NCBI GenBank assembly: GCA_021325435.1
Contig: JAJPHE010000131.1
Location: forward strand, 1-53,504
DNA length: 53,504 nucleotides
Source: Actinomycetota bacterium
Lineage (GTDB): Bacteria > Actinomycetota > Acidimicrobiia > Acidimicrobiales > JAJPHE01
Reading direction: 5' to 3'
Shown: one piece after another, positions 1 to 53,504 of the stretch
Numbering within the stretch: position 1 is the stretch's first letter
Layout of the letters: the number at the start of each line of letters is the position of its first letter
Program-made: the position numbers and the translations under genes
The notes under the pieces: model-generated
Databases searched by the model: none
Told to the model about the DNA's origin: nothing
The model's input: only the letters and a program-made list of their open reading frames with translations

Positions 1-28
1 CTCCGGCCGATTCGGGAATTCCCGGGGG

Positions 29-655
29 ATGAGGAACGTTTCGGGGCACATGGCCACCACTGAGTTCGCCGTCAACTGGGACTACCGCTGCCCGTTCGCC
101 CGCAACGCCCACGAGCACGTGGTCACGGCCCTACAGGCCGGGGCTCCGTGGCGGGTCGAGTTCACCCCGTTCTCGCTGTCGCAGGTCCACGTGCCCGAGG
201 GGGGCACGGATGTCTGGGACGACCCGTCGAAGGCCCGCGACCTGCTGGCCATGCAGGCGGGCATCGTGGTGCGCGACCAGTTCCCCGATCGCTTCTTCGA
301 CACCCACCTGGCCCTGTTCCGGGCCCGTCACGACGAGAGCCTCGACCTGCGTGACGAGGCCGTCGTGCGCGAGGTGCTGTCCCGCGGCGGCGTCGACGCC
401 GACGCGGTGATGACCGCCATCGCCGAGGGCTGGCCCATGGAACAGTTCCGCAAGGGCCACGAGTGGTCGGTGTCCGAGTACGAGGCCTGGGGGGTGCCCA
501 CCTTCATGGTCGGAGACCGGGCCGCCTTCGTGCGGATCATGACCCGGCCCGCCGGCGACGGCGAGCTGGCGCAGACAACCGTGGCGCGGGTGGTCGACGC
601 CGTGGGCGGGTGGCCGGAGATCAACGAGCTGAAGCACACCACCCTGTCGCGTTAA
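29..655 (+). CDS. DsbA-family (thioredoxin-fold) protein, single-Cys active site
   Basis: A 208-residue thioredoxin-fold protein of the DsbA/FrnE/2-hydroxychromene-2-carboxylate isomerase superfamily. The N-terminal beta strand leads into Y-R-C-P-F-A, where a redox CxxC would sit; only the first Cys (C21) is present. The cis-proline loop is G-V-P-T near residues 155-158. No signal peptide or membrane segment is visible, so it is probably cytoplasmic. Without the second Cys it is more likely a glutathione/mycothiol-transferase-like or isomerase-like enzyme than a dithiol oxidase (inference). The start is uncertain: ATG 50 (M8) begins closer to the fold than ATG 29, and neither has a clear ribosome site. 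The substrate is unknown. Confidence 0.8.
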   Translation: MRNVSGHMATTEFAVNWDYRCPFARNAHEHVVTALQAGAPWRVEFTPFSLSQVHVPEGGTDVWDDPSKARDLLAMQAGIVVRDQFPDRFFDTHLALFRARHDESLDLRDEAVVREVLSRGGVDADAVMTAIAEGWPMEQFRKGHEWSVSEYEAWGVPTFMVGDRAAFVRIMTRPAGDGELAQTTVARVVDAVGGWPEINELKHTTLSR

Positions 656-688
656 CTGTCCCCGGGGTGAGCCCGGATGGAGCCGGGG

Positions 689-694
689 TAGGTT
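689..694 (+). promoter_or_regulatory. -10 hexamer TAGGTT, leaderless-type, for the WS/DGAT gene
   Basis: TAGGTT ends 6 nt before the GTG at 701, so transcription should begin at or next to the start codon. No Shine-Dalgarno sequence fits between them, and no clear -35 is seen. Confidence 0.5.
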
Positions 695-700
695 GCCGGG

Positions 701-2044
701 GTGACTGACCGCACCGTCATGTCGCCGGCGGAGGCCCTGATGTGGGCGGTGGAGCGCGACCCGATCCTGCGCTCGACCTTCCTCAACATCACGATCCTCG
801 ACCGGGCGCCCGACCTCGATCGACTCAGGGGACGGATGCAAGACGCCATCGCATCCTTCCCCCGGCTGCGCCGGCGGGTGCGCACGGCCGCAGCCCCGTG
901 GGATCGACCTCGGTGGATCGACGACGCCTCGTTCGACATCGCCTTCCACGTGCGTCGGGTCGCCCTGCCGCCCCCCGGCTCCCACCGCCAGCTGCTCGAC
1001 CTGTCCGCCCTGATGCTCGAGGACGCCTTCGACCCCGTCCGACCGCTGTGGCAGGTGACGGTGGTCGAGGGCCTGGAGGGCGGGCGGGCCGCCCTGCTGG
1101 CCAAGATGCATCACACCATCACCGACGGGGTGGGTGGCATCCGCCTGTCCAGCAGCTTCCTCGACCTCGATCGTGAGGGCCAGGTGCCGGTGCGGGCGGC
1201 GGCGCCGGAGCGCCCGGCGGAGCCCAACGAGCCCGCCACCGGCCGGTCCCCGCTGCAGACGGCCGCCGGCCTCGCCGGCGCCCTCCGGCCTCAAGCCGTG
1301 CTGCGCCAGACCCTCGAATCGGTCGAGCTGGCCCGTTCCCTGGCCCGTCAGGGAGCGGTGGTCGGCGGGCGGGGGTCGCCGTTGTGGACCGAGCGGTCGA
1401 TGGGACGGCGGCTGTACACCATCGACCTCGACCTCGACCTGGTCCGCCGGGCGGCCAAGGGGCTGGGAGGCACGATCAACGACCTGTTCGTGACCGGCGT
1501 GGCCGGGGGGGCCGCCGCCTACCACGGTCGTGAGGGGGTGCCGGTGCGTGAGTTCCGGGTGTCGGTGCCGGTCAGCACCCGGGCCGACGCCTCCTTCGGC
1601 GGCAACTCGTTCGCCCCCGCCCGGGTGGTGGTCCCCGCCGACCCCGACGCCCGCCCGGCCGAACGGTTCCGGGCCGTCCACCAGGTGCTCAACCGGGCCC
1701 GGGGTGAGAAGGCGCTCGGCGTCGCCGACTCCCTGGCGGCGGTGCTGCTGGCCCTGCCCCCGGCGCTGCTCACGCCGGTGGCCCGACAGCAGGTGTCGAC
1801 CGTCGACTTCGCCACCTCCAACCTGCGGGGCTCCCCCGTGGAGCTGTTCGTCGGCGGGGCCGCCGTCCTGGCCAACTACCCGATGGGCCCGACCGCCGGG
1901 GTGGCGTTCAACGCCACCGTCCTGTCGTATCTCGACCGCCTCGACCTCGGTCTCGACGTCGACGCCGCCGCGGTGGCCGACGCCGAGATGCTGCGCGGCT
2001 GCATCGAGTCCTCTTTCGCCGAGCTGTTCGCCGCCGGCGCCTGA
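701..2044 (+). CDS. WS/DGAT-family acyltransferase (wax ester synthase / diacylglycerol acyltransferase)
   Basis: This 447-residue protein belongs to the bifunctional wax-ester synthase/diacylglycerol O-acyltransferase family, which moves a fatty acyl group from acyl-CoA to an alcohol or diacylglycerol to make storage lipid. The catalytic HHxxxDG motif is present as H-H-T-I-T-D-G at residues 137-143. The N-terminus M-S-P-x-E-A-L-M-W and the C-terminal W-A-D/DGAT_C-like region (residues about 285-440) are typical, and the length is normal. The GTG start follows a -10-like hexamer at 689-694. The next gene, an SDR, begins 19 nt downstream but has its own hexamer. Acceptor specificity cannot be read from sequence. 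Confidence 0.9.
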   Translation: MTDRTVMSPAEALMWAVERDPILRSTFLNITILDRAPDLDRLRGRMQDAIASFPRLRRRVRTAAAPWDRPRWIDDASFDIAFHVRRVALPPPGSHRQLLDLSALMLEDAFDPVRPLWQVTVVEGLEGGRAALLAKMHHTITDGVGGIRLSSSFLDLDREGQVPVRAAAPERPAEPNEPATGRSPLQTAAGLAGALRPQAVLRQTLESVELARSLARQGAVVGGRGSPLWTERSMGRRLYTIDLDLDLVRRAAKGLGGTINDLFVTGVAGGAAAYHGREGVPVREFRVSVPVSTRADASFGGNSFAPARVVVPADPDARPAERFRAVHQVLNRARGEKALGVADSLAAVLLALPPALLTPVARQQVSTVDFATSNLRGSPVELFVGGAAVLANYPMGPTAGVAFNATVLSYLDRLDLGLDVDAAAVADAEMLRGCIESSFAELFAAGA

Positions 2045-2049
2045 CCCCG

Positions 2050-2055
2050 TACCAT
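2050..2055 (+). promoter_or_regulatory. -10 hexamer TACCAT for the SDR gene
   Basis: TACCAT lies 8 nt before ATG 2064, in the short gap after the WS/DGAT stop. It fits the recurring leaderless promoter pattern of this window. Confidence 0.45.
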
Positions 2056-2063
2056 CCGCGTCC

Positions 2064-2873
2064 ATGGAGATCCGCGATCGGGTGGTTGTGGTCACCGGGG
2101 GCGCCAGCGGTATCGGCCGGGCCATGAGCCGGCGCTTCGGCGATGAAGGGGCGGCGGCCGTGGTGGTGGCCGACCTCGACGGCCCCGCCGCCGAATCGGT
2201 GGCCGCCGACATAACCCGGGCCGGTGGGCGCGCCATCGGCGTGCCCACGGACGTGACGGTGGAGGAGGACGTGATCCGGCTGGTGAGCCGGACCGAGGAC
2301 GAGGTCGGCCCGATCGACCTGTTCTGCTCCAACGCCGGCATCGCGGTGAACGGCGGGGTGGAGACCGCCAACCAGCAGTGGCAGCGGATCTGGGACGTGA
2401 ACGTGATGGCCCACGTGTACGCGGCCCGGGCGCTGCTGCCCTTGATGCTGGCGAGGGGCGGCGGCTACCTCCTGAACACGGCGTCGGCCGCCGGGCTGCT
2501 CACCAACCTGGGAGCCGCGCCCTACGCCGTCACCAAGCACGCGGCGGTGGCGTTGGCCGAGTGGCTGTCGATCACCCACGGTGACGCCGGCATCAAGGTG
2601 TCGTGCCTCTGCCCCCAGGGGGTGCGCACCCCGATGCTGCTCGGCGGCCTGGCGGACAGTGATCCCGCCGGCTCGGCCGTGCTCGCCTCTGGCGACATGA
2701 TCGAGCCCGAGCAGGTGGCCGAAGCCGTGGTCGCCGGGCTGCGCGACGAGCGCTTCTTCATCCTTCCCCACCCCGAGGTCGCCGAGTACCTCAAGCGCAA
2801 GGTCGAGGACCCCGATCGCTGGCTGCGGGGCATGCGCCGGCTCTGGGCCCGGCTCTCCGGCGCCAGCGGATAG
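2064..2873 (+). CDS. Short-chain dehydrogenase/reductase (SDR)
   Basis: This 269-residue classical SDR is an NAD(P)-dependent oxidoreductase. The glycine-rich cofactor motif T-G-G-A-S-G-I-G is at residues 10-17, followed by the N-A-G motif and the catalytic Y-A-V-T-K (YxxxK). The Asp at the end of beta-2 (V-V-A-D-L-D) suggests preference for NAD(H). I start it at ATG 2064; the same frame is open far upstream, but that part overlaps the WS/DGAT gene and reads as low-complexity Arg/Pro sequence. Position next to a lipid acyltransferase hints at a lipid or alcohol substrate, but this is not shown. Confidence 0.88.
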   Translation: MEIRDRVVVVTGGASGIGRAMSRRFGDEGAAAVVVADLDGPAAESVAADITRAGGRAIGVPTDVTVEEDVIRLVSRTEDEVGPIDLFCSNAGIAVNGGVETANQQWQRIWDVNVMAHVYAARALLPLMLARGGGYLLNTASAAGLLTNLGAAPYAVTKHAAVALAEWLSITHGDAGIKVSCLCPQGVRTPMLLGGLADSDPAGSAVLASGDMIEPEQVAEAVVAGLRDERFFILPHPEVAEYLKRKVEDPDRWLRGMRRLWARLSGASG

Positions 2874-2891
2874 GGCGGGGCCCGCTCCGCC

Positions 2892-2897
2892 TACGAT
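2892..2897 (+). promoter_or_regulatory. -10 hexamer TACGAT, leaderless-type
   Basis: TACGAT ends 6 nt before ATG 2904 in the 30-nt gap after the SDR stop. The bases between are all used by the spacer, so the mRNA should start at the ATG. Confidence 0.5.
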
Positions 2898-2903
2898 TCG
2901 GGG

Positions 2904-3890
2904 ATGCCGGTCCGCCTCGAGCCGCAAGACGAGTACATGCACGAGCTCGGTCCCGAGCCGAACTTCAACGAGAGCATGTACTTCAACTTCTTCGACCCGT
3001 CGGCCCGACTGGGCGGGTTCCTACGGCTGGGCAACCGGGCCAACGAGGGCACAGCCGAGATGACGGTGTGTCTCTACCTGCCCGACGGGCGGGTGGCCTT
3101 CATGTTCCAGCGCCCGAAGATCTCCGACAACAACGCCTTCGACGCCGGGGGCCTGCGCTTCCGCGTCATCCGCCCCTTCGAGGAGCTCGAGGCGGACTAC
3201 CGGGGCAAGGTCCTCCTGCTGGACGACCCCCAGGCCATGGCGGATCCCAAGGCCGCCTTCACGTCCAACCCGTCGGGCGACTGCGTGGTGAATCTCACGT
3301 TCAGCGGGGTCTCACCCATGTTCGGCGGGGAGCCCGACGAGCCCCGCGAGGCGACCGGCGAGGAGTTCGCCCGGGGCCACTACGAGCAGCTGGTGGGAGC
3401 GCTGGGGACGGTCCAGGTGGCCGATCAGACGTGGGAGGTGGACGGCTTCGGCCTGCGCGACCACTCGTGGGGCCCCCGGTACTGGCAGGCGCCCTACTAC
3501 TACCGCTGGCTGACGGCGAACTTTGGACCGGGTTTCGGATTCATGGCCTCGCGCATCGCCCGGCGCGAGGGCCCCGGCACCCGCGGCGGCTTCGTGTGGG
3601 ACGGCACCGCCATGCACCTCTGCAACGACGTGTCCATCGAGACCGGATGGCTCGGGGAGGACTGCTACCACGATTCCATCCGGGCCGTGCTGCGGTCCGG
3701 GGAGCAGCAGTGGACGGTCGAGGGCAAGGTGATGTCGCTCATTCCGCTGCGCAACCGGCGCGAGGAGATGGTCACCCGCATCTCCGAAGGTCTCACCCGC
3801 TGGACGATGGAGGGGGGACGGATCGGCTACGGCCTGTCCGAGTACCTCGACCAGCTGGTGGAGGGTCGCCCCGTCGGCATCGACGAGTAG
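2904..3890 (+). CDS. Conserved actinobacterial protein, possible lipocalin-like (CrtC/AttH-like) fold
   Basis: A 328-residue protein with no signal peptide or membrane segment. It opens with a conserved-looking block (N-F-N-E-S-M-Y-F-N-F-F-D, residues about 22-33) and has a central block W-E-V-D-G-F-G-L-R-D-H-S-W-G-P-R (near residues 177-192). 'DHSWGPR' near an aromatic-rich segment recalls the AttH/hydroxyneurosporene-synthase-like lipocalin fold and the mycobacterial DUF7064/DUF7065 proteins; that is recall, not a search result. The gene is flanked by the SDR and a convergent VOC gene. Function unknown; a lipid or hydrophobic-ligand role is a guess from the fold. Confidence 0.75.
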   Translation: MPVRLEPQDEYMHELGPEPNFNESMYFNFFDPSARLGGFLRLGNRANEGTAEMTVCLYLPDGRVAFMFQRPKISDNNAFDAGGLRFRVIRPFEELEADYRGKVLLLDDPQAMADPKAAFTSNPSGDCVVNLTFSGVSPMFGGEPDEPREATGEEFARGHYEQLVGALGTVQVADQTWEVDGFGLRDHSWGPRYWQAPYYYRWLTANFGPGFGFMASRIARREGPGTRGGFVWDGTAMHLCNDVSIETGWLGEDCYHDSIRAVLRSGEQQWTVEGKVMSLIPLRNRREEMVTRISEGLTRWTMEGGRIGYGLSEYLDQLVEGRPVGIDE

Positions 3891-3909
3891 CGGTCCGGCG
3901 CCGCCAGGC

Positions 3910-4485
3910 TCAGGCCAGCTCGGTGTGGGGCGCGGTCGTGACCGCCCCGCTCTGCTGGATCTCTCGCACCGCCGGCACCGGGTCGGGATCGGCGAACAGC
4001 CGGCCGTCCCCGTAGTCGGCGGGCCGTCCGGTGGCGTCGAGCACCCACCACGACGCCTCGAGGGCGATGCCGTTCGGGTCGGTGAAGTAGATGGACCGGA
4101 TGAAGCCGTGATCCACCACGTCGGTCACCTCGCAGTGAGCGGCCTTGAGCCGCTCGCGGAGGGAGAGGAGCGCGTCCTCGTCCGGCAGGTTGAACGACAG
4201 GTGGTCGAACTGGACGGCGCGGGGATCGGGTACGCCGGCCGGCTTGGCGTAGGTTTCGAGGTGGGTGCCGGAGTACTCGAAAAAGGCGACCGTGTTCTGC
4301 TCTCCGAACTCGAAGAAGTAATGACGGAACCGGGGGGTTCCGATGGTGGCTACCAGCCGGGCGCCCAGCACCCCGTGGTAGAAGCGGACGGTCGCGTCCA
4401 TGTCATTGGTGACCAGGGCCAGGTGGTTGATGCCTCTCCAGCGGGGCGCCTCCTGGCGGGCCAGCTCGGCCAGCTCCTCACTCAC
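3910..4485 (-). CDS. VOC-family (glyoxalase / extradiol dioxygenase-like) protein
   Basis: A 191-residue vicinal-oxygen-chelate protein. Beta-alpha-beta modules begin at W-R-G-I-N-H-L-A-L (about residues 16-24) and V-Q-F-D-H-L-S-F (about 92-99), and it ends with F-T-D-P-N-G-I-A-L-E. These supply the His/His/Glu metal ligands expected of the family. The reaction cannot be assigned; VOC members include glyoxalases, dioxygenases and epimerases. The GTG start is preceded by a strong ribosome site (GGGAGGAG on the minus strand, near 4490-4497). It lies 18 nt downstream of the GH63-type gene on the same strand and is probably co-transcribed with it. Confidence 0.85.
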   Translation of the reverse strand: MSEELAELARQEAPRWRGINHLALVTNDMDATVRFYHGVLGARLVATIGTPRFRHYFFEFGEQNTVAFFEYSGTHLETYAKPAGVPDPRAVQFDHLSFNLPDEDALLSLRERLKAAHCEVTDVVDHGFIRSIYFTDPNGIALEASWWVLDATGRPADYGDGRLFADPDPVPAVREIQQSGAVTTAPHTELA

Positions 4486-4503
4486 GGCTCTCCTCCCGTC
4501 GGG

Positions 4504-7110
4504 TCAAGACCCCATTGTGCCGCCACCGGCCCGGCCCCGGATGAGCAGGTCGGCAACCAGCCCGGTCCAGCCCGTCTGGTGGGAGGCGCCCAGACCCGAC
4601 CCGTTGTCCCCGTGGAAGTACTCGTGGAACGGGATGAGGTCATGCCATCGCGGGTCGCTCTGGAGCAGCTGGCGGTCGCCGAACACGGGACGGCGCCCGC
4701 CTTCGTCGAGGAAGATGCTCACCAGCCGCTCGGCCAGGTCGGCCGACACCTGCTCGAGGGTCAGGTGGTTCCCCGAGCCGGTCGGGTGCTCCACCGTGAA
4801 GCCCTCGCCCAGGTAGCGGTGGAACCGGTGCAGCGCCTCCAGGGCCAGGTAGTTGAGAGGGAACCACACCGGCCCCCGCCAGTTCGAGTTTCCCCCGAAC
4901 AGCCCCGAGCGCGACTCGGCCGGCTCGTAGTCGACCTGGCCGTGGAGCCCGGCCACGTCGAGGCGGAACGGGTGGGCGCCGTGGAAGGCCGACAACGAAC
5001 GCAGGCCGAAAGGCGAGAGGAACTCGGCCTCGGACAGGACGGTGCGCAGCACCACGGCGAGGCGCGTGGGCGACAGCACCGACAGCAGGAGGTCCTGATC
5101 CTCCTCGGCGTCGCCCAGGTGGGAGACAACCCGGGCGAACTGCGGCTTGTTCTCCAGGAACCACCTGAGCCGCCCGGCGAATCCAGGAAGCCGGTCGAGA
5201 ACCTGACGGTCGAGCACGGTCACCGCGCACAGGGGGACGACGCCGACGAGCGAGCGCACCTTGAGTGGCACCACGCTCCCGTCGGGAAGGTGCAGGACGT
5301 CGTAGTAGAAGGAGTCCTGCTCGTCCCACAGACCCTGGGCGTCCATGGCGCTGGCGATGTAGGTGAAGTGCTCGAAGAACTTGGTGGCTAGGTCCTCGTA
5401 GGTGGGATCGTGGGCGGCCAGGGTCAGGGACATCTCGAGCAGCGACAGGCAGTACACGGCCATCCAGGCGGTGCCGTCGGACTGCTCGAGGCGGCCGCCA
5501 GCCGGCAGCCCGGCCGACCGGTCGATGGGGCCGATGTTGTCCATGCCGAGGAATCCGCCCTCGAAGACGTTGGAGCCCTGGCTGTCCTTGCGGTTGACCC
5601 ACCAGTTGAAGTTGAGGATCAGCTTGTGCAGCACCCGCTCGAGGAAGTCGAAGTCGCGGCCGCCGTCGATCTCGAACACCCGCATGGCCGCCCAGGCCTG
5701 CACCGGGGGGTTGACGTCGGAGAAAGACCATTCGTAGGCCGGCAGCTGGCCGTTCGGATGCATGTACCACTCGCGACCGAGCAGGACCAGCTGGGACTTG
5801 GCGAACTCCGGGTCGAGGTGGGCGAGAGGCACGCAGTGGAAGGCGAGGTCCCAGGCGGCGTACCAGGGGTACTCCCACTTGTCCGGCATGGAGATGACGT
5901 CGCGGTTGTTGAGGTGACGCCAACCGGAATTGCGGCCGGCTTGGCGCTCGGGCGCCGGTGGGGGCTGGGTGGGGTCTCCGTCCAGCCAGCGTTCGACGTC
6001 GTAGTGGTAGAACTGCTTGGACCACAGCATGCCGGCCAGTGCCTGGCGGGCGATCCGGTAACGGTCGGCGTCGCCGGCGCCCGCCAGCAGCTCGTCGTAG
6101 AAGGCGTCCGCCTCATCGGCACGGTCGGCCATCGTCCGCTCCCAGCCGGGCCCGAGGTCTCCGCCGCCGGGTGACAGACGGAGGCGGATCTCGGCCGATC
6201 CGCCGGCGGGCACCGAGAGTCGGTAGCGCAGGGCGGCCTTGGTGCCCACCCCTTCCGGGTTCACCGTCCCCGCTCCCGTCACGACATGGTCGTTGATCCC
6301 GTCCTTGGGGAACCGGCTGCCGCCGGCCTGGCCCCACAGCCGGGCCCGGTTGGTCTCGTTCTCGCACACGAGGGGCTCGGGTTGGCCGTCCCCGGTGAGT
6401 ATGCGGACTCCCACCGCGGGGTGGCTGGCCACCAACCGGCCGGCTTCGGCCGTGAGAGTGGGGCGGGGGGCACCCGGCCCCCAGTCCCACGTGTTGCGAA
6501 ACCAGAGGGTGGGCAGCACGTGAAGCGACGCCGGCTCCGGGCCGACGTTGAGGGCGGTGAGGCGGATGCAGATGTCGTCGGCGGTGGCCTTGGCGTAGTC
6601 GGCGGTGATCTCCCAGTAACGACCTCCGTCGAGCACTCCCGTGTCGAACAGCTCGTACTCCGGCTGGTCGCGGCCCAGCCGGGAGGTCACCTCGACCAGC
6701 TCGTCATAGGGGTAGGGCGCCTGCGGGTAGAAGTAACGCCACCGCATCCACGAGTGAGTCGGCGTGGAGTCCAGGTAGTACCAGCACTCCTTGACGTCCT
6801 CACCGTGGTTGCCCTGGGGTCCGGTCAGCCCGAAGGCCCGCTCCTTGATGATCGGGTCACGTTCGTTCCAGAAGGCCCAGGCGAAGCAGAGCTCCTGGGC
6901 GTCGTCGCAGATGCCTCCGAGGCCGTCCTCACTCCACCGGAAGGCGCGCGACCGGGCGTGATCGTGAGGCAGGTAGTCCCAGGCGTCTCCGCCGGGGCTG
7001 TAGTCCTCGCGCACGGTGCCCCATGCCCGCTCGCTGACATACGGCCCCCACCGCCGCCAGGCCCGGCCGGAGTGAAGCCGTTCCTTCTCGGCTTCCTCGC
7101 GGCTGGCCAC
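4504..7110 (-). CDS. GH63/MGH1-type glycoside hydrolase (alpha-glucosidase-like)
   Basis: An 868-residue protein with an N-terminal beta-sandwich-like region and a C-terminal (alpha/alpha)6 barrel of the GH63/MGH1 superfamily, which hydrolyses alpha-glucosides (eukaryotic processing glucosidase I, bacterial mannosylglycerate/glucosylglycerate hydrolases). Visible marks are W-Y-A-A-W-D-L-A-F-H (residues about 410-420) and N-W-R-G-P-V-W-F-P-L-N-Y (about 742-753), a typical substrate-pocket segment. No signal peptide, so it is probably cytoplasmic. Start is GTG 7110 with a -10-like TAGCAC 7 nt upstream. The natural substrate could be a compatible-solute glucoside (inference). Confidence 0.85.
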   Translation of the reverse strand: MASREEAEKERLHSGRAWRRWGPYVSERAWGTVREDYSPGGDAWDYLPHDHARSRAFRWSEDGLGGICDDAQELCFAWAFWNERDPIIKERAFGLTGPQGNHGEDVKECWYYLDSTPTHSWMRWRYFYPQAPYPYDELVEVTSRLGRDQPEYELFDTGVLDGGRYWEITADYAKATADDICIRLTALNVGPEPASLHVLPTLWFRNTWDWGPGAPRPTLTAEAGRLVASHPAVGVRILTGDGQPEPLVCENETNRARLWGQAGGSRFPKDGINDHVVTGAGTVNPEGVGTKAALRYRLSVPAGGSAEIRLRLSPGGGDLGPGWERTMADRADEADAFYDELLAGAGDADRYRIARQALAGMLWSKQFYHYDVERWLDGDPTQPPPAPERQAGRNSGWRHLNNRDVISMPDKWEYPWYAAWDLAFHCVPLAHLDPEFAKSQLVLLGREWYMHPNGQLPAYEWSFSDVNPPVQAWAAMRVFEIDGGRDFDFLERVLHKLILNFNWWVNRKDSQGSNVFEGGFLGMDNIGPIDRSAGLPAGGRLEQSDGTAWMAVYCLSLLEMSLTLAAHDPTYEDLATKFFEHFTYIASAMDAQGLWDEQDSFYYDVLHLPDGSVVPLKVRSLVGVVPLCAVTVLDRQVLDRLPGFAGRLRWFLENKPQFARVVSHLGDAEEDQDLLLSVLSPTRLAVVLRTVLSEAEFLSPFGLRSLSAFHGAHPFRLDVAGLHGQVDYEPAESRSGLFGGNSNWRGPVWFPLNYLALEALHRFHRYLGEGFTVEHPTGSGNHLTLEQVSADLAERLVSIFLDEGGRRPVFGDRQLLQSDPRWHDLIPFHEYFHGDNGSGLGASHQTGWTGLVADLLIRGRAGGGTMGS

Positions 7111-7117
7111 GCCGGCT

Positions 7118-7123
7118 GTGCTA
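7118..7123 (-). promoter_or_regulatory. -10-like hexamer TAGCAC for the GH63-type gene
   Basis: Minus-strand TAGCAC lies 7 nt before the GTG at 7110. The last base departs from TAnnnT, so it is a weaker example of the leaderless pattern. Confidence 0.35.
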
Positions 7124-7215
7124 CCAGATCAGGGGACCCGGCTGGTCGACCGGCCGCCGACGGCGGTGGTGGGCGCCGGTTTCGGCCGGGGCGGTGAAGG
7201 GGGAGACCTGGTGCC

Positions 7216-7629
7216 ATGGAGCCCTCGGTGTCGAGGAGTATCGGCGCGCTCGCCGCTGCCCGGGTCGTCCTGGGCGCCGGGTTGCTGCTCTTCCCTGGCT
7301 TGGCCCGTCCGTGGCTCGGGGACAGCGCCGGCGACCGGGCCACCCGGGTGGTCGTGCGTTCCTTCGCCGCCCGCGACGCCATCATCGGCGCGGGAGCGCT
7401 GATCGCCCTCAGACGGCAGCGTCCGGTGCGGGGATGGGTCGAGGCGGGCGCCGCGGCCGACGGGGCGGACGCGGTGGCGAGCCTGCTGGCCTGGGGCCGG
7501 CTGCCCACCTCGGGGCGGCTCGTTCCCCTCTTCGCCGCGGCGGGCGCGGCCGCAGGAGGCTGGCTGGCCTCAGCCTGCTCGGACGACTCCGCCGGCGACC
7601 GGCACGACGTCGTGGTCGATCTGGGCTAG
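7216..7629 (+). CDS. Small membrane protein of unknown function
   Basis: A 137-residue hydrophobic protein with about four predicted membrane segments (A-A-R-V-V-L-G-A-G-L-L-L-F near 13-25, A-A-R-D-A-I-I-G-A-G-A-L-I near 51-63, one near 75-93, and L-F-A-A-A-G-A-A-A-G-G-W near 105-120). The pattern recalls small DUF4267-like proteins, but I cannot assign it. A purine-rich AAGGGGGAG about 10 nt before ATG 7216 is a plausible ribosome site. It is divergent from the GH63-type gene and upstream of the glycosyltransferase. Confidence 0.7.
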   Translation: MEPSVSRSIGALAAARVVLGAGLLLFPGLARPWLGDSAGDRATRVVVRSFAARDAIIGAGALIALRRQRPVRGWVEAGAAADGADAVASLLAWGRLPTSGRLVPLFAAAGAAAGGWLASACSDDSAGDRHDVVVDLG

Positions 7630-7681
7630 GGCGCCGCTGATTCACGCCGGCGACGGCGCGGGTATTAGGGGCGCAGAGCCG

Positions 7682-8805
7682 ATGTCAGCCCGTATCCCCA
7701 TCCTCGTGCTGACGGCCGGCATGGGCGCGGGGCACGACCAGGTCGCCCACGAGCTCTCCGACCGCCTGGAGCGTCGGGGGTTTCGCGCCGAGCTGGTCGA
7801 TCTGTGGGACCTCATGCCCCTCGGCCTGGGCCGGCTCATGACCGGCTTCTACCGGCTGATGATCCGCCGGGCTCCTTGGCTGTATTCGATCATCTACCGG
7901 ATCTGGTTCCGGCCCTCAGATCGACACCGGGCGAGCGTCTCCCCCGTCACCCGCCTGGCCCAGCGCCGGCTCGCCCAGCGGGTGGCCGAGCTGCACCCGG
8001 CGGCCGTGCTCTCTACCTTCCACGTGTGCTCCCAGCTGCTCGGGGAGCTCCGCCGGCGAGGCCGGACCCCGGCGCCGGTGGCGTCGATCGTCGTCGACTT
8101 CGCCGCCCACGGCCTGTGGGTCCACCCTGATGTCGACGCCCACCTGTGCCTGCACCCGCGTCAGGCGGACCGGATCAAGGCCCAGGGGGGCAAGGGGGTG
8201 GCCGCTCCTGGTCCGGTGGTGCGGGTCCGCTTCACCCGACCCACGTGGACCCGGGCCGACGCCCGGTCCACGCTCGGCGTGAGCGCCGAGGAGCGAATGG
8301 TCCTCGTGGTCGCCGGCTCGTGGGGCGCCGGAGACGTCGCCGGCACGGTCGGGGTCCTGGCCGACGCCGGGGAGTTCCGCATGTTCGTCCTCACCGGGGA
8401 CAACGAGGAGCTGCGGCGGCGGCTGGTGGCCAAGGGTGGGGCCACCGTCTTCGGCTGGGTGGACGACATGGACCGCTTCATGGCCGCGGCCGACGCGGTG
8501 GTGGAGAACGCGGGTGGCCTGACGGCGATGGAGGCGATGGCATCAGGCGTGCCGGTGATCAGCTACGCGCCCATACCGGGCCACGGCCGCCAGAACGTCG
8601 AGCGGATGGCGGAGGTGGGAATCTCGTTGTACGCCCGCGACCGGAGCCAGCTGGTGGAATACCTGCACCTGGTCACGACCGACGGGCCGACCCGGCGGCG
8701 ACTGCTGGCCACGGCGGCGGACATTTCCGGGCCGACGCCGCCGAGCTGGTGGAAGAGCTGGCACTCCAAGGATCCTGCGGCCCGGCCCGGCGCTCGGCCG
8801 GCTGA
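7682..8805 (+). pseudogene. MGDG-synthase-like glycosyltransferase, apparent -1 frameshift near codon 349
   Basis: A GT28-type transferase with the MGDG-synthase N-terminus (T-A-G-M-G-A-G-H at residues 11-18, then H-E-L-S-D-R-L). It should use a UDP-sugar to glycosylate diacylglycerol at the cytoplasmic face of the membrane. The donor-site block V-V-E-N-A-G-G-L-T-A-M-E-A-M (about 274-287) is intact. Near 8727-8732 (gacatttccggg) the homologous reading moves to another frame: one extra T would give A-D-I-F-R-A-D-A-A-E-L-V-E-E-L and stop at TGA 8805, a 374-residue protein of normal family length. As given, the frame runs to 9028, overlaps the next gene by 181 nt and ends in Pro/Arg/Trp-rich nonsense. 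A real mutation or a consensus error are both possible. Confidence 0.8.
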
Positions 8806-8835
8806 CGACCGTCCGGCGTCGCCCCGTCGCTCTGG

Positions 8836-8841
8836 TACTAA
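8836..8841 (+). promoter_or_regulatory. -10 hexamer TACTAA(T) for the TIM-barrel gene
   Basis: TACTAAT lies 5-6 nt before ATG 8848. It falls after the repaired end of the glycosyltransferase (8805), which supports the shorter end of that gene. Confidence 0.5.
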
Positions 8842-8847
8842 TGACCC

Positions 8848-10008
8848 ATGGCCGGCGGCGCCAACGGCGGAGGTGAAGCGGCCGACGGGTCGAGAACGTT
8901 GCCGCGGTGGGTGGCCCCCGCCGCCGCCTGCTGCGCCGCCCTCCTGGTGGCGGCGACCCTCGGTGTGGCCTACCACTCGGCGCCGGACGCACCGCAGCTG
9001 GCGGCCGCCAGGGCCTCCCAGGCGGTGAGGCCGAACGACACCGCCGCCACCCCCGCCCGCATCCCGGCGCCGAGGCCGGCGGCCCGCCCCGCCCCAGTGG
9101 CAGCCGCCCCTGCCGCCGACCTCAGCCTGGCCGGCTGCCCTCCCCCGCCCTACCACCCCCCGCCGGCGTCACCCCCCTGGCACCCGGCGACCCTTGTCCC
9201 CGACGCCGCCCTTCCGCCGGCGCCGCCGCCGGTGCGACGCAGCGCGTCACTGTCGGCACTGGCGGGCAAGGGCATGTGGATCTGGAGGTTCCCCGATGCC
9301 GACCACGGGGACCCGGTCGCCGTGGTGGCCGACGCCAAGAGGGCCGGCCTGCGCCAGCTGTGGGTTCGGGTCGGTGATTCCCAGGCCGGGTTCTACGGGG
9401 CGCCGAGCCTCGCCGCGCTAGTTCCGGTGGCCCACGCCAACGGCATCGCCGTCATCGGTTGGGGGTTCCCGTACCTGTTCGACCCGGTCGCTGACGCTGC
9501 GTGGACGGGCCAGGCCCTGGCATGGCGCGCTCCGGACGGGCAGGGGCTGGACGGGTTCTCCGCCGACATCGAAACCGCCGACGAAGGCGTCGCCCTCAGC
9601 CCCCAGCGGACCGAGGTCTACCTGGGCCTGGTGCGCCGGGCCTTCCCGAAGGTGCTGATGGTGGGCACGGTCTTCCCCCCCAACGACCATTTCTGGGCGA
9701 CCTATCCGTATGCCAGCATCGCGGCCTACGTCGACGCCCTCGCCCCGATGGTGTACTGGGGGTGCGACCAGCCGGCCGCCGACGTCGCCGTCGCCTTGCA
9801 GCGACTCCGTCCTCTGGCTCCGGTTCATGTGATCGGCCAGGCCTACAGCATGGGCGACGTCGGCGGCCGACAGCCCTCACCCAGCCCGACCGAGATCTCC
9901 ACCTTCCTGCTGGCCGCCAGGTCCGGGGGAGCGGTGGGGGCGTCCCTGTGGAGCTGGCAGTCGATCGACGCCGACGAGTGGGCCGCCCTCAGCTCCTACC
10001 GCTGGTGA
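8848..10008 (+). CDS. Membrane-tethered TIM-barrel protein (glycosidase-like), Pro/Ala-rich linker
   Basis: A 386-residue protein: a short cytoplasmic N-terminus, one membrane anchor (W-V-A-P-A-A-A-C-C-A-A-L-L-V at about 21-42), a long Ala/Pro linker (about 45-130), then a globular domain from G-K-G-M-W-I-W-R-F. That domain has the strand/helix rhythm of a (beta/alpha)8 barrel: L-R-Q-L-W-V-R-V-G, A-V-I-G-W-G-F, G-F-S-A-D-I-E, A-P-M-V-Y-W-G. D-I-E in the fourth strand is a candidate catalytic acid pair. It probably acts outside the membrane on wall or polysaccharide (inference). It is convergent with the NlpC/P60 gene, 3 nt apart. I do not recognise a characterised family. Confidence 0.78.
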   Translation: MAGGANGGGEAADGSRTLPRWVAPAAACCAALLVAATLGVAYHSAPDAPQLAAARASQAVRPNDTAATPARIPAPRPAARPAPVAAAPAADLSLAGCPPPPYHPPPASPPWHPATLVPDAALPPAPPPVRRSASLSALAGKGMWIWRFPDADHGDPVAVVADAKRAGLRQLWVRVGDSQAGFYGAPSLAALVPVAHANGIAVIGWGFPYLFDPVADAAWTGQALAWRAPDGQGLDGFSADIETADEGVALSPQRTEVYLGLVRRAFPKVLMVGTVFPPNDHFWATYPYASIAAYVDALAPMVYWGCDQPAADVAVALQRLRPLAPVHVIGQAYSMGDVGGRQPSPSPTEISTFLLAARSGGAVGASLWSWQSIDADEWAALSSYRW

Positions 10009-10011
10009 GGC

Positions 10012-11319
10012 TCAGGACCCGTAACGACTGAGAGGGCGGCTGGCCGCGAAGTAGTCGGTCCACAGGTAGGACTCGACCCGCACGTTGGCGCCGGTGTGAG
10101 GAGCGTCGACCATCTGGCCGTTGCCGATGTAGATGCCGTCGTGGGTGACGTTGTCCGGCGTGCCGAAGAACACGATGTCGCCCGGAGCCAGCGGCGCGGA
10201 CGGGGCCAGCACCGGCCCGTAGGCGTACTGGTCGGTCGTTACCCGGGGCAGCGAGACCCCGACGCTGGAGTAGGCGGCCTGCACCAGCCCGGAGCAGTCG
10301 TAGGCGTCCGGTCCCGTCGCTCCCCACTGATAGGGCTTGGCCACCTGGGCCAGGACGAACTGCACCACCCGCTGGGCTCCGGGCGGCGGCCCGGGGGCGG
10401 CGATGGCAACCACGGCGACACCGGTGCTGGTCGACGGGGCCGAGGACGACGAGGTCAGGTTGCCGTTGGCGGCGGGGACGTTGGCGTCGCCGTAGCCGAG
10501 GGCCTGCCCGGAGCTGGTCGCAAGCCAGTAGCCGGCCCCGTCGGAGGTGAGGGCCATGCCCACCACGGGTGCCGACAGCGGGGTGGACCCGGCCGAGCCG
10601 TAGAAGCGGGCGTCACCGAAGGTGAACATTCCCCCGTCCGACGCCACCAGCAGGTAGCCGCCGCCGTCGAGCGTCGAAGCCATCCCGACCACCGGCTTGT
10701 TGAGGCGCAGAGCCCCGGTCGAGCCGAAGAAGCGGGCGTCACCGAAGGTGAAGATGCCGCCGTCGGACGCCACCAGCAGGTAGCCGCCGCCGTCGGGAGT
10801 CGAGGTGATGCCCACCACCGGCTTGTTGAGGCGCAGGGCCCCGGTCGAGCCGAAGAAGCGGGCGTCCCCGGCGGTGAAGATGCCGCCATCCGACGCCACC
10901 AGGAACAGCCCGTGGCCGTCGGGAGTGCCGGCCATCCCCACCACCGGCCGGTTGAGTTGGGAGGGTATGGCGGCCGACAGCGCCGGCGCGTCGCCGGTGG
11001 CAATGATCTGCCCCTTGGCCGTGGCCAACCAGTAGCCCTTGGCATCGGGCGTGGCCACCATGGCCACCACCGCGCCGGGGGGCGGGGAGGCCGGGGTGTA
11101 GCCGCCGACCGGCGTGGAGCCCTGCGACTGGACCTGGCCGCCCGCAGTGGCCAACCAGAAGCCGCCGGGTGTGGTGGCGCCGCCAGTCGTGCCGGTCGCG
11201 GGGCTGGTGGTGGTCGTGGTGGCCCCGGCCGCCGCCGGCCACCCGCACAACACGCTCACTGCCGCGGCGGCCAACATCCAACGGCCACTGCGCCTGCTGC
11301 GGTGAGGGGACTGATACAT
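10012..11319 (-). CDS. Secreted NlpC/P60 peptidoglycan hydrolase with repeat domain
   Basis: A 435-residue secreted protein. Residues 1-33 are a signal peptide (R-R-S-R-R-S-G-R-W then a hydrophobic core ending A-G-A). A Thr-rich spacer leads into 42-residue repeats of the type 'G-Y-L-L-V-A-S-D-G-G-I-F-T-F-G-D-A' (about 65-290), probably propeller-like blades. The C-terminal NlpC/P60 domain (about 315-435) has the catalytic Cys in D-C-S-G-L and His in T-H-D-G-I-Y-I-G, with a further His in D-A-P-H-T-G. It should cleave peptide stems of peptidoglycan. The start has a good ribosome site (AGGAG 7 nt upstream). The repeats may bind the cell surface; this is inference. Confidence 0.9.
   Translation of the reverse strand: MYQSPHRSRRSGRWMLAAAAVSVLCGWPAAAGATTTTTSPATGTTGGATTPGGFWLATAGGQVQSQGSTPVGGYTPASPPPGAVVAMVATPDAKGYWLATAKGQIIATGDAPALSAAIPSQLNRPVVGMAGTPDGHGLFLVASDGGIFTAGDARFFGSTGALRLNKPVVGITSTPDGGGYLLVASDGGIFTFGDARFFGSTGALRLNKPVVGMASTLDGGGYLLVASDGGMFTFGDARFYGSAGSTPLSAPVVGMALTSDGAGYWLATSSGQALGYGDANVPAANGNLTSSSSAPSTSTGVAVVAIAAPGPPPGAQRVVQFVLAQVAKPYQWGATGPDAYDCSGLVQAAYSSVGVSLPRVTTDQYAYGPVLAPSAPLAPGDIVFFGTPDNVTHDGIYIGNGQMVDAPHTGANVRVESYLWTDYFAASRPLSRYGS
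10565..11068 (-). repeat. In-gene tandem repeat, 126-bp period, four units
   Basis: Units begin at 10565, 10691, 10817 and 10943, exactly 126 bp (42 codons) apart. The 10691 and 10817 units are very similar at DNA level; the outer ones have diverged. They encode the repeat blades of the NlpC/P60 protein and could expand or contract by slippage or recombination. Confidence 0.85.
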
Positions 11320-11476
11320 CCGAATGCTCCTGGCTCTGGGCCTGCTCCGCGTCAGGCTTTCGGGCTTCCCAGGTCCTTCGGCAGCTTCGGGACGAAACTG
11401 GAACCAGAAACTTCTGCCCCACGAGCACCAGGATCAACGGACGGCGGTGCGTGGTCATTTGTGACTACGCCGTAAT

Positions 11477-11490
11477 TGACACCTGTGTCA
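11477..11490. promoter_or_regulatory. Perfect dyad TGACAC-CT-GTGTCA between divergent genes
   Basis: Six-base arms are separated by two bases, 19 nt before ATG 11510. The 190-bp gap (11320-11509) separates the NlpC/P60 gene and the GGDEF/EAL gene and holds no other gene that I can see. The spacing of TTGAC and GTCAT resembles a CRP/FNR-family operator, but the regulator is unknown. Confidence 0.4.
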
Positions 11491-11509
11491 TCTGTTCATC
11501 AGGGAAGAA

Positions 11510-13921
11510 ATGCCCCACAATCGACCGGTGGTGAGCATCACCCAGGACCCCCTCGCGCTCGTTCGGCTCCGCGCCGTGCGCAGCGGCGTGGTCATGACCT
11601 TCCTGGTCGTGCTGGTTCTGGTGCTGTATCCGTTCCTGCCCGGCCACCTCCCCACCGGGCGGCTCTACTGGCCGGTGGTGGCGGCGGCCATCGTCGGGGC
11701 CGTGGCCGTGGCGTCGATCCCGTGGCGGTCGCTCCTCGGACGGCCGGCCGGCATGCGGCTGCTCTATGTCTGGTCCCTGCTCGACATAGCCCTGATCACC
11801 CTGGGCGTGCAGGCCAGCGGCGGGGCCCGGTCACACCTGTTCTGGCTCTACTCGTTCACCATCGTCTTCTCCGCCTTGACCTGCTACCCCCTGTTGTCGC
11901 AGCTCGCCCTGGTGGCCATAACCGCCGGCGGCTATCTGCTGGTCGCCTTCACCGGCCCCACGTCGGTCACCGTCGCCGACGCCTTCGTCGGCCTCACCCT
12001 TCTCGGCCTCATCATGGGCTTGTCGAGCGTGTTGTCCATGGAGCTGGTCAACCAGGTGCGGATGCAACAGGAGGCCGCCAGGGAGGCGGCCGGACGGGCG
12101 GCGCTCCTGGCCATGGTGGCGGCGGCGGCCCGCAGCATCAACACTCTCGATCTCGACCAGTCGTTGGCCACCGTCACCGAGACGTCGTTGGGTCTCGGCT
12201 TCGACGCGGTGGAGATCTGCCTCTACAACGAGGCGGCCGGCACCTGGAGGGTCGCCCGCCACCAGGGCCTGTACCACAACTACGTCCCCGAACGGCCCAT
12301 CGAATCGGGTATCGCCGGCACGGTGTGGAAGGAACGCAAGACCGTGGCCATGGGGGACTACGCCGCCTGGTCCGGGGGCATCGAGGAGGTCCGGTCGGCA
12401 GGTTTCCGGACGGTCGTGGCCTCCCCGATCTGGACCAGCGGCGACCTGCGGGGCGCCCTCATCGCCGGCAACCACCGCAGCGGGTCCAGCCCCGCCCACG
12501 TGCAGGAGTGCCTCGAGCTGCTCGCCGCCCAGGCCGGGGCGGCACTCGACAACGCCCAGCGTTTCTCCGAGCGGAGCCGGTTTGAGGCGGAGATCGCCTA
12601 CCAGGCGTCCCACGACGCCCTGACCGACCTGCCCAACCGGGCCCTTTTCGCCGAGCTGCAACAACAGGCGCTGGCGACGGCCCGACGCTCGGGTCGGGCG
12701 ACCGCCGTGTTGCTCCTCGACCTCGACCGGTTCAAGAGCGTCAACGACAGCCTCGGCCACCACGCCGGCGACCAGCTGCTCATCGAGGTGGCCCGCCGGC
12801 TGCGGGAGGTGCTGCGCCCGGAGGACACCCTCGCCCGTTACGGCGGCGACGAGTTCGCCGCCCTCCTCTACGACCTGCCCGCCCCGGAGGTGGCCGCCGA
12901 AACGGCGACCAAGATCCTGGCCACGCTGTCCCATCCCTTCCGGGTGGGTGGTTCCGAGCTCTACACCAGCGCCAGCATCGGCATCTCCTACGTGCGGCCG
13001 GGTGGCCCCCGCATATCGGACACGGTGCGCGAGGCCGAGCTCGCCATGTACCGGGCCAAGGAGCAGGGCAAGGGTCGCTGGAGCGTGTTCGAGCCGGAGA
13101 TGGACTTCGCCGCGTCACGCCGTTTGGAGATGGAGACCGAGCTGCGCCGGGCCCTCGACTCAGGTGACCTGTATCTCGTGTATCAGCCCATTGCCAGCCT
13201 CGAGTCGGGCCGGGTCACCGGGGTGGAGGCGCTCCTGCGCTGGCACCACCGCTCCCTCGGTGAGATCGAACCGGTCGACTTCATCCCCTTGGCCGAGGAC
13301 ACCGGCCTCATCATCGCCATCGGCGACTGGGTGTTGGGGGAGGCGTGCGCCCAGGTCAGGCGATGGGAAGAGGAAGGACTGCCGCCGCTGCAGGTAGCGG
13401 TGAACCTGTCCGGTCGCCAGTTCCACCAACCCGACCTCGTGCAGCGGGTGCAGGAAGTCCTCGACCAGACCGACCTGCCGCCGGCCCGGCTCACCCTCGA
13501 GATCACCGAGACCGTCGCCATGGAGGACATGCAGACGACGATCCACACCATCGGGGACCTCGCTCAGCTCGGAGTGGGAATCGCCCTCGACGATTTCGGC
13601 CAGGGATCGTCGTCGCTCGGGGCCCTCCGCCGCTTCCCGCTGCACGCGGTGAAGGTCGACAAGGTGTTCGTGGCTGGGGTGGCCGACGACGGCCCCGACC
13701 GGGCGATCGTCTCCTCGGTCATCACCCTGGCCCGGTCTCTGGGCATCGGCGTCACCGCCGAGGGCATCGAGAACCCGGTCCAGCTGGCTGCCCTGCGGTC
13801 GCTCGGTTGCAGCCGGGGGCAGGGCTACTACCTGTCCCACCCGGTGCGGCCCGAGGCGCTGGGCTCCGTCCTGCCGGCAGTGGCTGCCCTTCTCGGTCAG
13901 CAGGCGGTCACGGCGACCTGA
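11510..13921 (+). CDS. Membrane GAF-GGDEF-EAL protein (cyclic di-GMP turnover)
   Basis: An 803-residue signalling protein. Residues about 25-180 hold around six membrane segments, 195-355 a GAF-like sensor domain, 365-525 the diguanylate cyclase domain with intact G-G-D-E-F at 445-449, and 545-790 the phosphodiesterase domain with intact E-A-L at 573-575, plus N-L-S-G-R-Q-F and D-D-F-G-Q-G-S-S-S-L-G. Both catalytic signatures are intact, so it may make and break cyclic di-GMP, or one domain may be regulatory. Start ATG 11510 has GGGAAG upstream. A palindrome at 11477-11490 is a candidate operator. The STAS and TreT-like genes follow. Confidence 0.93.
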   Translation: MPHNRPVVSITQDPLALVRLRAVRSGVVMTFLVVLVLVLYPFLPGHLPTGRLYWPVVAAAIVGAVAVASIPWRSLLGRPAGMRLLYVWSLLDIALITLGVQASGGARSHLFWLYSFTIVFSALTCYPLLSQLALVAITAGGYLLVAFTGPTSVTVADAFVGLTLLGLIMGLSSVLSMELVNQVRMQQEAAREAAGRAALLAMVAAAARSINTLDLDQSLATVTETSLGLGFDAVEICLYNEAAGTWRVARHQGLYHNYVPERPIESGIAGTVWKERKTVAMGDYAAWSGGIEEVRSAGFRTVVASPIWTSGDLRGALIAGNHRSGSSPAHVQECLELLAAQAGAALDNAQRFSERSRFEAEIAYQASHDALTDLPNRALFAELQQQALATARRSGRATAVLLLDLDRFKSVNDSLGHHAGDQLLIEVARRLREVLRPEDTLARYGGDEFAALLYDLPAPEVAAETATKILATLSHPFRVGGSELYTSASIGISYVRPGGPRISDTVREAELAMYRAKEQGKGRWSVFEPEMDFAASRRLEMETELRRALDSGDLYLVYQPIASLESGRVTGVEALLRWHHRSLGEIEPVDFIPLAEDTGLIIAIGDWVLGEACAQVRRWEEEGLPPLQVAVNLSGRQFHQPDLVQRVQEVLDQTDLPPARLTLEITETVAMEDMQTTIHTIGDLAQLGVGIALDDFGQGSSSLGALRRFPLHAVKVDKVFVAGVADDGPDRAIVSSVITLARSLGIGVTAEGIENPVQLAALRSLGCSRGQGYYLSHPVRPEALGSVLPAVAALLGQQAVTAT

Positions 13922-13935
13922 AGCCCTCGAGCCAC

Positions 13936-13941
13936 TACACT
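13936..13941 (+). promoter_or_regulatory. -10 hexamer TACACT for the STAS gene (leadered)
   Basis: TACACT predicts a start near 13948 and a leader of about 24 nt that carries the ribosome site GAGGGG before ATG 13972. This contrasts with the leaderless promoters elsewhere. Confidence 0.4.
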
Positions 13942-13971
13942 GCCCCTGTCCGGGCAGACGAGAGGGGCGTC

Positions 13972-14352
13972 ATGGCGGAGCGGTTCCTGCAGGCGCATAC
14001 CGATCTCCGGGTCCGCGTGCGTGAAGAGCGGAGTTGGGGAATCGCCGAGCTGGGTGGCGACATGGACGTGTTCAACGCGCCCCGGGCCCGCGAGGCCCTG
14101 ATCGACATGATCCAGAACCGCTCCAGCAACGTCATCGTCGACCTGTCCGAGGTGGACTTCCTCGATTCCACCGGCCTGGGCGTGCTGGTCGGAGCCCTCA
14201 AGCGGGCTCAGCAGCACGGGGGCACCATGCGCCTGGTGGTCACCCGGCCCCAGGTGCGCAAGCTGTTCTCGGTCACCGGACTCGACCAGGTCTTCGGCCT
14301 CTACGACGACGTCGAGGCGGCTCTGGACGCGCCCCACGAGGAGCAGTCCTAG
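13972..14352 (+). CDS. STAS-domain protein (anti-sigma factor antagonist-like)
   Basis: A 126-residue single-domain STAS protein of the SpoIIAA/RsbV type. These bind and release a partner-switching kinase/anti-sigma factor, controlled by phosphorylation of a Ser/Thr. The site is in V-D-F-L-D-S-T-G-L-G-V-L (residues about 61-72), where D-S-T-G matches the phospho-acceptor turn. I chose ATG 13972 with GAGGGG upstream; the longer open frame overlaps the EAL gene. The TreT-like gene starts 15 nt after its stop, so the pair is probably one transcript. No anti-sigma kinase is seen in the window. Confidence 0.9.
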   Translation: MAERFLQAHTDLRVRVREERSWGIAELGGDMDVFNAPRAREALIDMIQNRSSNVIVDLSEVDFLDSTGLGVLVGALKRAQQHGGTMRLVVTRPQVRKLFSVTGLDQVFGLYDDVEAALDAPHEEQS

Positions 14353-14367
14353 CCCTCTCCCCGAGGA

Positions 14368-15789
14368 ATGGTCGCGCTGCGCGACGTCGACGTCCCCGTA
14401 CTTCCGCTCGACCGCTTCCGCCCGCTGGTGGGCGAAGAGCGCTACGCCGATCTGCAAGCCACGGCCCGGCTCACCCGTGAGGCGGTGCGGGGCCGCACCG
14501 TCTGGACACTCAACTCGACGGCGGCCGGTGGAGGCGTGGCCGAGATGCTGCGGGTGCTCGTCGGCTACGGCCTCGGCACCGGGCTGCACGTGCGCTGGCA
14601 GGCCATCAGCGGGGATGAGCCCTTCTACGCCATCACCAAGCGGATCCACAACCGCATCCACGGCTCGCCCGGCGACGAGGGTGGGTTGGGACCAGCGGAG
14701 GCCAACCACTACCGCTCGGTGAGCGAGGAGAACGCCACCGCCTTTTTGGGCGAGGCCCGCCCGGGCGACGTGGCCATCCTCCATGACCCCCAAACCGCCG
14801 GCATGTCGCGGCCCCTGGCCGAGGCGGGGGTGCACGTGGTCTGGCGGTGCCACATCGGCGCCGACCTGTCGAACCGGTGGACGGAGGAGGCGTGGCGCTT
14901 CCTGCTCCCCGAACTCCGGGCGGCTCAAGCCTTCGTCTTCTCTCGGCAGGCCTACGTGCCCGCCGAGCTGTCCACGGCGCGGGTATCGGTGATCCCTCCG
15001 TCGATCGACCCGTTCTCGCCCAAGAACTACGACATGAGCAGCGAGGCGGTGGCGGCCGTCCTCCAAGCGATCGGGGTGCTCGGTGGGCCCCCCGACGTCC
15101 CCGCCACCTTCGCCCGCTTCGACGGCACTCAGGGGACGGTCGCCCGTCGGGCCACGATCATCGGCGAGGACCACGGGCTCGACCCGTCCCAGCCGCTGGT
15201 CGTCCAGGTGTCGCGGTGGGACCGGCTGAAGGACATGGCCGGCGTCATGGCCGGCTTCGCCGAAGGCGTCGCCGAACGCAGCGACGCCCATCTGGTCCTG
15301 GTCGGCCCGGCGGTGGACGGCGTGGCCGACGACCCGGAGGGCGCCGAGGTCCTGGCCGAGTGCGCCTCGGCCTGGCACCGGTTGCGCCGCCAGCAACGCC
15401 GGGCCATCAGCCTGGTCACCTTGCCCATGGACGACGTCGACGAGAACGCGGCCATGGTCAACGCCTTGCAGCGTCAGGCCACCGTCATCGTGCAGAAGAG
15501 CCTGTTCGAAGGGTTCGGGCTGACCGTCAGCGAAGGGATGTGGAAAGCCAAGCCGGTAGTGGCCTCCGCCGTCGGCGGCATCGTCGACCAGATCGCGGCC
15601 GGCACCGGCGTGCTGCTTGACGACCCGACCGACCTCGAGCAGTTCGCCGACGTCCTCGTCGACCTGCTGCGCCGGCCGGAGGACGCGATCGGTATCGGCG
15701 ACCGGGCCCGCCGCCACGTGATCCACCACTTCCTGGGCGACCGCCACCTGTTGCAGCTCGCTCGCCTCATCGGCGAGCTTCTGGACTGA
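14368..15789 (+). CDS. treT: Trehalose synthase (TreT-like, GT4 glycosyltransferase)
   Basis: A 473-residue GT4 retaining glycosyltransferase that closely resembles TreT, which joins an NDP-glucose donor to glucose to give trehalose (EC 2.4.1.245). Marks are T-V-W-T-L-N-S-T-A-A-G-G-G-V-A-E-M-L (acceptor/donor loop, about 44-61), V-V-W-R-C-H-I-G-A-D (about 156-165), V-Q-V-S-R-W-D-R-L-K-D (about 278-288) and the donor Glu motif F-E-G-F-G-L-T-V-S-E (about 382-391). Start ATG 14368 has GAGG just upstream. It follows the STAS gene by 15 nt, which suggests stress-linked expression (inference). Confidence 0.88.
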   Translation: MVALRDVDVPVLPLDRFRPLVGEERYADLQATARLTREAVRGRTVWTLNSTAAGGGVAEMLRVLVGYGLGTGLHVRWQAISGDEPFYAITKRIHNRIHGSPGDEGGLGPAEANHYRSVSEENATAFLGEARPGDVAILHDPQTAGMSRPLAEAGVHVVWRCHIGADLSNRWTEEAWRFLLPELRAAQAFVFSRQAYVPAELSTARVSVIPPSIDPFSPKNYDMSSEAVAAVLQAIGVLGGPPDVPATFARFDGTQGTVARRATIIGEDHGLDPSQPLVVQVSRWDRLKDMAGVMAGFAEGVAERSDAHLVLVGPAVDGVADDPEGAEVLAECASAWHRLRRQQRRAISLVTLPMDDVDENAAMVNALQRQATVIVQKSLFEGFGLTVSEGMWKAKPVVASAVGGIVDQIAAGTGVLLDDPTDLEQFADVLVDLLRRPEDAIGIGDRARRHVIHHFLGDRHLLQLARLIGELLD

Positions 15790-15792
15790 TCC

Positions 15793-16974
15793 TCACACCC
15801 GCAGGTACCACCCCAGCCGGTGCAGCACGGCCAGCACCAGCCACCAGGCGCCCAGCAGGGCGCAGGCGTACACCAGGGCCCCGCCCGACGGGCCGAAGTG
15901 GGGCGCGAGATGGTCGTGCCATATCCAGAACGGGATCGGCGCCGACGGGTCGCCGTTGGCCAGATGGTGGTAGTGGGCCAGGGCCGCGGCGCTGAGCTCG
16001 GAACCGACGTAGATCAAGATGGCGTTGGCGCCGAGCACCCTCAGGGGAGCCGAGATCCAACGGGCCGGGCGGGTGTCATGGTCGAACAAGAGGTGGCAGA
16101 GGGCGAGCGCCAGCACCGACCACCCCGACATAAGAGCGACGAACGACGACGTCCACATCCGCTTGTTGATCGGCAGGGCGTGGCTCCATCCCTCGCCGAC
16201 GGCGAGGAGCAGCAACCCGGAAACCACCATGGCGGCCACCTTGACCCGCTCGCCCACCCGGCTGCGCAGGAGGAGGCCGGCCCAGTGGCCGATGAGCACG
16301 CCGGCGGCGGCCGGCAGGCTGCCCAGCAGCCCCTCCGGGTCATACCCGGGGCGACCGCCGCCGTACATGTGGGCCGATCCCAAAACGGTGCGGTCGACCC
16401 ACGCGGCGAGACTGCCGCTCGGGGTGAGCATGTGCCGGCCGTGGCCCGGCACGGGGACCCACGTCAGCAGGGCCCAGTAGCCGATCAACAGCGCCGCCAC
16501 CAGGACCACCTGCGCTTCGACCCGAAGCAGAAGCACGGCGGCCGCGGCGATCAAGTAGGCCAGGGCGATGCGCTGAAGCACCCCCATGATCCGCAAGTGC
16601 CCGAGCACAGATCCACCCCCGCCCAGCAGAAGTGGAAAGCCGTTGACGAGGAGGCCCAAGGCGAACAGCAGCACCACCCGGCGCGCTATCCGGGCCCACA
16701 CCCCTCGCCGGTCCCCGTGCCGGGGGAGGGAGAAGGCCATGGAGACGCCCACCATGAAGAGGAAGGCCGGGAAGATGGTGTCGGCGAAGGTCCACCCGTC
16801 CCACGGCGAGTGGGTCAGCTGGTGGTACAGGTACGGTGGCCCGGTGGCGGGGTCGTTGACCAGCACCATGGCGGCGATGGTGGCGCCGCGCAGGGCGTCC
16901 AACGACAGAAGCCGGCGACGGGTAGGAGCTGGGGGAACGGACTCGGCACGGGACTCGGCCGGCCGGTCCTGCAT
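15793..16974 (-). CDS. Multi-pass membrane acyltransferase-like protein (NagX/HGSNAT-like, DUF5009/DUF1624)
   Basis: A 393-residue membrane protein with about ten membrane segments. The N-terminal block R-L-L-S-L-D-A-L-R-G-A-T-I-A-A-M-V-L-V-N is the signature of the heparan-alpha-glucosaminide N-acetyltransferase/NagX and YeiB-like families, followed by P-A-F-L-F-M-V-G-V-S-M-A-F-S. Members move acetyl or acyl groups onto sugars across the membrane; the substrate here is unknown. ATG 16974 is my start; GTG 16986 would overlap the upstream SDR stop (GTGA) and is equally possible. It is coupled to that SDR and convergent with treT by 3 nt. Confidence 0.82.
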   Translation of the reverse strand: MQDRPAESRAESVPPAPTRRRLLSLDALRGATIAAMVLVNDPATGPPYLYHQLTHSPWDGWTFADTIFPAFLFMVGVSMAFSLPRHGDRRGVWARIARRVVLLFALGLLVNGFPLLLGGGGSVLGHLRIMGVLQRIALAYLIAAAAVLLLRVEAQVVLVAALLIGYWALLTWVPVPGHGRHMLTPSGSLAAWVDRTVLGSAHMYGGGRPGYDPEGLLGSLPAAAGVLIGHWAGLLLRSRVGERVKVAAMVVSGLLLLAVGEGWSHALPINKRMWTSSFVALMSGWSVLALALCHLLFDHDTRPARWISAPLRVLGANAILIYVGSELSAAALAHYHHLANGDPSAPIPFWIWHDHLAPHFGPSGGALVYACALLGAWWLVLAVLHRLGWYLRV

Positions 16975-16982
16975 CAGCGTCG

Positions 16983-17771
16983 TCACGCGATCGTCGACAA
17001 CCCGCCATCGACGGCGATGATCTGACCGGTGACATAGCTCGCCTCCTGCGAGAGGAGGAAGGCGACCACGGCCGCGACCTCCCACGGCGTGCCCTGGCGC
17101 CCGAGCGGGATGCGGGTAGCGGCGCGACTCGGGCGGCCGCTGGTGGCCAGCCGGCCGAGCGGCGTGTCGATCAGGCCGGGGGCGACCACGTTGGCCCGCA
17201 CCGAGTGGCGAGCCCCCTCGCGGGCCACGTGTCGGCACAAGCCGGCCAGGGCCGCCTTGGAGGAGTCGTAGGCTGGGATGTTGCTGCCGGGGCGCAGGCC
17301 GGCGACCGACGAGACGAAGACGATGGCCCCGCCTTCGTCCAGGGCGGGCAGGGCGGCCCGGCAGAACAGGAAGTGGGAGCGGACGTTGACGGCGAAGACC
17401 CGGTCCCAGTCCTCGGCGGACGTTCCCTCGAGGCCGAAGCCCATGCCGATTCCGACGTTCAGCACCACTCCGTCCAGGCCACCCAGGGCGTCCACCGCCT
17501 CGCCGACCACCCGGGCGCAGGCGTCGGCGTCGGCGGCGTCGCCCACCAGCGTCACGCATCGACCCCCGGCCTCCCCCACGAGGCGGGCGGTTTCGGCCGC
17601 CGCACTCTCCTGGAGGTCGCTGACCGCCACCGACGCCCCCTGCCGTGCGGCCAGCACGCAGATGGCTCGGCCATTGCCGACCGGGGCGTCGGGGTCGTCG
17701 GTCGGCCGGGTGCCACCGCCCACGACCAGGACCCGACGACCCTCGAGGCGCCGGCCTTCGGACATGTCCAT
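16983..17771 (-). CDS. SDR-family oxidoreductase with extended glycine-rich loop
   Basis: A 262-residue SDR. The cofactor loop is unusual: V-V-G-G-G-T-R-P is followed by about ten extra residues (T-D-D-P-D-A-P-V) before G-N-G-R-A-I, where classical SDRs have TGxxxGIG. Catalytic Y-D-S-S-K and the C-terminal V-D-G-G-L-S are present. Start: GGGAGG lies just before ATG 17771 (4 nt) and 10 nt before ATG 17765; either may be used, and the longer frame to 17837 is unlikely. The gene is transcribed away from the molybdate regulator, and its end overlaps or abuts the membrane acyltransferase gene. Confidence 0.85.
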   Translation of the reverse strand: MDMSEGRRLEGRRVLVVGGGTRPTDDPDAPVGNGRAICVLAARQGASVAVSDLQESAAAETARLVGEAGGRCVTLVGDAADADACARVVGEAVDALGGLDGVVLNVGIGMGFGLEGTSAEDWDRVFAVNVRSHFLFCRAALPALDEGGAIVFVSSVAGLRPGSNIPAYDSSKAALAGLCRHVAREGARHSVRANVVAPGLIDTPLGRLATSGRPSRAATRIPLGRQGTPWEVAAVVAFLLSQEASYVTGQIIAVDGGLSTIA

Positions 17772-17827
17772 CCCGCCTCCCGGAGTCGATCGGTCGCCCA
17801 TGGTGCCACCGCCCGGTACCGCCCATG

Positions 17828-17909
17828 TAGCTCGCAAGCACCAGCTATTTACCCGTTGAATAGCGCATCTACGGGTTGTACAGTCGGCTCTTCTGGTCTT
17901 TGCGAGCTA
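17828..17909. promoter_or_regulatory. Nested inverted repeats in the divergent SDR / mod regulator region
   Basis: The outer arms are TAGCTCGCAA (17828-17837) and its exact complement TTGCGAGCTA (17900-17909). The inner arms are ACCCGT (17851-17856) and ACGGGT (17871-17876). The right outer arm overlaps the predicted -10 of the regulator gene, so binding there should block it. It is a candidate operator for the HTH-TOBE protein; the assignment is inference. Confidence 0.55.
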
Positions 17910-17913
17910 GGGT
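17908..17913 (+). promoter_or_regulatory. -10 hexamer TAGGGT, leaderless-type, mod operon
   Basis: TAGGGT ends 6 nt before GTG 17920 and overlaps the right arm of the outer inverted repeat (17900-17909). Confidence 0.5.
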
Positions 17914-17919
17914 GTCAAG

Positions 17920-18315
17920 GTGCCCACTTTCACCATCGGTCAGGCCGCCGACCTGCTCGGAGTCAGCGCCGACACCGTGCGCAGGTGGGTGGATTCAGGC
18001 CAGCTGCCGGCCTCTCGCACCGCCGGCGGGCGCCGGCGGGTGGACGGCGCCGCCCTGGCCCGGTTCTCCGCCGACCGGGCCGGAGCGGGGGCGGCCCCGC
18101 CGGTGCCGGAGTCGGCCCGCAACCACTTTTCGGGTCTGGTCACCAAGGTGGTCAAGGACAAGGTGATGGCCCAGGTGGAGATCCAGGCCGGTCCCTTCCG
18201 GGTCGTGTCGCTCATGAGCCGCGAGGCCGCCGACGAGCTCGAATTGGCGCCGGGCGTGGCGGCCGTCGCCTCGGTGAAGTCCACCAACGTGGTCGTCGAG
18301 ATCCCGGGGCTCTGA
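17920..18315 (+). CDS. HTH-TOBE molybdate-responsive regulator
   Basis: A 131-residue protein with an N-terminal MerR/excisionase-like helix-turn-helix (I-G-Q-A-A-D-L-L-G-V-S-A-D-T-V-R-R-W, residues 6-23) and a C-terminal TOBE/Mop-like domain (about 67-131: V-T-K-V-V-K-D-K-V-M-A-Q-V-E...S-T-N-V-V-V). TOBE domains bind molybdate or tungstate, so this probably senses the oxyanion and controls the adjacent transporter, as ModE does with a different architecture. modA begins 3 nt after its stop, and the paired inverted repeats upstream suggest autoregulation. The GTG start follows a leaderless-type -10. Confidence 0.88.
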   Translation: MPTFTIGQAADLLGVSADTVRRWVDSGQLPASRTAGGRRRVDGAALARFSADRAGAGAAPPVPESARNHFSGLVTKVVKDKVMAQVEIQAGPFRVVSLMSREAADELELAPGVAAVASVKSTNVVVEIPGL

Positions 18316-18318
18316 GCG

Positions 18319-19089
18319 ATGAGGACGGGGCGGCTGGCCCTTGTGAGCGCGGTGGGGCTGGCCCTCAGCTCCTGCGGGTCAGCCAGGCCGTCGGCGACGC
18401 CCACGACGGCGGCGTCCGCCACGGCCATCGACGTCTTCGCCGCCGCCTCCCTGACCGGCGCCTCCACGGCCGCCACCACCGCGCTGGCGGCCTCGGCCGG
18501 CGTGCGAGCCACCTACAACTTCGGCGGCTCCAACACCCTGGTGACTCAGATCCTGCAGGGCGCCCCCGCCGACGTGTTCGCATCGGCCGACCGGGCCAAC
18601 ATGGGCCGCCTGGTGGCAGCCGGGCTGGTGGAGACACCGGTCACCTTCGCCCGCAACCGGCTGGAGATCGCGGTGGCGCCCGGCAATCCGAAACACATCG
18701 CCGGTCCGGCCGACCTGGCCCGCCGAGGGGTGAACGTGGTCATGGAGGCGCCCGGCGTTCCGGCCGGCGACTACGCCCGGGCCCTCTTCGGCTCCGAGCA
18801 CCTCGGCGTGCGCCCGGTGTCGTTGGAGACCGACGTGAAGTCGGCCCTGGCCAAGGTCACCTCGGGCGAGGCCGACGCCACGGTCGTCTACGCCACCGAC
18901 GTCGCCGCCGCGGGGGCCGCCACCAGCGGGGTTCCCATCGCCCCCGCCCTCCAGCCGGACATCACCTACCCGATCGCCGTGGTGAAAGCCACGCGGCACC
19001 GGGCCGCCGCCGAGGCCTTCGTGCGCTCGGCGGTGTCGGGCGCCGTGCAGCGCGACCTCGAGGCCGCCGGTTTCCTCCCGCCCCGCTGA
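18319..19089 (+). CDS. modA: Molybdate ABC transporter, substrate-binding lipoprotein
   Basis: A 256-residue periplasmic-binding-type lipoprotein. The signal peptide ends in a lipobox L-S-S-C (Cys near residue 19). The mature part begins I-D-V-F-A-A-A-S-L-T, the ModA hallmark, with the oxyanion site supplied by S-L and later G-S-N-T and the A-P-A-D-V-F-A-S-A-D segment. It captures molybdate or tungstate outside the membrane and hands it to ModB. It lies in an operon with the regulator, modB and modC. Confidence 0.92.
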   Translation: MRTGRLALVSAVGLALSSCGSARPSATPTTAASATAIDVFAAASLTGASTAATTALAASAGVRATYNFGGSNTLVTQILQGAPADVFASADRANMGRLVAAGLVETPVTFARNRLEIAVAPGNPKHIAGPADLARRGVNVVMEAPGVPAGDYARALFGSEHLGVRPVSLETDVKSALAKVTSGEADATVVYATDVAAAGAATSGVPIAPALQPDITYPIAVVKATRHRAAAEAFVRSAVSGAVQRDLEAAGFLPPR

Positions 19090-19105
19090 GTCGGCCCGCC
19101 GGCTG

Positions 19106-19882
19106 GTGCCGGCCGCGGTGCCGGCGGTGCTGGCCGCCGCCGGGGTCGTGTTCGTCGGCCTGCCGTTGGTGGGTCTGCTCGAGCGGGTGTCGTGGTCCTC
19201 TCTGGGTTCCGAGCTCTCCGCCCACGACGCCTACGTGGCTCTGCGCCTGTCGCTGGAGACGTCGCTCGGCGCCCTGGCCGTCGCCGTCGCCTTCGGCCTG
19301 CCCCTGGCCTGGGTGCTCGCCCGTCGGACGTTTCCGGGCCGGGCCCTGGTCCGGGCCCTGGTGGTGCTGCCCATGGTCCTTCCCCCGGTCGTCGGGGGGA
19401 TCGCCCTTCTCTACGCCTTCGGCCGACGCGGCCTCGCCGGCCAGCTTCTCTACGACCTGACCGGTTGGAGGCTGGTGTTCAACACCTCCGGTGCCGTTCT
19501 GGCCGAGGCCTTCGTGTCGATGCCCTTCCTCGTGGTGACGGCCGAGGCCGCCTTCCGGTCGATGGACCGCCGGGCCGAGGAGGCGGCCGCCACCCTCGGA
19601 GCCGGGCCCGCCTACCGCTTCTGGCGGGTGACCCTGCCGGCGGTGGCGCCGGCGCTCGGGGCCGGGGCCGCCCTCACCTGGGCCCGGGCCCTGGGCGAGT
19701 TCGGGGCGACGATCACCTTCGCCGGCAACCTGCCCGGTGTCACCCAGACCTCGCCCCTGCTCATCTACCTCGACATCGAATCAGGGCACGAGACCACCGC
19801 CCTGGCCCTGTCCCTCGTCCTGTTGCTGGTGTCCCTGGGCGTGCTCGTGGGGCTGCGCCAGCGCTGGCTGGGGAACCCGTGA
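19106..19882 (+). CDS. modB: Molybdate ABC transporter, permease
   Basis: A 258-residue inner-membrane permease with about five or six membrane segments and the cytoplasmic EAA loop A-A-A-T-L-G-A-G-P-A-Y-R-F-W-R-V-T-L-P (about 167-185), which docks on ModC. The ending A-L-G-E-F-G-A-T-I-T-F-A-G-N matches ModB/CysT-type permeases. GTG 19106 is the first plausible start, 16 nt after the modA stop; no strong ribosome site is visible and a non-ATG start a few codons upstream cannot be excluded. Its stop overlaps the modC start as GTGA. Confidence 0.9.
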   Translation: MPAAVPAVLAAAGVVFVGLPLVGLLERVSWSSLGSELSAHDAYVALRLSLETSLGALAVAVAFGLPLAWVLARRTFPGRALVRALVVLPMVLPPVVGGIALLYAFGRRGLAGQLLYDLTGWRLVFNTSGAVLAEAFVSMPFLVVTAEAAFRSMDRRAEEAAATLGAGPAYRFWRVTLPAVAPALGAGAALTWARALGEFGATITFAGNLPGVTQTSPLLIYLDIESGHETTALALSLVLLLVSLGVLVGLRQRWLGNP

Positions 19883-20931
19883 GCCTGTCGGCCGACGTCG
19901 ATCTGAGGATCGGCGGCCTTCGGCTCCGGGCGGAGCTGGACGTCGGAGACGACGCCGCCGTGGCCGTGGTCGGCCCCAACGGGGCGGGCAAGACCACCCT
20001 GCTCCGGGCCCTGGCTGGGCTCACGCCGCTCGACGCCGGCCGGGTGGTCATCGGCGGCGCCGTGGTCGACGATCCCCGGGCCGGGGTGCGGGTGCCGACC
20101 GAGGAGCGCCGGGTCGGCGTGGTCTTTCAGGAGCCCCGGCTGTTCGACCACCTAACGAGCCTGCAGAACGTGGCCTTCGGTCTGAGGGCCCGGGGCGCGA
20201 GCCGGACCGAGGCCCGGGCCGGGGCGGCCGGCTGGCTCGAACGGGTGGGGCTCGCCCACGTCGCCGGCCTGAGGCCCCGGCAGCTGTCCGGCGGTCAGGC
20301 CCAGCGGGTGGCGCTGGCCCGGACGCTGGCCACGGAGCCAGCCGTGCTGCTGCTCGATGAGCCGCTGGCCTCGGTCGACGCCACTGCCCGAGCCGACCTG
20401 CGCCACCTGCTGCGTCAGGAGCTGCGCCGTTACCCGGGGTCGCGCCTGATCGTCACCCACGACCCGGTGGAGGCCGCCGCCCTGGCCGACCGCCTGGTCG
20501 TGCTGGAGGACGGCCGGGTCACCCAGCAGGGGCCGCTCAGCGAGGTGACCGCCCGTCCCCGGTCCGCCTGGGTGGCCGAGATGGTGGGACTCAACCTGCT
20601 CGAAGGAACGGCGTCGGGCCGCTCGGTCGTCGCCGGCGCCGGGGCGGTGGTGTCGACCGCCACCTCGCTCACCGGTCCGGTCTTCGTCGCCTTCCGCCCG
20701 AATGCGGTGACCCTCCATCGACGGGCGCCGGAGGGCAGCGCCCGCAACGTGTGGGAGGGCCGGGTGTCCGAGCTGCACCCGGCCGGCGACCGGGCCCGGG
20801 TGAGATTCGAGGGTCCGGTGGCGTTGGTAGCCGAGGTGACGGCGGGGGCGGTCGCCGACCTGGCCCTGGCCGACGGGGGCCGGGTGTGGGCCTCGGTCAA
20901 GGCGACCGACGTCGAGGTCTACCCGGCCTGA
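19879..20931 (+). CDS. modC: Molybdate ABC transporter, ATP-binding protein
   Basis: A 350-residue ABC ATPase: Walker A G-P-N-G-A-G-K-T-T at 32-40, Q-loop in V-F-Q-E-P-R-L-F, signature L-S-G-G-Q at 136-140, Walker B ending D-E at 160-161, H-loop I-V-T-H-D, and a C-terminal TOBE region (about 285-350) as in ModC/PotA-type subunits. It powers ModB. The start is GTG 19879, whose GTGA overlaps the modB stop; the upstream open frame overlaps modB out of frame. Its last 13 nt overlap the end of the convergent LLM gene. Confidence 0.93.
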   Translation: MSLSADVDLRIGGLRLRAELDVGDDAAVAVVGPNGAGKTTLLRALAGLTPLDAGRVVIGGAVVDDPRAGVRVPTEERRVGVVFQEPRLFDHLTSLQNVAFGLRARGASRTEARAGAAGWLERVGLAHVAGLRPRQLSGGQAQRVALARTLATEPAVLLLDEPLASVDATARADLRHLLRQELRRYPGSRLIVTHDPVEAAALADRLVVLEDGRVTQQGPLSEVTARPRSAWVAEMVGLNLLEGTASGRSVVAGAGAVVSTATSLTGPVFVAFRPNAVTLHRRAPEGSARNVWEGRVSELHPAGDRARVRFEGPVALVAEVTAGAVADLALADGGRVWASVKATDVEVYPA

Positions 20932-21878
20932 GCGGGCGCCAGATCGCGCACGGCCTGGCGCAGGTCGATGCCGAACGGCATGACGGCCAACACGGGAGTC
21001 GTGACACCGGCGTCGACGTAACGCTGCACATGGGCCCGACACTCCTCAGCCGAGCCGTGCACGATCAGGTCGTCGACCACCTGGTCGGGGATGGCGGCCG
21101 TGGCCGCCTTGCGGTCGCCCGCCTTCCACGCGTCCCACATCCCCTGCAGCTGTGACCCTCGCCCCAGCCACTGGTGGAAGGCGGCGTACACGGGCACGTT
21201 GAGATAGGCGGCCACCGCCATCCGCCCGAACCGGCGCACCGTGTCGGCGTCCTCCGAGGGGCAGACGAAGATGCGGGCCACGATCTCCTTGCCCGCCCCC
21301 ACCTCGGGCACGACCTTGCTCACGTCCTGCGCCGACAGCCAGTTGATGATGGCGCCGTCGCCCAGCCGTCCGGCCAGACGCAGCATGCCCGGCCTCAGGG
21401 CGGCCACCAGGATGGGCGGGGGCTGCTCGGGCACCCGGCCCAGCCGAAAGCCCCGCACCGTGAACGAGGCGCATTCCATGTCCACCCGCTCCCCGGTCAG
21501 GGCCTGACGCAGGAAGCGGACCATGTCGGCCGTGCGGTGGTAGGGGTCGTCGAAGGGGACGCCGTTCCAGCCCTCGACGATCACGTTGGAGGACGTGCCG
21601 ATGCCGAAGGCGAACCGGCCCGGAGCCGCCTCGGCCAGGGCGGCCACGCTCATCGCCATCAGGCCCGGCCCGCGGGTGAAGGCGGGCACGATCGCCGTCC
21701 CCAGCCGCAGCCCCGGCGCCCACGCCGCCGCCAGGGCGAGGGGGGTGAAGGCGTCGGTGCCGTTGGCCTCGCTCGACCAGGCGTCGGTGTAGCCCAGGTC
21801 GGCAAGCTCCTCGAACCACTCCCGCTGGGCGTGGAGAGGCACTCCGTCGAAGGGGATGGTCATGCCGAAGCGGGCCAT
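20919..21878 (-). CDS. LLM-class F420-dependent oxidoreductase
   Basis: A 319-residue bacterial-luciferase-like TIM barrel of the F420-dependent LLM group. The N-terminal G-M-T-I-P-F, the A-W-S-S-E-A-N-G-T-D-A-F-T-P-L segment (about 33-47), R-F-A-F-G-I-G-T-S-S-N-V-I-V-E-G-W-N-G (about 86-104) and P-P-P-I-L-V-A-A-L-R-P are family blocks that bind the deazaflavin phosphate and isoalloxazine. It transfers hydride between F420 and an unknown substrate. It starts at ATG 21878 behind a leaderless-type hexamer and is convergent with modC. Confidence 0.9.
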   Translation of the reverse strand: MARFGMTIPFDGVPLHAQREWFEELADLGYTDAWSSEANGTDAFTPLALAAAWAPGLRLGTAIVPAFTRGPGLMAMSVAALAEAAPGRFAFGIGTSSNVIVEGWNGVPFDDPYHRTADMVRFLRQALTGERVDMECASFTVRGFRLGRVPEQPPPILVAALRPGMLRLAGRLGDGAIINWLSAQDVSKVVPEVGAGKEIVARIFVCPSEDADTVRRFGRMAVAAYLNVPVYAAFHQWLGRGSQLQGMWDAWKAGDRKAATAAIPDQVVDDLIVHGSAEECRAHVQRYVDAGVTTPVLAVMPFGIDLRQAVRDLAPAQAG

Positions 21879-21884
21879 CGGCCA

Positions 21885-21890
21885 ACCCTA
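21885..21890 (-). promoter_or_regulatory. -10 hexamer TAGGGT, leaderless-type, LLM gene
   Basis: Minus-strand TAGGGT ends 6 nt before ATG 21878. It has the same hexamer and spacing as the mod regulator promoter. Confidence 0.5.
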
Positions 21891-21929
21891 GATGGAGGCG
21901 GTGTCACACCCCCCTGCGACCATGGCCCC

Positions 21930-23316
<1,387 letters not shown>

Positions 23317-23332
23317 ACCTTCGACCGCCGGC

Positions 23333-24169
23333 GTGACCACCCTGGCCGAACGGCTCGGCTATCCCCCCGACGCCCGCCTACTCATCGTCAACTGCGACGA
23401 CCTCGGGTCGAGCCACTCGGCCAACGTCGGGGTCTACGAGGCGCTGCGGGCGGGCACGGCCACCAGCGCCACCCTCATGGTCCCGTGCCCGTGGGCCCGC
23501 GAGGCAGCCGCCCGCTACCGGGGGGAGGACGTCGGGGTCCACCTGACCCTGAACGCCGAGAACGACCTGTACCGGTGGGGGCCCATAACCCACGGCCCGT
23601 CGCTGCTCGACGGCGACGGTGGCTTCCCCCGGACGCGAGAGGACGTCTGGGACCACGCCGACATCGACGAGGTCCGGCGCGAGCTTCGCGCCCAGGTGGA
23701 ACGGGCCATCTACTGGGGCTTCGACGTCAGCCACCTCGACAGCCACATGGGCACGCTGCAGATGCGACCGGAGTTCTTCGACGTCTACCTGGAGCTGGCC
23801 GTCGAGTTCCGCCTGCCGATCCGGCTGTCCAACCCCTCGACCGAGAAGCGCATCGGGTTCCCCTTCCGGCGACTGGCCGCCGAGGAGGGGGTCGTCTTCC
23901 CCGACCACCTGGTGGCGGGGCCGGGGCCGGGGTCGCGCCGGCCCATCGAGCGGGCCCTGGCCGAGCTGCCGCCAGGGGTCACCGAGGTCTTCCTCCACCC
24001 GGCGGTGGACAGCGGCGAGCTGCGCTCGTCCACCCCCGACTGGGCCGGCCGGGTGGACGACCACGACTTCCTCACCGAGGACCGCTCCCTGCGGGCGCTG
24101 GTGGCGCGGGTAGGGGCGATCCTCATCGGCTACCGCCGCCTGCGCGAGTTGATGCGCGACGGCGACTGA
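23333..24169 (+). CDS. ChbG/HpnK (YdjC)-family carbohydrate deacetylase
   Basis: A 278-residue YdjC-family protein, a metal-dependent deacetylase of N-acetylated sugars (chito-oligosaccharides in ChbG, hopanoid glycolipid in HpnK). The metal site is visible as N-C-D-D-L-G (about 19-24), S-H-L-D-S-H-M-G-T (about 134-142) and V-F-L-H-P-A-V-D near 217-224. Start is GTG 23333, 16 nt after the thiolase stop, so the two may be co-transcribed. The substrate is unknown. Confidence 0.88.
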
Positions 24170-24190
24170 GGTCGGGGGCCGACCCCGCGC

Positions 24191-24577
24191 CTAGTACTCG
24201 GTGATCTTGTTGATCTCGTCCTGCAGGCCCTTGTACTCCGGGGAGTTGGTGATCGGCAGGAGCGACATGAGCTTGGCCATGTTGCCGGTGACCTTCACCC
24301 GACCCTGCATGAAGGCGGCGTTGGCATCCAGCTCCCCCTTCTGGATCTTCATGGCGTCCTCGTAGCTCTGAGTGAGCGTGACCTCGGCGTCGGGAATCTC
24401 GCCGATCTTGCTCTCGAGCAGCTTGCCGTTCTCGAGGACCCAGTAGTACTTGATGTCCCCGTCGGGGCCGCCGGTGACGACGTACTGCATGCGGGCCGAC
24501 GCCCCGGGTCGCTCGGGCTGGCTCTCGGCCAACTTGCGGCTCTCGTCCAACCACTCCTGCGACAGCCACTTCGCCAT
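24191..24577 (-). CDS. SCP2 sterol-carrier-like protein
   Basis: A 128-residue single SCP2-domain protein, a small lipid-binding fold that carries sterols or acyl chains. The C-terminal I-Q-K-G-E-L-D-A-N-A-A-F-M-Q-G-R-V-K-V-T-G-N-M-A-K-L is the family signature. It is cytoplasmic. The ribosome site GAGGAGATA precedes ATG 24577. The gap 24170-24190 has a small GC hairpin (CGGGG-GCCGA-CCCCG) between two converging genes. Confidence 0.9.
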   Translation of the reverse strand: MAKWLSQEWLDESRKLAESQPERPGASARMQYVVTGGPDGDIKYYWVLENGKLLESKIGEIPDAEVTLTQSYEDAMKIQKGELDANAAFMQGRVKVTGNMAKLMSLLPITNSPEYKGLQDEINKITEY

Positions 24578-24616
24578 TGCTATCTCCTCGATGGATCGGG
24601 TTGCGCGGGCGGCAGC

Positions 24617-25489
24617 CTACCGGGTGGCACGCTGGCGCACGCCGGCGAACAGGTCGTCCTCATCATCCTGCTCCTCCCCCACCAGGCTGCGGGCCAGGAT
24701 GTACTCCTCGATCGGGTGGACCTCGTGCAGCACCTCCGGGGGGAGCCCGAACCAGAACTTCGAGTTGGGATCGACCTGGGTGGCGTGAGCCAACAGAGCC
24801 GAGGTGCGCACGTCGCTGTAGCCGGTGATGTCGACCCGGGTCGTGATGCGATGGTCGTGGGAGGGCCGGTCCAACCACCGCTCGTCGTAGGGGGATTCGA
24901 GACCGAGCTCGAGGAACTTCTGGTGCAGGGCGAGCACCCGCGCCCGCGACCACACGCTGTAGTACATCTTGAGCGGCTGCCAGGGCTCGCCGGCCTCGGG
25001 GTAGGCCTCCGGGTCGCCGGCGGCGGTGAAAGCGGCCACGCTGATGTCGTGCACCCTCAGGTGGTCGGGGTGGGGGTAGCCCTGCTGGTCGTCGTTGTAG
25101 GTGATGATCACCTGGGGCCGGGTGCGGCGGATCTCTCTAACCAGCTTCCCCACCGCCTCCTCGAGCGGGGCCCGGGCGAAACAGGCCGGGTTGGCGTTGG
25201 CCGGGGTGTCCGGCATCCCCGAGTCGCGGTAACCGAGGAGGACGACCTCGTCGTAGCCGATCACCTCCGTCGCCCGGCGCAGCTCCTCCATGCGGATCTC
25301 GGGCAGGCGCGAGCGCACTTCCGGGGTGTCCATGGCCGGGTTGAGGATGTCGCCCTCCTCGCCCCCCGTGCAGGTGACCAGCACGGTGTGGATCCCCTCG
25401 GCGTGGTAGCGGGCCACCGTCCCCGCCCCCTTCGACGCCTCGTCGTCGGGATGGGCGTGGACGGACATGAGGCAGAGACGCTCCTCCAT
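24617..25489 (-). CDS. mca: Mycothiol S-conjugate amidase
   Basis: A 290-residue LmbE/PIG-L-type zinc amidohydrolase. S-V-H-A-H-P-D-D-E-A-S-K-G (residues 9-21) provides zinc ligands and catalytic Asp, with a further ligand in H-P-D-H-L-R-V-H-D (about 149-157). The block L-V-T-C-T-G-G-E-E-G-D-I-L-N-P-A matches Mca rather than MshB. Mca hydrolyses mycothiol-toxin conjugates to a mercapturic acid and GlcN-Ins, so the host should make mycothiol. I start at ATG 25489, where a -10-like hexamer sits 7 nt upstream. Confidence 0.88.
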   Translation of the reverse strand: MEERLCLMSVHAHPDDEASKGAGTVARYHAEGIHTVLVTCTGGEEGDILNPAMDTPEVRSRLPEIRMEELRRATEVIGYDEVVLLGYRDSGMPDTPANANPACFARAPLEEAVGKLVREIRRTRPQVIITYNDDQQGYPHPDHLRVHDISVAAFTAAGDPEAYPEAGEPWQPLKMYYSVWSRARVLALHQKFLELGLESPYDERWLDRPSHDHRITTRVDITGYSDVRTSALLAHATQVDPNSKFWFGLPPEVLHEVHPIEEYILARSLVGEEQDDEDDLFAGVRQRATR

Positions 25490-25496
25490 CCCCGGA

Positions 25497-25502
25497 ACGC
25501 TA
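25497..25502 (-). promoter_or_regulatory. -10 hexamer TAGCGT, leaderless-type, mca
   Basis: Minus-strand TAGCGT lies 7 nt before ATG 25489; an overlapping TATAGC is 3 nt further upstream. It supports the internal ATG as true start. Confidence 0.5.
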
Positions 25503-25518
25503 TACACCGCCGGCTCGC

Positions 25519-25827
25519 TCAGCGCCCCAGGTGGGCCTCGAGGCACTCGACGCCGTCGGGCCCGACGGTCGCGGCGTGGGGGGTGCCGGCCGGCAGCTCC
25601 ATCCGGTCCCCGGCCTCCAGCGCCAGGTCACCGCCGCCGTCGGTGTGGAACACGATGGAGCCTCGGGCGCAGCAGACCACCTTGTCGTAGGGGTGGGTGT
25701 GCCAGCCGTAGGTGTCGCCCGGCTGGTTCGACCACCCGGCGGGACTCAGTCCCTCTGAGCGCATGGCTTCCTCCACCGCCTGGCGCGAAGGGTCGGCCAC
25801 CGCCCCCTTCTGCAACCGGGTCGTCAT
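25519..25827 (-). CDS. Single-domain cupin protein
   Basis: A 102-residue cupin. Motif 1 is W-H-T-H-P-Y-D-K-V-V (two His, about 42-51) and motif 2 is G-D-R-M-E-L-P-A-G-T-P-H-A-A (about 73-86), giving a three-His metal site with the usual Glu replaced or moved. Function is unknown; such small cupins are often isomerases or binding proteins. It lies 29 nt upstream of mca on the same strand and may share its transcript. Confidence 0.85.
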   Translation of the reverse strand: MTTRLQKGAVADPSRQAVEEAMRSEGLSPAGWSNQPGDTYGWHTHPYDKVVCCARGSIVFHTDGGGDLALEAGDRMELPAGTPHAATVGPDGVECLEAHLGR

Positions 25828-25878
25828 CGGGTCCAGATTGTCACGGCGTCAGGTCCGCCGGCACCTCATGCGGTTGGT

Positions 25879-26817
25879 TCAGATGGCGGCGATGCGCCGG
25901 AGCCGGGCCCGGGGCGCCCGCCGGGGCCGCCGGACGCCACCGGCGGCGAGCAGCAGCACCACCCGGGCCCGGTGGGGCCGGTAGGGCTCGAGCAGCTCGA
26001 GCATCCGGGCGTCGGTACCGTCCTGCTCTCCGGCGAGGGCGAAGCACACGTCGGCGGCGTGGTGGTAGTCCCCCACCGAGAGGGAGTCGCCGTCTCCGTG
26101 GGACCTCCGCACCACCTCAGCCGAGGTCCACGGCCCCACTCCGGGCACCGCCTCCAGCCGGGCCCGGGCGGCGACCGGGTCGAGGGCCGCCCCTCGCTCG
26201 AGGCGCCCGGCCACGGCCGCCGCCCGCCGCATGGTGTCGGCCCGCCGCCGCTCGATGCCGAAGCGGTGCATGACGAAATACGGCGTGGCCGCCAGCCGGG
26301 TGGCGGTGGGCGCCAGGATGAGACCGGCGGGGCCCGGGGCAGGCTCTCCCAGGGCCCGGACCAGGGCCCGGTAGGACGGGTGGGCCTCGGCCGTCGGAAC
26401 CTTCTGCTCCACCACGGCGGGCACCAGAGAGTCGAGGACGGTTCCGGTGCAGGGCAGGCGCAGGCCGGCGAAGCGACGTTGCAGGTCGCGCACCAACGGG
26501 GCGCCCGCCCCCAGCACATCCTCTGACGGATCGGGCCTGCTCCGGATCAGGTCCGGCACCCCTTCGAGGGCGGCGGCGGCGCCGGGGCCCCACGCCATGG
26601 CCTCGACCCGGCCCGGTCTCATCCGCAGGTGCACGGTGGCGGCGCCGCCCGGGCTGGTGGACGCTCGCCACACGCCGGACGAGTCGATGGTGATGGTCGG
26701 ATCCCCGGGGCCGTGGGCCAGCTGACCAATGGTGGCGACCAGTTGGAACGGTCCCCGCAGCTCCACCTCCGTCGTCAGCGGAGTGCAGGGTGTCGCGGTC
26801 TGCCGGGCCAGCACCAC
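25879..26817 (-). CDS. DNA-3-methyladenine glycosylase II-like (AlkA, HhH-GPD)
   Basis: A 312-residue base-excision glycosylase. The helix-hairpin-helix is L-E-A-V-P-G-V-G-P-W-T-S-A-E-V and the catalytic Asp follows in L-S-V-G-D-Y-H-H. It removes alkylated bases from DNA. It lacks the methyltransferase domain of Ada. Start is uncertain: GTG 26817 or 26814 give a family-length protein, while ATG 26934 would overlap the divergent phosphoribosyltransferase gene by about 49 nt. The N-terminal region from 26934 to 26817 is low complexity and not convincing. Confidence 0.83.
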   Translation of the reverse strand: MVLARQTATPCTPLTTEVELRGPFQLVATIGQLAHGPGDPTITIDSSGVWRASTSPGGAATVHLRMRPGRVEAMAWGPGAAAALEGVPDLIRSRPDPSEDVLGAGAPLVRDLQRRFAGLRLPCTGTVLDSLVPAVVEQKVPTAEAHPSYRALVRALGEPAPGPAGLILAPTATRLAATPYFVMHRFGIERRRADTMRRAAAVAGRLERGAALDPVAARARLEAVPGVGPWTSAEVVRRSHGDGDSLSVGDYHHAADVCFALAGEQDGTDARMLELLEPYRPHRARVVLLLAAGGVRRPRRAPRARLRRIAAI

Positions 26818-26885
26818 CGGCCGATGCTGCCAGTCCGCCGCCCCAGGGTGGAGGATCGCCGGCCCGGGCAGGCACAGTTGAAGCG

Positions 26886-27575
26886 GTGCGCTTCTCCAAC
26901 CGGAGGGAGGCCGGACGCCGCCTGGGGGCGGCACTGACCGGGCGGCCGGGGCCGGGCCGGGTCGTGGTCCTCGGCATGGCGCGGGGCGGGGTTCCCGTGG
27001 CCGCCGAGGTGGCCGAGGCCCTCGGCGCCGAGCTCGACGTGATGGTGGCCCGAAAGTTGGGCGCCCCCGGTCAGCCGGAGCTGGGCGCGGGGGCCGTCGC
27101 CGAGGGAGGGACGGTCGTCGCCAACCGCGAGGTCATGCAGGCCGTGGGCCTTACCGACGCCGCCGTCCGGGCCGCCGCCGAACGCGAGGAACCGGAGCTG
27201 CAACGCCGGATCGCCCGCTACCGGCGCGGCCGCCCCCTGCCCGACCTGGGCGGAGCCGCCGTGGTGCTGGTCGACGACGGTCTGGCGACCGGGGTGACGG
27301 CCGAAGCGGCCCTGCTGGCCCTGCGTCGCTGTCATCCGGCCCGGTTGGTCCTCGCCGCCCCCGTGTGCGCCCAGGAGACCCGTGGGCGTCTGTCCTCGGT
27401 CGCCGACGAGGTGGTGTGCCTGAGCACGCCCGAACCGTTCACCGCCGTGGGCCTGTGGTATGTCGACTTCACCCAGACGACCGACGACGAGGTGGTCGAG
27501 GTCCTCGACCGCTACCGGGCGGCGCACCCGCCGTCGAACGAGCCGCCGGATCAGGACATCCGTCCCTCGATCTGA
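26886..27575 (+). CDS. Phosphoribosyltransferase-family protein
   Basis: A 229-residue type I PRTase fold. The PRPP loop is V-V-L-V-D-D-G-L-A-T-G-V-T (about 125-137), and M-A-R-G-G-V-P-V-A near residue 30 is the pyrophosphate loop. This stand-alone family, with R-K-L-G-A-P near 57-62, is common in bacteria and has no settled substrate. GTG 26886 begins the conserved V-R-F-S-N-R-R-E-A-G; the open frame upstream overlaps the AlkA-like gene. Its last 25 nt overlap the end of the convergent 81-aa gene. Confidence 0.85.
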   Translation: MRFSNRREAGRRLGAALTGRPGPGRVVVLGMARGGVPVAAEVAEALGAELDVMVARKLGAPGQPELGAGAVAEGGTVVANREVMQAVGLTDAAVRAAAEREEPELQRRIARYRRGRPLPDLGGAAVVLVDDGLATGVTAEAALLALRRCHPARLVLAAPVCAQETRGRLSSVADEVVCLSTPEPFTAVGLWYVDFTQTTDDEVVEVLDRYRAAHPPSNEPPDQDIRPSI

Positions 27576-27796
27576 TCGGGGTATTCCGGGAAGTACCTGG
27601 CGATGTCCTCGAGCGCGAAGCGGCCGAGGATGGAAGTGGCCGGCTCTCGCTCCAGCAGGAAGGCGAAGGACTCCCTTATCAGCCGCTCGCTGTCCTCGTC
27701 CCCGAGGCCCAACCGCTCGAGGAGTCCCGCCGGCACGGTGACCCGGTGCTCAGTGCCGGCGCCAGCCAGCGTGACGAGGAACTCTCCTCGGCCCAC
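27551..27796 (-). CDS. Small conserved actinobacterial protein (81 aa)
   Basis: An 81-residue acidic protein with the block S-F-A-F-L-L-E-R-E-P-A-T-S-I-L-G-R-F and A-R-Y-F-P-E-Y (about 43-74). I recall short actinobacterial proteins with L-L-E-R-E-P-x-x-S-I-L and R-Y-F-P-E-Y; function unknown. GTG 27796 is the visible start; the frame continues a few codons upstream to a CTG touching the stop of the upstream DUF5709-like gene, so a non-standard coupled start is possible. Confidence 0.65.
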   Translation of the reverse strand: MGRGEFLVTLAGAGTEHRVTVPAGLLERLGLGDEDSERLIRESFAFLLEREPATSILGRFALEDIARYFPEYPDQIEGRMS

Positions 27797-27816
27797 CGAA
27801 TGGACCTGCAGATCGG

Positions 27817-28179
27817 TCAGCGTCTCACCTCGCGCACGTGCACCGCGTCCTCCTCGGCGCTCATCGCCCCCTTGTCGCCCGGGGCGTCGGCGCGGGGTTC
27901 GTCGGTGTCGAGCTCGCCGACGGCGCTGTTCGCCTCCACCAGGCGGCCCGACTCCGCACGCGGCTCCCCCCCCACGCCATGAACGTCGGGAACCTCTCGC
28001 TGGCTGCGCTCGGCCACGGTGTCGCCGGCGCGCTGCTCAGCGGCGGTGACGCCGATGTCGGTCGCCCCCTTGGGGAAGTCACCCGGGGCGATCATGCCCT
28101 CCTCATCGGGGTTGGCCGGCCCGAAATGGTCTGGTATCCCCTCGGCTTCGAGGTCGTCGCGGTCCTCGGCGCGCTCCAT
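27817..28179 (-). CDS. DUF5709-like acidic protein
   Basis: A 120-residue, very hydrophilic protein without predicted membrane segments, rich in Glu, Asp, Gly and Pro and probably largely disordered. The C-terminal G-R-L-V-E-A-N...S-A-E-E-D-A-V-H-V (about 77-115) matches my memory of the actinobacterial DUF5709 family (R-L-V-x-P-D...S-A-E-E-A-A-x-H-V). Function unknown. It starts at ATG 28179 with a -10-like hexamer 6 nt upstream. Confidence 0.75.
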   Translation of the reverse strand: MERAEDRDDLEAEGIPDHFGPANPDEEGMIAPGDFPKGATDIGVTAAEQRAGDTVAERSQREVPDVHGVGGEPRAESGRLVEANSAVGELDTDEPRADAPGDKGAMSAEEDAVHVREVRR

Positions 28180-28185
28180 GGCTGA

Positions 28186-28191
28186 GACCTA
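28186..28191 (-). promoter_or_regulatory. -10-like hexamer TAGGTC for the DUF5709-like gene
   Basis: Minus-strand TAGGTC ends 6 nt before ATG 28179. The last base is C rather than T. Confidence 0.35.
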
Positions 28192-28259
28192 CCCACCGGT
28201 CGGCCGGCCGCCAACCTCCGGTGACCAGGAGCCGGCACGGTCGCCGTCAGGGGCCCCGG

Positions 28260-28265
28260 TATCTT
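28260..28265 (+). promoter_or_regulatory. -10 hexamer TATCTT, leaderless-type, TetR gene
   Basis: TATCTT ends 6 nt before GTG 28272. It marks GTG rather than the upstream in-frame ATG 28221 as the start. Confidence 0.5.
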
Positions 28266-28271
28266 TGGGAC

Positions 28272-28907
28272 GTGGAGACGGCGCGGCACGGGAAGGGTGA
28301 GCGGACCCGCCAGGCGATCCTCGGCGGGGCGATCCGCCGCTTCGCCGTCGACGGCTACCGGGCGACGTCGGTGGCCGAAATCGCCCGCGACGCCGGAGTC
28401 ACCCCCGCGGCGGCCTACGCCTACTTCGCCAGCAAGGAGGACCTGTTCACCGCGGCGGTCGACGCCGACGCCGCCGGTCTGATCGAGGCGGCCCTGGGCC
28501 CGGCGCTCGAGGGCAGCTTTGACGTCGACTGGGCGGGCCTCATCGGCGCCCTGCTCGCCCGGCTGTCGGAGCACCCCCTGGCTCGCCGGGTCCTCGCCGG
28601 TCTCGAGCCCGAGCACAGCCGCCGGCTGCTCGACATTCCGGCCCTGACCGAGCTGCGTAAGGTCATCGCCGAGCGGCTGCAGGCCCGCCAGGAGACTGGC
28701 GAGGTCCGGTCGGACATCGACCCGACGCTGGTGGCGGCCGGACTGGAGACGACGGTCATGGCCCTGCTCATCGGGGCGTTGCAGGTGGGCATCCCCGCCG
28801 ACGGCGAGCGGACCCCCGGGGTGACCGCCCTGTTCGATGCCGCCCTGCGGGCGCCGGTGGCCCAGGCGGTGCCGGCTGAGGTCAGCGGGGCTCGCCGCCG
28901 GGGGTGA
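28272..28907 (+). CDS. TetR-family transcriptional regulator
   Basis: A 211-residue TetR-type repressor. Residues about 8-55 form the DNA-binding domain (G-E-R-T-R-Q-A-I-L...S-V-A-E-I-A-R-D-A-G-V-T-P-A-A-A-Y-A-Y-F-A-S-K-E-D-L-F); the rest is a helical ligand-binding domain with no recognisable specificity. GTG 28272 is preferred because of the hexamer 6 nt upstream. Its 3-prime end overlaps that of the convergent P450 gene by 26 nt, so the two could also affect each other through antisense transcription (inference). Confidence 0.9.
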   Translation: METARHGKGERTRQAILGGAIRRFAVDGYRATSVAEIARDAGVTPAAAYAYFASKEDLFTAAVDADAAGLIEAALGPALEGSFDVDWAGLIGALLARLSEHPLARRVLAGLEPEHSRRLLDIPALTELRKVIAERLQARQETGEVRSDIDPTLVAAGLETTVMALLIGALQVGIPADGERTPGVTALFDAALRAPVAQAVPAEVSGARRRG

Positions 28908-30168
28908 ACTCGGCCCGCAGACGCTTGACCCCGTTCACCGTGCCCGAACGGAGCTGCTCCGGCTGTCCCACGGCGCGGATGTCCGGCAGCCGGGCGAGCA
29001 GGTGGCGGAAGGTGACGGCGATCTCCCGTCGCGCCAGATGGGCACCGAGGCAGAAGTGGGGGCCGGGCCCCCCGAAACCCAGGTGGGGGTTGGGATCGCG
29101 GGCGAGGTCGAACTCGAACGGGTCGGCGAACACCTCCTCGTCGCGGTTGGCCGAGTTGTAGTACATCACCACCTTGTCTCCCGGCTCGAGCCGCTGATCG
29201 CCCAATGTCGTCGGCTCGGTCACCGTCCGGCGCATGGCCATGGCCGGGGAAGCCCACCGGATGATCTCCTCAACCGCCGTGCGGGAGAGGCGGTCGAAGT
29301 CGGCGCGCCATGCCGCCGCTGCCTGCGGTCGCTCGGTCAGAGCCAGCAGGCCGTGGGTGATGGCGTGCCGGGTCGTCTCGGAGCCGGCGACGACGAGGAG
29401 GATGAAGAACGAGGACAGCTCGGCCTGGGTGAGGGCCTCGCCGTCCACGTTGGCGTTGATCAGGGCGGTGGTCACGTCGGGCCGGGGGTCCTGGCGACGG
29501 GATGCGGCCGTCCGCTCGGTCAGCTCGGCCAGCTCCTGGGCGGCGGTGAGCACGGCGACGCCGGCGTCGACCCCCTCGGCGATGTACTCGGGATCGCCGC
29601 CGCCGATCAGGACGTTGGCCCGGTCGAACACGAACTGACGCTCCTCGTCGGGGATCCCCATCATGCGGCAGATGATGGCCAGGGGCAGCGGGGCGGCGAT
29701 GTCGGCCACGAACTCGCACTCGCCCCGGTCGACGACGGCGTCGATCAGACGATCGACCTCCACGTGCATCGCCTCCTCGAGGTCCCCCATCACCCGGGGC
29801 GAGAAGGCGGCGGACACGATCCGGCGCAGCCGGGCGTGGCGGGGGTCGTCCATGTTGATCATCGAGCCGATGAACTCGAGGAAGACGGGCGGGAAGTCCT
29901 GGACGAATATCCCCTGGGCGGAGGAGTAGATGTCGGGGTGCTTGCTCACCCACACCACGTCGGGGTGGCGGGTCACCGCGTAGTAGCCCCTGCCCTTGGG
30001 CACGTTGATCGCCGAGTTGAGGAAGGTCTGACGCTCCTCGAAGAAGGCGACGGGCCGCTGCCGGCGCAGGACCCGGAACGCCTCGTCGCGCTCGGCGATG
30101 GGGCGGGCCCAGAAGGCGAGATCCGACAGGTCGATGTCGGAGAGGCTCACCGGGCCTAGATCTCTCAT
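28882..30168 (-). CDS. Cytochrome P450
   Basis: A 428-residue soluble bacterial P450. The I-helix is V-V-A-G-S-E-T-T-R-H (oxygen activation), the ExxR pair is in V-E-E-I-I-R-W, and the heme ligand is C373 in F-G-G-P-G-P-H-F-C-L-G-A-H. The sequence style (I-N-M-D-D-P-R-H-A-R-L-R-R and an ending near N-G-V-K-R-L-R) recalls the CYP124/125/142 group of actinobacterial lipid and sterol oxidases, but the substrate is not determined. It starts at ATG 30168; the long upstream frame overlaps the divergent VOC gene. Ferredoxin and reductase partners are not in the window. Confidence 0.92.
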   Translation of the reverse strand: MRDLGPVSLSDIDLSDLAFWARPIAERDEAFRVLRRQRPVAFFEERQTFLNSAINVPKGRGYYAVTRHPDVVWVSKHPDIYSSAQGIFVQDFPPVFLEFIGSMINMDDPRHARLRRIVSAAFSPRVMGDLEEAMHVEVDRLIDAVVDRGECEFVADIAAPLPLAIICRMMGIPDEERQFVFDRANVLIGGGDPEYIAEGVDAGVAVLTAAQELAELTERTAASRRQDPRPDVTTALINANVDGEALTQAELSSFFILLVVAGSETTRHAITHGLLALTERPQAAAAWRADFDRLSRTAVEEIIRWASPAMAMRRTVTEPTTLGDQRLEPGDKVVMYYNSANRDEEVFADPFEFDLARDPNPHLGFGGPGPHFCLGAHLARREIAVTFRHLLARLPDIRAVGQPEQLRSGTVNGVKRLRAEFTPGGEPR

Positions 30169-30198
30169 GTCCACCCCCGGCGGCGGACAGTAGCCCGG

Positions 30199-30204
30199 TA
30201 CGAT
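30199..30204 (+). promoter_or_regulatory. -10 hexamer TACGAT, leaderless-type, VOC gene
   Basis: TACGAT ends 6 nt before GTG 30211. Only 42 bp separate this gene from the divergent P450 start, so the two promoters must overlap. Confidence 0.5.
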
Positions 30205-30210
30205 CGCCGG

Positions 30211-30582
30211 GTGCGGGTGTCCGGGCTCGACCACATCGTGCTGCGGGTCGCCGATGTCGAGCGCTCTCTCGCCTGGTACGGCGGGACGCTCGGTCTGGAG
30301 CCGGTTCGGGTCGAGGAGTGGCGGGGCGGTGATGCGCCGTTCCCCTCGGTGCGGGTCGACGACTCGACCATCATCGACTTGCTCGTCGGCGGGCCCGACG
30401 GCAACAACATGGACCATTTCTGCCTGGTGGTGGAGCCGTGTGATCTCGGCCAGCTGGCCGCCTCCGGCCGGTTCGAGGTCCTGGACGGGCCGGGCCCCCG
30501 GTTCGGTGCCCGTGGGATGGGAACGTCGCTCTACGTGCGCGACCCCGACGGCAACACCGTGGAGCTACGGCACTACGGGTGA
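30211..30582 (+). CDS. VOC-family protein (single module pair)
   Basis: A 123-residue vicinal-oxygen-chelate protein with V-S-G-L-D-H-I-V-L-R-V-A-D-V-E-R-S (about 3-19), M-D-H-F-C-L-V-V near 69-76 and the ending V-R-D-P-D-G-N-T-V-E-L-R. The two His and the final Glu are the expected metal ligands. The specific reaction (glyoxalase, epimerase, dioxygenase or resistance protein) cannot be assigned. It is divergent from the P450, and its end overlaps the TrkA-C gene by 10 nt. Confidence 0.87.
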   Translation: MRVSGLDHIVLRVADVERSLAWYGGTLGLEPVRVEEWRGGDAPFPSVRVDDSTIIDLLVGGPDGNNMDHFCLVVEPCDLGQLAASGRFEVLDGPGPRFGARGMGTSLYVRDPDGNTVELRHYG

Positions 30583-31343
30583 ACGGTCTCGGCGGCCTCG
30601 TCCTCGGCGAGGATCGCCCGGTGCTCGACCTCGTTCTCCAGCCGGTCACGCAGGCCGGCCGCATCGCGCCGGCGCTCGTCGAGATCGGCGAGGGTCGAGC
30701 GCCGCCCGTACAGCACCGCGACATCACCCGCGTGCAGGACGGCGGCGCCCTTGGGGGCGCCGAGGTAGCGGCCGTTCTGGTGGATGATGCCCAGCACCAC
30801 CACCCCCTCGTCGGGTAGGTCGAGCTCGCTGAGGGGGCGGTCGGCGATCCAGTCGTTCTCGTCGATCTCCATCTCGACCACCATCCAGTCGCCCGAGAGC
30901 CGGAGCAGTCCGGCGAAATCGCGCACCTCGATGCTGGTGAACCGGCGCAGGGCCCGCTCGATGACGCGAGACATCCAACGGTCGATCAGACGGCTGCGGG
31001 TCAGGAAGACGAGGAGGACGAGTCCTCCCACCAGGACGCCGGCCCGTTCCGCGCCGTTGGCCGCTCCGCCCACATGGGTGAACCCGAGCAGGAGGGAGGC
31101 CACGCCGGTAACGATGCCGGCGTTGCCCAACAGGATGAGCAACATGATTATCCGGCGGCGGACCGGGTGCTTGACCACCGACTCGGACTCGGCTGTGGTG
31201 AATCCCACCCCCGTAAAGGCGCTTCGGGCCTGGAAGCGGGCCGATTCGCGGGCCAGCCCGGTGAGGGTGAGCGCGACGGTCGCCACCCTGGTCACGACCA
31301 GCGACAACAGGACCACGGCGAGCAGTGAGATGACGGCAGCCAT
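30573..31343 (-). CDS. Membrane protein with C-terminal TrkA-C (RCK_C) domain
   Basis: A 256-residue protein. Its membrane part (about 1-120) has a first segment at 5-27, then R-S-A-F-T-G-V-G-F-T-T-A-E-S-E (about 41-55), which looks like a Trk/Ktr potassium-transporter pore loop, then two further segments near 67-87 and 100-115. The soluble C-terminus (about 140-235) is a TrkA-C domain (W-I-A-D-R-P-L-S-E-L-D-L...L-H-A-G-D-V-A-V-L-Y-G). TrkA-C domains bind nucleotides and gate ion transport. It may be a small cation channel or its regulator; this is inference. The promoter has TACTAA 5 nt before the ATG. Confidence 0.8.
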   Translation of the reverse strand: MAAVISLLAVVLLSLVVTRVATVALTLTGLARESARFQARSAFTGVGFTTAESESVVKHPVRRRIIMLLILLGNAGIVTGVASLLLGFTHVGGAANGAERAGVLVGGLVLLVFLTRSRLIDRWMSRVIERALRRFTSIEVRDFAGLLRLSGDWMVVEMEIDENDWIADRPLSELDLPDEGVVVLGIIHQNGRYLGAPKGAAVLHAGDVAVLYGRRSTLADLDERRRDAAGLRDRLENEVEHRAILAEDEAAETVHP

Positions 31344-31348
31344 CGGCC

Positions 31349-31354
31349 TTAGTA
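31349..31354 (-). promoter_or_regulatory. -10-like TACTAA for the TrkA-C gene
   Basis: Minus-strand TACTAA ends 5 nt before ATG 31343. It matches the core seen before the TIM-barrel gene. Confidence 0.4.
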
Positions 31355-31385
31355 GGTACCCATCCCCGCCCCGGCCATACCGGTC

Positions 31386-31391
31386 TACCCT
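31386..31391 (+). promoter_or_regulatory. -10 hexamer TACCCT plus ribosome site for the enoyl-CoA hydratase gene
   Basis: TACCCT predicts a start near 31398 and a short leader carrying AGGAGGT (31406-31412), 5 nt before GTG 31418. It is a leadered counter-example with a near-perfect Shine-Dalgarno sequence. Confidence 0.45.
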
Positions 31392-31417
31392 CGTGAACAG
31401 CGGCTAGGAGGTGGCCC

Positions 31418-32182
31418 GTGGGATACGAGAACCTGCTGGTCGAGGACCGGGACGAGGTCACCTGGGTGACCCTCAACCGTCCCGAGCGGCGCAACGCCCT
31501 GTCGCTGGCCCTGATGAAGGAGCTGATCGTCGCCGTGCGTGAGGCGACCGGCCGGGTGATCGTCGTCGGCGGGGCCGGGCCCTGCTTCTCGGCCGGCCAC
31601 GACCTGTCCGAGATGGTCGGGCAGAGCAGCGTCTTCTACGCCCGTCTGTTCGACGTGTGCACCGAGCTGATGGAGGCGATCCAGGATGTGGCCCAGCCGG
31701 TCATCGCCCGGGTGCACGGCGTCGCCACCGCCGCCGGCTGCCAGCTGGTGGCGTCCTGCGATCTGGCCGTCGCCGAGGAGGGGGCCCGCTTCGCCACCCC
31801 GGGAGTCAAGATCGGGCTGTTCTGTTCCACCCCCATGGTGCCGCTCACCCGGGCGGTGGGCCGCAAGCGGGCCATGCAGATGCTGCTCACCGGGGACTTC
31901 GTCGACGCCTCCACCGCGGCGGACTGGGGGCTGGTCAACGAGGTGGTGCCGGTCGATCAGCTCGACGAGAGGGTCGCCGCCCTGGCCAGGCGGGTCAGCG
32001 ACTCCAGCCCGCTGACCGTCGAGATCGGCAAGCGCACCTTCTATCGCCAGATCGACCTCGACCAGCGCCAGGCCTACGACCTGGCTCGCTCGGTCATGGC
32101 CCTCAACGCCATGGCGTCCGACGCCCAGGAAGGGATGGGCGCCTTCCTCGAGAAGCGGCCGCCCCACTGGACGGGTAGCTGA
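31418..32182 (+). CDS. Enoyl-CoA hydratase/isomerase-family protein
   Basis: A 254-residue crotonase-fold protein. L-N-R-P-E-R-R-N-A-L-S (about 18-28), F-S-A-G-H-D-L-S-E-M (about 59-68, oxyanion hole) and A-G-C-Q-L-V-A-S-C-D-L-A (about 107-118, second oxyanion hole) identify the family, which hydrates or isomerises enoyl-CoA thioesters in fatty-acid and related degradation. The exact reaction is not readable. The GTG start is fixed by AGGAGGT 5 nt upstream. Confidence 0.9.
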   Translation: MGYENLLVEDRDEVTWVTLNRPERRNALSLALMKELIVAVREATGRVIVVGGAGPCFSAGHDLSEMVGQSSVFYARLFDVCTELMEAIQDVAQPVIARVHGVATAAGCQLVASCDLAVAEEGARFATPGVKIGLFCSTPMVPLTRAVGRKRAMQMLLTGDFVDASTAADWGLVNEVVPVDQLDERVAALARRVSDSSPLTVEIGKRTFYRQIDLDQRQAYDLARSVMALNAMASDAQEGMGAFLEKRPPHWTGS

Positions 32183-32224
32183 GCGGCCGGCGTCAAGCCA
32201 CCCTGGCACCGGACGGACCGGCCG

Positions 32225-32794
32225 TCAGGTGACCTCGACGGTTCCGCCGGCCCGCCAGTAGACACCTTGATCTCGCTCGAGGAAGCCCTCGTCGACCAGG
32301 TAGCGCCGGAGGGCGGCGACGTCTGGGTGGAACGCCCCCAGGATCTCGTTCACGTCCCGCTCCGGATAGCGGACGCCCGGCTCGAAGCGGCAGGCGAGAA
32401 AGTCGAGCACCACCCGGCGCTTGGAGGCGACGGCCGGCACCTCCCGCAGGCGTCCGCCGGTCATGAAGTTGCGCAGCACGGCGGCCTGCTCGGAGGTGGC
32501 GCCGAGCTCCTCCGGACTGACCTCGACCAGCCGCTTCTCCTGTGACGCCGCCCGGGCCGAGGCGGCGAAGCGCTCGTGGCGAAGGACCAGCTCACCGCCG
32601 GGGTCGACACCGACCAGGCCCCCGCGCGACAACCGCTCGAGCGCCCGGCGCACCTCGGCGTCATCGAGACCGGCGGCGGCGGCGATCTCCGCCGTGGTGG
32701 CGGCCCCGAGGACCAGGGCCGCCACCACCTTGAACCGGCGCAGGTCGGCGAGCAGCCCCACCAGGGCCTGGGCGTCGCCGGGGGCCTCGCTCAC
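32225..32794 (-). CDS. DUF2087-domain protein with N-terminal winged-helix-like region
   Basis: A 189-residue protein. The first 80 residues look like a helix-turn-helix (A-T-T-A-E-I-A-A-A-A-G-L-D-D-A-E-V-R-R-A-L-E-R-L). The C-terminal part (about 115-189: V-A-S-K-R-R-V-V-L-D-F-L-A...Y-P-E-R-D-V-N-E-I-L...R-R-Y-L-V-D-E-G-F-L-E-R) is a DUF2087 domain, found with ArsR-like regulators. It is probably a transcription regulator. GTG 32794 overlaps the stop of the upstream 64-aa gene as GTGA. Confidence 0.85.
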   Translation of the reverse strand: MSEAPGDAQALVGLLADLRRFKVVAALVLGAATTAEIAAAAGLDDAEVRRALERLSRGGLVGVDPGGELVLRHERFAASARAASQEKRLVEVSPEELGATSEQAAVLRNFMTGGRLREVPAVASKRRVVLDFLACRFEPGVRYPERDVNEILGAFHPDVAALRRYLVDEGFLERDQGVYWRAGGTVEVT

Positions 32795-32985
32795 GAGGGG
32801 CGGCGCCGACCGGCTCCGAGGAGGCCGGCGACCCAGCGCAGCACGCGGCGGGCCAGCGGGGGGCGGGTCCGCCGCGCCGGTCTGCCGGTCGGCACGGCCG
32901 GGCGGCGGGCGGGTCGGCCCCGCCGGCGCACCGGGTAGATCGGGTACTTGGGATAGCGGCGGTAGTCGCGCAGGTTGCCGGACAT
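32791..32985 (-). CDS. Small basic protein (64 aa), unknown
   Basis: A 64-residue Arg/Pro-rich protein starting M-S-G-N-L-R-D-Y-R-R-Y-P-K-Y-P-I-Y-P, with one hydrophobic patch near 46-58 (V-L-R-W-V-A-G-L-L-G-A). It is supported by tight packing: 6 nt after the alaX stop, and its own stop overlaps the DUF2087 start (GTGA). Function unknown. Compositional bias means it could still be a chance frame. Confidence 0.5.
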   Translation of the reverse strand: MSGNLRDYRRYPKYPIYPVRRRGRPARRPAVPTGRPARRTRPPLARRVLRWVAGLLGAGRRRPS

Positions 32986-32991
32986 CGCCGG

Positions 32992-33723
32992 TCAACCGCC
33001 GCCGGTGGCCGCGTCGACCACCTCGATGCGGACGCGCTTGTTGCCCTTGCCCTTGGACTCGGTCTTGACCACCCGGACCCCGCCCACCTCGGCCGTGGAA
33101 CGGACGTGGGTGCCGCCGTCGGCCTGCTTGTCGAGGCCGGTGATGTCGACGACCCGGATGACGGGCACGGACTCGGAGATGAGGCTGACCTTGGTGCGGA
33201 TGAGGTCCTCGTCGGTGACGGCGGTGTCTCGGGGGAGGAAGGAGACGACAACCGGGCGGTCGGCCTCCACCTCGTCGTTGACGAGACGCTCGACCTCCTG
33301 CCCGAAGCCCTCGGGCAGCGGATCGAACTCGAAGTCCATCCTGGCCGACAAGGGCTCCATGTTGCCCCCCGTCACCGGCACCCTCCACCGCTGCCAAATG
33401 ACTCCGCACAGAACGTGGAGGGCGGTGTGGGTCCGCATCAGCGCGTACCTCCGGTCCCAGTCGATCACCCCCTCCACCTCGGCGCCGGGGGAAAGGTCGT
33501 GGCCGTCGACGTGGTGCCAGACGACGGTGTTGCCCTCCTCGTCCTCACCGTGGCGGACATCGGTGACCGGAAGGCCGCCGAGAGTGCCGGTGTCGTGGGG
33601 CTGGCCTCCGCCGGTCGGGTAGAAGGCGGTCCGGTCGAGGGCGACTGCGCCGGGGCGGGCGGCGGTGACCGTGGCCTGGAACGACTGCAGGTAGGCGTCG
33701 TGGTGGAAGAGGAGCTCGGTCAC
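32992..33723 (-). CDS. AlaX-type alanyl-tRNA editing protein
   Basis: A 243-residue free-standing homologue of the alanyl-tRNA synthetase editing domain, which hydrolyses mischarged Ser-tRNA(Ala) or Gly-tRNA(Ala). T-A-F-Y-P-T-G-G-G-Q-P (about 32-42) and H99/H103 in H-T-A-L-H are the zinc-site hallmarks. The second metal motif, usually CxxxH, is here D202-G-G-T-H206, so Asp replaces Cys. Start is GTG 33723 with TAAGAT upstream that includes the MFS stop codon. The 64-aa and DUF2087 genes follow. Confidence 0.88.
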   Translation of the reverse strand: MTELLFHHDAYLQSFQATVTAARPGAVALDRTAFYPTGGGQPHDTGTLGGLPVTDVRHGEDEEGNTVVWHHVDGHDLSPGAEVEGVIDWDRRYALMRTHTALHVLCGVIWQRWRVPVTGGNMEPLSARMDFEFDPLPEGFGQEVERLVNDEVEADRPVVVSFLPRDTAVTDEDLIRTKVSLISESVPVIRVVDITGLDKQADGGTHVRSTAEVGGVRVVKTESKGKGNKRVRIEVVDAATGGG

Positions 33724-33732
33724 GGCAGCTCG

Positions 33733-33738
33733 ATCTTA
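33733..33738 (-). promoter_or_regulatory. -10-like TAAGAT formed partly by the MFS stop codon (alaX promoter)
   Basis: The TAA at 33738-33736 is the stop of the MFS gene and also the first three bases of TAAGAT, 9 nt before GTG 33723. Confidence 0.4.
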
Positions 33739-34983
33739 AGGCTCGGCCGTCCCCTCCAACTCCGGCACGTAGGCGGTGAAGCGCGGCATCAGTCGGGCCA
33801 GCAGACCGACTCCCAACATGCTGGCGATGCCACCGGACACCACCGACACCGGGGCTCCAGCGGCGGCGGCGACGGCGCCCGCTTCCACGTCACCGAGTCG
33901 GGGGCCGCCGGTGACCACGGCGATGTGCACGGCGGACAGCCGGCCACGCAGCCCCTCGGGGACGGACAGCTGAAGGATGGTGTTGCGGAACACGGCGGAG
34001 ACGACGTCCGCCGCCCCCGCCAGGGCGAGCAGGGGCAGGGCCAGGGCCAGCCAGGGAGCAAGGCCGAAGCCGGCGATCGCCGCTCCCCACGCCAGCACGG
34101 CCAGCTCCACCGCTCGACCCTGGCGGCGGACGGTGTGCATCCACCCGGTGGTCAAGGCCCCGATCAGGGCACCCAGTCCGGGCGCGGCGTACAGGGCCCC
34201 GACCGCTCCGGCGCCTCCGTGGAAGCGCTCCAGACCCAGGGCGGGGAACAGGGCCCGGGGCATGCCGAACACCATGGCGTTGATGTCGATGAGGAAGTTG
34301 GCCTGCAGCACCTGGCGCCCCCGGAGGAACCGCAGGCCTTCGGCGACCGAGGCCAGCCCCACCCGGGTGCGCTCCCCCGCCGGTTCGAGAGGCTTCATCC
34401 GCCACACGGCCAGCAGCGATACGGCGAAGGTGCCCACGTCGATCCAGAAGACGGCGGTGGCGCCGACGCCGCCGAGGAGCACCCCGGCCACGGCCGGGCC
34501 GGCGACCAGGCCAACCTGGATCAGGATCTGCCACAGGGCGAAGGCGCTGGAGAAGTGGTCGCGCCCGACCAGGTTGGAGATGAGGGCGGTGCGGGCCGGA
34601 GAGTCGATGCCTGACACCCCAGCGGCCACGGCGGTCATGAGGAAGAGCGGCCACAGGGCGGGATGACCGGTGCCGGCGTTGAGGGCGAGCCCGGTGCTGG
34701 TGAGGCCGAGAAGGGTCTGGGTGACCAGGAGAAGGCGGCGCCGGTCGAAGGCGTCGGCCACCGACCCCCCGAGGAGGGAACCGGCCAACAGCGGCGCCAG
34801 CTGGGCCAGGCTGACCAGCCCCACGTCCAGCGACGAGTGGGTGAGCCGGAAGACCTGATAGGGGACGGCGACGACCGTCAGCTGGGTGCCGAGGAACGAG
34901 ACCAGCTGGCCCACCCAGAGCTTGCGGAACTCGGGGAACTGGCGCAGCGGCCCGACATCCACCAACAGCCGCCGGCGGGCCAC
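33736..34983 (-). CDS. MFS transporter (EntS/MFS_3-type exporter)
   Basis: A 415-residue major facilitator with about 12 membrane segments. The N-terminus F-R-K-L-W-V-G-Q-L-V-S-F-L-G-T-Q-L-T and the motif-A-like loop G-S-V-A-D-A-F-D-R-R-R (about 72-82) match the MFS_3/EntS exporter group. These export siderophores, drugs or unknown small molecules; substrate unknown. Start GTG 34983 has TACCCT 8 nt upstream. It lies 15 nt downstream of the 71-aa gene. Confidence 0.87.
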   Translation of the reverse strand: MARRRLLVDVGPLRQFPEFRKLWVGQLVSFLGTQLTVVAVPYQVFRLTHSSLDVGLVSLAQLAPLLAGSLLGGSVADAFDRRRLLLVTQTLLGLTSTGLALNAGTGHPALWPLFLMTAVAAGVSGIDSPARTALISNLVGRDHFSSAFALWQILIQVGLVAGPAVAGVLLGGVGATAVFWIDVGTFAVSLLAVWRMKPLEPAGERTRVGLASVAEGLRFLRGRQVLQANFLIDINAMVFGMPRALFPALGLERFHGGAGAVGALYAAPGLGALIGALTTGWMHTVRRQGRAVELAVLAWGAAIAGFGLAPWLALALPLLALAGAADVVSAVFRNTILQLSVPEGLRGRLSAVHIAVVTGGPRLGDVEAGAVAAAAGAPVSVVSGGIASMLGVGLLARLMPRFTAYVPELEGTAEP

Positions 34984-34991
34984 GGCGGCGC

Positions 34992-34997
34992 AGGGTA
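34992..34997 (-). promoter_or_regulatory. -10 hexamer TACCCT, MFS gene
   Basis: Minus-strand TACCCT lies 8 nt before GTG 34983, just past the stop of the upstream 71-aa gene. Confidence 0.4.
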
Positions 34998-34998
34998 G

Positions 34999-35214
34999 CT
35001 AGGCGACGAGGAACTCTCGCATGGCGGCGTCCATGGCGGCGGCGACAGTGGCGGCGTGCTCCGGGGCCAGGATCTCCGTTTCGGTCACCTGGGCCCGGCC
35101 CCCGACCACGAGGAAGTCGACCCGACCAGCCGGCACGGAGTCGATGCGGGCCACGACCGTTCCGGCGACCATGTCGTCGAAGGCGGCGGTATCGACCCTG
35201 CAGGCGATCGTCAT
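34999..35214 (-). CDS. Small hypothetical protein (71 aa)
   Basis: A 71-residue acidic protein (D-S-V-P-A-G-R-V-D-F-L-V-V-G-G-R-A near 26-42; helical C-terminus). I do not recognise it. A strong ribosome site GGAGGA (35226-35221 on the minus strand) lies 6 nt before ATG 35214, which supports a real gene. It precedes the MFS gene. The upstream gap 35215-35330 shows no gene. Confidence 0.6.
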   Translation of the reverse strand: MTIACRVDTAAFDDMVAGTVVARIDSVPAGRVDFLVVGGRAQVTETEILAPEHAATVAAAMDAAMREFLVA

Positions 35215-35330
35215 GGCGGCTCCTCCACCGATGCTCTGGAAGATGCCTCGACCCCCGCCGACGGATTCTGAAACGGCTCGCTCTGCGTGGTTTCAGTTGT
35301 GACGGAGGGTGGCGACCCTCCGCCGGCGAA

Positions 35331-35492
35331 CTAGGCCCGGCCGCCGGCGTGGGGCTCGGTGGTGCCTCCCCCTGCGTCGGAGCCGGCCTCTTCGGCCTCC
35401 TCCTGCCGCCGGGCGGCGGTCATGCCGAACTTGTGGTCCTGCAGGTCCTTGTCTTCGGGTCGTTCGGTCGGTCGGTCGGCGCTCTGCGTCAT
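35331..35492 (-). CDS. Small hydrophilic protein (53 aa), coupled to the HisKA-like gene
   Basis: A 53-residue, strongly charged protein (E-R-P-E-D-K-D-L-Q-D-H-K-F-G-M-T-A-A-R-R-Q-E-E-A), with a helix-forming centre and a Gly-rich tail; probably flexible. Its ATG at 35492 overlaps the stop of the HisKA-like gene as ATGA, which implies translational coupling. Function unknown. The longer frame upstream is a shadow of that gene. Confidence 0.55.
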   Translation of the reverse strand: MTQSADRPTERPEDKDLQDHKFGMTAARRQEEAEEAGSDAGGGTTEPHAGGRA

Positions 35493-35800
35493 GGATGACG
35501 AGTACCCGCGGCGGCCTCTCCCGATGCGTGGCGGGGCGCCCAGCCCAACCGGTCGAGGAACGCCTCGACCTCCGGAGACATGCCGGCGCTGACGAGGTCG
35601 TGCAGCATGCCGGCGACCAACTCGCCCCGGGTGCGGATCGTCTCGACCATCTGCCGGCGCCGCTCGTCGGGCAGGTCGTCCCAACGGGTGCTCAGGATCT
35701 CGGCGTAGCCGAGGAGCGTCGAGACCGGGCCGAGCAGGCCGTGGGCGACCACAGCGAGCAAGGCACTCTCCTGCCGCTCATGTTCGGCCATGGCGGTCAC
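35489..35800 (-). CDS. Stand-alone HisKA-like dimerisation protein (103 aa)
   Basis: A 103-residue helical protein whose L-L-A-V-V-A-H-G-L-L-G-P-V-S-T-L-L-G-Y-A-E-I-L (about 15-37) matches the H-box helix of sensor histidine kinases, with H followed by G-L rather than E-L-R. There is no ATP-binding domain in the rest of the gene or next door. It may be a phosphotransfer/dimerisation module or a decoy. Start GTG 35800 or ATG 35791. Its stop overlaps the 53-aa gene start. Confidence 0.6.
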   Translation of the reverse strand: MTAMAEHERQESALLAVVAHGLLGPVSTLLGYAEILSTRWDDLPDERRRQMVETIRTRGELVAGMLHDLVSAGMSPEVEAFLDRLGWAPRHASGEAAAGTRHP

Positions 35801-35877
35801 CCCCCCGAGCCCGTCGAGCCAGGGTCCGCCCGACTGGGGATCGGAGTCAATAGCCCGGCCTCACTAGTGCGCCGGGC

Positions 35878-35883
35878 TACCGT
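35878..35883 (+). promoter_or_regulatory. -10 hexamer TACCGT upstream of GTG 35892
   Basis: TACCGT ends 8 nt before GTG 35892. That GTG opens a frame that stops at TGA 35916-35918, overlapping the GTG of the thioesterase gene. Confidence 0.4.
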
Positions 35884-35891
35884 GCCCGCTC

Positions 35892-35918
35892 GTGACCGAC
35901 CCCCAGCCCGGCCGGTGA
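35892..35918 (+). CDS. Possible 8-codon leaderless mini-ORF overlapping the thioesterase start
   Basis: GTG 35892 to TGA 35918 encodes V-T-D-P-Q-P-G-R. Its TGA overlaps GTG 35915 (GTGA), so it could feed ribosomes to the thioesterase gene. The alternative is a missing C in the run 35900-35904: one more C would fuse the two and give V-T-D-P-P-A-R-P-V-S-E-L. Confidence 0.35.
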   Translation: MTDPQPGR

Positions 35919-36706
35919 GCGAGCTCGACGACGACACCGCCCTCGAGCCGGTCGGCGAGGGGGCATGGGAGGGACGGGTGACCGACCGGTGGAGCATCGG
36001 CGCCGGGCCCAACGGTGGCTACATCGCCGCCATCCTGACCCGGGCGCTGATGGCCGACTCGCCCTTTCCGCAACCGCTCACCATGACGGTGCACTACATG
36101 ACGCGGCCGTCCCCCGGTCCGGCCCGGTTGACCGTCGAGCGGCTGCGCCAGGGCAGGTCCCACGCCACCCTGCTCGTGCGCATGGCGCAGGGGGGCCCGG
36201 TGGCCGTGGCCCTGGCCACGACCGGCCGGTACCGCCCGGACGAGCCGGTCAGCCTCCAGTCCGAGGCGCCCGCCTACCCGCCTCCGGAGGAGTGCATCAG
36301 CGGCAAGGGCCCCTCGATCGCCGGGCTGACCTTCCGCGACCGATTCGCCACCCGCGTCGGGTCTCCGGATGACCTGGCCTTCCTGCGGACGTCACCGGGG
36401 CCGGCCCAGACCGGTGGCTGGAGCCGGCTGGCCGACGGACGGCCGGTCGACCAGATCGCCGTGCCGTTGCTCATGGACTCGTGGCCTCCGGCCATGTTCT
36501 CGACCTTCCTCGGAGGCAACGCCCCCACCATCGAGCTCACCGTGCACTGGCGGGCCGAGCCGCGCACCGACTGGCACCTGCTGTTGTTCCGGTCGCGCTT
36601 CCTCGCCGGGGGCTATGTCGAAGAGGACGGGGAGATGTGGGACGAGGACGGCCGGCTGGTCGCCCAGAGCCGCCAGCTGGCCCGGTTCGTGCCCCCCACC
36701 TTCTGA
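35915..36706 (+). CDS. Acyl-CoA thioesterase-like protein (4HBT_3, double hot-dog)
   Basis: A 263-residue double-hot-dog thioesterase-family protein. W-S-I-G-A-G-P-N-G-G-Y-I-A-A-I-L-T-R-A-L (about 27-46) is the first hot-dog helix with its G-G-Y turn, followed by H-Y-M-T-R-P near 61-66, and I-E-L-T-V-H-W-R and L-V-A-Q-S-R-Q-L-A-R in the second fold. These proteins hydrolyse acyl-CoA. The start is uncertain: GTG 35915 as given, or GTG 35892 if a C is missing from the run at 35900-35904. The upstream frame from 35309 is a shadow. Confidence 0.83.
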   Translation: MSELDDDTALEPVGEGAWEGRVTDRWSIGAGPNGGYIAAILTRALMADSPFPQPLTMTVHYMTRPSPGPARLTVERLRQGRSHATLLVRMAQGGPVAVALATTGRYRPDEPVSLQSEAPAYPPPEECISGKGPSIAGLTFRDRFATRVGSPDDLAFLRTSPGPAQTGGWSRLADGRPVDQIAVPLLMDSWPPAMFSTFLGGNAPTIELTVHWRAEPRTDWHLLLFRSRFLAGGYVEEDGEMWDEDGRLVAQSRQLARFVPPTF

Positions 36707-36727
36707 TCGCAGCCTTCTGATCGGCGT

Positions 36728-38008
36728 TCAGGAGGCGGCCAAGCGGGCCTCGACCAGCTCCTCCATCGACCATCGGGGCTTGATCCGGGCGACCAGGCCG
36801 GTCTGGACGATGAGCACCCGGCCGACCATCACCAGCTCCCCGGGTATGCGGACCACCGGGTCCTCGCGGGCGGCGGCCACCAGCCGGCCCCACGCCGCCT
36901 GCCGGTCCTCCTCGCGTCCTTCGAACTCGAACAGGCTGGCCCAGGCGGTGAGGGAGGCGAGGTCGCCGGAGCGAGTCCGAAAGCCCAGCTCGTCGAGGGC
37001 CTCGACGCTGGCGGTCAGGTCCCCGTCGATGCCGGACCGGTACAGCTTGCGCAGGGCCAGGCGGGTCTGCTCGGTGAGGGCGGCGCAGGCGCCGAAGTCG
37101 ACGACGCCCAGCCGGACGGGCCCGTCGCCGTGCTGGAGAAGGAAGTTGCCCGGGTGGGGATCGGCGTGGAGGAACCCGTCGACCAGCAGCTGCTTGAGGT
37201 AGGAGTCGATGAGGATCCGCACCGCTTCCTCGGCGGTGTCGTGGTCGACCCGCCGCAGGGCCCGGGCCAGGTTCTCCCCTTGGATCCAATCCATCACCAG
37301 CACCCGGGCGCTGCAGAGGTCGGGGTGGACCGACGGGACCACCACCGCTTCCTCGCCGGCGAAGTTGGCTCGGAAGCGCTCGATGTTGGCCGCCTCCGCC
37401 GCGTAATCGATCTCTTCGAGGATCGACTCCTCCAAGGCGGTGGCCACCGTCGGAAGCCCCGGAACCCGAGAGCCGAGGAGCCGGTCGACGAGGAGGAGGA
37501 TCCGTTTGGTGTCCTTCATCTCCTCCGGCACGATCTCGGCCACCCGCGGGTACTGGACCTTCACGGCCACGGCCCGTCCGTCTCCGCGCACCGCCCGGTG
37601 CACCTGGGCCAGCGAGGCGGCCGAAGCCGACTCGGCGTCGAAGTGGGAGAAGATCCCCTCGAGGGGGCCGAGGTCGCGCTCGACGATGCGGCGGATCACC
37701 GAGGCCGGGGCGGGCGGCACCCGGTCCTGCAGCTTGGACAGCTCGCGCACGTAGGCCTCGGGCAACAGGTCAGGCCGGGAGGAGGCGAACTGGCCGAGCT
37801 TGAGGAACCCGCCTCGCAGATGGACGGCGCGTCGGTAGAGGTCGCGGGCACCGGCCTCGTGAGCGGCGGCGATCTGGTGGTGACGGCGACGACCAGAGGC
37901 CAGTCGGGCCAGGCCGTAGCGTCCTGCCACCCGGCCGGCGGTGGCGTAGAGCTCGACCCGGCGGGAGTTGCGGGTGCCGGGCAGGCCCCAGTCCGCTCCG
38001 TCGCTCAT
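36728..38008 (-). CDS. ABC1/UbiB-family atypical kinase
   Basis: A 426-residue UbiB/COQ8-family protein. The N-terminal K-L-G-Q-F-A-S-S-R-P-D-L-L-P (KxGQ motif) is the inhibitory signature; A-V-K-V-Q-Y-P holds the ATP-binding Lys; H-A-D-P-H-P-G-N-F is the catalytic loop and V-D-F-G-A the metal-binding DFG. Relatives support quinone or lipid homeostasis; targets are unknown. ATG 38008 overlaps the stop of the upstream gene as ATGA; the longer frame is a shadow. Confidence 0.88.
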   Translation of the reverse strand: MSDGADWGLPGTRNSRRVELYATAGRVAGRYGLARLASGRRRHHQIAAAHEAGARDLYRRAVHLRGGFLKLGQFASSRPDLLPEAYVRELSKLQDRVPPAPASVIRRIVERDLGPLEGIFSHFDAESASAASLAQVHRAVRGDGRAVAVKVQYPRVAEIVPEEMKDTKRILLLVDRLLGSRVPGLPTVATALEESILEEIDYAAEAANIERFRANFAGEEAVVVPSVHPDLCSARVLVMDWIQGENLARALRRVDHDTAEEAVRILIDSYLKQLLVDGFLHADPHPGNFLLQHGDGPVRLGVVDFGACAALTEQTRLALRKLYRSGIDGDLTASVEALDELGFRTRSGDLASLTAWASLFEFEGREEDRQAAWGRLVAAAREDPVVRIPGELVMVGRVLIVQTGLVARIKPRWSMEELVEARLAAS

Positions 38009-38997
38009 TCGGCCGCCTCGCGGTAGGGGTCCCAAGCCGGGGGCGGATCGGAGCTGAGGAAACCGACCACGGCGGACCGCACGGCGTCGGGGTCGAGCCT
38101 GCTCTCCCCCGTGGGAGCCATCCGGGCCACGGTGGCGCCCACCCCGTTGAACTCCCACCGGCAAGCGTCGGCCGCGCTCAGCTCGTCGGCCAAGGCGGTG
38201 AGATCCACGCGAGGGCGGGGCCGTCGGCTCATCAGCCGCACCCAGGTCTCGTAACGCTGGCGCAGCTCGTAGCGGCCGGGTGACAAGGTGAGGATGCGCG
38301 ACATGGCGGTGGAGTTGTGCACGGCTATCGGATGGCAGGGCGTGGGCAGCTGACGGGTGAACTGGCTGGCCGGCCGCCAGGGCGCCCCGCTGGTGACCAC
38401 GGCCAGGTCGAGGGCGGGGAGCTCATCGATGACCGTGACCCCGGAGGCGATGTCGTGCTCGCTGTCCTCGAGGAACCGGTCCTCGTCCTCCCACAGGGAG
38501 CGGTAGGCGTCGGGACGGTCGATCATGTCGGCCAGCCGGCGGAGGACCTCCTCGTGCAGTAGCCCGTCGAGGGCGGGGTTGGCCGCCCCGAGGTGCAGGG
38601 GGCTGCGGGCGGGGTCGGCGTAGGCGGCGATGGCGAACGAGATGCGGGCCGCCTCGCGCCACGTGCAGGTGGAGAAGTCGCCGGCGGCGGCCACCTCGAT
38701 GAGTCGGTGACGACGCCGGAGGGCGGCGTCAGGATCGGTCAGCACGAAGACGGTGACGGCGCCGTCCTGGTCGAAGTGGTCGCTGGTGACCGCCTCGGCC
38801 GGCGGCCAGCGACGCCGGCTGGCCAGGTAGCGAAAGGCGATTTCGGCCGACAGGTCGGCCCGCAGGGGGACGGGGGTGGGGCTGGCCGGCCAGTGCGACA
38901 AGGTGAGCACGGTCGACCCCAGCGGGGCCCCGTCGGCCATGACATTGGGGACGTCCCCCGCCAGGGCGTGAGGCACGAATGGGAGAGCGGCCCGCAC
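38005..38997 (-). CDS. Conserved actinobacterial protein, DUF6687-like
   Basis: A 330-residue soluble protein. The opening L-P-F-V-P-H-A-L-A-G-D-V-P-N-V-M-A-D-G...T-V-L-T-L-S-H-W-P-x-S-x-T-P and D-H-F-D-Q-D-G (about 73-79) recall the DUF6687 family and, loosely, DHH-type metal sites; the name is from memory. Function unknown. Start GTG 38997, 19 nt after the pterin dehydratase stop. The ATGA overlap with the UbiB gene suggests related roles. Confidence 0.75.
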   Translation of the reverse strand: MRAALPFVPHALAGDVPNVMADGAPLGSTVLTLSHWPASPTPVPLRADLSAEIAFRYLASRRRWPPAEAVTSDHFDQDGAVTVFVLTDPDAALRRRHRLIEVAAAGDFSTCTWREAARISFAIAAYADPARSPLHLGAANPALDGLLHEEVLRRLADMIDRPDAYRSLWEDEDRFLEDSEHDIASGVTVIDELPALDLAVVTSGAPWRPASQFTRQLPTPCHPIAVHNSTAMSRILTLSPGRYELRQRYETWVRLMSRRPRPRVDLTALADELSAADACRWEFNGVGATVARMAPTGESRLDPDAVRSAVVGFLSSDPPPAWDPYREAAE

Positions 38998-39016
38998 CCG
39001 CCGGCGCAGCAGCAGC

Positions 39017-39295
39017 TCAGCCGATCCCGTCTATCCGGCGGGCGAGGTCGAGGTCGGCACCGGTGATGCCGCCGGCGGAGTGGGTGGAGAGGGCCAGGCC
39101 CACCGTGTTCCACGAGATCGAGATGTCCGGGTGGTGTCCGGCCGCCTCGGCCACCCGGGCCACCTCGTTGACGAACGACATCGCATCGGCGAAGTCGCGT
39201 CGCTGCACCGTCTTCACCAACTCGTCGCCCCGGCGCTCCCACTCGAGCCCGGCGATGCCCTGCTCGATGGCGTCGTCGCTGAGCAGTCCGGCCAC
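39017..39295 (-). CDS. Pterin-4a-carbinolamine dehydratase
   Basis: A 92-residue PCD/DCoH-family enzyme, which dehydrates 4a-hydroxytetrahydrobiopterin or an equivalent pterin. The active-site block A-G-H-H-P-D-I-S-I-S-W-N is intact and the length is normal. Start: GTG 39295 has TAGCGT 7 nt upstream; GTG 39304 adds three residues. No aromatic amino-acid hydroxylase is nearby, so the pterin partner is open. Confidence 0.88.
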   Translation of the reverse strand: MAGLLSDDAIEQGIAGLEWERRGDELVKTVQRRDFADAMSFVNEVARVAEAAGHHPDISISWNTVGLALSTHSAGGITGADLDLARRIDGIG

Positions 39296-39302
39296 CGCCG
39301 CC

Positions 39303-39308
39303 ACGCTA
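39303..39308 (-). promoter_or_regulatory. -10 hexamer TAGCGT formed partly by the upstream stop codon (PCD promoter)
   Basis: The TAG at 39308-39306 is the stop codon of the Gfo/Idh/MocA gene and also the first half of TAGCGT, 7 nt before GTG 39295. Confidence 0.45.
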
Positions 39309-40358
39309 CCCGGGCCCGGGGTCCCCACCCCCGAGTGGTACCGGGACGCCGCCCTCCCCCGCCGACCGGTACATGGCGTCGACCACCTCGTGGGCGGCCA
39401 GGGCGGTGGAGAAGTCGGGGGCGGCCGGGACCCCCGACCGGGCGGCGCGCACGAAGCTCCCATCGGGGTTGCCCGGCCCGGCGTAGCCCCCCGAGTCGAT
39501 CGGTCCGGCCCGCTGTGCCAGTGCCCCCCCTTCGAGGCGGCCCTCGGAGCCGTCGGCGCGGGTCCAGCAGACCGGACCCCACCAGTCCCCTTCGACGCAG
39601 CACCACGCCCGCTCGCAGAACACCTCGATCCGTCGCAGGCTGGGACGAGCGGTCACGTCGTGCCACACCGAGGTCAGGGTGCCGACGGCGCCGCCGGCGA
39701 ATCCGATCAGGGCCGCCACTGAGTCTTCGATTCCCTCGATGCCGTGGAAGCCGGCCGACAGGGCCTGCACCCGGGACGGTTGGCCCACCAGCCAGGACAG
39801 CACGTCGACGTCGTGAATGGAGTGCTCGAGGAGGGTGCCGGCCCCCGCCTTGGTGACGTCGCCCCGCCACGTCGAGGCGTACGAGCCCTGGATGGGGATG
39901 AACTGGTCGTCGCGGAACACGACACTCATCACCCGGCCGCTGGCCGGGTCGTCGATGATGCTCTTCGCCGCCAGCAGGGCCGGGGAGGAGCGCAGCACCA
40001 GGCCGACCTGGTTGGTGACTCCGGCGGAGCGGACGGTGTCGGCCATGGCCCGGGTCGAGGCCAGGTCGACCGAAAGCGGCTTCTCGCAGAACACCGCCAG
40101 TCCCCGCTGGGCGGCCGCCTCGACCAGCCGGCGGTGCTCGGCGGTCCAGGTGCACACGTAGACCGCCTCGCTGCTGTCGAGCACCTCGTCCTCGGAGGCG
40201 TACAACGGCGCCCCGCTGGCGGCGGAGAACGCCTCGGCCCGAGCCGGGTCGGGGTCGTACACACCCGCCCACACCACGTCCTCACCCGAGCGCCGCAACG
40301 ACTTCGAGTGATAGGTGGCGATGAGGCCGGCACCGAGGAATCCCACCCGCAGGCTCAC
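39306..40358 (-). CDS. Gfo/Idh/MocA-family oxidoreductase
   Basis: A 350-residue NAD(P)-dependent sugar/inositol dehydrogenase-like protein. The Rossmann motif is G-F-L-G-A-G-L-I-A (about 6-14), the E-K-P catalytic Lys motif is in F-C-E-K-P-L-S-V-D, and H-S-I-H-D-V-D-V-L (about 178-186) lines the active site. The substrate is unknown. Its GTG start overlaps the acylphosphatase stop (GTGA). Confidence 0.9.
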   Translation of the reverse strand: MSLRVGFLGAGLIATYHSKSLRRSGEDVVWAGVYDPDPARAEAFSAASGAPLYASEDEVLDSSEAVYVCTWTAEHRRLVEAAAQRGLAVFCEKPLSVDLASTRAMADTVRSAGVTNQVGLVLRSSPALLAAKSIIDDPASGRVMSVVFRDDQFIPIQGSYASTWRGDVTKAGAGTLLEHSIHDVDVLSWLVGQPSRVQALSAGFHGIEGIEDSVAALIGFAGGAVGTLTSVWHDVTARPSLRRIEVFCERAWCCVEGDWWGPVCWTRADGSEGRLEGGALAQRAGPIDSGGYAGPGNPDGSFVRAARSGVPAAPDFSTALAAHEVVDAMYRSAGEGGVPVPLGGGDPGPG

Positions 40359-40624
40359 CGGACGCGGAACCCCGGCTCACCCTGCGGTTGCTCCTCGACC
40401 AGCTCGACGTCGGTCACCTCGGCCCACGGCGGTCCGTGCCGGCACCACTCGACCATGGCGGACACGGCGTCGGCGGCGCCCTCGAAGACGGCCTCCACCG
40501 CGCCGTCGGACAGGTTGCGCACCCAGCCGGCGACCCCCTGCCGGTCCGCCTGGTGGCGGCATGTCTCGCGGAAGCCCACCCCCTGGACCGTGCCCCGTAC
40601 GGTCACCTTCATCCGCGTCGCCAC
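40355..40624 (-). CDS. Acylphosphatase
   Basis: An 89-residue acylphosphatase that hydrolyses carboxyl-phosphate anhydrides. The signature V-R-G-T-V-Q-G-V-G-F-R (about 9-19) with catalytic Arg and G-W-V-R-N with catalytic Asn (about 33-37) are both intact. The GTG start lies 9 nt after the ABC permease stop, and a -10-like TAAGAC includes that stop codon. Confidence 0.92.
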   Translation of the reverse strand: MATRMKVTVRGTVQGVGFRETCRHQADRQGVAGWVRNLSDGAVEAVFEGAADAVSAMVEWCRHGPPWAEVTDVELVEEQPQGEPGFRVR

Positions 40625-40630
40625 CCGAGA

Positions 40631-40636
40631 GTCTTA
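40631..40636 (-). promoter_or_regulatory. -10-like TAAGAC formed partly by the permease stop codon (acylphosphatase promoter)
   Basis: TAA 40636-40634 ends the ABC permease gene and begins TAAGAC, 6 nt before GTG 40624. The last base is C, not T. Confidence 0.3.
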
Positions 40637-41455
40637 GCGCAGGATCAGGCGGCCCAGTCGGGCCCCGGCCACCCACAGACCCACCGTCCCCATGACGGCC
40701 AGGTAGGCGGCGTGACCGAGCATGGCCCAGTTGGGCCCCCCGAGGTCGAGGCCCCGGATGAGGGCGACTCCCTGGTAGAGGGGCGTGATCCGAACCAGCA
40801 GTCGCAGCGGACCCGGGTAGGTGGTGAGGGGATAGAACGTGGCCGAGAAGAGGAACAGCGGCATCAGCGTCATGTTGATGAAGTCGAAGTCCTGCCAGCT
40901 GCGCATGAAGGTGGTGGCGGCCATGCCGGCGCCGGCGAAGGCGAACCCGACCAGCACCGCGGCCGGCAGGGCGAACACCGCCCAGCCCGAGGCGACCAGG
41001 CCCATGGCCGCCTGGATGACGATGAACACCGTCGAATAGGCGGTCCCCCGCATCATCGCCCAGCCGATCTCGCCCAACGCCACGTCGGGCACCCCAAGCG
41101 GGGTGGCCAGCACCGCCTCGTACACCTTGGCGAACTTCAGCTTGAAGAACACACCGAAGGTGCTGTCCATCACCGCTCCGTTCATGGCCGAGGTGGCCAT
41201 GAGGGCAGGGGCGGCGAACATCGTGTACGAGATGGGCCGGCCCCCGGGCCCGGCCACGGCGCCCGCCAGCTTGGAGAGGCCGATGCTGATCGACCACAGA
41301 TAGAAGAGCGGCTCGAACACCCCGGACACGACCATGAGCCACACCCGGCGGTAGACGAGGGCGTTGCGCTCGATCAGGCGCCCGGCCCGACCCGAGCCCA
41401 GCACCCAGACCGGCAGAACCCGGGCCGAGAGGGCGGCGGTGTCCGTCGCCGTCAC
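40634..41455 (-). CDS. ABC-2-type exporter permease (second of pair)
   Basis: A 273-residue ABC-2 permease with about six membrane segments (F-E-P-L-F-Y-L-W-S-I near 44-53; M-F-A-A-P-A-L-M-A-T-S-A-M; L-F-L-F-S-A-T-F-Y-P-L). The style matches NodJ/DrrB exporters of drugs or lipids. It is probably a heterodimer partner of the neighbouring permease. GTG 41455 overlaps that gene's stop as GTGA. Cargo unknown. Confidence 0.86.
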   Translation of the reverse strand: MTATDTAALSARVLPVWVLGSGRAGRLIERNALVYRRVWLMVVSGVFEPLFYLWSISIGLSKLAGAVAGPGGRPISYTMFAAPALMATSAMNGAVMDSTFGVFFKLKFAKVYEAVLATPLGVPDVALGEIGWAMMRGTAYSTVFIVIQAAMGLVASGWAVFALPAAVLVGFAFAGAGMAATTFMRSWQDFDFINMTLMPLFLFSATFYPLTTYPGPLRLLVRITPLYQGVALIRGLDLGGPNWAMLGHAAYLAVMGTVGLWVAGARLGRLILR

Positions 41456-42231
41456 GCCGCCAGCCGGGAGGCGAAGGTGCGGCGGGCGATCGCCAACCCG
41501 ATCACCGTCAGAGCGACGAGATAGGCGACGTGACCGAGGGCGGCGGCCGGCGTGGCGTCGCCCAGGGACAGGGCCCGGCACAACGAGACGCCGTGCCACA
41601 GCGGCGTCACGTAGGCGAGGGGGCGGATGGCGGCGGGGAGCTGGCTGACGGGGAAGAACGTGCCCGAGAACAGGAACATGGGGATGATGAGGAAGCGGTA
41701 GATGGCGATTATCGGCTGGTCGCTCTGGCGGGTGGCGACGAAGCCGGCGAAGGGCGTGGCGTAGGCGAGCCCGGTCAGCACGGCCACCGGCACCGCCAGG
41801 ACCACCTCAGGAGAGCGCGGGGCGCCGAAGGCGGCCATCACCCCCAAGAAGATGGTGCTAACCAGCGACACCTTCAGGGCCATCCAGCAGACGTGGCCGT
41901 AGAGCACGTCCGAGACCCGCAGCGGCGTGGCCAGCATGGCGTGATACGTCTTGGTCCACTTGATGCCTCCCATCACGGGCCAGGTCGACTCCATGGTGGC
42001 GCTCTGCATGGCGGCGGCGGCCATCAGCCCGGGGGCCAGGAAGACGAGATAGCTGACCCCGCCGAGACGGGTGGGGGCGGCATGCCGGTTCACCAGGCTC
42101 CCCAGCCCGAGCCCCATCGCCGTCAGGTAGAGGACCGGCATCAGGAATCCAGAAGCGAGCGTCGCCCTCCACGTGCGCCGGTACTGGTAGGTCCAGTAGG
42201 CCAGCGACCGGATGGCAGGACGGGTGGACAC
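41452..42231 (-). CDS. ABC-2-type exporter permease (first of pair)
   Basis: A 259-residue ABC-2 permease with about six membrane segments; it shares with its neighbour the block F-L-A-P-G-L-M-A-A-A-A-M-Q-S-A-T-M-E-S-T and L-F-S-G-T-F-F-P-V. GTG 42231 (V-S-T-R-P-A-I-R-S) is the start, 4 nt after the ATPase stop; the frame further upstream is shadow. It is coupled to both flanking genes. Confidence 0.86.
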   Translation of the reverse strand: MSTRPAIRSLAYWTYQYRRTWRATLASGFLMPVLYLTAMGLGLGSLVNRHAAPTRLGGVSYLVFLAPGLMAAAAMQSATMESTWPVMGGIKWTKTYHAMLATPLRVSDVLYGHVCWMALKVSLVSTIFLGVMAAFGAPRSPEVVLAVPVAVLTGLAYATPFAGFVATRQSDQPIIAIYRFLIIPMFLFSGTFFPVSQLPAAIRPLAYVTPLWHGVSLCRALSLGDATPAAALGHVAYLVALTVIGLAIARRTFASRLAA

Positions 42232-42235
42232 GGCG

Positions 42236-43177
42236 TCAGTCGGCGAGGCTGCGCCCGGTGAGGCGGAGGAAGACGTCCTCCAGGGTTCCTCTCCGCACCA
42301 GCCAGCTTTCGGGGGACAAGCCGCGGGTGGTCGCCTCGGCCAGGGCCGCATCGGCGTTCGCCGTGTAGAGCAGCAGGCGGTCGGGGAGCACCTCGACCCG
42401 GCTGCCGACGCCGTCGAGCTTGTCGGCCAGGGCGGAGTGGTCGTCGTCGGGCCCGAAGCGCAGTTCAAGGACTTCGCGGGTGCAGTGGTGGTCGATGAGC
42501 TGGCGGGGCGAGCCCTCCGCCGCGATCCGGCCCTTGTCCATGATGACCAGCCGGTCGCACAGCTGCTCGGCCTCGTCCATGTAGTGGGTGGTGAGCACCA
42601 GAGTGACGCCCTGCTGCTTGAGCCGGTAGAGCCTCTCCCACACGAGGTGCCGGGCCTGCGGGTCGAGGCCGGTCGTCGGCTCGTCCAGCAGCAGCAGGTC
42701 GGGCTCGCTGATCAGAGACCGGGCGATGGTGAGCCGCCGCCGCAGGCCCCCCGACAGCGGGTCGACCTTGTCGTTGGCCCGCTCGGTGAGCTGGGCGAAC
42801 TCCAGCAGCTGGTCGGTCCGCTGGCGGATGAGCTTGCGGGGCAGGTCGAAGTAGCGGCCGTAGACGAGCAGGTTGTCGCGCACGGTGAGCTCGAGATCGA
42901 GGGTGTCGTCCTGGGGCACCAGCCCCAGCCGGGCCCGGATGCGGGGCCCGGCTGTCGCCGGGTCGAGGCCCATCACCCGCAGGGTGCCGGCGGACACCGG
43001 CGACATGCAGGCGATCATCCTCATGGTGGAGGTCTTGCCGGCTCCGTTCGGCCCGAGGAACCCGAACGCCTCTCCGCGATGGACGTCGAAGTCGATTCCG
43101 TCGACGGCCACGAAACCGCCGAAGCGCTTGGTAAGGCCGCGGGCCTGGATGAGAGGCGGGTCGCCGTCGACGCTCAA
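42236..43177 (-). CDS. ABC exporter ATPase (NodI/DrrA-type)
   Basis: A 313-residue ATPase: Walker A G-P-N-G-A-G-K-T at 42-49, signature L-S-G-G-L-R-R-R-L (about 141-149), Walker B L-L-L-L-D-E-P-T-T-G-L-D, and H-loop T-T-H-Y-M-D-E-A-E. The C-terminal extension is typical of NodI/DrrA. The start codon is TTG 43177, preceded by TACGCT at 7 nt. The cargo of this three-gene exporter is unknown; antibiotics, lipids or polysaccharide are usual for the family. Confidence 0.9.
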   Translation of the reverse strand: MSVDGDPPLIQARGLTKRFGGFVAVDGIDFDVHRGEAFGFLGPNGAGKTSTMRMIACMSPVSAGTLRVMGLDPATAGPRIRARLGLVPQDDTLDLELTVRDNLLVYGRYFDLPRKLIRQRTDQLLEFAQLTERANDKVDPLSGGLRRRLTIARSLISEPDLLLLDEPTTGLDPQARHLVWERLYRLKQQGVTLVLTTHYMDEAEQLCDRLVIMDKGRIAAEGSPRQLIDHHCTREVLELRFGPDDDHSALADKLDGVGSRVEVLPDRLLLYTANADAALAEATTRGLSPESWLVRRGTLEDVFLRLTGRSLAD

Positions 43178-43184
43178 GACTGCG

Positions 43185-43190
43185 AGCGTA
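43185..43190 (-). promoter_or_regulatory. -10 hexamer TACGCT upstream of TTG start (ABC ATPase)
   Basis: Minus-strand TACGCT ends 7 nt before TTG 43177. It lies between the dnaE2 end and the exporter genes. Confidence 0.45.
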
Positions 43191-43210
43191 CCGACGGGGT
43201 CAGCGAAGTT

Positions 43211-46200
43211 TCACCGGAAATCGCGGGAAGGCGAGGCGGGCACCGTCAGGTCGAGCGGCTCGATCCGCTCGGCGACGAGGTTCACCACCCCCTCGTGGCG
43301 CTCGAGCCTTCCCCGCACGAGGAGGGCGGCGGCGGTCCGCGCCGGTCGACGGTAGCGGGCCCAGACCCCAGGAGAGCAGATCACGTTGACCAGCCCGGTT
43401 TCGTCCTCGAGGTTCATGAACGTGGTTCCCCCCGCCGTCGAGGGGCGCTGCCGGTGGGTGACCACCCCTCCCACCGTCACCCGCGACCCAGGCGGCAGCG
43501 CCGACAGATCGGAGGCGGTCACCGCCCCCATCTCCTCCAGGCGGGGACGGGCGAACTCCGTCCCCGTCCACCGCACCGACAGCCCGGTGGACCACAGGTC
43601 GGCGGCGGCCTCCTCGCGCTCGGTCATCTCCGGCAGGTCGGGGGCGTCGGCGCCCGACACCACCCCCGCCAACCGCCAAGGCCCGGAGCGGGCCAGCGCC
43701 CCCGCCGCCCACAACGCCTCGCGCCGGGTCATCGGTCGCGCCCCCTGGCCGGCCACCCGCGAGGTGAAGCAGCCAAGGGCGCCGGCGGTGGCCAGCGCCT
43801 CCAGTTGGGGCTGGGTGAGTCCGCCCCGGTGGGCCAGGTCCTCCGGGCTGCGGTAGGGACGCCCGCCGGCGATCCGTGTGGCCACCTCCTCGCCCACATT
43901 GCGCACGTAGTCGAGGCCGAGGCGGATAGATGGCCCGGCCCCAACCCCGCCGGCGACCGTGACACCGGGCCGGGCCCCGGACCCCTCGAGGGTCGTCTTG
44001 TGGCTGCTGGCGTTCACGTCGGGGCCCAGGACGGTGATGCCGTGCCGGCGGGCGTCGGCCACGAGAGTCTGGGGCGACCAGAACCCCATCGGCTGGCAGT
44101 TGAGCAACCCGGCGTAGAAGGCCGCCGGGTAGTGCAGCTTGAGCCAGGCGCTGGAGTACACGAGGTAGGCGAACGAGACCGAGTGGCTCTCGGGGAAGCC
44201 GAAGTTGGCGAAGGCGGCCATCTGCGACCAGATGGCATCCGCCGTCGCCCCGGTGATCCCCCGCTCGGTCATGCCCGAGTAGAAGCGGGCCCGCAGCGCC
44301 TCCATGCGCTGGGCGGAGCGCTTCGACCCCATCGCCTGACGCAGCTGATCCGCTTCGGCGGCGGTGAAGCCGGCGACGTCGATGGCCATCTGCATCATCT
44401 GCTCCTGAAACAGGGGCACGCCCAACGTCTTCTTCAGGCTCGGCTCCAGCAGCGGGTGCAGGTAGGTGATCTCCTCCGCTCCGTTGCGCCGGCGGATGTA
44501 GGGATGGACCGAGCCGCCCTGGATGGGACCGGGGCGGATGAGAGCCACCTCCACCACTAGGTCGTAGAACTCGCGGGGCTTCAGGCGGGGAAGGGTCGCC
44601 ATCTGGGCGCGACTCTCCACCTGGAACACCCCGACCGAGTCCGCCCGGCACAGCATGTCGTACACCGCCTCCTCCTGGGGCAGGCGCGACAGGTCCACCT
44701 CGACACCGTGGTGCTGGCGGATCATGTCGACCGCCTCGTGGACGGCGGAAAGCATCTGCAACCCGAGCAGGTCGAACTTGACCAGTCCGACCGCGGCGCA
44801 GTCGTCCTTGTCCCACTGCAGCACGCTGCGGTCGGGCATCCGGGCCCACTCCACCGGGCACACCTCGATCACCGGGCGGTCGCAGATGACCATGCCGCCC
44901 GAGTGGATGCCGAGATGCCGGGGGAAACCCTGGATCTGGCGGGCTAGCTCGAGCACGGGGGCGGGAACATCGGTGTCGTCGCCTCCCTCGGGCAGGGGGC
45001 CCCACGCGTCCATCTGCTTCGACCAGGCGTCGAGCTGGCCGGGAGGATGCCCGAGGGCCCGGCCCACGTCGCGCACCGCCGAGCGGGGCCGGTAGGTGAT
45101 GACATTGGCGACCTGGGCGGCCCGATCGCGCCCGTAGCGCTCGTATACGTACTGGATGGCCTCCTCGCGCCGGCCGGCTTCGATGTCGACGTCGATGTCC
45201 GGAGGGCCATCGCGCTCGGGGGACAGGAACCGCTCGAACAAGAGACCGAGCTCAACGGCGTCGGCGTTGGTGATGCCGAGGGCGTAACAGACCGCCGAGT
45301 TGGCGGCCGACCCCCTCCCCTGGCAGTAGATCCCCCTGCGCCGGCAGAACTCGACTATGTCCCACACCACGAGGAAGTAGCCCGGATAGCCGAGCTGCTC
45401 GATGACATCGAGCTCGTGGTCGACCTGGTCCCAGGCCCGGGCGACGCGCGGCCCGCCCCGCGGCCCGTAGCGGCGGGTGGCCCCCTCCTCGACGAGGTGG
45501 CGCAGCCAGGACATCTCGGTGTGACCCGGCGGACGGGGGAAGTCAGGAAGCTTGGGTGCCACCAGCCGCAGGTCGAAGGCGAACTCGCATCCCATCTCCG
45601 CCGCCCGGTCGACGACCCCCGGGTAGCGGAACAGGCGGCGGGCCTGCTCGGCCCCGGACCGGAGGTGGGCGCCGCCGGCGGCGGGCAGCCAGCCGTCGAG
45701 CTCGTCGAGGCTGCGGCGGGCCCGCACCGCGGCCAAGGCGGTGGCCAGCTTCCACCGGTCGGGGGTGGCGTAGTGGACGTTGTTGGTGGCCACCGGCTCG
45801 ACGTGGCGCGAGTAGGCCAGCGCCACCAGGGCGTCGTTGCGGGCGGAGTCGAGCGGATCGCCGTGATCCCACAGCTCGACGGCGACGTTGTCGCGGCCGA
45901 AGGCGGCGATCAGCCGGTCGAGTTCGCGCCCGGCGGCGGCGGGCCCTCCCGAGGCCAGGGCAGCGGGCACCGCCCCCTTGCGGCAGCCGGTCAGCACCAT
46001 CCAATGCCCACCGTGCAGCCCGGCGAGCAGGTCGAGGTCGGCGACCGGCTTGCCCTTCTCTCCTCCCGCCATCTGGGCCCGGGTGACGGCCGTGGAGAGC
46101 CGGGCGTAGCCGGCCGGGTCGCGGGCCAGCACCACCAGGTGGGCCCCCGCCGGGTCGGGCTCGCCGACCTGGGCCCGGGTGAGCCCGAGGGTGAGCTCGG

Positions 46201-46531
46201 CGCCGAACACGGTGGGCAGCCCGACGGCGGCGGCGGCCTCGGCGAAGCGCACCACCCCGGCCAGGCCGTCGTGGTCGGTGACGGCGAGGGCGGTGAGCCC
46301 GAGTCGGGCCGCCTCCGCCACCAGCTCGTCGGGATGGGAGGCCCCGTCGAGGAAGCTGAAGTTGGTGTGGCAGTGCAGCTCGGCGTAGGGGACGGCAGGC
46401 TGGCGCCGGCGGGGCGGTGCCGGAAGCCGGTGAGGCTCGGGCCGGCGGGCGAGGGCCGAGCCGTCGGTGTCGCGCCCGGACAGTCGCCCCTCCAGCTTCC
46501 GCCACGGGACCGGGGGGTTGTTGTAGCCCAT
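43211..46531 (-). CDS. dnaE2: Error-prone DNA polymerase DnaE2
   Basis: A 1106-residue C-family polymerase of the DnaE2/ImuC type. Its PHP domain begins E-L-H-C-H-T-N-F-S-F-L-D-G-A (about 51-64); the polymerase site is P-P-D-I-D-V-D-I-E; an OB-fold lies near the C-terminus (V-T-V-G-G-V-V-T-H-R-Q-R-P). DnaE2 carries out translesion synthesis with ImuA' and ImuB. ATG 46531 overlaps the imuB stop by one base (TGATG). The length is normal. Confidence 0.93.
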   Translation of the reverse strand: MGYNNPPVPWRKLEGRLSGRDTDGSALARRPEPHRLPAPPRRRQPAVPYAELHCHTNFSFLDGASHPDELVAEAARLGLTALAVTDHDGLAGVVRFAEAAAAVGLPTVFGAELTLGLTRAQVGEPDPAGAHLVVLARDPAGYARLSTAVTRAQMAGGEKGKPVADLDLLAGLHGGHWMVLTGCRKGAVPAALASGGPAAAGRELDRLIAAFGRDNVAVELWDHGDPLDSARNDALVALAYSRHVEPVATNNVHYATPDRWKLATALAAVRARRSLDELDGWLPAAGGAHLRSGAEQARRLFRYPGVVDRAAEMGCEFAFDLRLVAPKLPDFPRPPGHTEMSWLRHLVEEGATRRYGPRGGPRVARAWDQVDHELDVIEQLGYPGYFLVVWDIVEFCRRRGIYCQGRGSAANSAVCYALGITNADAVELGLLFERFLSPERDGPPDIDVDIEAGRREEAIQYVYERYGRDRAAQVANVITYRPRSAVRDVGRALGHPPGQLDAWSKQMDAWGPLPEGGDDTDVPAPVLELARQIQGFPRHLGIHSGGMVICDRPVIEVCPVEWARMPDRSVLQWDKDDCAAVGLVKFDLLGLQMLSAVHEAVDMIRQHHGVEVDLSRLPQEEAVYDMLCRADSVGVFQVESRAQMATLPRLKPREFYDLVVEVALIRPGPIQGGSVHPYIRRRNGAEEITYLHPLLEPSLKKTLGVPLFQEQMMQMAIDVAGFTAAEADQLRQAMGSKRSAQRMEALRARFYSGMTERGITGATADAIWSQMAAFANFGFPESHSVSFAYLVYSSAWLKLHYPAAFYAGLLNCQPMGFWSPQTLVADARRHGITVLGPDVNASSHKTTLEGSGARPGVTVAGGVGAGPSIRLGLDYVRNVGEEVATRIAGGRPYRSPEDLAHRGGLTQPQLEALATAGALGCFTSRVAGQGARPMTRREALWAAGALARSGPWRLAGVVSGADAPDLPEMTEREEAAADLWSTGLSVRWTGTEFARPRLEEMGAVTASDLSALPPGSRVTVGGVVTHRQRPSTAGGTTFMNLEDETGLVNVICSPGVWARYRRPARTAAALLVRGRLERHEGVVNLVAERIEPLDLTVPASPSRDFR

Positions 46532-48063
46532 CAGTCGTAGACCGCCTCGACCAACCAGCGGCCGGACTCGACCACCAGCAGCAGGGCCCGACCCTCGGCG
46601 GTCTCCACCTGCATGCGGGCCCGGCGCCGGCGGCCGCCCGGGTCCCACCACCGCTCCTGGCAGGGCCAGGGGGCCGACCAGGCCACCACCTCCGACCAGG
46701 GACCACCGGCCACCGACAGCCGCCGCGGTGGCGCGCTGGGTTGGCCCCTTCCGTCGATGATCAGCGGGCGGCCCTCCCCGTCGGCCAGCTCAGCCGGCAG
46801 GGACCGCTCCGGCACCACCGCCGGCAGCGGGGCAGGCACCCGCCCCGGCCAGGGGACCTTCGGGGGACGGGCCGGGCCGCGGTCGTCTCCCCAGGGGACG
46901 AGCCGGACGACCTCGGCCGGGCCCCGCCCCCCTTCGGGAACGGCGGTGAGGACGGTGTCGGGGCCGAGCAGAGCCTGGACGCGGGCAAGGGCGCGGGCCG
47001 CCTGTCGGTCGGCCTCGGCCACGCCACCCCAGAAGCCCTGCTGACTGCCGTGGTCGACCACCACCTCGTCCGGCGTGAGCCGGAGACGCACCAGCCCCGA
47101 GGTGGGCGGGTGCGGGCCGCCGAGCCAGCCCTCCAGCTGCCAGCGGACCCGTTCGGCCAGGGCCGGGGAGGTGAGCTGCCCGTCGTGACGCCACCACCTC
47201 ACTAGCGTCTCGCCGTGCTCGGTCTCCGCCTCGATGCCGACCTGGGTGCAGGACAACCCCCGGTCGGCCAGGGCGGCATGGAGCCGGTCGGCCAGCGATT
47301 TGGCGGCGAAGGCGGCGGCGTCCACCCGCTCGACCGGCGGGTCGAGCTCGGCGGTGACGGTCAGGTCGTCCGGCGGTGGGCGGGTGGCGAGCGGGCGGTC
47401 GTCGAGCCCGCGGGCCCGGCGCTGGGCGGTGGCTCCCTCAGCACCGAAGCGCGACAGCACCTGGGCCGACGGCAGCCGAGCCAGTTGCCCGAGGGTGCGG
47501 ATTCCGAGCCGGTCGAGCAGGTCGACCAGGGCGGCCATCCCCAGCACCCGGACCGGCATGGGCGCCAGGAACTCGGCGGCCCGCCCGGGCTCGACGACCA
47601 CGCCGTAGCGGGCGGCCAGCCCGGCGGCGAAGAGCCCGTCGGCCACGCCGACCTGGCACCGCTCCACCCCGGGCCCACCCGGGCAGGCCGCCTCGGCCGC
47701 CTCGGCTACCAGAGTGGCCAGGCGCTCCTCACCCCCGAAATAACGGGCCGGCCCCCGGGCGGTGAAGGCGCAGACGCCGGGGCGGACCACCTCCACCCGG
47801 GGGGTGAAAGCGGCGACCGCGGCCACGACCGGCTCGAACCGGCGGGCCTCGCCGGCGGGGTCGTGGGGGACGACGACCAACCCTGGGGAGCGGGCCTCGG
47901 CCTGACGCCGGCGCAGCCCCACTGCCACCCCGTCGGCCCGGGCGGCCGGCGAGCAGGCGACCACCCGGTTGGCCCTCACCACGGCCACGGGCCCGGTCGG
48001 GTCCGCCTCCGCCGCCCGGACCGGCCAGTCCGGGCACCAGACAACTGCCGTCCGGGCCATCAC
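46531..48063 (-). CDS. imuB: ImuB, Y-family polymerase homologue of the mutasome
   Basis: A 510-residue ImuB protein. The N-terminal V-V-W-C-P-D-W-P-V and the V-V-A-A-V-A-A-F-T-P-R-V-E segment are typical of ImuB; the usual Y-family catalytic acids are not preserved, so it is probably a non-catalytic hub that binds the beta clamp and recruits DnaE2. Start GTG 48063 or ATG 48060, immediately after the imuA' stop. Known role: SOS-induced mutagenesis. Confidence 0.9.
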   Translation of the reverse strand: MMARTAVVWCPDWPVRAAEADPTGPVAVVRANRVVACSPAARADGVAVGLRRRQAEARSPGLVVVPHDPAGEARRFEPVVAAVAAFTPRVEVVRPGVCAFTARGPARYFGGEERLATLVAEAAEAACPGGPGVERCQVGVADGLFAAGLAARYGVVVEPGRAAEFLAPMPVRVLGMAALVDLLDRLGIRTLGQLARLPSAQVLSRFGAEGATAQRRARGLDDRPLATRPPPDDLTVTAELDPPVERVDAAAFAAKSLADRLHAALADRGLSCTQVGIEAETEHGETLVRWWRHDGQLTSPALAERVRWQLEGWLGGPHPPTSGLVRLRLTPDEVVVDHGSQQGFWGGVAEADRQAARALARVQALLGPDTVLTAVPEGGRGPAEVVRLVPWGDDRGPARPPKVPWPGRVPAPLPAVVPERSLPAELADGEGRPLIIDGRGQPSAPPRRLSVAGGPWSEVVAWSAPWPCQERWWDPGGRRRRARMQVETAEGRALLLVVESGRWLVEAVYD

Positions 48064-48759
48064 TCACCCCGCCACCAGTCGGACCGGCCCGGGCCGGCAC
48101 CCGTCGGTCACACCGTTCGTCTCTTCTGTCGGGGGCCCGGGCTCCCACGGCAGAGGGGCGCCCTCCCCGGAGGGCATCCACATCCGGGTCCGCCGCCGGT
48201 TCCCCCGCCTTCCCCCGGCTGCCACCTCCAACAGCCGGCGGGAGAGATGACCGCATCCCCGCTCTAGCCCCACCCAGGCGGAGGCGGCGACCGACAGCTC
48301 GATGTCGCAGCGCTCCGACCACGGCCGGGCCGCCGCCACCAGGACCGCCCCCCGCTGGCGGGTCCGGGCCGCCAGCCGGCGGGCGTCGGCGGGTCCGATC
48401 CCCGCGCCGGGGCCCACCACCACAACGTCCAGCCCGTCCACCAGGGTGGCGGCGACCACCGGTCCCCGGTCACCCGGGTGCGGAACCAGAGCCAGCCGAG
48501 ACAGGTCCATGCCCGCCTCGTCCGCCGCGGCCACGCCCAGGTCGGGCAGGCCGACGACCGCCACCCACGAGCCGGCCCGCGAGGGGCCGGCCAGCAGGGC
48601 GAGGGCCACCGAGGTGGCGCCCGGTCCGGAGACGCCGACGATGGCGCCTCGGCGCAGCCCCGACGGGAGAACCGGGGCCAGGGCGGGCAGGACCGGCAGG
48701 GTCCGCTCCCCGGCCAGGGTCGCCGGTCGCGACCACTCCCTGAGCTCCGCCACCTCCAT
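48064..48759 (-). CDS. imuA': ImuA', RecA-like mutasome protein
   Basis: A 231-residue RecA-like protein in the position of actinobacterial ImuA'. L-P-S-G-L-R-R-G-A-I-V-G-V-S-G-P-G-A-T-S-V-A corresponds to a degenerate Walker A (about 32-53), and L-D-V-V-V-V-G-P-G is the beta-strand after it. The lack of an intact GKT suggests weak or no ATPase activity. It is first in the imuA'-imuB-dnaE2 operon; the LexA box lies 14 nt upstream of its ATG. Confidence 0.85.
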   Translation of the reverse strand: MEVAELREWSRPATLAGERTLPVLPALAPVLPSGLRRGAIVGVSGPGATSVALALLAGPSRAGSWVAVVGLPDLGVAAADEAGMDLSRLALVPHPGDRGPVVAATLVDGLDVVVVGPGAGIGPADARRLAARTRQRGAVLVAAARPWSERCDIELSVAASAWVGLERGCGHLSRRLLEVAAGGRRGNRRRTRMWMPSGEGAPLPWEPGPPTEETNGVTDGCRPGPVRLVAG

Positions 48760-48767
48760 GGTAGCGG

Positions 48768-48773
48768 AGTGTA
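48768..48773 (-). promoter_or_regulatory. -10 hexamer TACACT of the mutasome operon
   Basis: Minus-strand TACACT abuts the LexA box and ends 8 nt before ATG 48759, so repressor binding would occlude it. Confidence 0.5.
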
Positions 48774-48789
48774 TCGAACGTTTGTTCGA
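48774..48789. promoter_or_regulatory. LexA (SOS) box TCGAACGTTTGTTCGA
   Basis: Perfect TCGAAC-N4-GTTCGA, the Bacillus/actinobacterial SOS consensus. It lies directly upstream of the -10 of imuA'-imuB-dnaE2. LexA should repress the operon until DNA damage. Confidence 0.92.
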
Positions 48790-48845
48790 TGGTCTCCTGG
48801 CTCGTGCCCCCGAGGGGCGAAGGTGGGGCGGGCCGCCCTACCGGC

Positions 48846-50105
48846 CTAAGGAAACAGCCCCCGGGCGGAGATGGCCTCGGCCACCCGTTCCACCGCCAGG
48901 GCGAACGCCGCCCGGCGCAACGACACTCCGAGCAGCTCGGACTTGGCCCACACCCCGACGAAGGACTCCTCCATCCCCTTACGGAGCCGGCTGGCGACCG
49001 TGTGCTCGTCCCAGGCGTACCCCTGGCGGCTCTGGGCCCACTCGAAGTACGAGGCGGTCACTCCACCGGAGTTGGCCAGGATGTCGGGCACCACCACGAT
49101 GTCGCGCCGGTCGAGGATGGCGTCGGCAGAAGGGGTGGTCGGCCCGTTGGCCGCCTCCACCACCACCCGGGCACCGAGCCGCCCGGCGACGTGGTCGTCG
49201 ATGGCCCCCTCGAGGGCGGCCGGCACCGCCAGCTCGCAATCCAGCTCCCACATGTCGTCGGGCTCGATGGGGTCGCCCCGGTCGAAGCCGGCGACGGTGC
49301 CAGCGTGGGCGCAGTGGTCCGCCAGGGCCGACACATCGAGCCCCGCCGGGTTGTGCACCGCTCCCCCGATGTCACTGACGGCGACGACCCGCATGCCCGC
49401 CGAGGAGAGCAGAAAGGCGAGGGGCCCACCGACCTTGCCGAAGCCCTGGATGATCGCCCGGCTGCCCGCCACCGGGATCTCCAGCTCGGTGAACACCGAA
49501 CGGGTGCAGACGACGACGCCAGCCGAGGTGGCCCCCGAATGGCCCCGGGTGCCGCCGATGGAGAGGGGCTTGCCGGTCACCGCGCCGGGCTCGGCCCGAC
49601 CGGTCATGGTCGCCAGGGTGTCCATGAGCCAGGCCATGACCCGTCCGTCGGTGTTCACGTCGGGGGCGGGCACATCGCGGTCCTGGCCCAGGAGCGGCAT
49701 CACCTCGACCGTGTAGCGGCGGGTGACCCGCTCCAGCTCTCCCAGCGACAGCTTGGTCGGATCACAGCGGACCCCGCCCTTGGCCCCGCCGAAGGGCAGG
49801 TTGGCCACCGCCGTCTTCAGGGTCATCGCCGCGGCGAGGGCGGCCACTTCTCGGGCGTCGAGCTGCGGGTGGAAGCGCAACCCCCCTTTGGCCGGGCCCC
49901 GCGTGGTGTCGTGATGGATCCGCCAGCCGGTGAACACCTCCACGTGGCCCTCGTCCATCCGAACCGGCACCGCCACCTCGAGCACCCGTTTGGGGGTGCG
50001 CAGCAGGCGGTGGATGTCCGGATCCACCCCGGTCAGCTTGGCGGCGTCGTCGAGGCGCTCGAGCACCGCCGCCCACGGATCGAATCCAACCGCCACCGCC
50101 ACCAT
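48846..50105 (-). CDS. Glu/Leu/Phe/Val dehydrogenase (glutamate dehydrogenase-like)
   Basis: A 419-residue amino-acid dehydrogenase of the GDH family. F-T-G-W-R-I-H-H-D...G-P-A-K-G-G-L-R-F-H-P with K73, then K97, and K109 in P-F-G-G-A-K-G-G-V, are substrate and catalytic lysines; I-Q-G-F-G-K-V-G (about 220-227) is the NAD(P) motif. It interconverts 2-oxoglutarate plus ammonia and glutamate, or acts on a related amino acid. The ATG is at 50105; the long frame upstream is a shadow of the divergent gene. Divergence from the arginine/ornithine genes fits nitrogen metabolism. Confidence 0.9.
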   Translation of the reverse strand: MVAVAVGFDPWAAVLERLDDAAKLTGVDPDIHRLLRTPKRVLEVAVPVRMDEGHVEVFTGWRIHHDTTRGPAKGGLRFHPQLDAREVAALAAAMTLKTAVANLPFGGAKGGVRCDPTKLSLGELERVTRRYTVEVMPLLGQDRDVPAPDVNTDGRVMAWLMDTLATMTGRAEPGAVTGKPLSIGGTRGHSGATSAGVVVCTRSVFTELEIPVAGSRAIIQGFGKVGGPLAFLLSSAGMRVVAVSDIGGAVHNPAGLDVSALADHCAHAGTVAGFDRGDPIEPDDMWELDCELAVPAALEGAIDDHVAGRLGARVVVEAANGPTTPSADAILDRRDIVVVPDILANSGGVTASYFEWAQSRQGYAWDEHTVASRLRKGMEESFVGVWAKSELLGVSLRRAAFALAVERVAEAISARGLFP

Positions 50106-50133
50106 CCTGGCCCAACCAGCGACCGGAGAGCGG

Positions 50134-50139
50134 TACCTT
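50134..50139 (+). promoter_or_regulatory. -10 hexamer TACCTT for the ornithine/arginine genes
   Basis: TACCTT predicts a start near 50146 and a short leader with GAGGGGG before ATG 50160. It sits in the 54-bp gap shared with the divergent dehydrogenase. Confidence 0.4.
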
Positions 50140-50159
50140 CGGCCCGAGGGGGTGGGTCC

Positions 50160-51392
50160 ATGGCCACCGAACAGGTCGAGTTGCGCGGCCACATCATCGA
50201 CTCGCTGATCCTGGCCAAGGTGATGGACGTCATCATCGACGCCGGGGCCGACTACCGGCTGGTGGAGGTAGACATCGGGCGGACCAACACCGACCAGAGC
50301 CGGGCCGTCATCGAGGTGACGACCGGCGACGACTCCTCGCTGGAGGCGCTCCTCGACGAGCTGCACGTTCACGGCGCCAACCGGATCGATCCGGGCACGG
50401 CCGACGTGTCGCCCGTCGAGGTGGACGGGGTGCTGCCGCCCGGTTTCTACTCGACCACCAACCTGCCCACCTGGGTGCGTCTCGGCCAGCGCTGGTGGCC
50501 GGTCGGCAACCCCGAGATGGACTGCGCCCTGGTGGCGTCGGAGGGACAACCGGGCGAGTGGGTGGCCCGCACCGTTCCGATGCACCGGGTGTGCGCTGGC
50601 GATCTCGTCGTCGTCGGCCACTCCGGGGTGCGGGTCGAGGCCCCCAACCGGCCGCGGGGCGCCACCCCGTTCGAGTTCATGACCTCCGAGGTGTCCTCCG
50701 AGAAGCCGAAGGCCTTGATCGTGGCCGAAGTGGCGGAGCGGGTCCGTCGGGCCCGGTCCCAGCCGGGCGCCAAGGTGTTGGCCGTTTGCGGCCCCGCCGT
50801 CATCCACACCGGCGCCGGACCCGACGTGGCCCGCCTGGTGGCCGCCGGGTGGATCGACCTGCTCTTCGCCGGCAACGGGTTCGCCACCCATGACATCGAG
50901 TCCAACGTCCTGGGCACGTCGCTCGGTGTGTCGGTGGGCGAAGGAACCGTCGTCGAGGGGGGACACGCCAACCATCTTCGGGCGATCAACGAGATCCGCC
51001 GCTACGGATCCATAGCCGCCGCGGTGGAGGCCGGCTACCTCCGAGGCGGGGTGATGTACGAGTGCGTGCGGGCCGGGGTTCCCTTCGTGCTGGGAGGGTC
51101 GCTGCGCGATGACGGTCCCTTGCCCGACGTCATCACCGACGTGGTGGCCGCGGCCGATGCCATGCGATCGCTCCTGCCCGGGGTGTCAGTGGCCTTGATG
51201 CTGGCGTCGACGCTGCACGCCATTGCCACCGGCAACCTCTTGCCTGCATGGGTCGAGACGTTCTGTGTCGACATAAACCAGGCGGTGGTTACCAAGCTGG
51301 CCGACCGCGGGTCGCACCAGGCCCTCGGGGTGGTCACCGACGTGGGCCTTTTCATCCGCGGCCTGTGCGACCAGCTGTGCCCGCCGGCATGA
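50160..51392 (+). CDS. TIGR00300/LOR-SDH-type ornithine cyclodeaminase-like protein
   Basis: A 410-residue protein of the LOR/SDH (TIGR00300) family. The N-terminal E-L-R-G-H-I-I-D-S (about 7-15) and A-D-Y-R-L-V-E-V-D-I-G form the family-specific domain; the C-terminal V-L-A-V-C-G-P-A-V-I-H-T-G-A-G, L-L-F-A-G-N-G-F-A-T-H-D-I-E and E-G-G-H-A-N-H-L match the NAD-binding half found at the C-terminus of cyanobacterial ArgZ/AgrE and in archaeal ornithine cyclodeaminase. It probably converts ornithine to proline and ammonia. The start is ATG 50160; the upstream frame is a shadow. The arginine dihydrolase-like gene follows 10 nt later. Confidence 0.8.
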   Translation: MATEQVELRGHIIDSLILAKVMDVIIDAGADYRLVEVDIGRTNTDQSRAVIEVTTGDDSSLEALLDELHVHGANRIDPGTADVSPVEVDGVLPPGFYSTTNLPTWVRLGQRWWPVGNPEMDCALVASEGQPGEWVARTVPMHRVCAGDLVVVGHSGVRVEAPNRPRGATPFEFMTSEVSSEKPKALIVAEVAERVRRARSQPGAKVLAVCGPAVIHTGAGPDVARLVAAGWIDLLFAGNGFATHDIESNVLGTSLGVSVGEGTVVEGGHANHLRAINEIRRYGSIAAAVEAGYLRGGVMYECVRAGVPFVLGGSLRDDGPLPDVITDVVAAADAMRSLLPGVSVALMLASTLHAIATGNLLPAWVETFCVDINQAVVTKLADRGSHQALGVVTDVGLFIRGLCDQLCPPA

Positions 51393-51402
51393 GCGGAGCA
51401 CC

Positions 51403-52233
51403 ATGAGCGAGCTGGCGTGGGGCCGGCGCTTCCTCATGTGCCCGCCGGACCACTTCGACGTCGCCTACGAGATCAACCCTTGGATGAGCGTCGAGGTGCA
51501 GGCCGACCCGGAGCGGGCCGCCGCCCAGTGGGAGAACCTCGTCAGCTGCCTGCGCCAGGCCGGAGCAGCGGTAGAAGTCATGGACCCAGTGGAGGGCCTG
51601 CCCGACCTGGTCTTCACCGCCAACGCCGGCATCGTCAACGGATCCCAGTTCGTCCCGTCGCGCTTCCGTCACCCCGAGCGCCAAGGCGAGACGCCCCATG
51701 ACGTCCGGTGGTTCTCCTGTCATGGCTTTCGGGTCGAGGAGCTGCCCAACTCGGTCACCCACGAGGGGGCGGGTGACGCCCTTCCGTTCGGCTCGGTCCT
51801 TCTGTCCGGCTACCGGTTCCGCTCGGATGCCGCCTCCCACGCCCACCTGTCTCGCCTGACCGGCGCGGCGGTGCGCTCTCTGGAGCTCTCCGACCCCCGC
51901 CTCTACCACCTGGACCTGGTCTTCTGCCCGCTCGACGACCGACGGGCACTGGTCGCCCCCCTCGGACTCGACCGCTACGGCCGCAAGGTCGTGGAGGCCA
52001 CGGTGCCCGAGCCGCTGCTGCTGGACGATGACCAGGCACTGTCCTTCTGCGCCAACTCGGTGGTCGTCGGCACGAACATGGTCATGCCCGCCTGCCCACC
52101 CGCTCTCGGCCGACGCCTCGAGAAGCTGGGCTTCGAGGTGGCGGTGTGCCCAGTAGACGAGTTCCAGAAGGCCGGCGGCGGGTGCCGCTGTCTAACCCTC
52201 GCCCTCGACGTGAGCCTGGCCGTGGCCGCCTAG
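51403..52233 (+). CDS. Arginine dihydrolase-like protein (ArgZ/AgrE N-terminal type, GME superfamily)
   Basis: A 276-residue guanidine-modifying-superfamily protein. I-N-P-W-M with N25, F-T-A-N-A-G with N74, V-T-H-E-G-A-G-D (about 118-125), L-Y-H-L-D with H169, and G-G-G-C-R-C-L-T with C263 line up with the residues I remember as essential in ArgZ (two Asn, His, Cys). ArgZ turns arginine into ornithine, ammonia and CO2. The Asn at positions where arginine deiminases and DDAH have Asp supports dihydrolase over deiminase. It follows the ornithine gene by 10 nt; together they are a split ArgZ. Alternative: another amidinohydrolase. Confidence 0.78.
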   Translation: MSELAWGRRFLMCPPDHFDVAYEINPWMSVEVQADPERAAAQWENLVSCLRQAGAAVEVMDPVEGLPDLVFTANAGIVNGSQFVPSRFRHPERQGETPHDVRWFSCHGFRVEELPNSVTHEGAGDALPFGSVLLSGYRFRSDAASHAHLSRLTGAAVRSLELSDPRLYHLDLVFCPLDDRRALVAPLGLDRYGRKVVEATVPEPLLLDDDQALSFCANSVVVGTNMVMPACPPALGRRLEKLGFEVAVCPVDEFQKAGGGCRCLTLALDVSLAVAA

Positions 52234-52241
52234 CCACCCGT

Positions 52242-52247
52242 TAGCCT
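52242..52247 (+). promoter_or_regulatory. -10 hexamer TAGCCT plus ribosome site for the acyl-CoA dehydrogenase gene
   Basis: TAGCCT predicts a leader of about 22 nt with GGGGAGG at 52265-52271, 4 nt before GTG 52276. Confidence 0.4.
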
Positions 52248-52275
52248 GCGAAGCCGTCACAACCGGGGAGGTCGG

Positions 52276-53503
52276 GTGCCCGAGAACATCTCGGAGGAGC
52301 GATTCACCGAGGAGGCGCTGGCCTTCCTCGAGGCCAACGCCGAGCTCAAGGTGGAGGAGAAGACTGGTTGGGGCCAGGGCTCCGACGAGGTGGGGCTGCT
52401 GGCCGAGAAGACCACCGAGGAGGAGCAGGCCGAGGTGGCGGCGGCCAAGGCGTGGCGGCAGAAGGTCTTCGACGCCGGCTTCGGGTGGATCACCGGCCCG
52501 GCCGCCTACGGCGGTCGCGAGCTGCCCGTCTCCTACGAGCGACTCTGGCAGTCCCTCGAGTCCGCCTACCAGACCCCGCCGGGCACCCCCTTCGGCATCG
52601 GGTTGGGGATGGTCGCCCCGACGATCCTCGCCCACGCCACTGACGAGGTGAAGGACCGTTACCTGCGCCGCCTCTACCGGGGCGAGATCATCGCCTGCCA
52701 GCTGTTCAGCGAGCCGAGCAACGGGTCGGACCTCGCCGGCATCCAGACCCGGGCGGTGCGCGACGGCGACGAGTGGATCGTCACCGGCCAGAAGGTGTGG
52801 ACATCGGGGGCGCAGTACTCCGACATCGGCGAGATCGTCTGCCGCACCGAACCCGACGCCCCCAAGCACAAGGGCATCACCGCCTTCGTGGTCGACATGC
52901 ACGCCCCCGGTGTGGAGGTGCGACCGCTGCGGCAGATGACCGGCGGGGCGTCGTTCAACGAGGTGTTCTTCACCGAGGTCCGGGTGCCCGACGACCACCG
53001 GCTGGGTGATGTCAACGGCGGCTGGACCGTCGCCCTCACCACCCTCATGAACGAGCGGGCGTCGATCGGGCGGCGGCGGGGGCGGGGTGGGAGTCATGAG
53101 CAGCACCCGCCTCGTCGAGATGGTCCGTCACTTCGGCCGCGACCAGGATCCGCTGGTGCGCCAGCGACTGGCCGACATCGTCATCCACTCGAGGGTCGCC
53201 GCCTACACCAACCAGCGGGCCATGGCCAAGATCCGGGCCGGCCAGCTGCCGGGTCCCGAGATGTCGATCGCCAAGCTGTCCTTGACCAACAACATGACCC
53301 GCATCTCGGAGTTCGTGGCCCAGGTGCTCGGCCCCCGGCTGGTGGCCGACACCGGCGAGTGGGGAACCTACGCCTGGTCCGAGTTCGTCCTGGGGACGCC
53401 CGGGCTGCGCATCGCGGGGGGAACGGACGAGGTGATGAAGAACATCGTCGGCGAGCGGGTCCTCGGCCTGCCCAAGGAGCCGCCGGGCCCCGACGGACGC
53501 TAA
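52276..53503 (+). pseudogene. Acyl-CoA dehydrogenase, apparent +1 frameshift near 53068-53070
   Basis: An ACAD flavoprotein that oxidises acyl-CoA. The N-terminal half reads in one frame from GTG 52276 (W-I-T-G-P-A-A-Y-G-G-R-E, then C-Q-L-F-S-E-P-S-N-G-S-D-L-A, W-T-S-G-A, and L-M-N-E-R-A-S-I-G near residue 265). The C-terminal half continues in another frame from about 53075 (R-L-V-E-M-V-R-H-F-G...I-A-G-G-T-D-E-V-M-K-N-I-V-G-E-R-V-L) to TAA 53503. Removing one G from GGG 53068-53070 joins them through a Gly run and gives 408 residues, normal for ACADs. As given the product is truncated. It may be a real mutation or a consensus error. Confidence 0.82.
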
Positions 53504-53504
53504 G

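What the first reader, a model, noticed from the sequence alone, without database searches (positions are those of the whole stretch)
50160..52233. Split ArgZ/AgrE: ornithine cyclodeaminase-like and arginine dihydrolase-like genes as an actinobacterial pair
In cyanobacteria ArgZ/AgrE is one polypeptide: an N-terminal arginine dihydrolase and a C-terminal LOR/SDH ornithine cyclodeaminase. Here the two halves are separate adjacent genes in reversed order, 10 nt apart, divergent from a glutamate dehydrogenase by 54 bp. The key Asn, His and Cys residues of the dihydrolase are present (N25, N74, H169, C263). This predicts an arginine-to-proline route releasing ammonia, with no urease or arginine deiminase needed.
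Basis: partly seen in the sequence, partly recalled or inferred. Interest (0 to 1): 0.68.

Follow-up and report, generated by a model that had tools for sequence, protein, structure and literature searches.

The report
Two-gene arginine-to-proline degradation pair
Two neighbouring genes very probably make the two enzymes that turn arginine into ornithine and then proline while releasing ammonia, a pathway known as a single fused protein in cyanobacteria but found here as a separate, oppositely ordered pair that turns out to be widespread in bacteria.

Summary
A 410-aa TIGR00300 ornithine cyclodeaminase (OCD, 50160-51392) and a 276-aa arginine dihydrolase (DH, 51403-52233) lie 10 nt apart, 54 bp from a divergent glutamate dehydrogenase. 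The DH model (pLDDT 96) overlays ArgZ/AgrE at 1.1 A (Z 42.5; DDAH 31.2). N25, N74, H169 and C263 align with ArgZ/AgrE. The genome has no match to arginase or arginine deiminase and no real urease, but has ProC and proline dehydrogenase. So the arginine-to-proline reading is well supported, though unassayed.

The 'actinobacterial pair' framing is too narrow: 50 of 80 fetched relatives, from seven phyla (eight with one doubtful MAG), carry the same OCD-then-DH pair. The cyanobacterial fusion has the reverse order.

The most useful new point is the partner. In other Actinomycetota the same DH sits before an ornithine aminotransferase (22 of 30 best loci, the window's own included in the 30), and three fetched loci fuse the two. 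Six scanned members of the main aminotransferase-paired clade pass NCBIfam's 'dimethylargininase' model (M. tuberculosis type). The partner swap argues that these too are arginine dihydrolases.

The parts
50160..51392 (+). LOR/SDH-type ornithine cyclodeaminase (TIGR00300), 410 aa: ornithine to proline + ammonia
   Evidence: TIGR00300 492 bits over cut-off 410.8; AgrE C-terminal half 334.9 bits and archaeal 3c2q 335.5 bits in PDB
51393..51402 (+). 10-nt intergenic gap; a GGAG (51395-51398) sits 4 nt before the DH start codon and is Shine-Dalgarno-like (by eye)
   Evidence: sequence
51403..52233 (+). Arginine dihydrolase (counterpart of the N-terminal half of ArgZ/AgrE, as a separate gene), 276 aa; conserved residues N25, N74, E121, H169, C263
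   Evidence: PDB ArgZ/AgrE 216-223 bits; model pLDDT 96.4, VIA-align Z 42.5, 1.1 A over 265 residues to 6jv1; residue alignment
50106..50159 (.). 54-bp region between the divergent GDH and OCD start codons; presumably holds both promoters (not tested)
   Evidence: sequence
48846..50105 (-). Glutamate dehydrogenase (419 aa), divergent neighbour; a plausible end of the pathway (glutamate to 2-oxoglutarate + ammonia)
   Evidence: PF00208 222 bits, PF02812 176 bits; archaeal-type GdhA model 428 bits, below its cut-off 750; adjacency not conserved

Best explanation
The two genes encode, as separate proteins, the two half-enzymes of cyanobacterial ArgZ/AgrE. The 276-aa protein hydrolyses arginine twice on an active-site cysteine (C263), giving ornithine, CO2 and two ammonia. 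The 410-aa protein closes ornithine to proline and releases a third ammonia. Proline dehydrogenase elsewhere in the genome and the neighbouring glutamate dehydrogenase can then carry the carbon to glutamate and 2-oxoglutarate, so the pair most likely serves arginine catabolism for nitrogen and carbon. Shown here: sequence, fold and active-site identity, gene order, recurrence of the pair, absence of arginase, deiminase and true urease matches, presence of ProC and proline dehydrogenase. Inferred: the activities, co-transcription, and the direction of flux.
For: Family and PDB matches. Structural overlay: Z 42.5 at 1.1 A to ArgZ against 31.2 at 2.1 A to DDAH and 26.9 or less to arginine deiminase. 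Active site: N25 and N74 are present in 30 of 30 actinobacterial loci found by profile, the window's own among them, and in 112 of 112 family rows (80 of these were found through peptides holding one of the two residues). By contrast 4 of 4 arginine deiminase-like and 8 of 10 DDAH-like proteins have Asp at position 74, and E. coli AstB, also a dihydrolase, has Asn. Pseudomonas DDAH has Asp there too (alignment). OCD is upstream of DH on the same strand in 50 of 80 loci. Unsupervised clustering of neighbour frames gave OCD as the most recurrent neighbour and, in other actinobacterial loci, a class-III aminotransferase, which is an ornithine aminotransferase where scanned. Own genome: no arginase, deiminase or true urease; ProC and proline dehydrogenase present. 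The Flores 2021 letter (PMC8262935, whole text read) describes AgrE giving proline, one CO2 and three ammonium.
Against: No enzyme of this split type was assayed here or in any paper I could open. The DH scores far below the curated cut-offs of both arginine-dihydrolase models (252 of 450; 256 of 1025). 26 of 80 relatives have neither OCD nor ornithine aminotransferase beside them in the DNA held (for three of these under 1.3 kb upstream is held; L103 has an OCD about 4.7 kb away on the other strand). The double-Asn pattern is not unique to the family: two distant proteins, L171 and L175, show Asn at both aligned positions but lack D125. Ornithine transcarbamylase is present (299 bits), so ornithine could instead re-enter arginine synthesis.
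Confidence: 0.87

Rival explanations
1. [quoted passage not shown]
For: It matches the Pfam DDAH_eukar model (38.6 bits, over its cut-off 23) and NCBIfam 'dimethylargininase, Mtb type' at 235 bits. The superfamily fold is shared.
Against: 235 bits is below that model's cut-off of 300. Sequence match to ArgZ is 216-223 bits against 27-31 to solved DDAH. Asn, not the Asp of DDAH and deiminase, at position 74. The recurring partners use ornithine, not citrulline.
Confidence: 0.07
2. The pair works mainly as part of an ornithine-ammonia cycle: ornithine from the dihydrolase returns to arginine through ornithine transcarbamylase, and OCD only drains or balances the pool, or serves proline biosynthesis as in methanogens.
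For: Ornithine transcarbamylase is present; a free-standing OCD (MMP_1218) is said to make proline in a methanogen, PMC10809761 (passages seen). Separate polypeptides would let ornithine escape.
Against: ProC is present (255 bits, over cut-off), so OCD is probably not needed for proline synthesis. Proline dehydrogenase is present in the own genome. No cyanophycin synthetase over cut-off in 7 of 7 genomes searched, so the cyanobacterial storage context is missing. OCD is upstream of DH in 50 of 80 loci, which favours joint use.
Confidence: 0.15
3. On the cofactor only (not exclusive of the main reading): the OCD half depends on the nickel-pincer nucleotide cofactor rather than on NAD+ alone.
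For: NCBIfam names TIGR00300 'nickel-pincer nucleotide-dependent'. LarC matches in 32 of 36 Actinomycetota genomes with TIGR00300 over cut-off against 212 of 360 others (table read by eye, test; Fisher p 0.0002, not corrected for kinship). The own genome has LarC (202.6 bits) and LarE (283.8 bits).
Against: G034, G179 and G205 have OCD but no LarC match and no LarE over cut-off; G040, G114 and G269 also lack LarE over cut-off, and G221 lacks LarC. The AgrE structure 6lrg is titled a complex with ornithine and NAD+. I found no paper on this cofactor in OCD.
Confidence: 0.55

Closest known systems
ArgZ (Synechocystis Sll1336) / AgrE (Anabaena Alr4995), bifunctional arginine dihydrolase-ornithine cyclodeaminase
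   Same: Both halves by sequence and fold; DH 43-44% identical over the aligned residues at 1.1 A; residues N25, N74, H169, C263 align; OCD half 335 bits to AgrE and 305 to ArgZ
   Different: Two genes instead of one polypeptide, in the opposite order (OCD first), in an actinomycete genome without a cyanophycin synthetase over cut-off
Free-standing archaeal ornithine cyclodeaminase (MMP_1218 type; TIGR00300 rings in the Methanocaldococcus and Haloferax control genomes)
   Same: Same family, over the TIGR00300 cut-off
   Different: Here followed by an arginine dihydrolase gene; ProC is also present, so a catabolic rather than biosynthetic role is likelier
NCBIfam NF045659 'dimethylargininase' of the M. 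tuberculosis type (named for Rv2323c, as I take it)
   Same: Clearly related: 35-40% identical to the window protein; same Asn25/Asn74, E, H and C pattern; a representative matches ArgZ at 147 bits and DDAH at 25 bits
   Different: Partner is ornithine aminotransferase downstream, not OCD upstream; the window protein is below this model's cut-off and sits in a different clade
N-succinylarginine dihydrolase AstB
   Same: Same fold (Z 28.1), dihydrolase chemistry by name, Asn in place of Asp at position 74
   Different: 447 aa, in the ast operon with succinylarginine enzymes

Membership tests
ArgZ/AgrE bifunctional enzyme (NF052231) | One polypeptide carrying both domains | tested here: not met
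   Two ORFs with stop at 51392 and start at 51403
ArgZ/AgrE bifunctional enzyme (NF052231) | Curated score cut-off 1025 bits | tested here: not met
   385.7 bits (OCD) and 256.2 bits (DH), separately
Arginine dihydrolase domain (NF052232) | Curated score cut-off 450 bits | tested here: not met
   251.9 bits; none of 396 Actinomycetota genomes passes it
Arginine dihydrolase (ArgZ-type), as a functional class | Catalytic Cys, His and the two Asn (ArgZ C264, H168, N71, N22; the H168 and N22 numbers are derived from the alignment offset, their roles recalled) | tested here: met
   C263, H169, N74, N25 align; PDB titles name N71 and C264 as mutated residues
Arginine dihydrolase (ArgZ-type), as a functional class | Fold of the ArgZ N-terminal domain | tested here: met
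   Z 42.5, rmsd 1.1 A, 265 residues to 6jv1
Arginine dihydrolase (ArgZ-type), as a functional class | Arginine to ornithine, CO2 and 2 ammonia | not testable with these tools
   Needs an assay
Ornithine cyclodeaminase TIGR00300 | Curated score cut-off 410.8 bits | tested here: met
   492 bits over positions 1-403 of 407
Ornithine cyclodeaminase TIGR00300 | Nickel-pincer nucleotide cofactor (as NCBIfam names it) | tested here: inconclusive
   LarC and LarE present in own genome; 32 of 36 OCD genomes have a LarC match, 3 lack LarC and LarE over cut-off
Dimethylargininase (NF045659, Mtb type) | Curated score cut-off 300 bits | tested here: not met
   235.3 bits
Dimethylargininase / DDAH proper | Asp at the aligned position 74 (its guanidinium-binding role is recalled) | tested here: not met
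   Asn74; Pseudomonas DDAH has Asp
Arginine deiminase (TIGR01078) | Match to the arcA model | tested here: not met
   No match anywhere in the own genome at E 0.001, this protein included

The most novel reading that the evidence does not exclude
The actinobacterial proteins that NCBIfam names 'dimethylargininase' of the M. tuberculosis (Rv2323c) type are arginine dihydrolases. One old enzyme swaps ornithine-consuming partners: ornithine cyclodeaminase upstream (the window) or ornithine aminotransferase downstream. The aminotransferase arrangement includes natural dihydrolase-aminotransferase fusion proteins (L074, L093, L094), which would be a new bifunctional enzyme turning arginine into glutamate semialdehyde. 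It would supply the missing first step of arginine use in mycobacteria that lack arginase.
Probability: 0.75. Interest if true: 0.68.

Novelty: new variant of a known kind. Interest (0 to 1): 0.52.

Why it matters
It moves the arginine dihydrolase route out of cyanobacteria: a two-gene form is spread over seven phyla, eight with one doubtful MAG, Nitrospira and Planctomycetota among them. The partner swap gives a sequence-only argument that a group of actinobacterial proteins named dimethylargininase is misnamed. That would explain published results in which loss of Rv2323c nearly stops proline formation from arginine in an organism without an arginase homologue (Hampel et al. 2015, PMC4569260).

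Tried and rejected
Rejected: chance adjacency (50 of 80 loci show the same order). Rejected as the main reading: DDAH or deiminase (see rivals). Rejected as a conserved unit: GDH plus pair (a GDH in 1 of 100 loci). Considered and dropped: a cyanophycin-mobilising role (no cyanophycin synthetase over cut-off in 7 genomes).

Led nowhere: the two structural papers on ArgZ and AgrE are not held, so their residue assignments come from PDB titles and from my own recall; phrase searches for the LOR/SDH family and for the cofactor in OCD found nothing; neighbour ORFs were stop-to-stop frames and included antisense shadows (3 of the 10 scanned had no Pfam match and were set aside). In one search the loci of the - strand were translated on the wrong strand; those rows were thrown away and redone.

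Limits of the counts. The 80 loci were found through the peptides YEINPWM or PD[ML]VFTAN, so each was bound to show one of the two Asn; the set without this bias is the 30 loci, which include the window's own. From I examined 30 loci (the best per genome), of 50 matches above 130 bits. L063 and L090 are the same locus, as are L066 and L067. The OCD count allows up to 1000 nt between the matches; the largest gap found is 494 nt. Beyond the clustering I looked only for OCD, ornithine aminotransferase and GDH as partners; other recurrent neighbour clusters (ThiG, a response regulator, a carbon-nitrogen hydrolase, DUF1501) were not followed. The tree used 82 rows by the quick method without bootstrap; 35 of the 80 loci (19 without partner, 16 with OCD), 5 of 10 DDAH-like rows, the deiminases and AstB were left out, and its root is weak. 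MAG contigs may be misbinned, for example L084, labelled Acidobacteria but nested among Acidimicrobiia. In loci labelled 'none' the partner may lie beyond the DNA held.

Full report
What is there. The window holds an OCD ORF at 50160-51392 (410 aa) and a DH ORF at 51403-52233 (276 aa) on the + strand, 10 nt apart, with a GGAG before the second start codon. A glutamate dehydrogenase starts at 50105 on the - strand, 54 bp from the OCD start. The window is a whole contig (C72) of a 4.0-Mb, 160-contig, 96.2% complete genome.

What the proteins are. The OCD passes the TIGR00300 cut-off (492 bits, cut-off 410.8) and matches the C-terminal half of AgrE (335 bits) and the archaeal structure 3c2q (336 bits) in the PDB. 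The DH matches ArgZ/AgrE at 216-223 bits and Pseudomonas DDAH at 27-31 bits. It stays below the curated cut-offs of both arginine-dihydrolase models and of the Mtb-type dimethylargininase model, so by NCBIfam's own rules it belongs to none of them; the argument rests on structure, residues and context. Its AlphaFold2 model (mean pLDDT 96.4) overlays ArgZ with Z 42.5 and 1.1 A over 265 residues, against 31.2 and 2.1 A for DDAH, 28.1 and 2.4 A for AstB, and 26.9 or less for arginine deiminase.

Active site. N25, N74, H169 and C263 align with the ArgZ/AgrE positions; the PDB titles name N71 and C264 as mutated residues. The telling position is 74. It is Asn in ArgZ, AgrE and AstB, that is, in enzymes named dihydrolases, and Asp in 4 of 4 arginine deiminase-like proteins (413-430 bits to TIGR01078 over the hits, all under its cut-off 489) and 8 of 10 DDAH-like proteins aligned here, and in Pseudomonas DDAH. 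Two distant DDAH-like proteins (L171, L175) show Asn at both aligned positions 25 and 74 but lack D125 and other motifs; so the two Asn alone do not define the family. Asn25 and Asn74 are present in 30 of 30 profile-found actinobacterial loci, the window's own included, and in 112 of 112 rows of the larger set, 80 of which were found by peptides that contain one of these two residues. That Asn rather than Asp marks the dihydrolases agrees with what I recall of the ArgZ and AstB papers, which I could not open.

How common the pair is. Of 396 Actinomycetota genomes, 36 have TIGR00300 over cut-off (54 at any level) and 85 match the DH model (none over its cut-off, many of them weak DDAH-like hits). 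OCD and DH lie side by side, OCD first, in five: G000 (the window), G274, G006, G036 and G021; contig ends cut the pair in G274, G006 and G021. One scan of 84,980 species genomes kept the best 80 of 581 relatives. 50 have OCD upstream on the same strand (gap at most 494 nt), 2 have ornithine aminotransferase downstream in the same frame, 2 have only the LOR/SDH N-terminal domain, and 26 have neither in the DNA held. The 50 come from Planctomycetota 16, Actinomycetota 10, Verrucomicrobiota 8, Nitrospirota 7, Chloroflexota 3, Omnitrophota 2, Methylomirabilota 1, one MAG labelled Acidobacteria (probably misbinned) and two unplaced. 20 of 36 Planctomycetota loci lack the partner. The separate OCD-then-DH pair is therefore a widespread form and the cyanobacterial DH-OCD fusion a special one. 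Which is ancestral was not established, because deep branches of the tree are weakly supported.

Partner swap. Of the 30 actinobacterial DH loci fetched (the window's own among them) have OCD upstream, 22 have a class-III aminotransferase downstream, and 4 have neither in the held flank. The aminotransferase in L074 passes the ornithine aminotransferase model TIGR01885 (467 bits, cut-off 378.4); the others were found by similarity to it. In L074 (G298), L093 (a Solirubrobacteraceae MAG) and L094 (a Thermoleophilaceae MAG) the dihydrolase and the aminotransferase are one open frame. On the tree the window protein sits in a starred clade of 13 rows (12 with OCD, one with neither); aminotransferase partners lie in a separate starred clade of 21 rows (18, and 3 with neither) and in a second of 9 rows (6, and 3 with neither) inside the 100%-supported clade of 26 rows that also holds the window. 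An enzyme that is repeatedly placed next to one or another ornithine-consuming enzyme is most simply one that makes ornithine.

Consequence for 'dimethylargininase'. Six of six scanned aminotransferase-paired proteins of the 21-row clade pass the NCBIfam model 'dimethylargininase, Mtb type' (386-468 bits, cut-off 300). Two of two scanned from the smaller clade (L036, L038; 227 bits) do not pass it, nor any arginine-dihydrolase model. A passing representative matches ArgZ at 147 bits and DDAH at 25 bits and has the double-Asn signature. For the M. tuberculosis member Rv2323c, Hampel et al. 2015 (PMC4569260; abstract, the Results section and a Discussion passage read) report induction by arginine together with rocD, no arginase homologue, a growth defect on arginine and 13C-excess in proline of 6.4% against 49.8% on deletion. 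They also report that rocD is frameshifted in that species, so ornithine must be used by another route there, that it is full-length in other mycobacteria, and that some nitrogen use from arginine remains without Rv2323c. They call Rv2323c a gene of unknown function annotated as DDAH. A 2024 review (PMC11008464; passages seen) still calls it DDAH. I found no paper joining it to arginine dihydrolase, within a library that lacks most subscription journals. I did not align Rv2323c itself; the link is through the NCBIfam model named for Mtb.

Pathway context in the own genome. No arginase-family match, no arginine deiminase, urease alpha only 21.6 bits; ProC 254.9 bits, proline dehydrogenase 275.9 bits in a 983-aa frame, ornithine transcarbamylase 299.1 bits, no cyanophycin synthetase over cut-off. 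Among the five pair genomes proline dehydrogenase is in 5 of 5, deiminase in 0 of 5, urease over cut-off in 0 of 5, and arginase-family proteins in 3 of 5. This fits arginine to ornithine to proline to glutamate, with glutamate dehydrogenase as a possible last step. Because ornithine transcarbamylase is present, partial return of ornithine to arginine cannot be excluded.

Cofactor of the OCD half. NCBIfam calls the family nickel-pincer-nucleotide dependent. LarC matches in 32 of 36 genomes with OCD over cut-off and in 212 of 360 others (read by eye). LarE is over cut-off in 31 of 37 OCD genomes searched. G034, G179 (one genus) and G205 lack LarC and LarE over cut-off, which speaks against strict dependence or reflects missing contigs. 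I found no publication on this.

Is it in print? Searches for ArgZ/AgrE and arginine dihydrolase listed no paper whose title or abstract start describes a split pair; most of those papers I did not open. The NnhA paper (PMC11659421; [quoted passage not shown] Verdict: confirmed and well interpreted in biochemistry, too narrow in taxonomy; a new variant of a known kind.

Noticed in passing
window 52276-53503: Acyl-CoA dehydrogenase gene broken by an apparent frameshift: N-terminal and middle domains in the frame from 52276, C-terminal domain in another frame from 53087, with a G-rich run between. Could be a sequencing error or a pseudogene.
   Followed up: partly
window 43211-48759: DnaE-type polymerase III alpha (PHP, finger, OB domains), an ImuB-like Y-family polymerase (IMS domain) and a small upstream ORF without a Pfam match, on the - strand: looks like an ImuA-ImuB-DnaE2 mutagenesis cassette (the cassette names are recalled). 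Frames similar to the ImuB-like one occur near the pair in L066 (G274), L085, L086, L091 and L142.
   Followed up: partly
L160 7617-8792; L133 7748-7993: The LOR/SDH N-terminal domain (PF04455) occurs without the rest of OCD: fused to the front of the dihydrolase in a Vampirovibrionales MAG, and as an 82-aa frame before it in a Verrucomicrobia MAG. Suggests a role of this domain with the dihydrolase.
   Followed up: partly
L074 6600-8711, L093 7764-10064, L094 7524-10004: Single open frames joining arginine dihydrolase and ornithine aminotransferase, likely natural fusion enzymes.
   Followed up: partly
L080 7850-8392: An Lrp/AsnC-type regulator lies next to the dihydrolase-aminotransferase pair; frames similar to it cluster in seven loci, of which only this one was scanned.
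   Followed up: partly
L171 (G114), L175 (G178): A more distant guanidine-enzyme type with Asn at aligned positions 25 and 74 but without D125 and other family motifs; unknown function.
   Followed up: no
window 42239-43210: A - strand frame of 324 aa whose similar frames occur in ten of the searched loci, the window counted; not identified.
   Followed up: no
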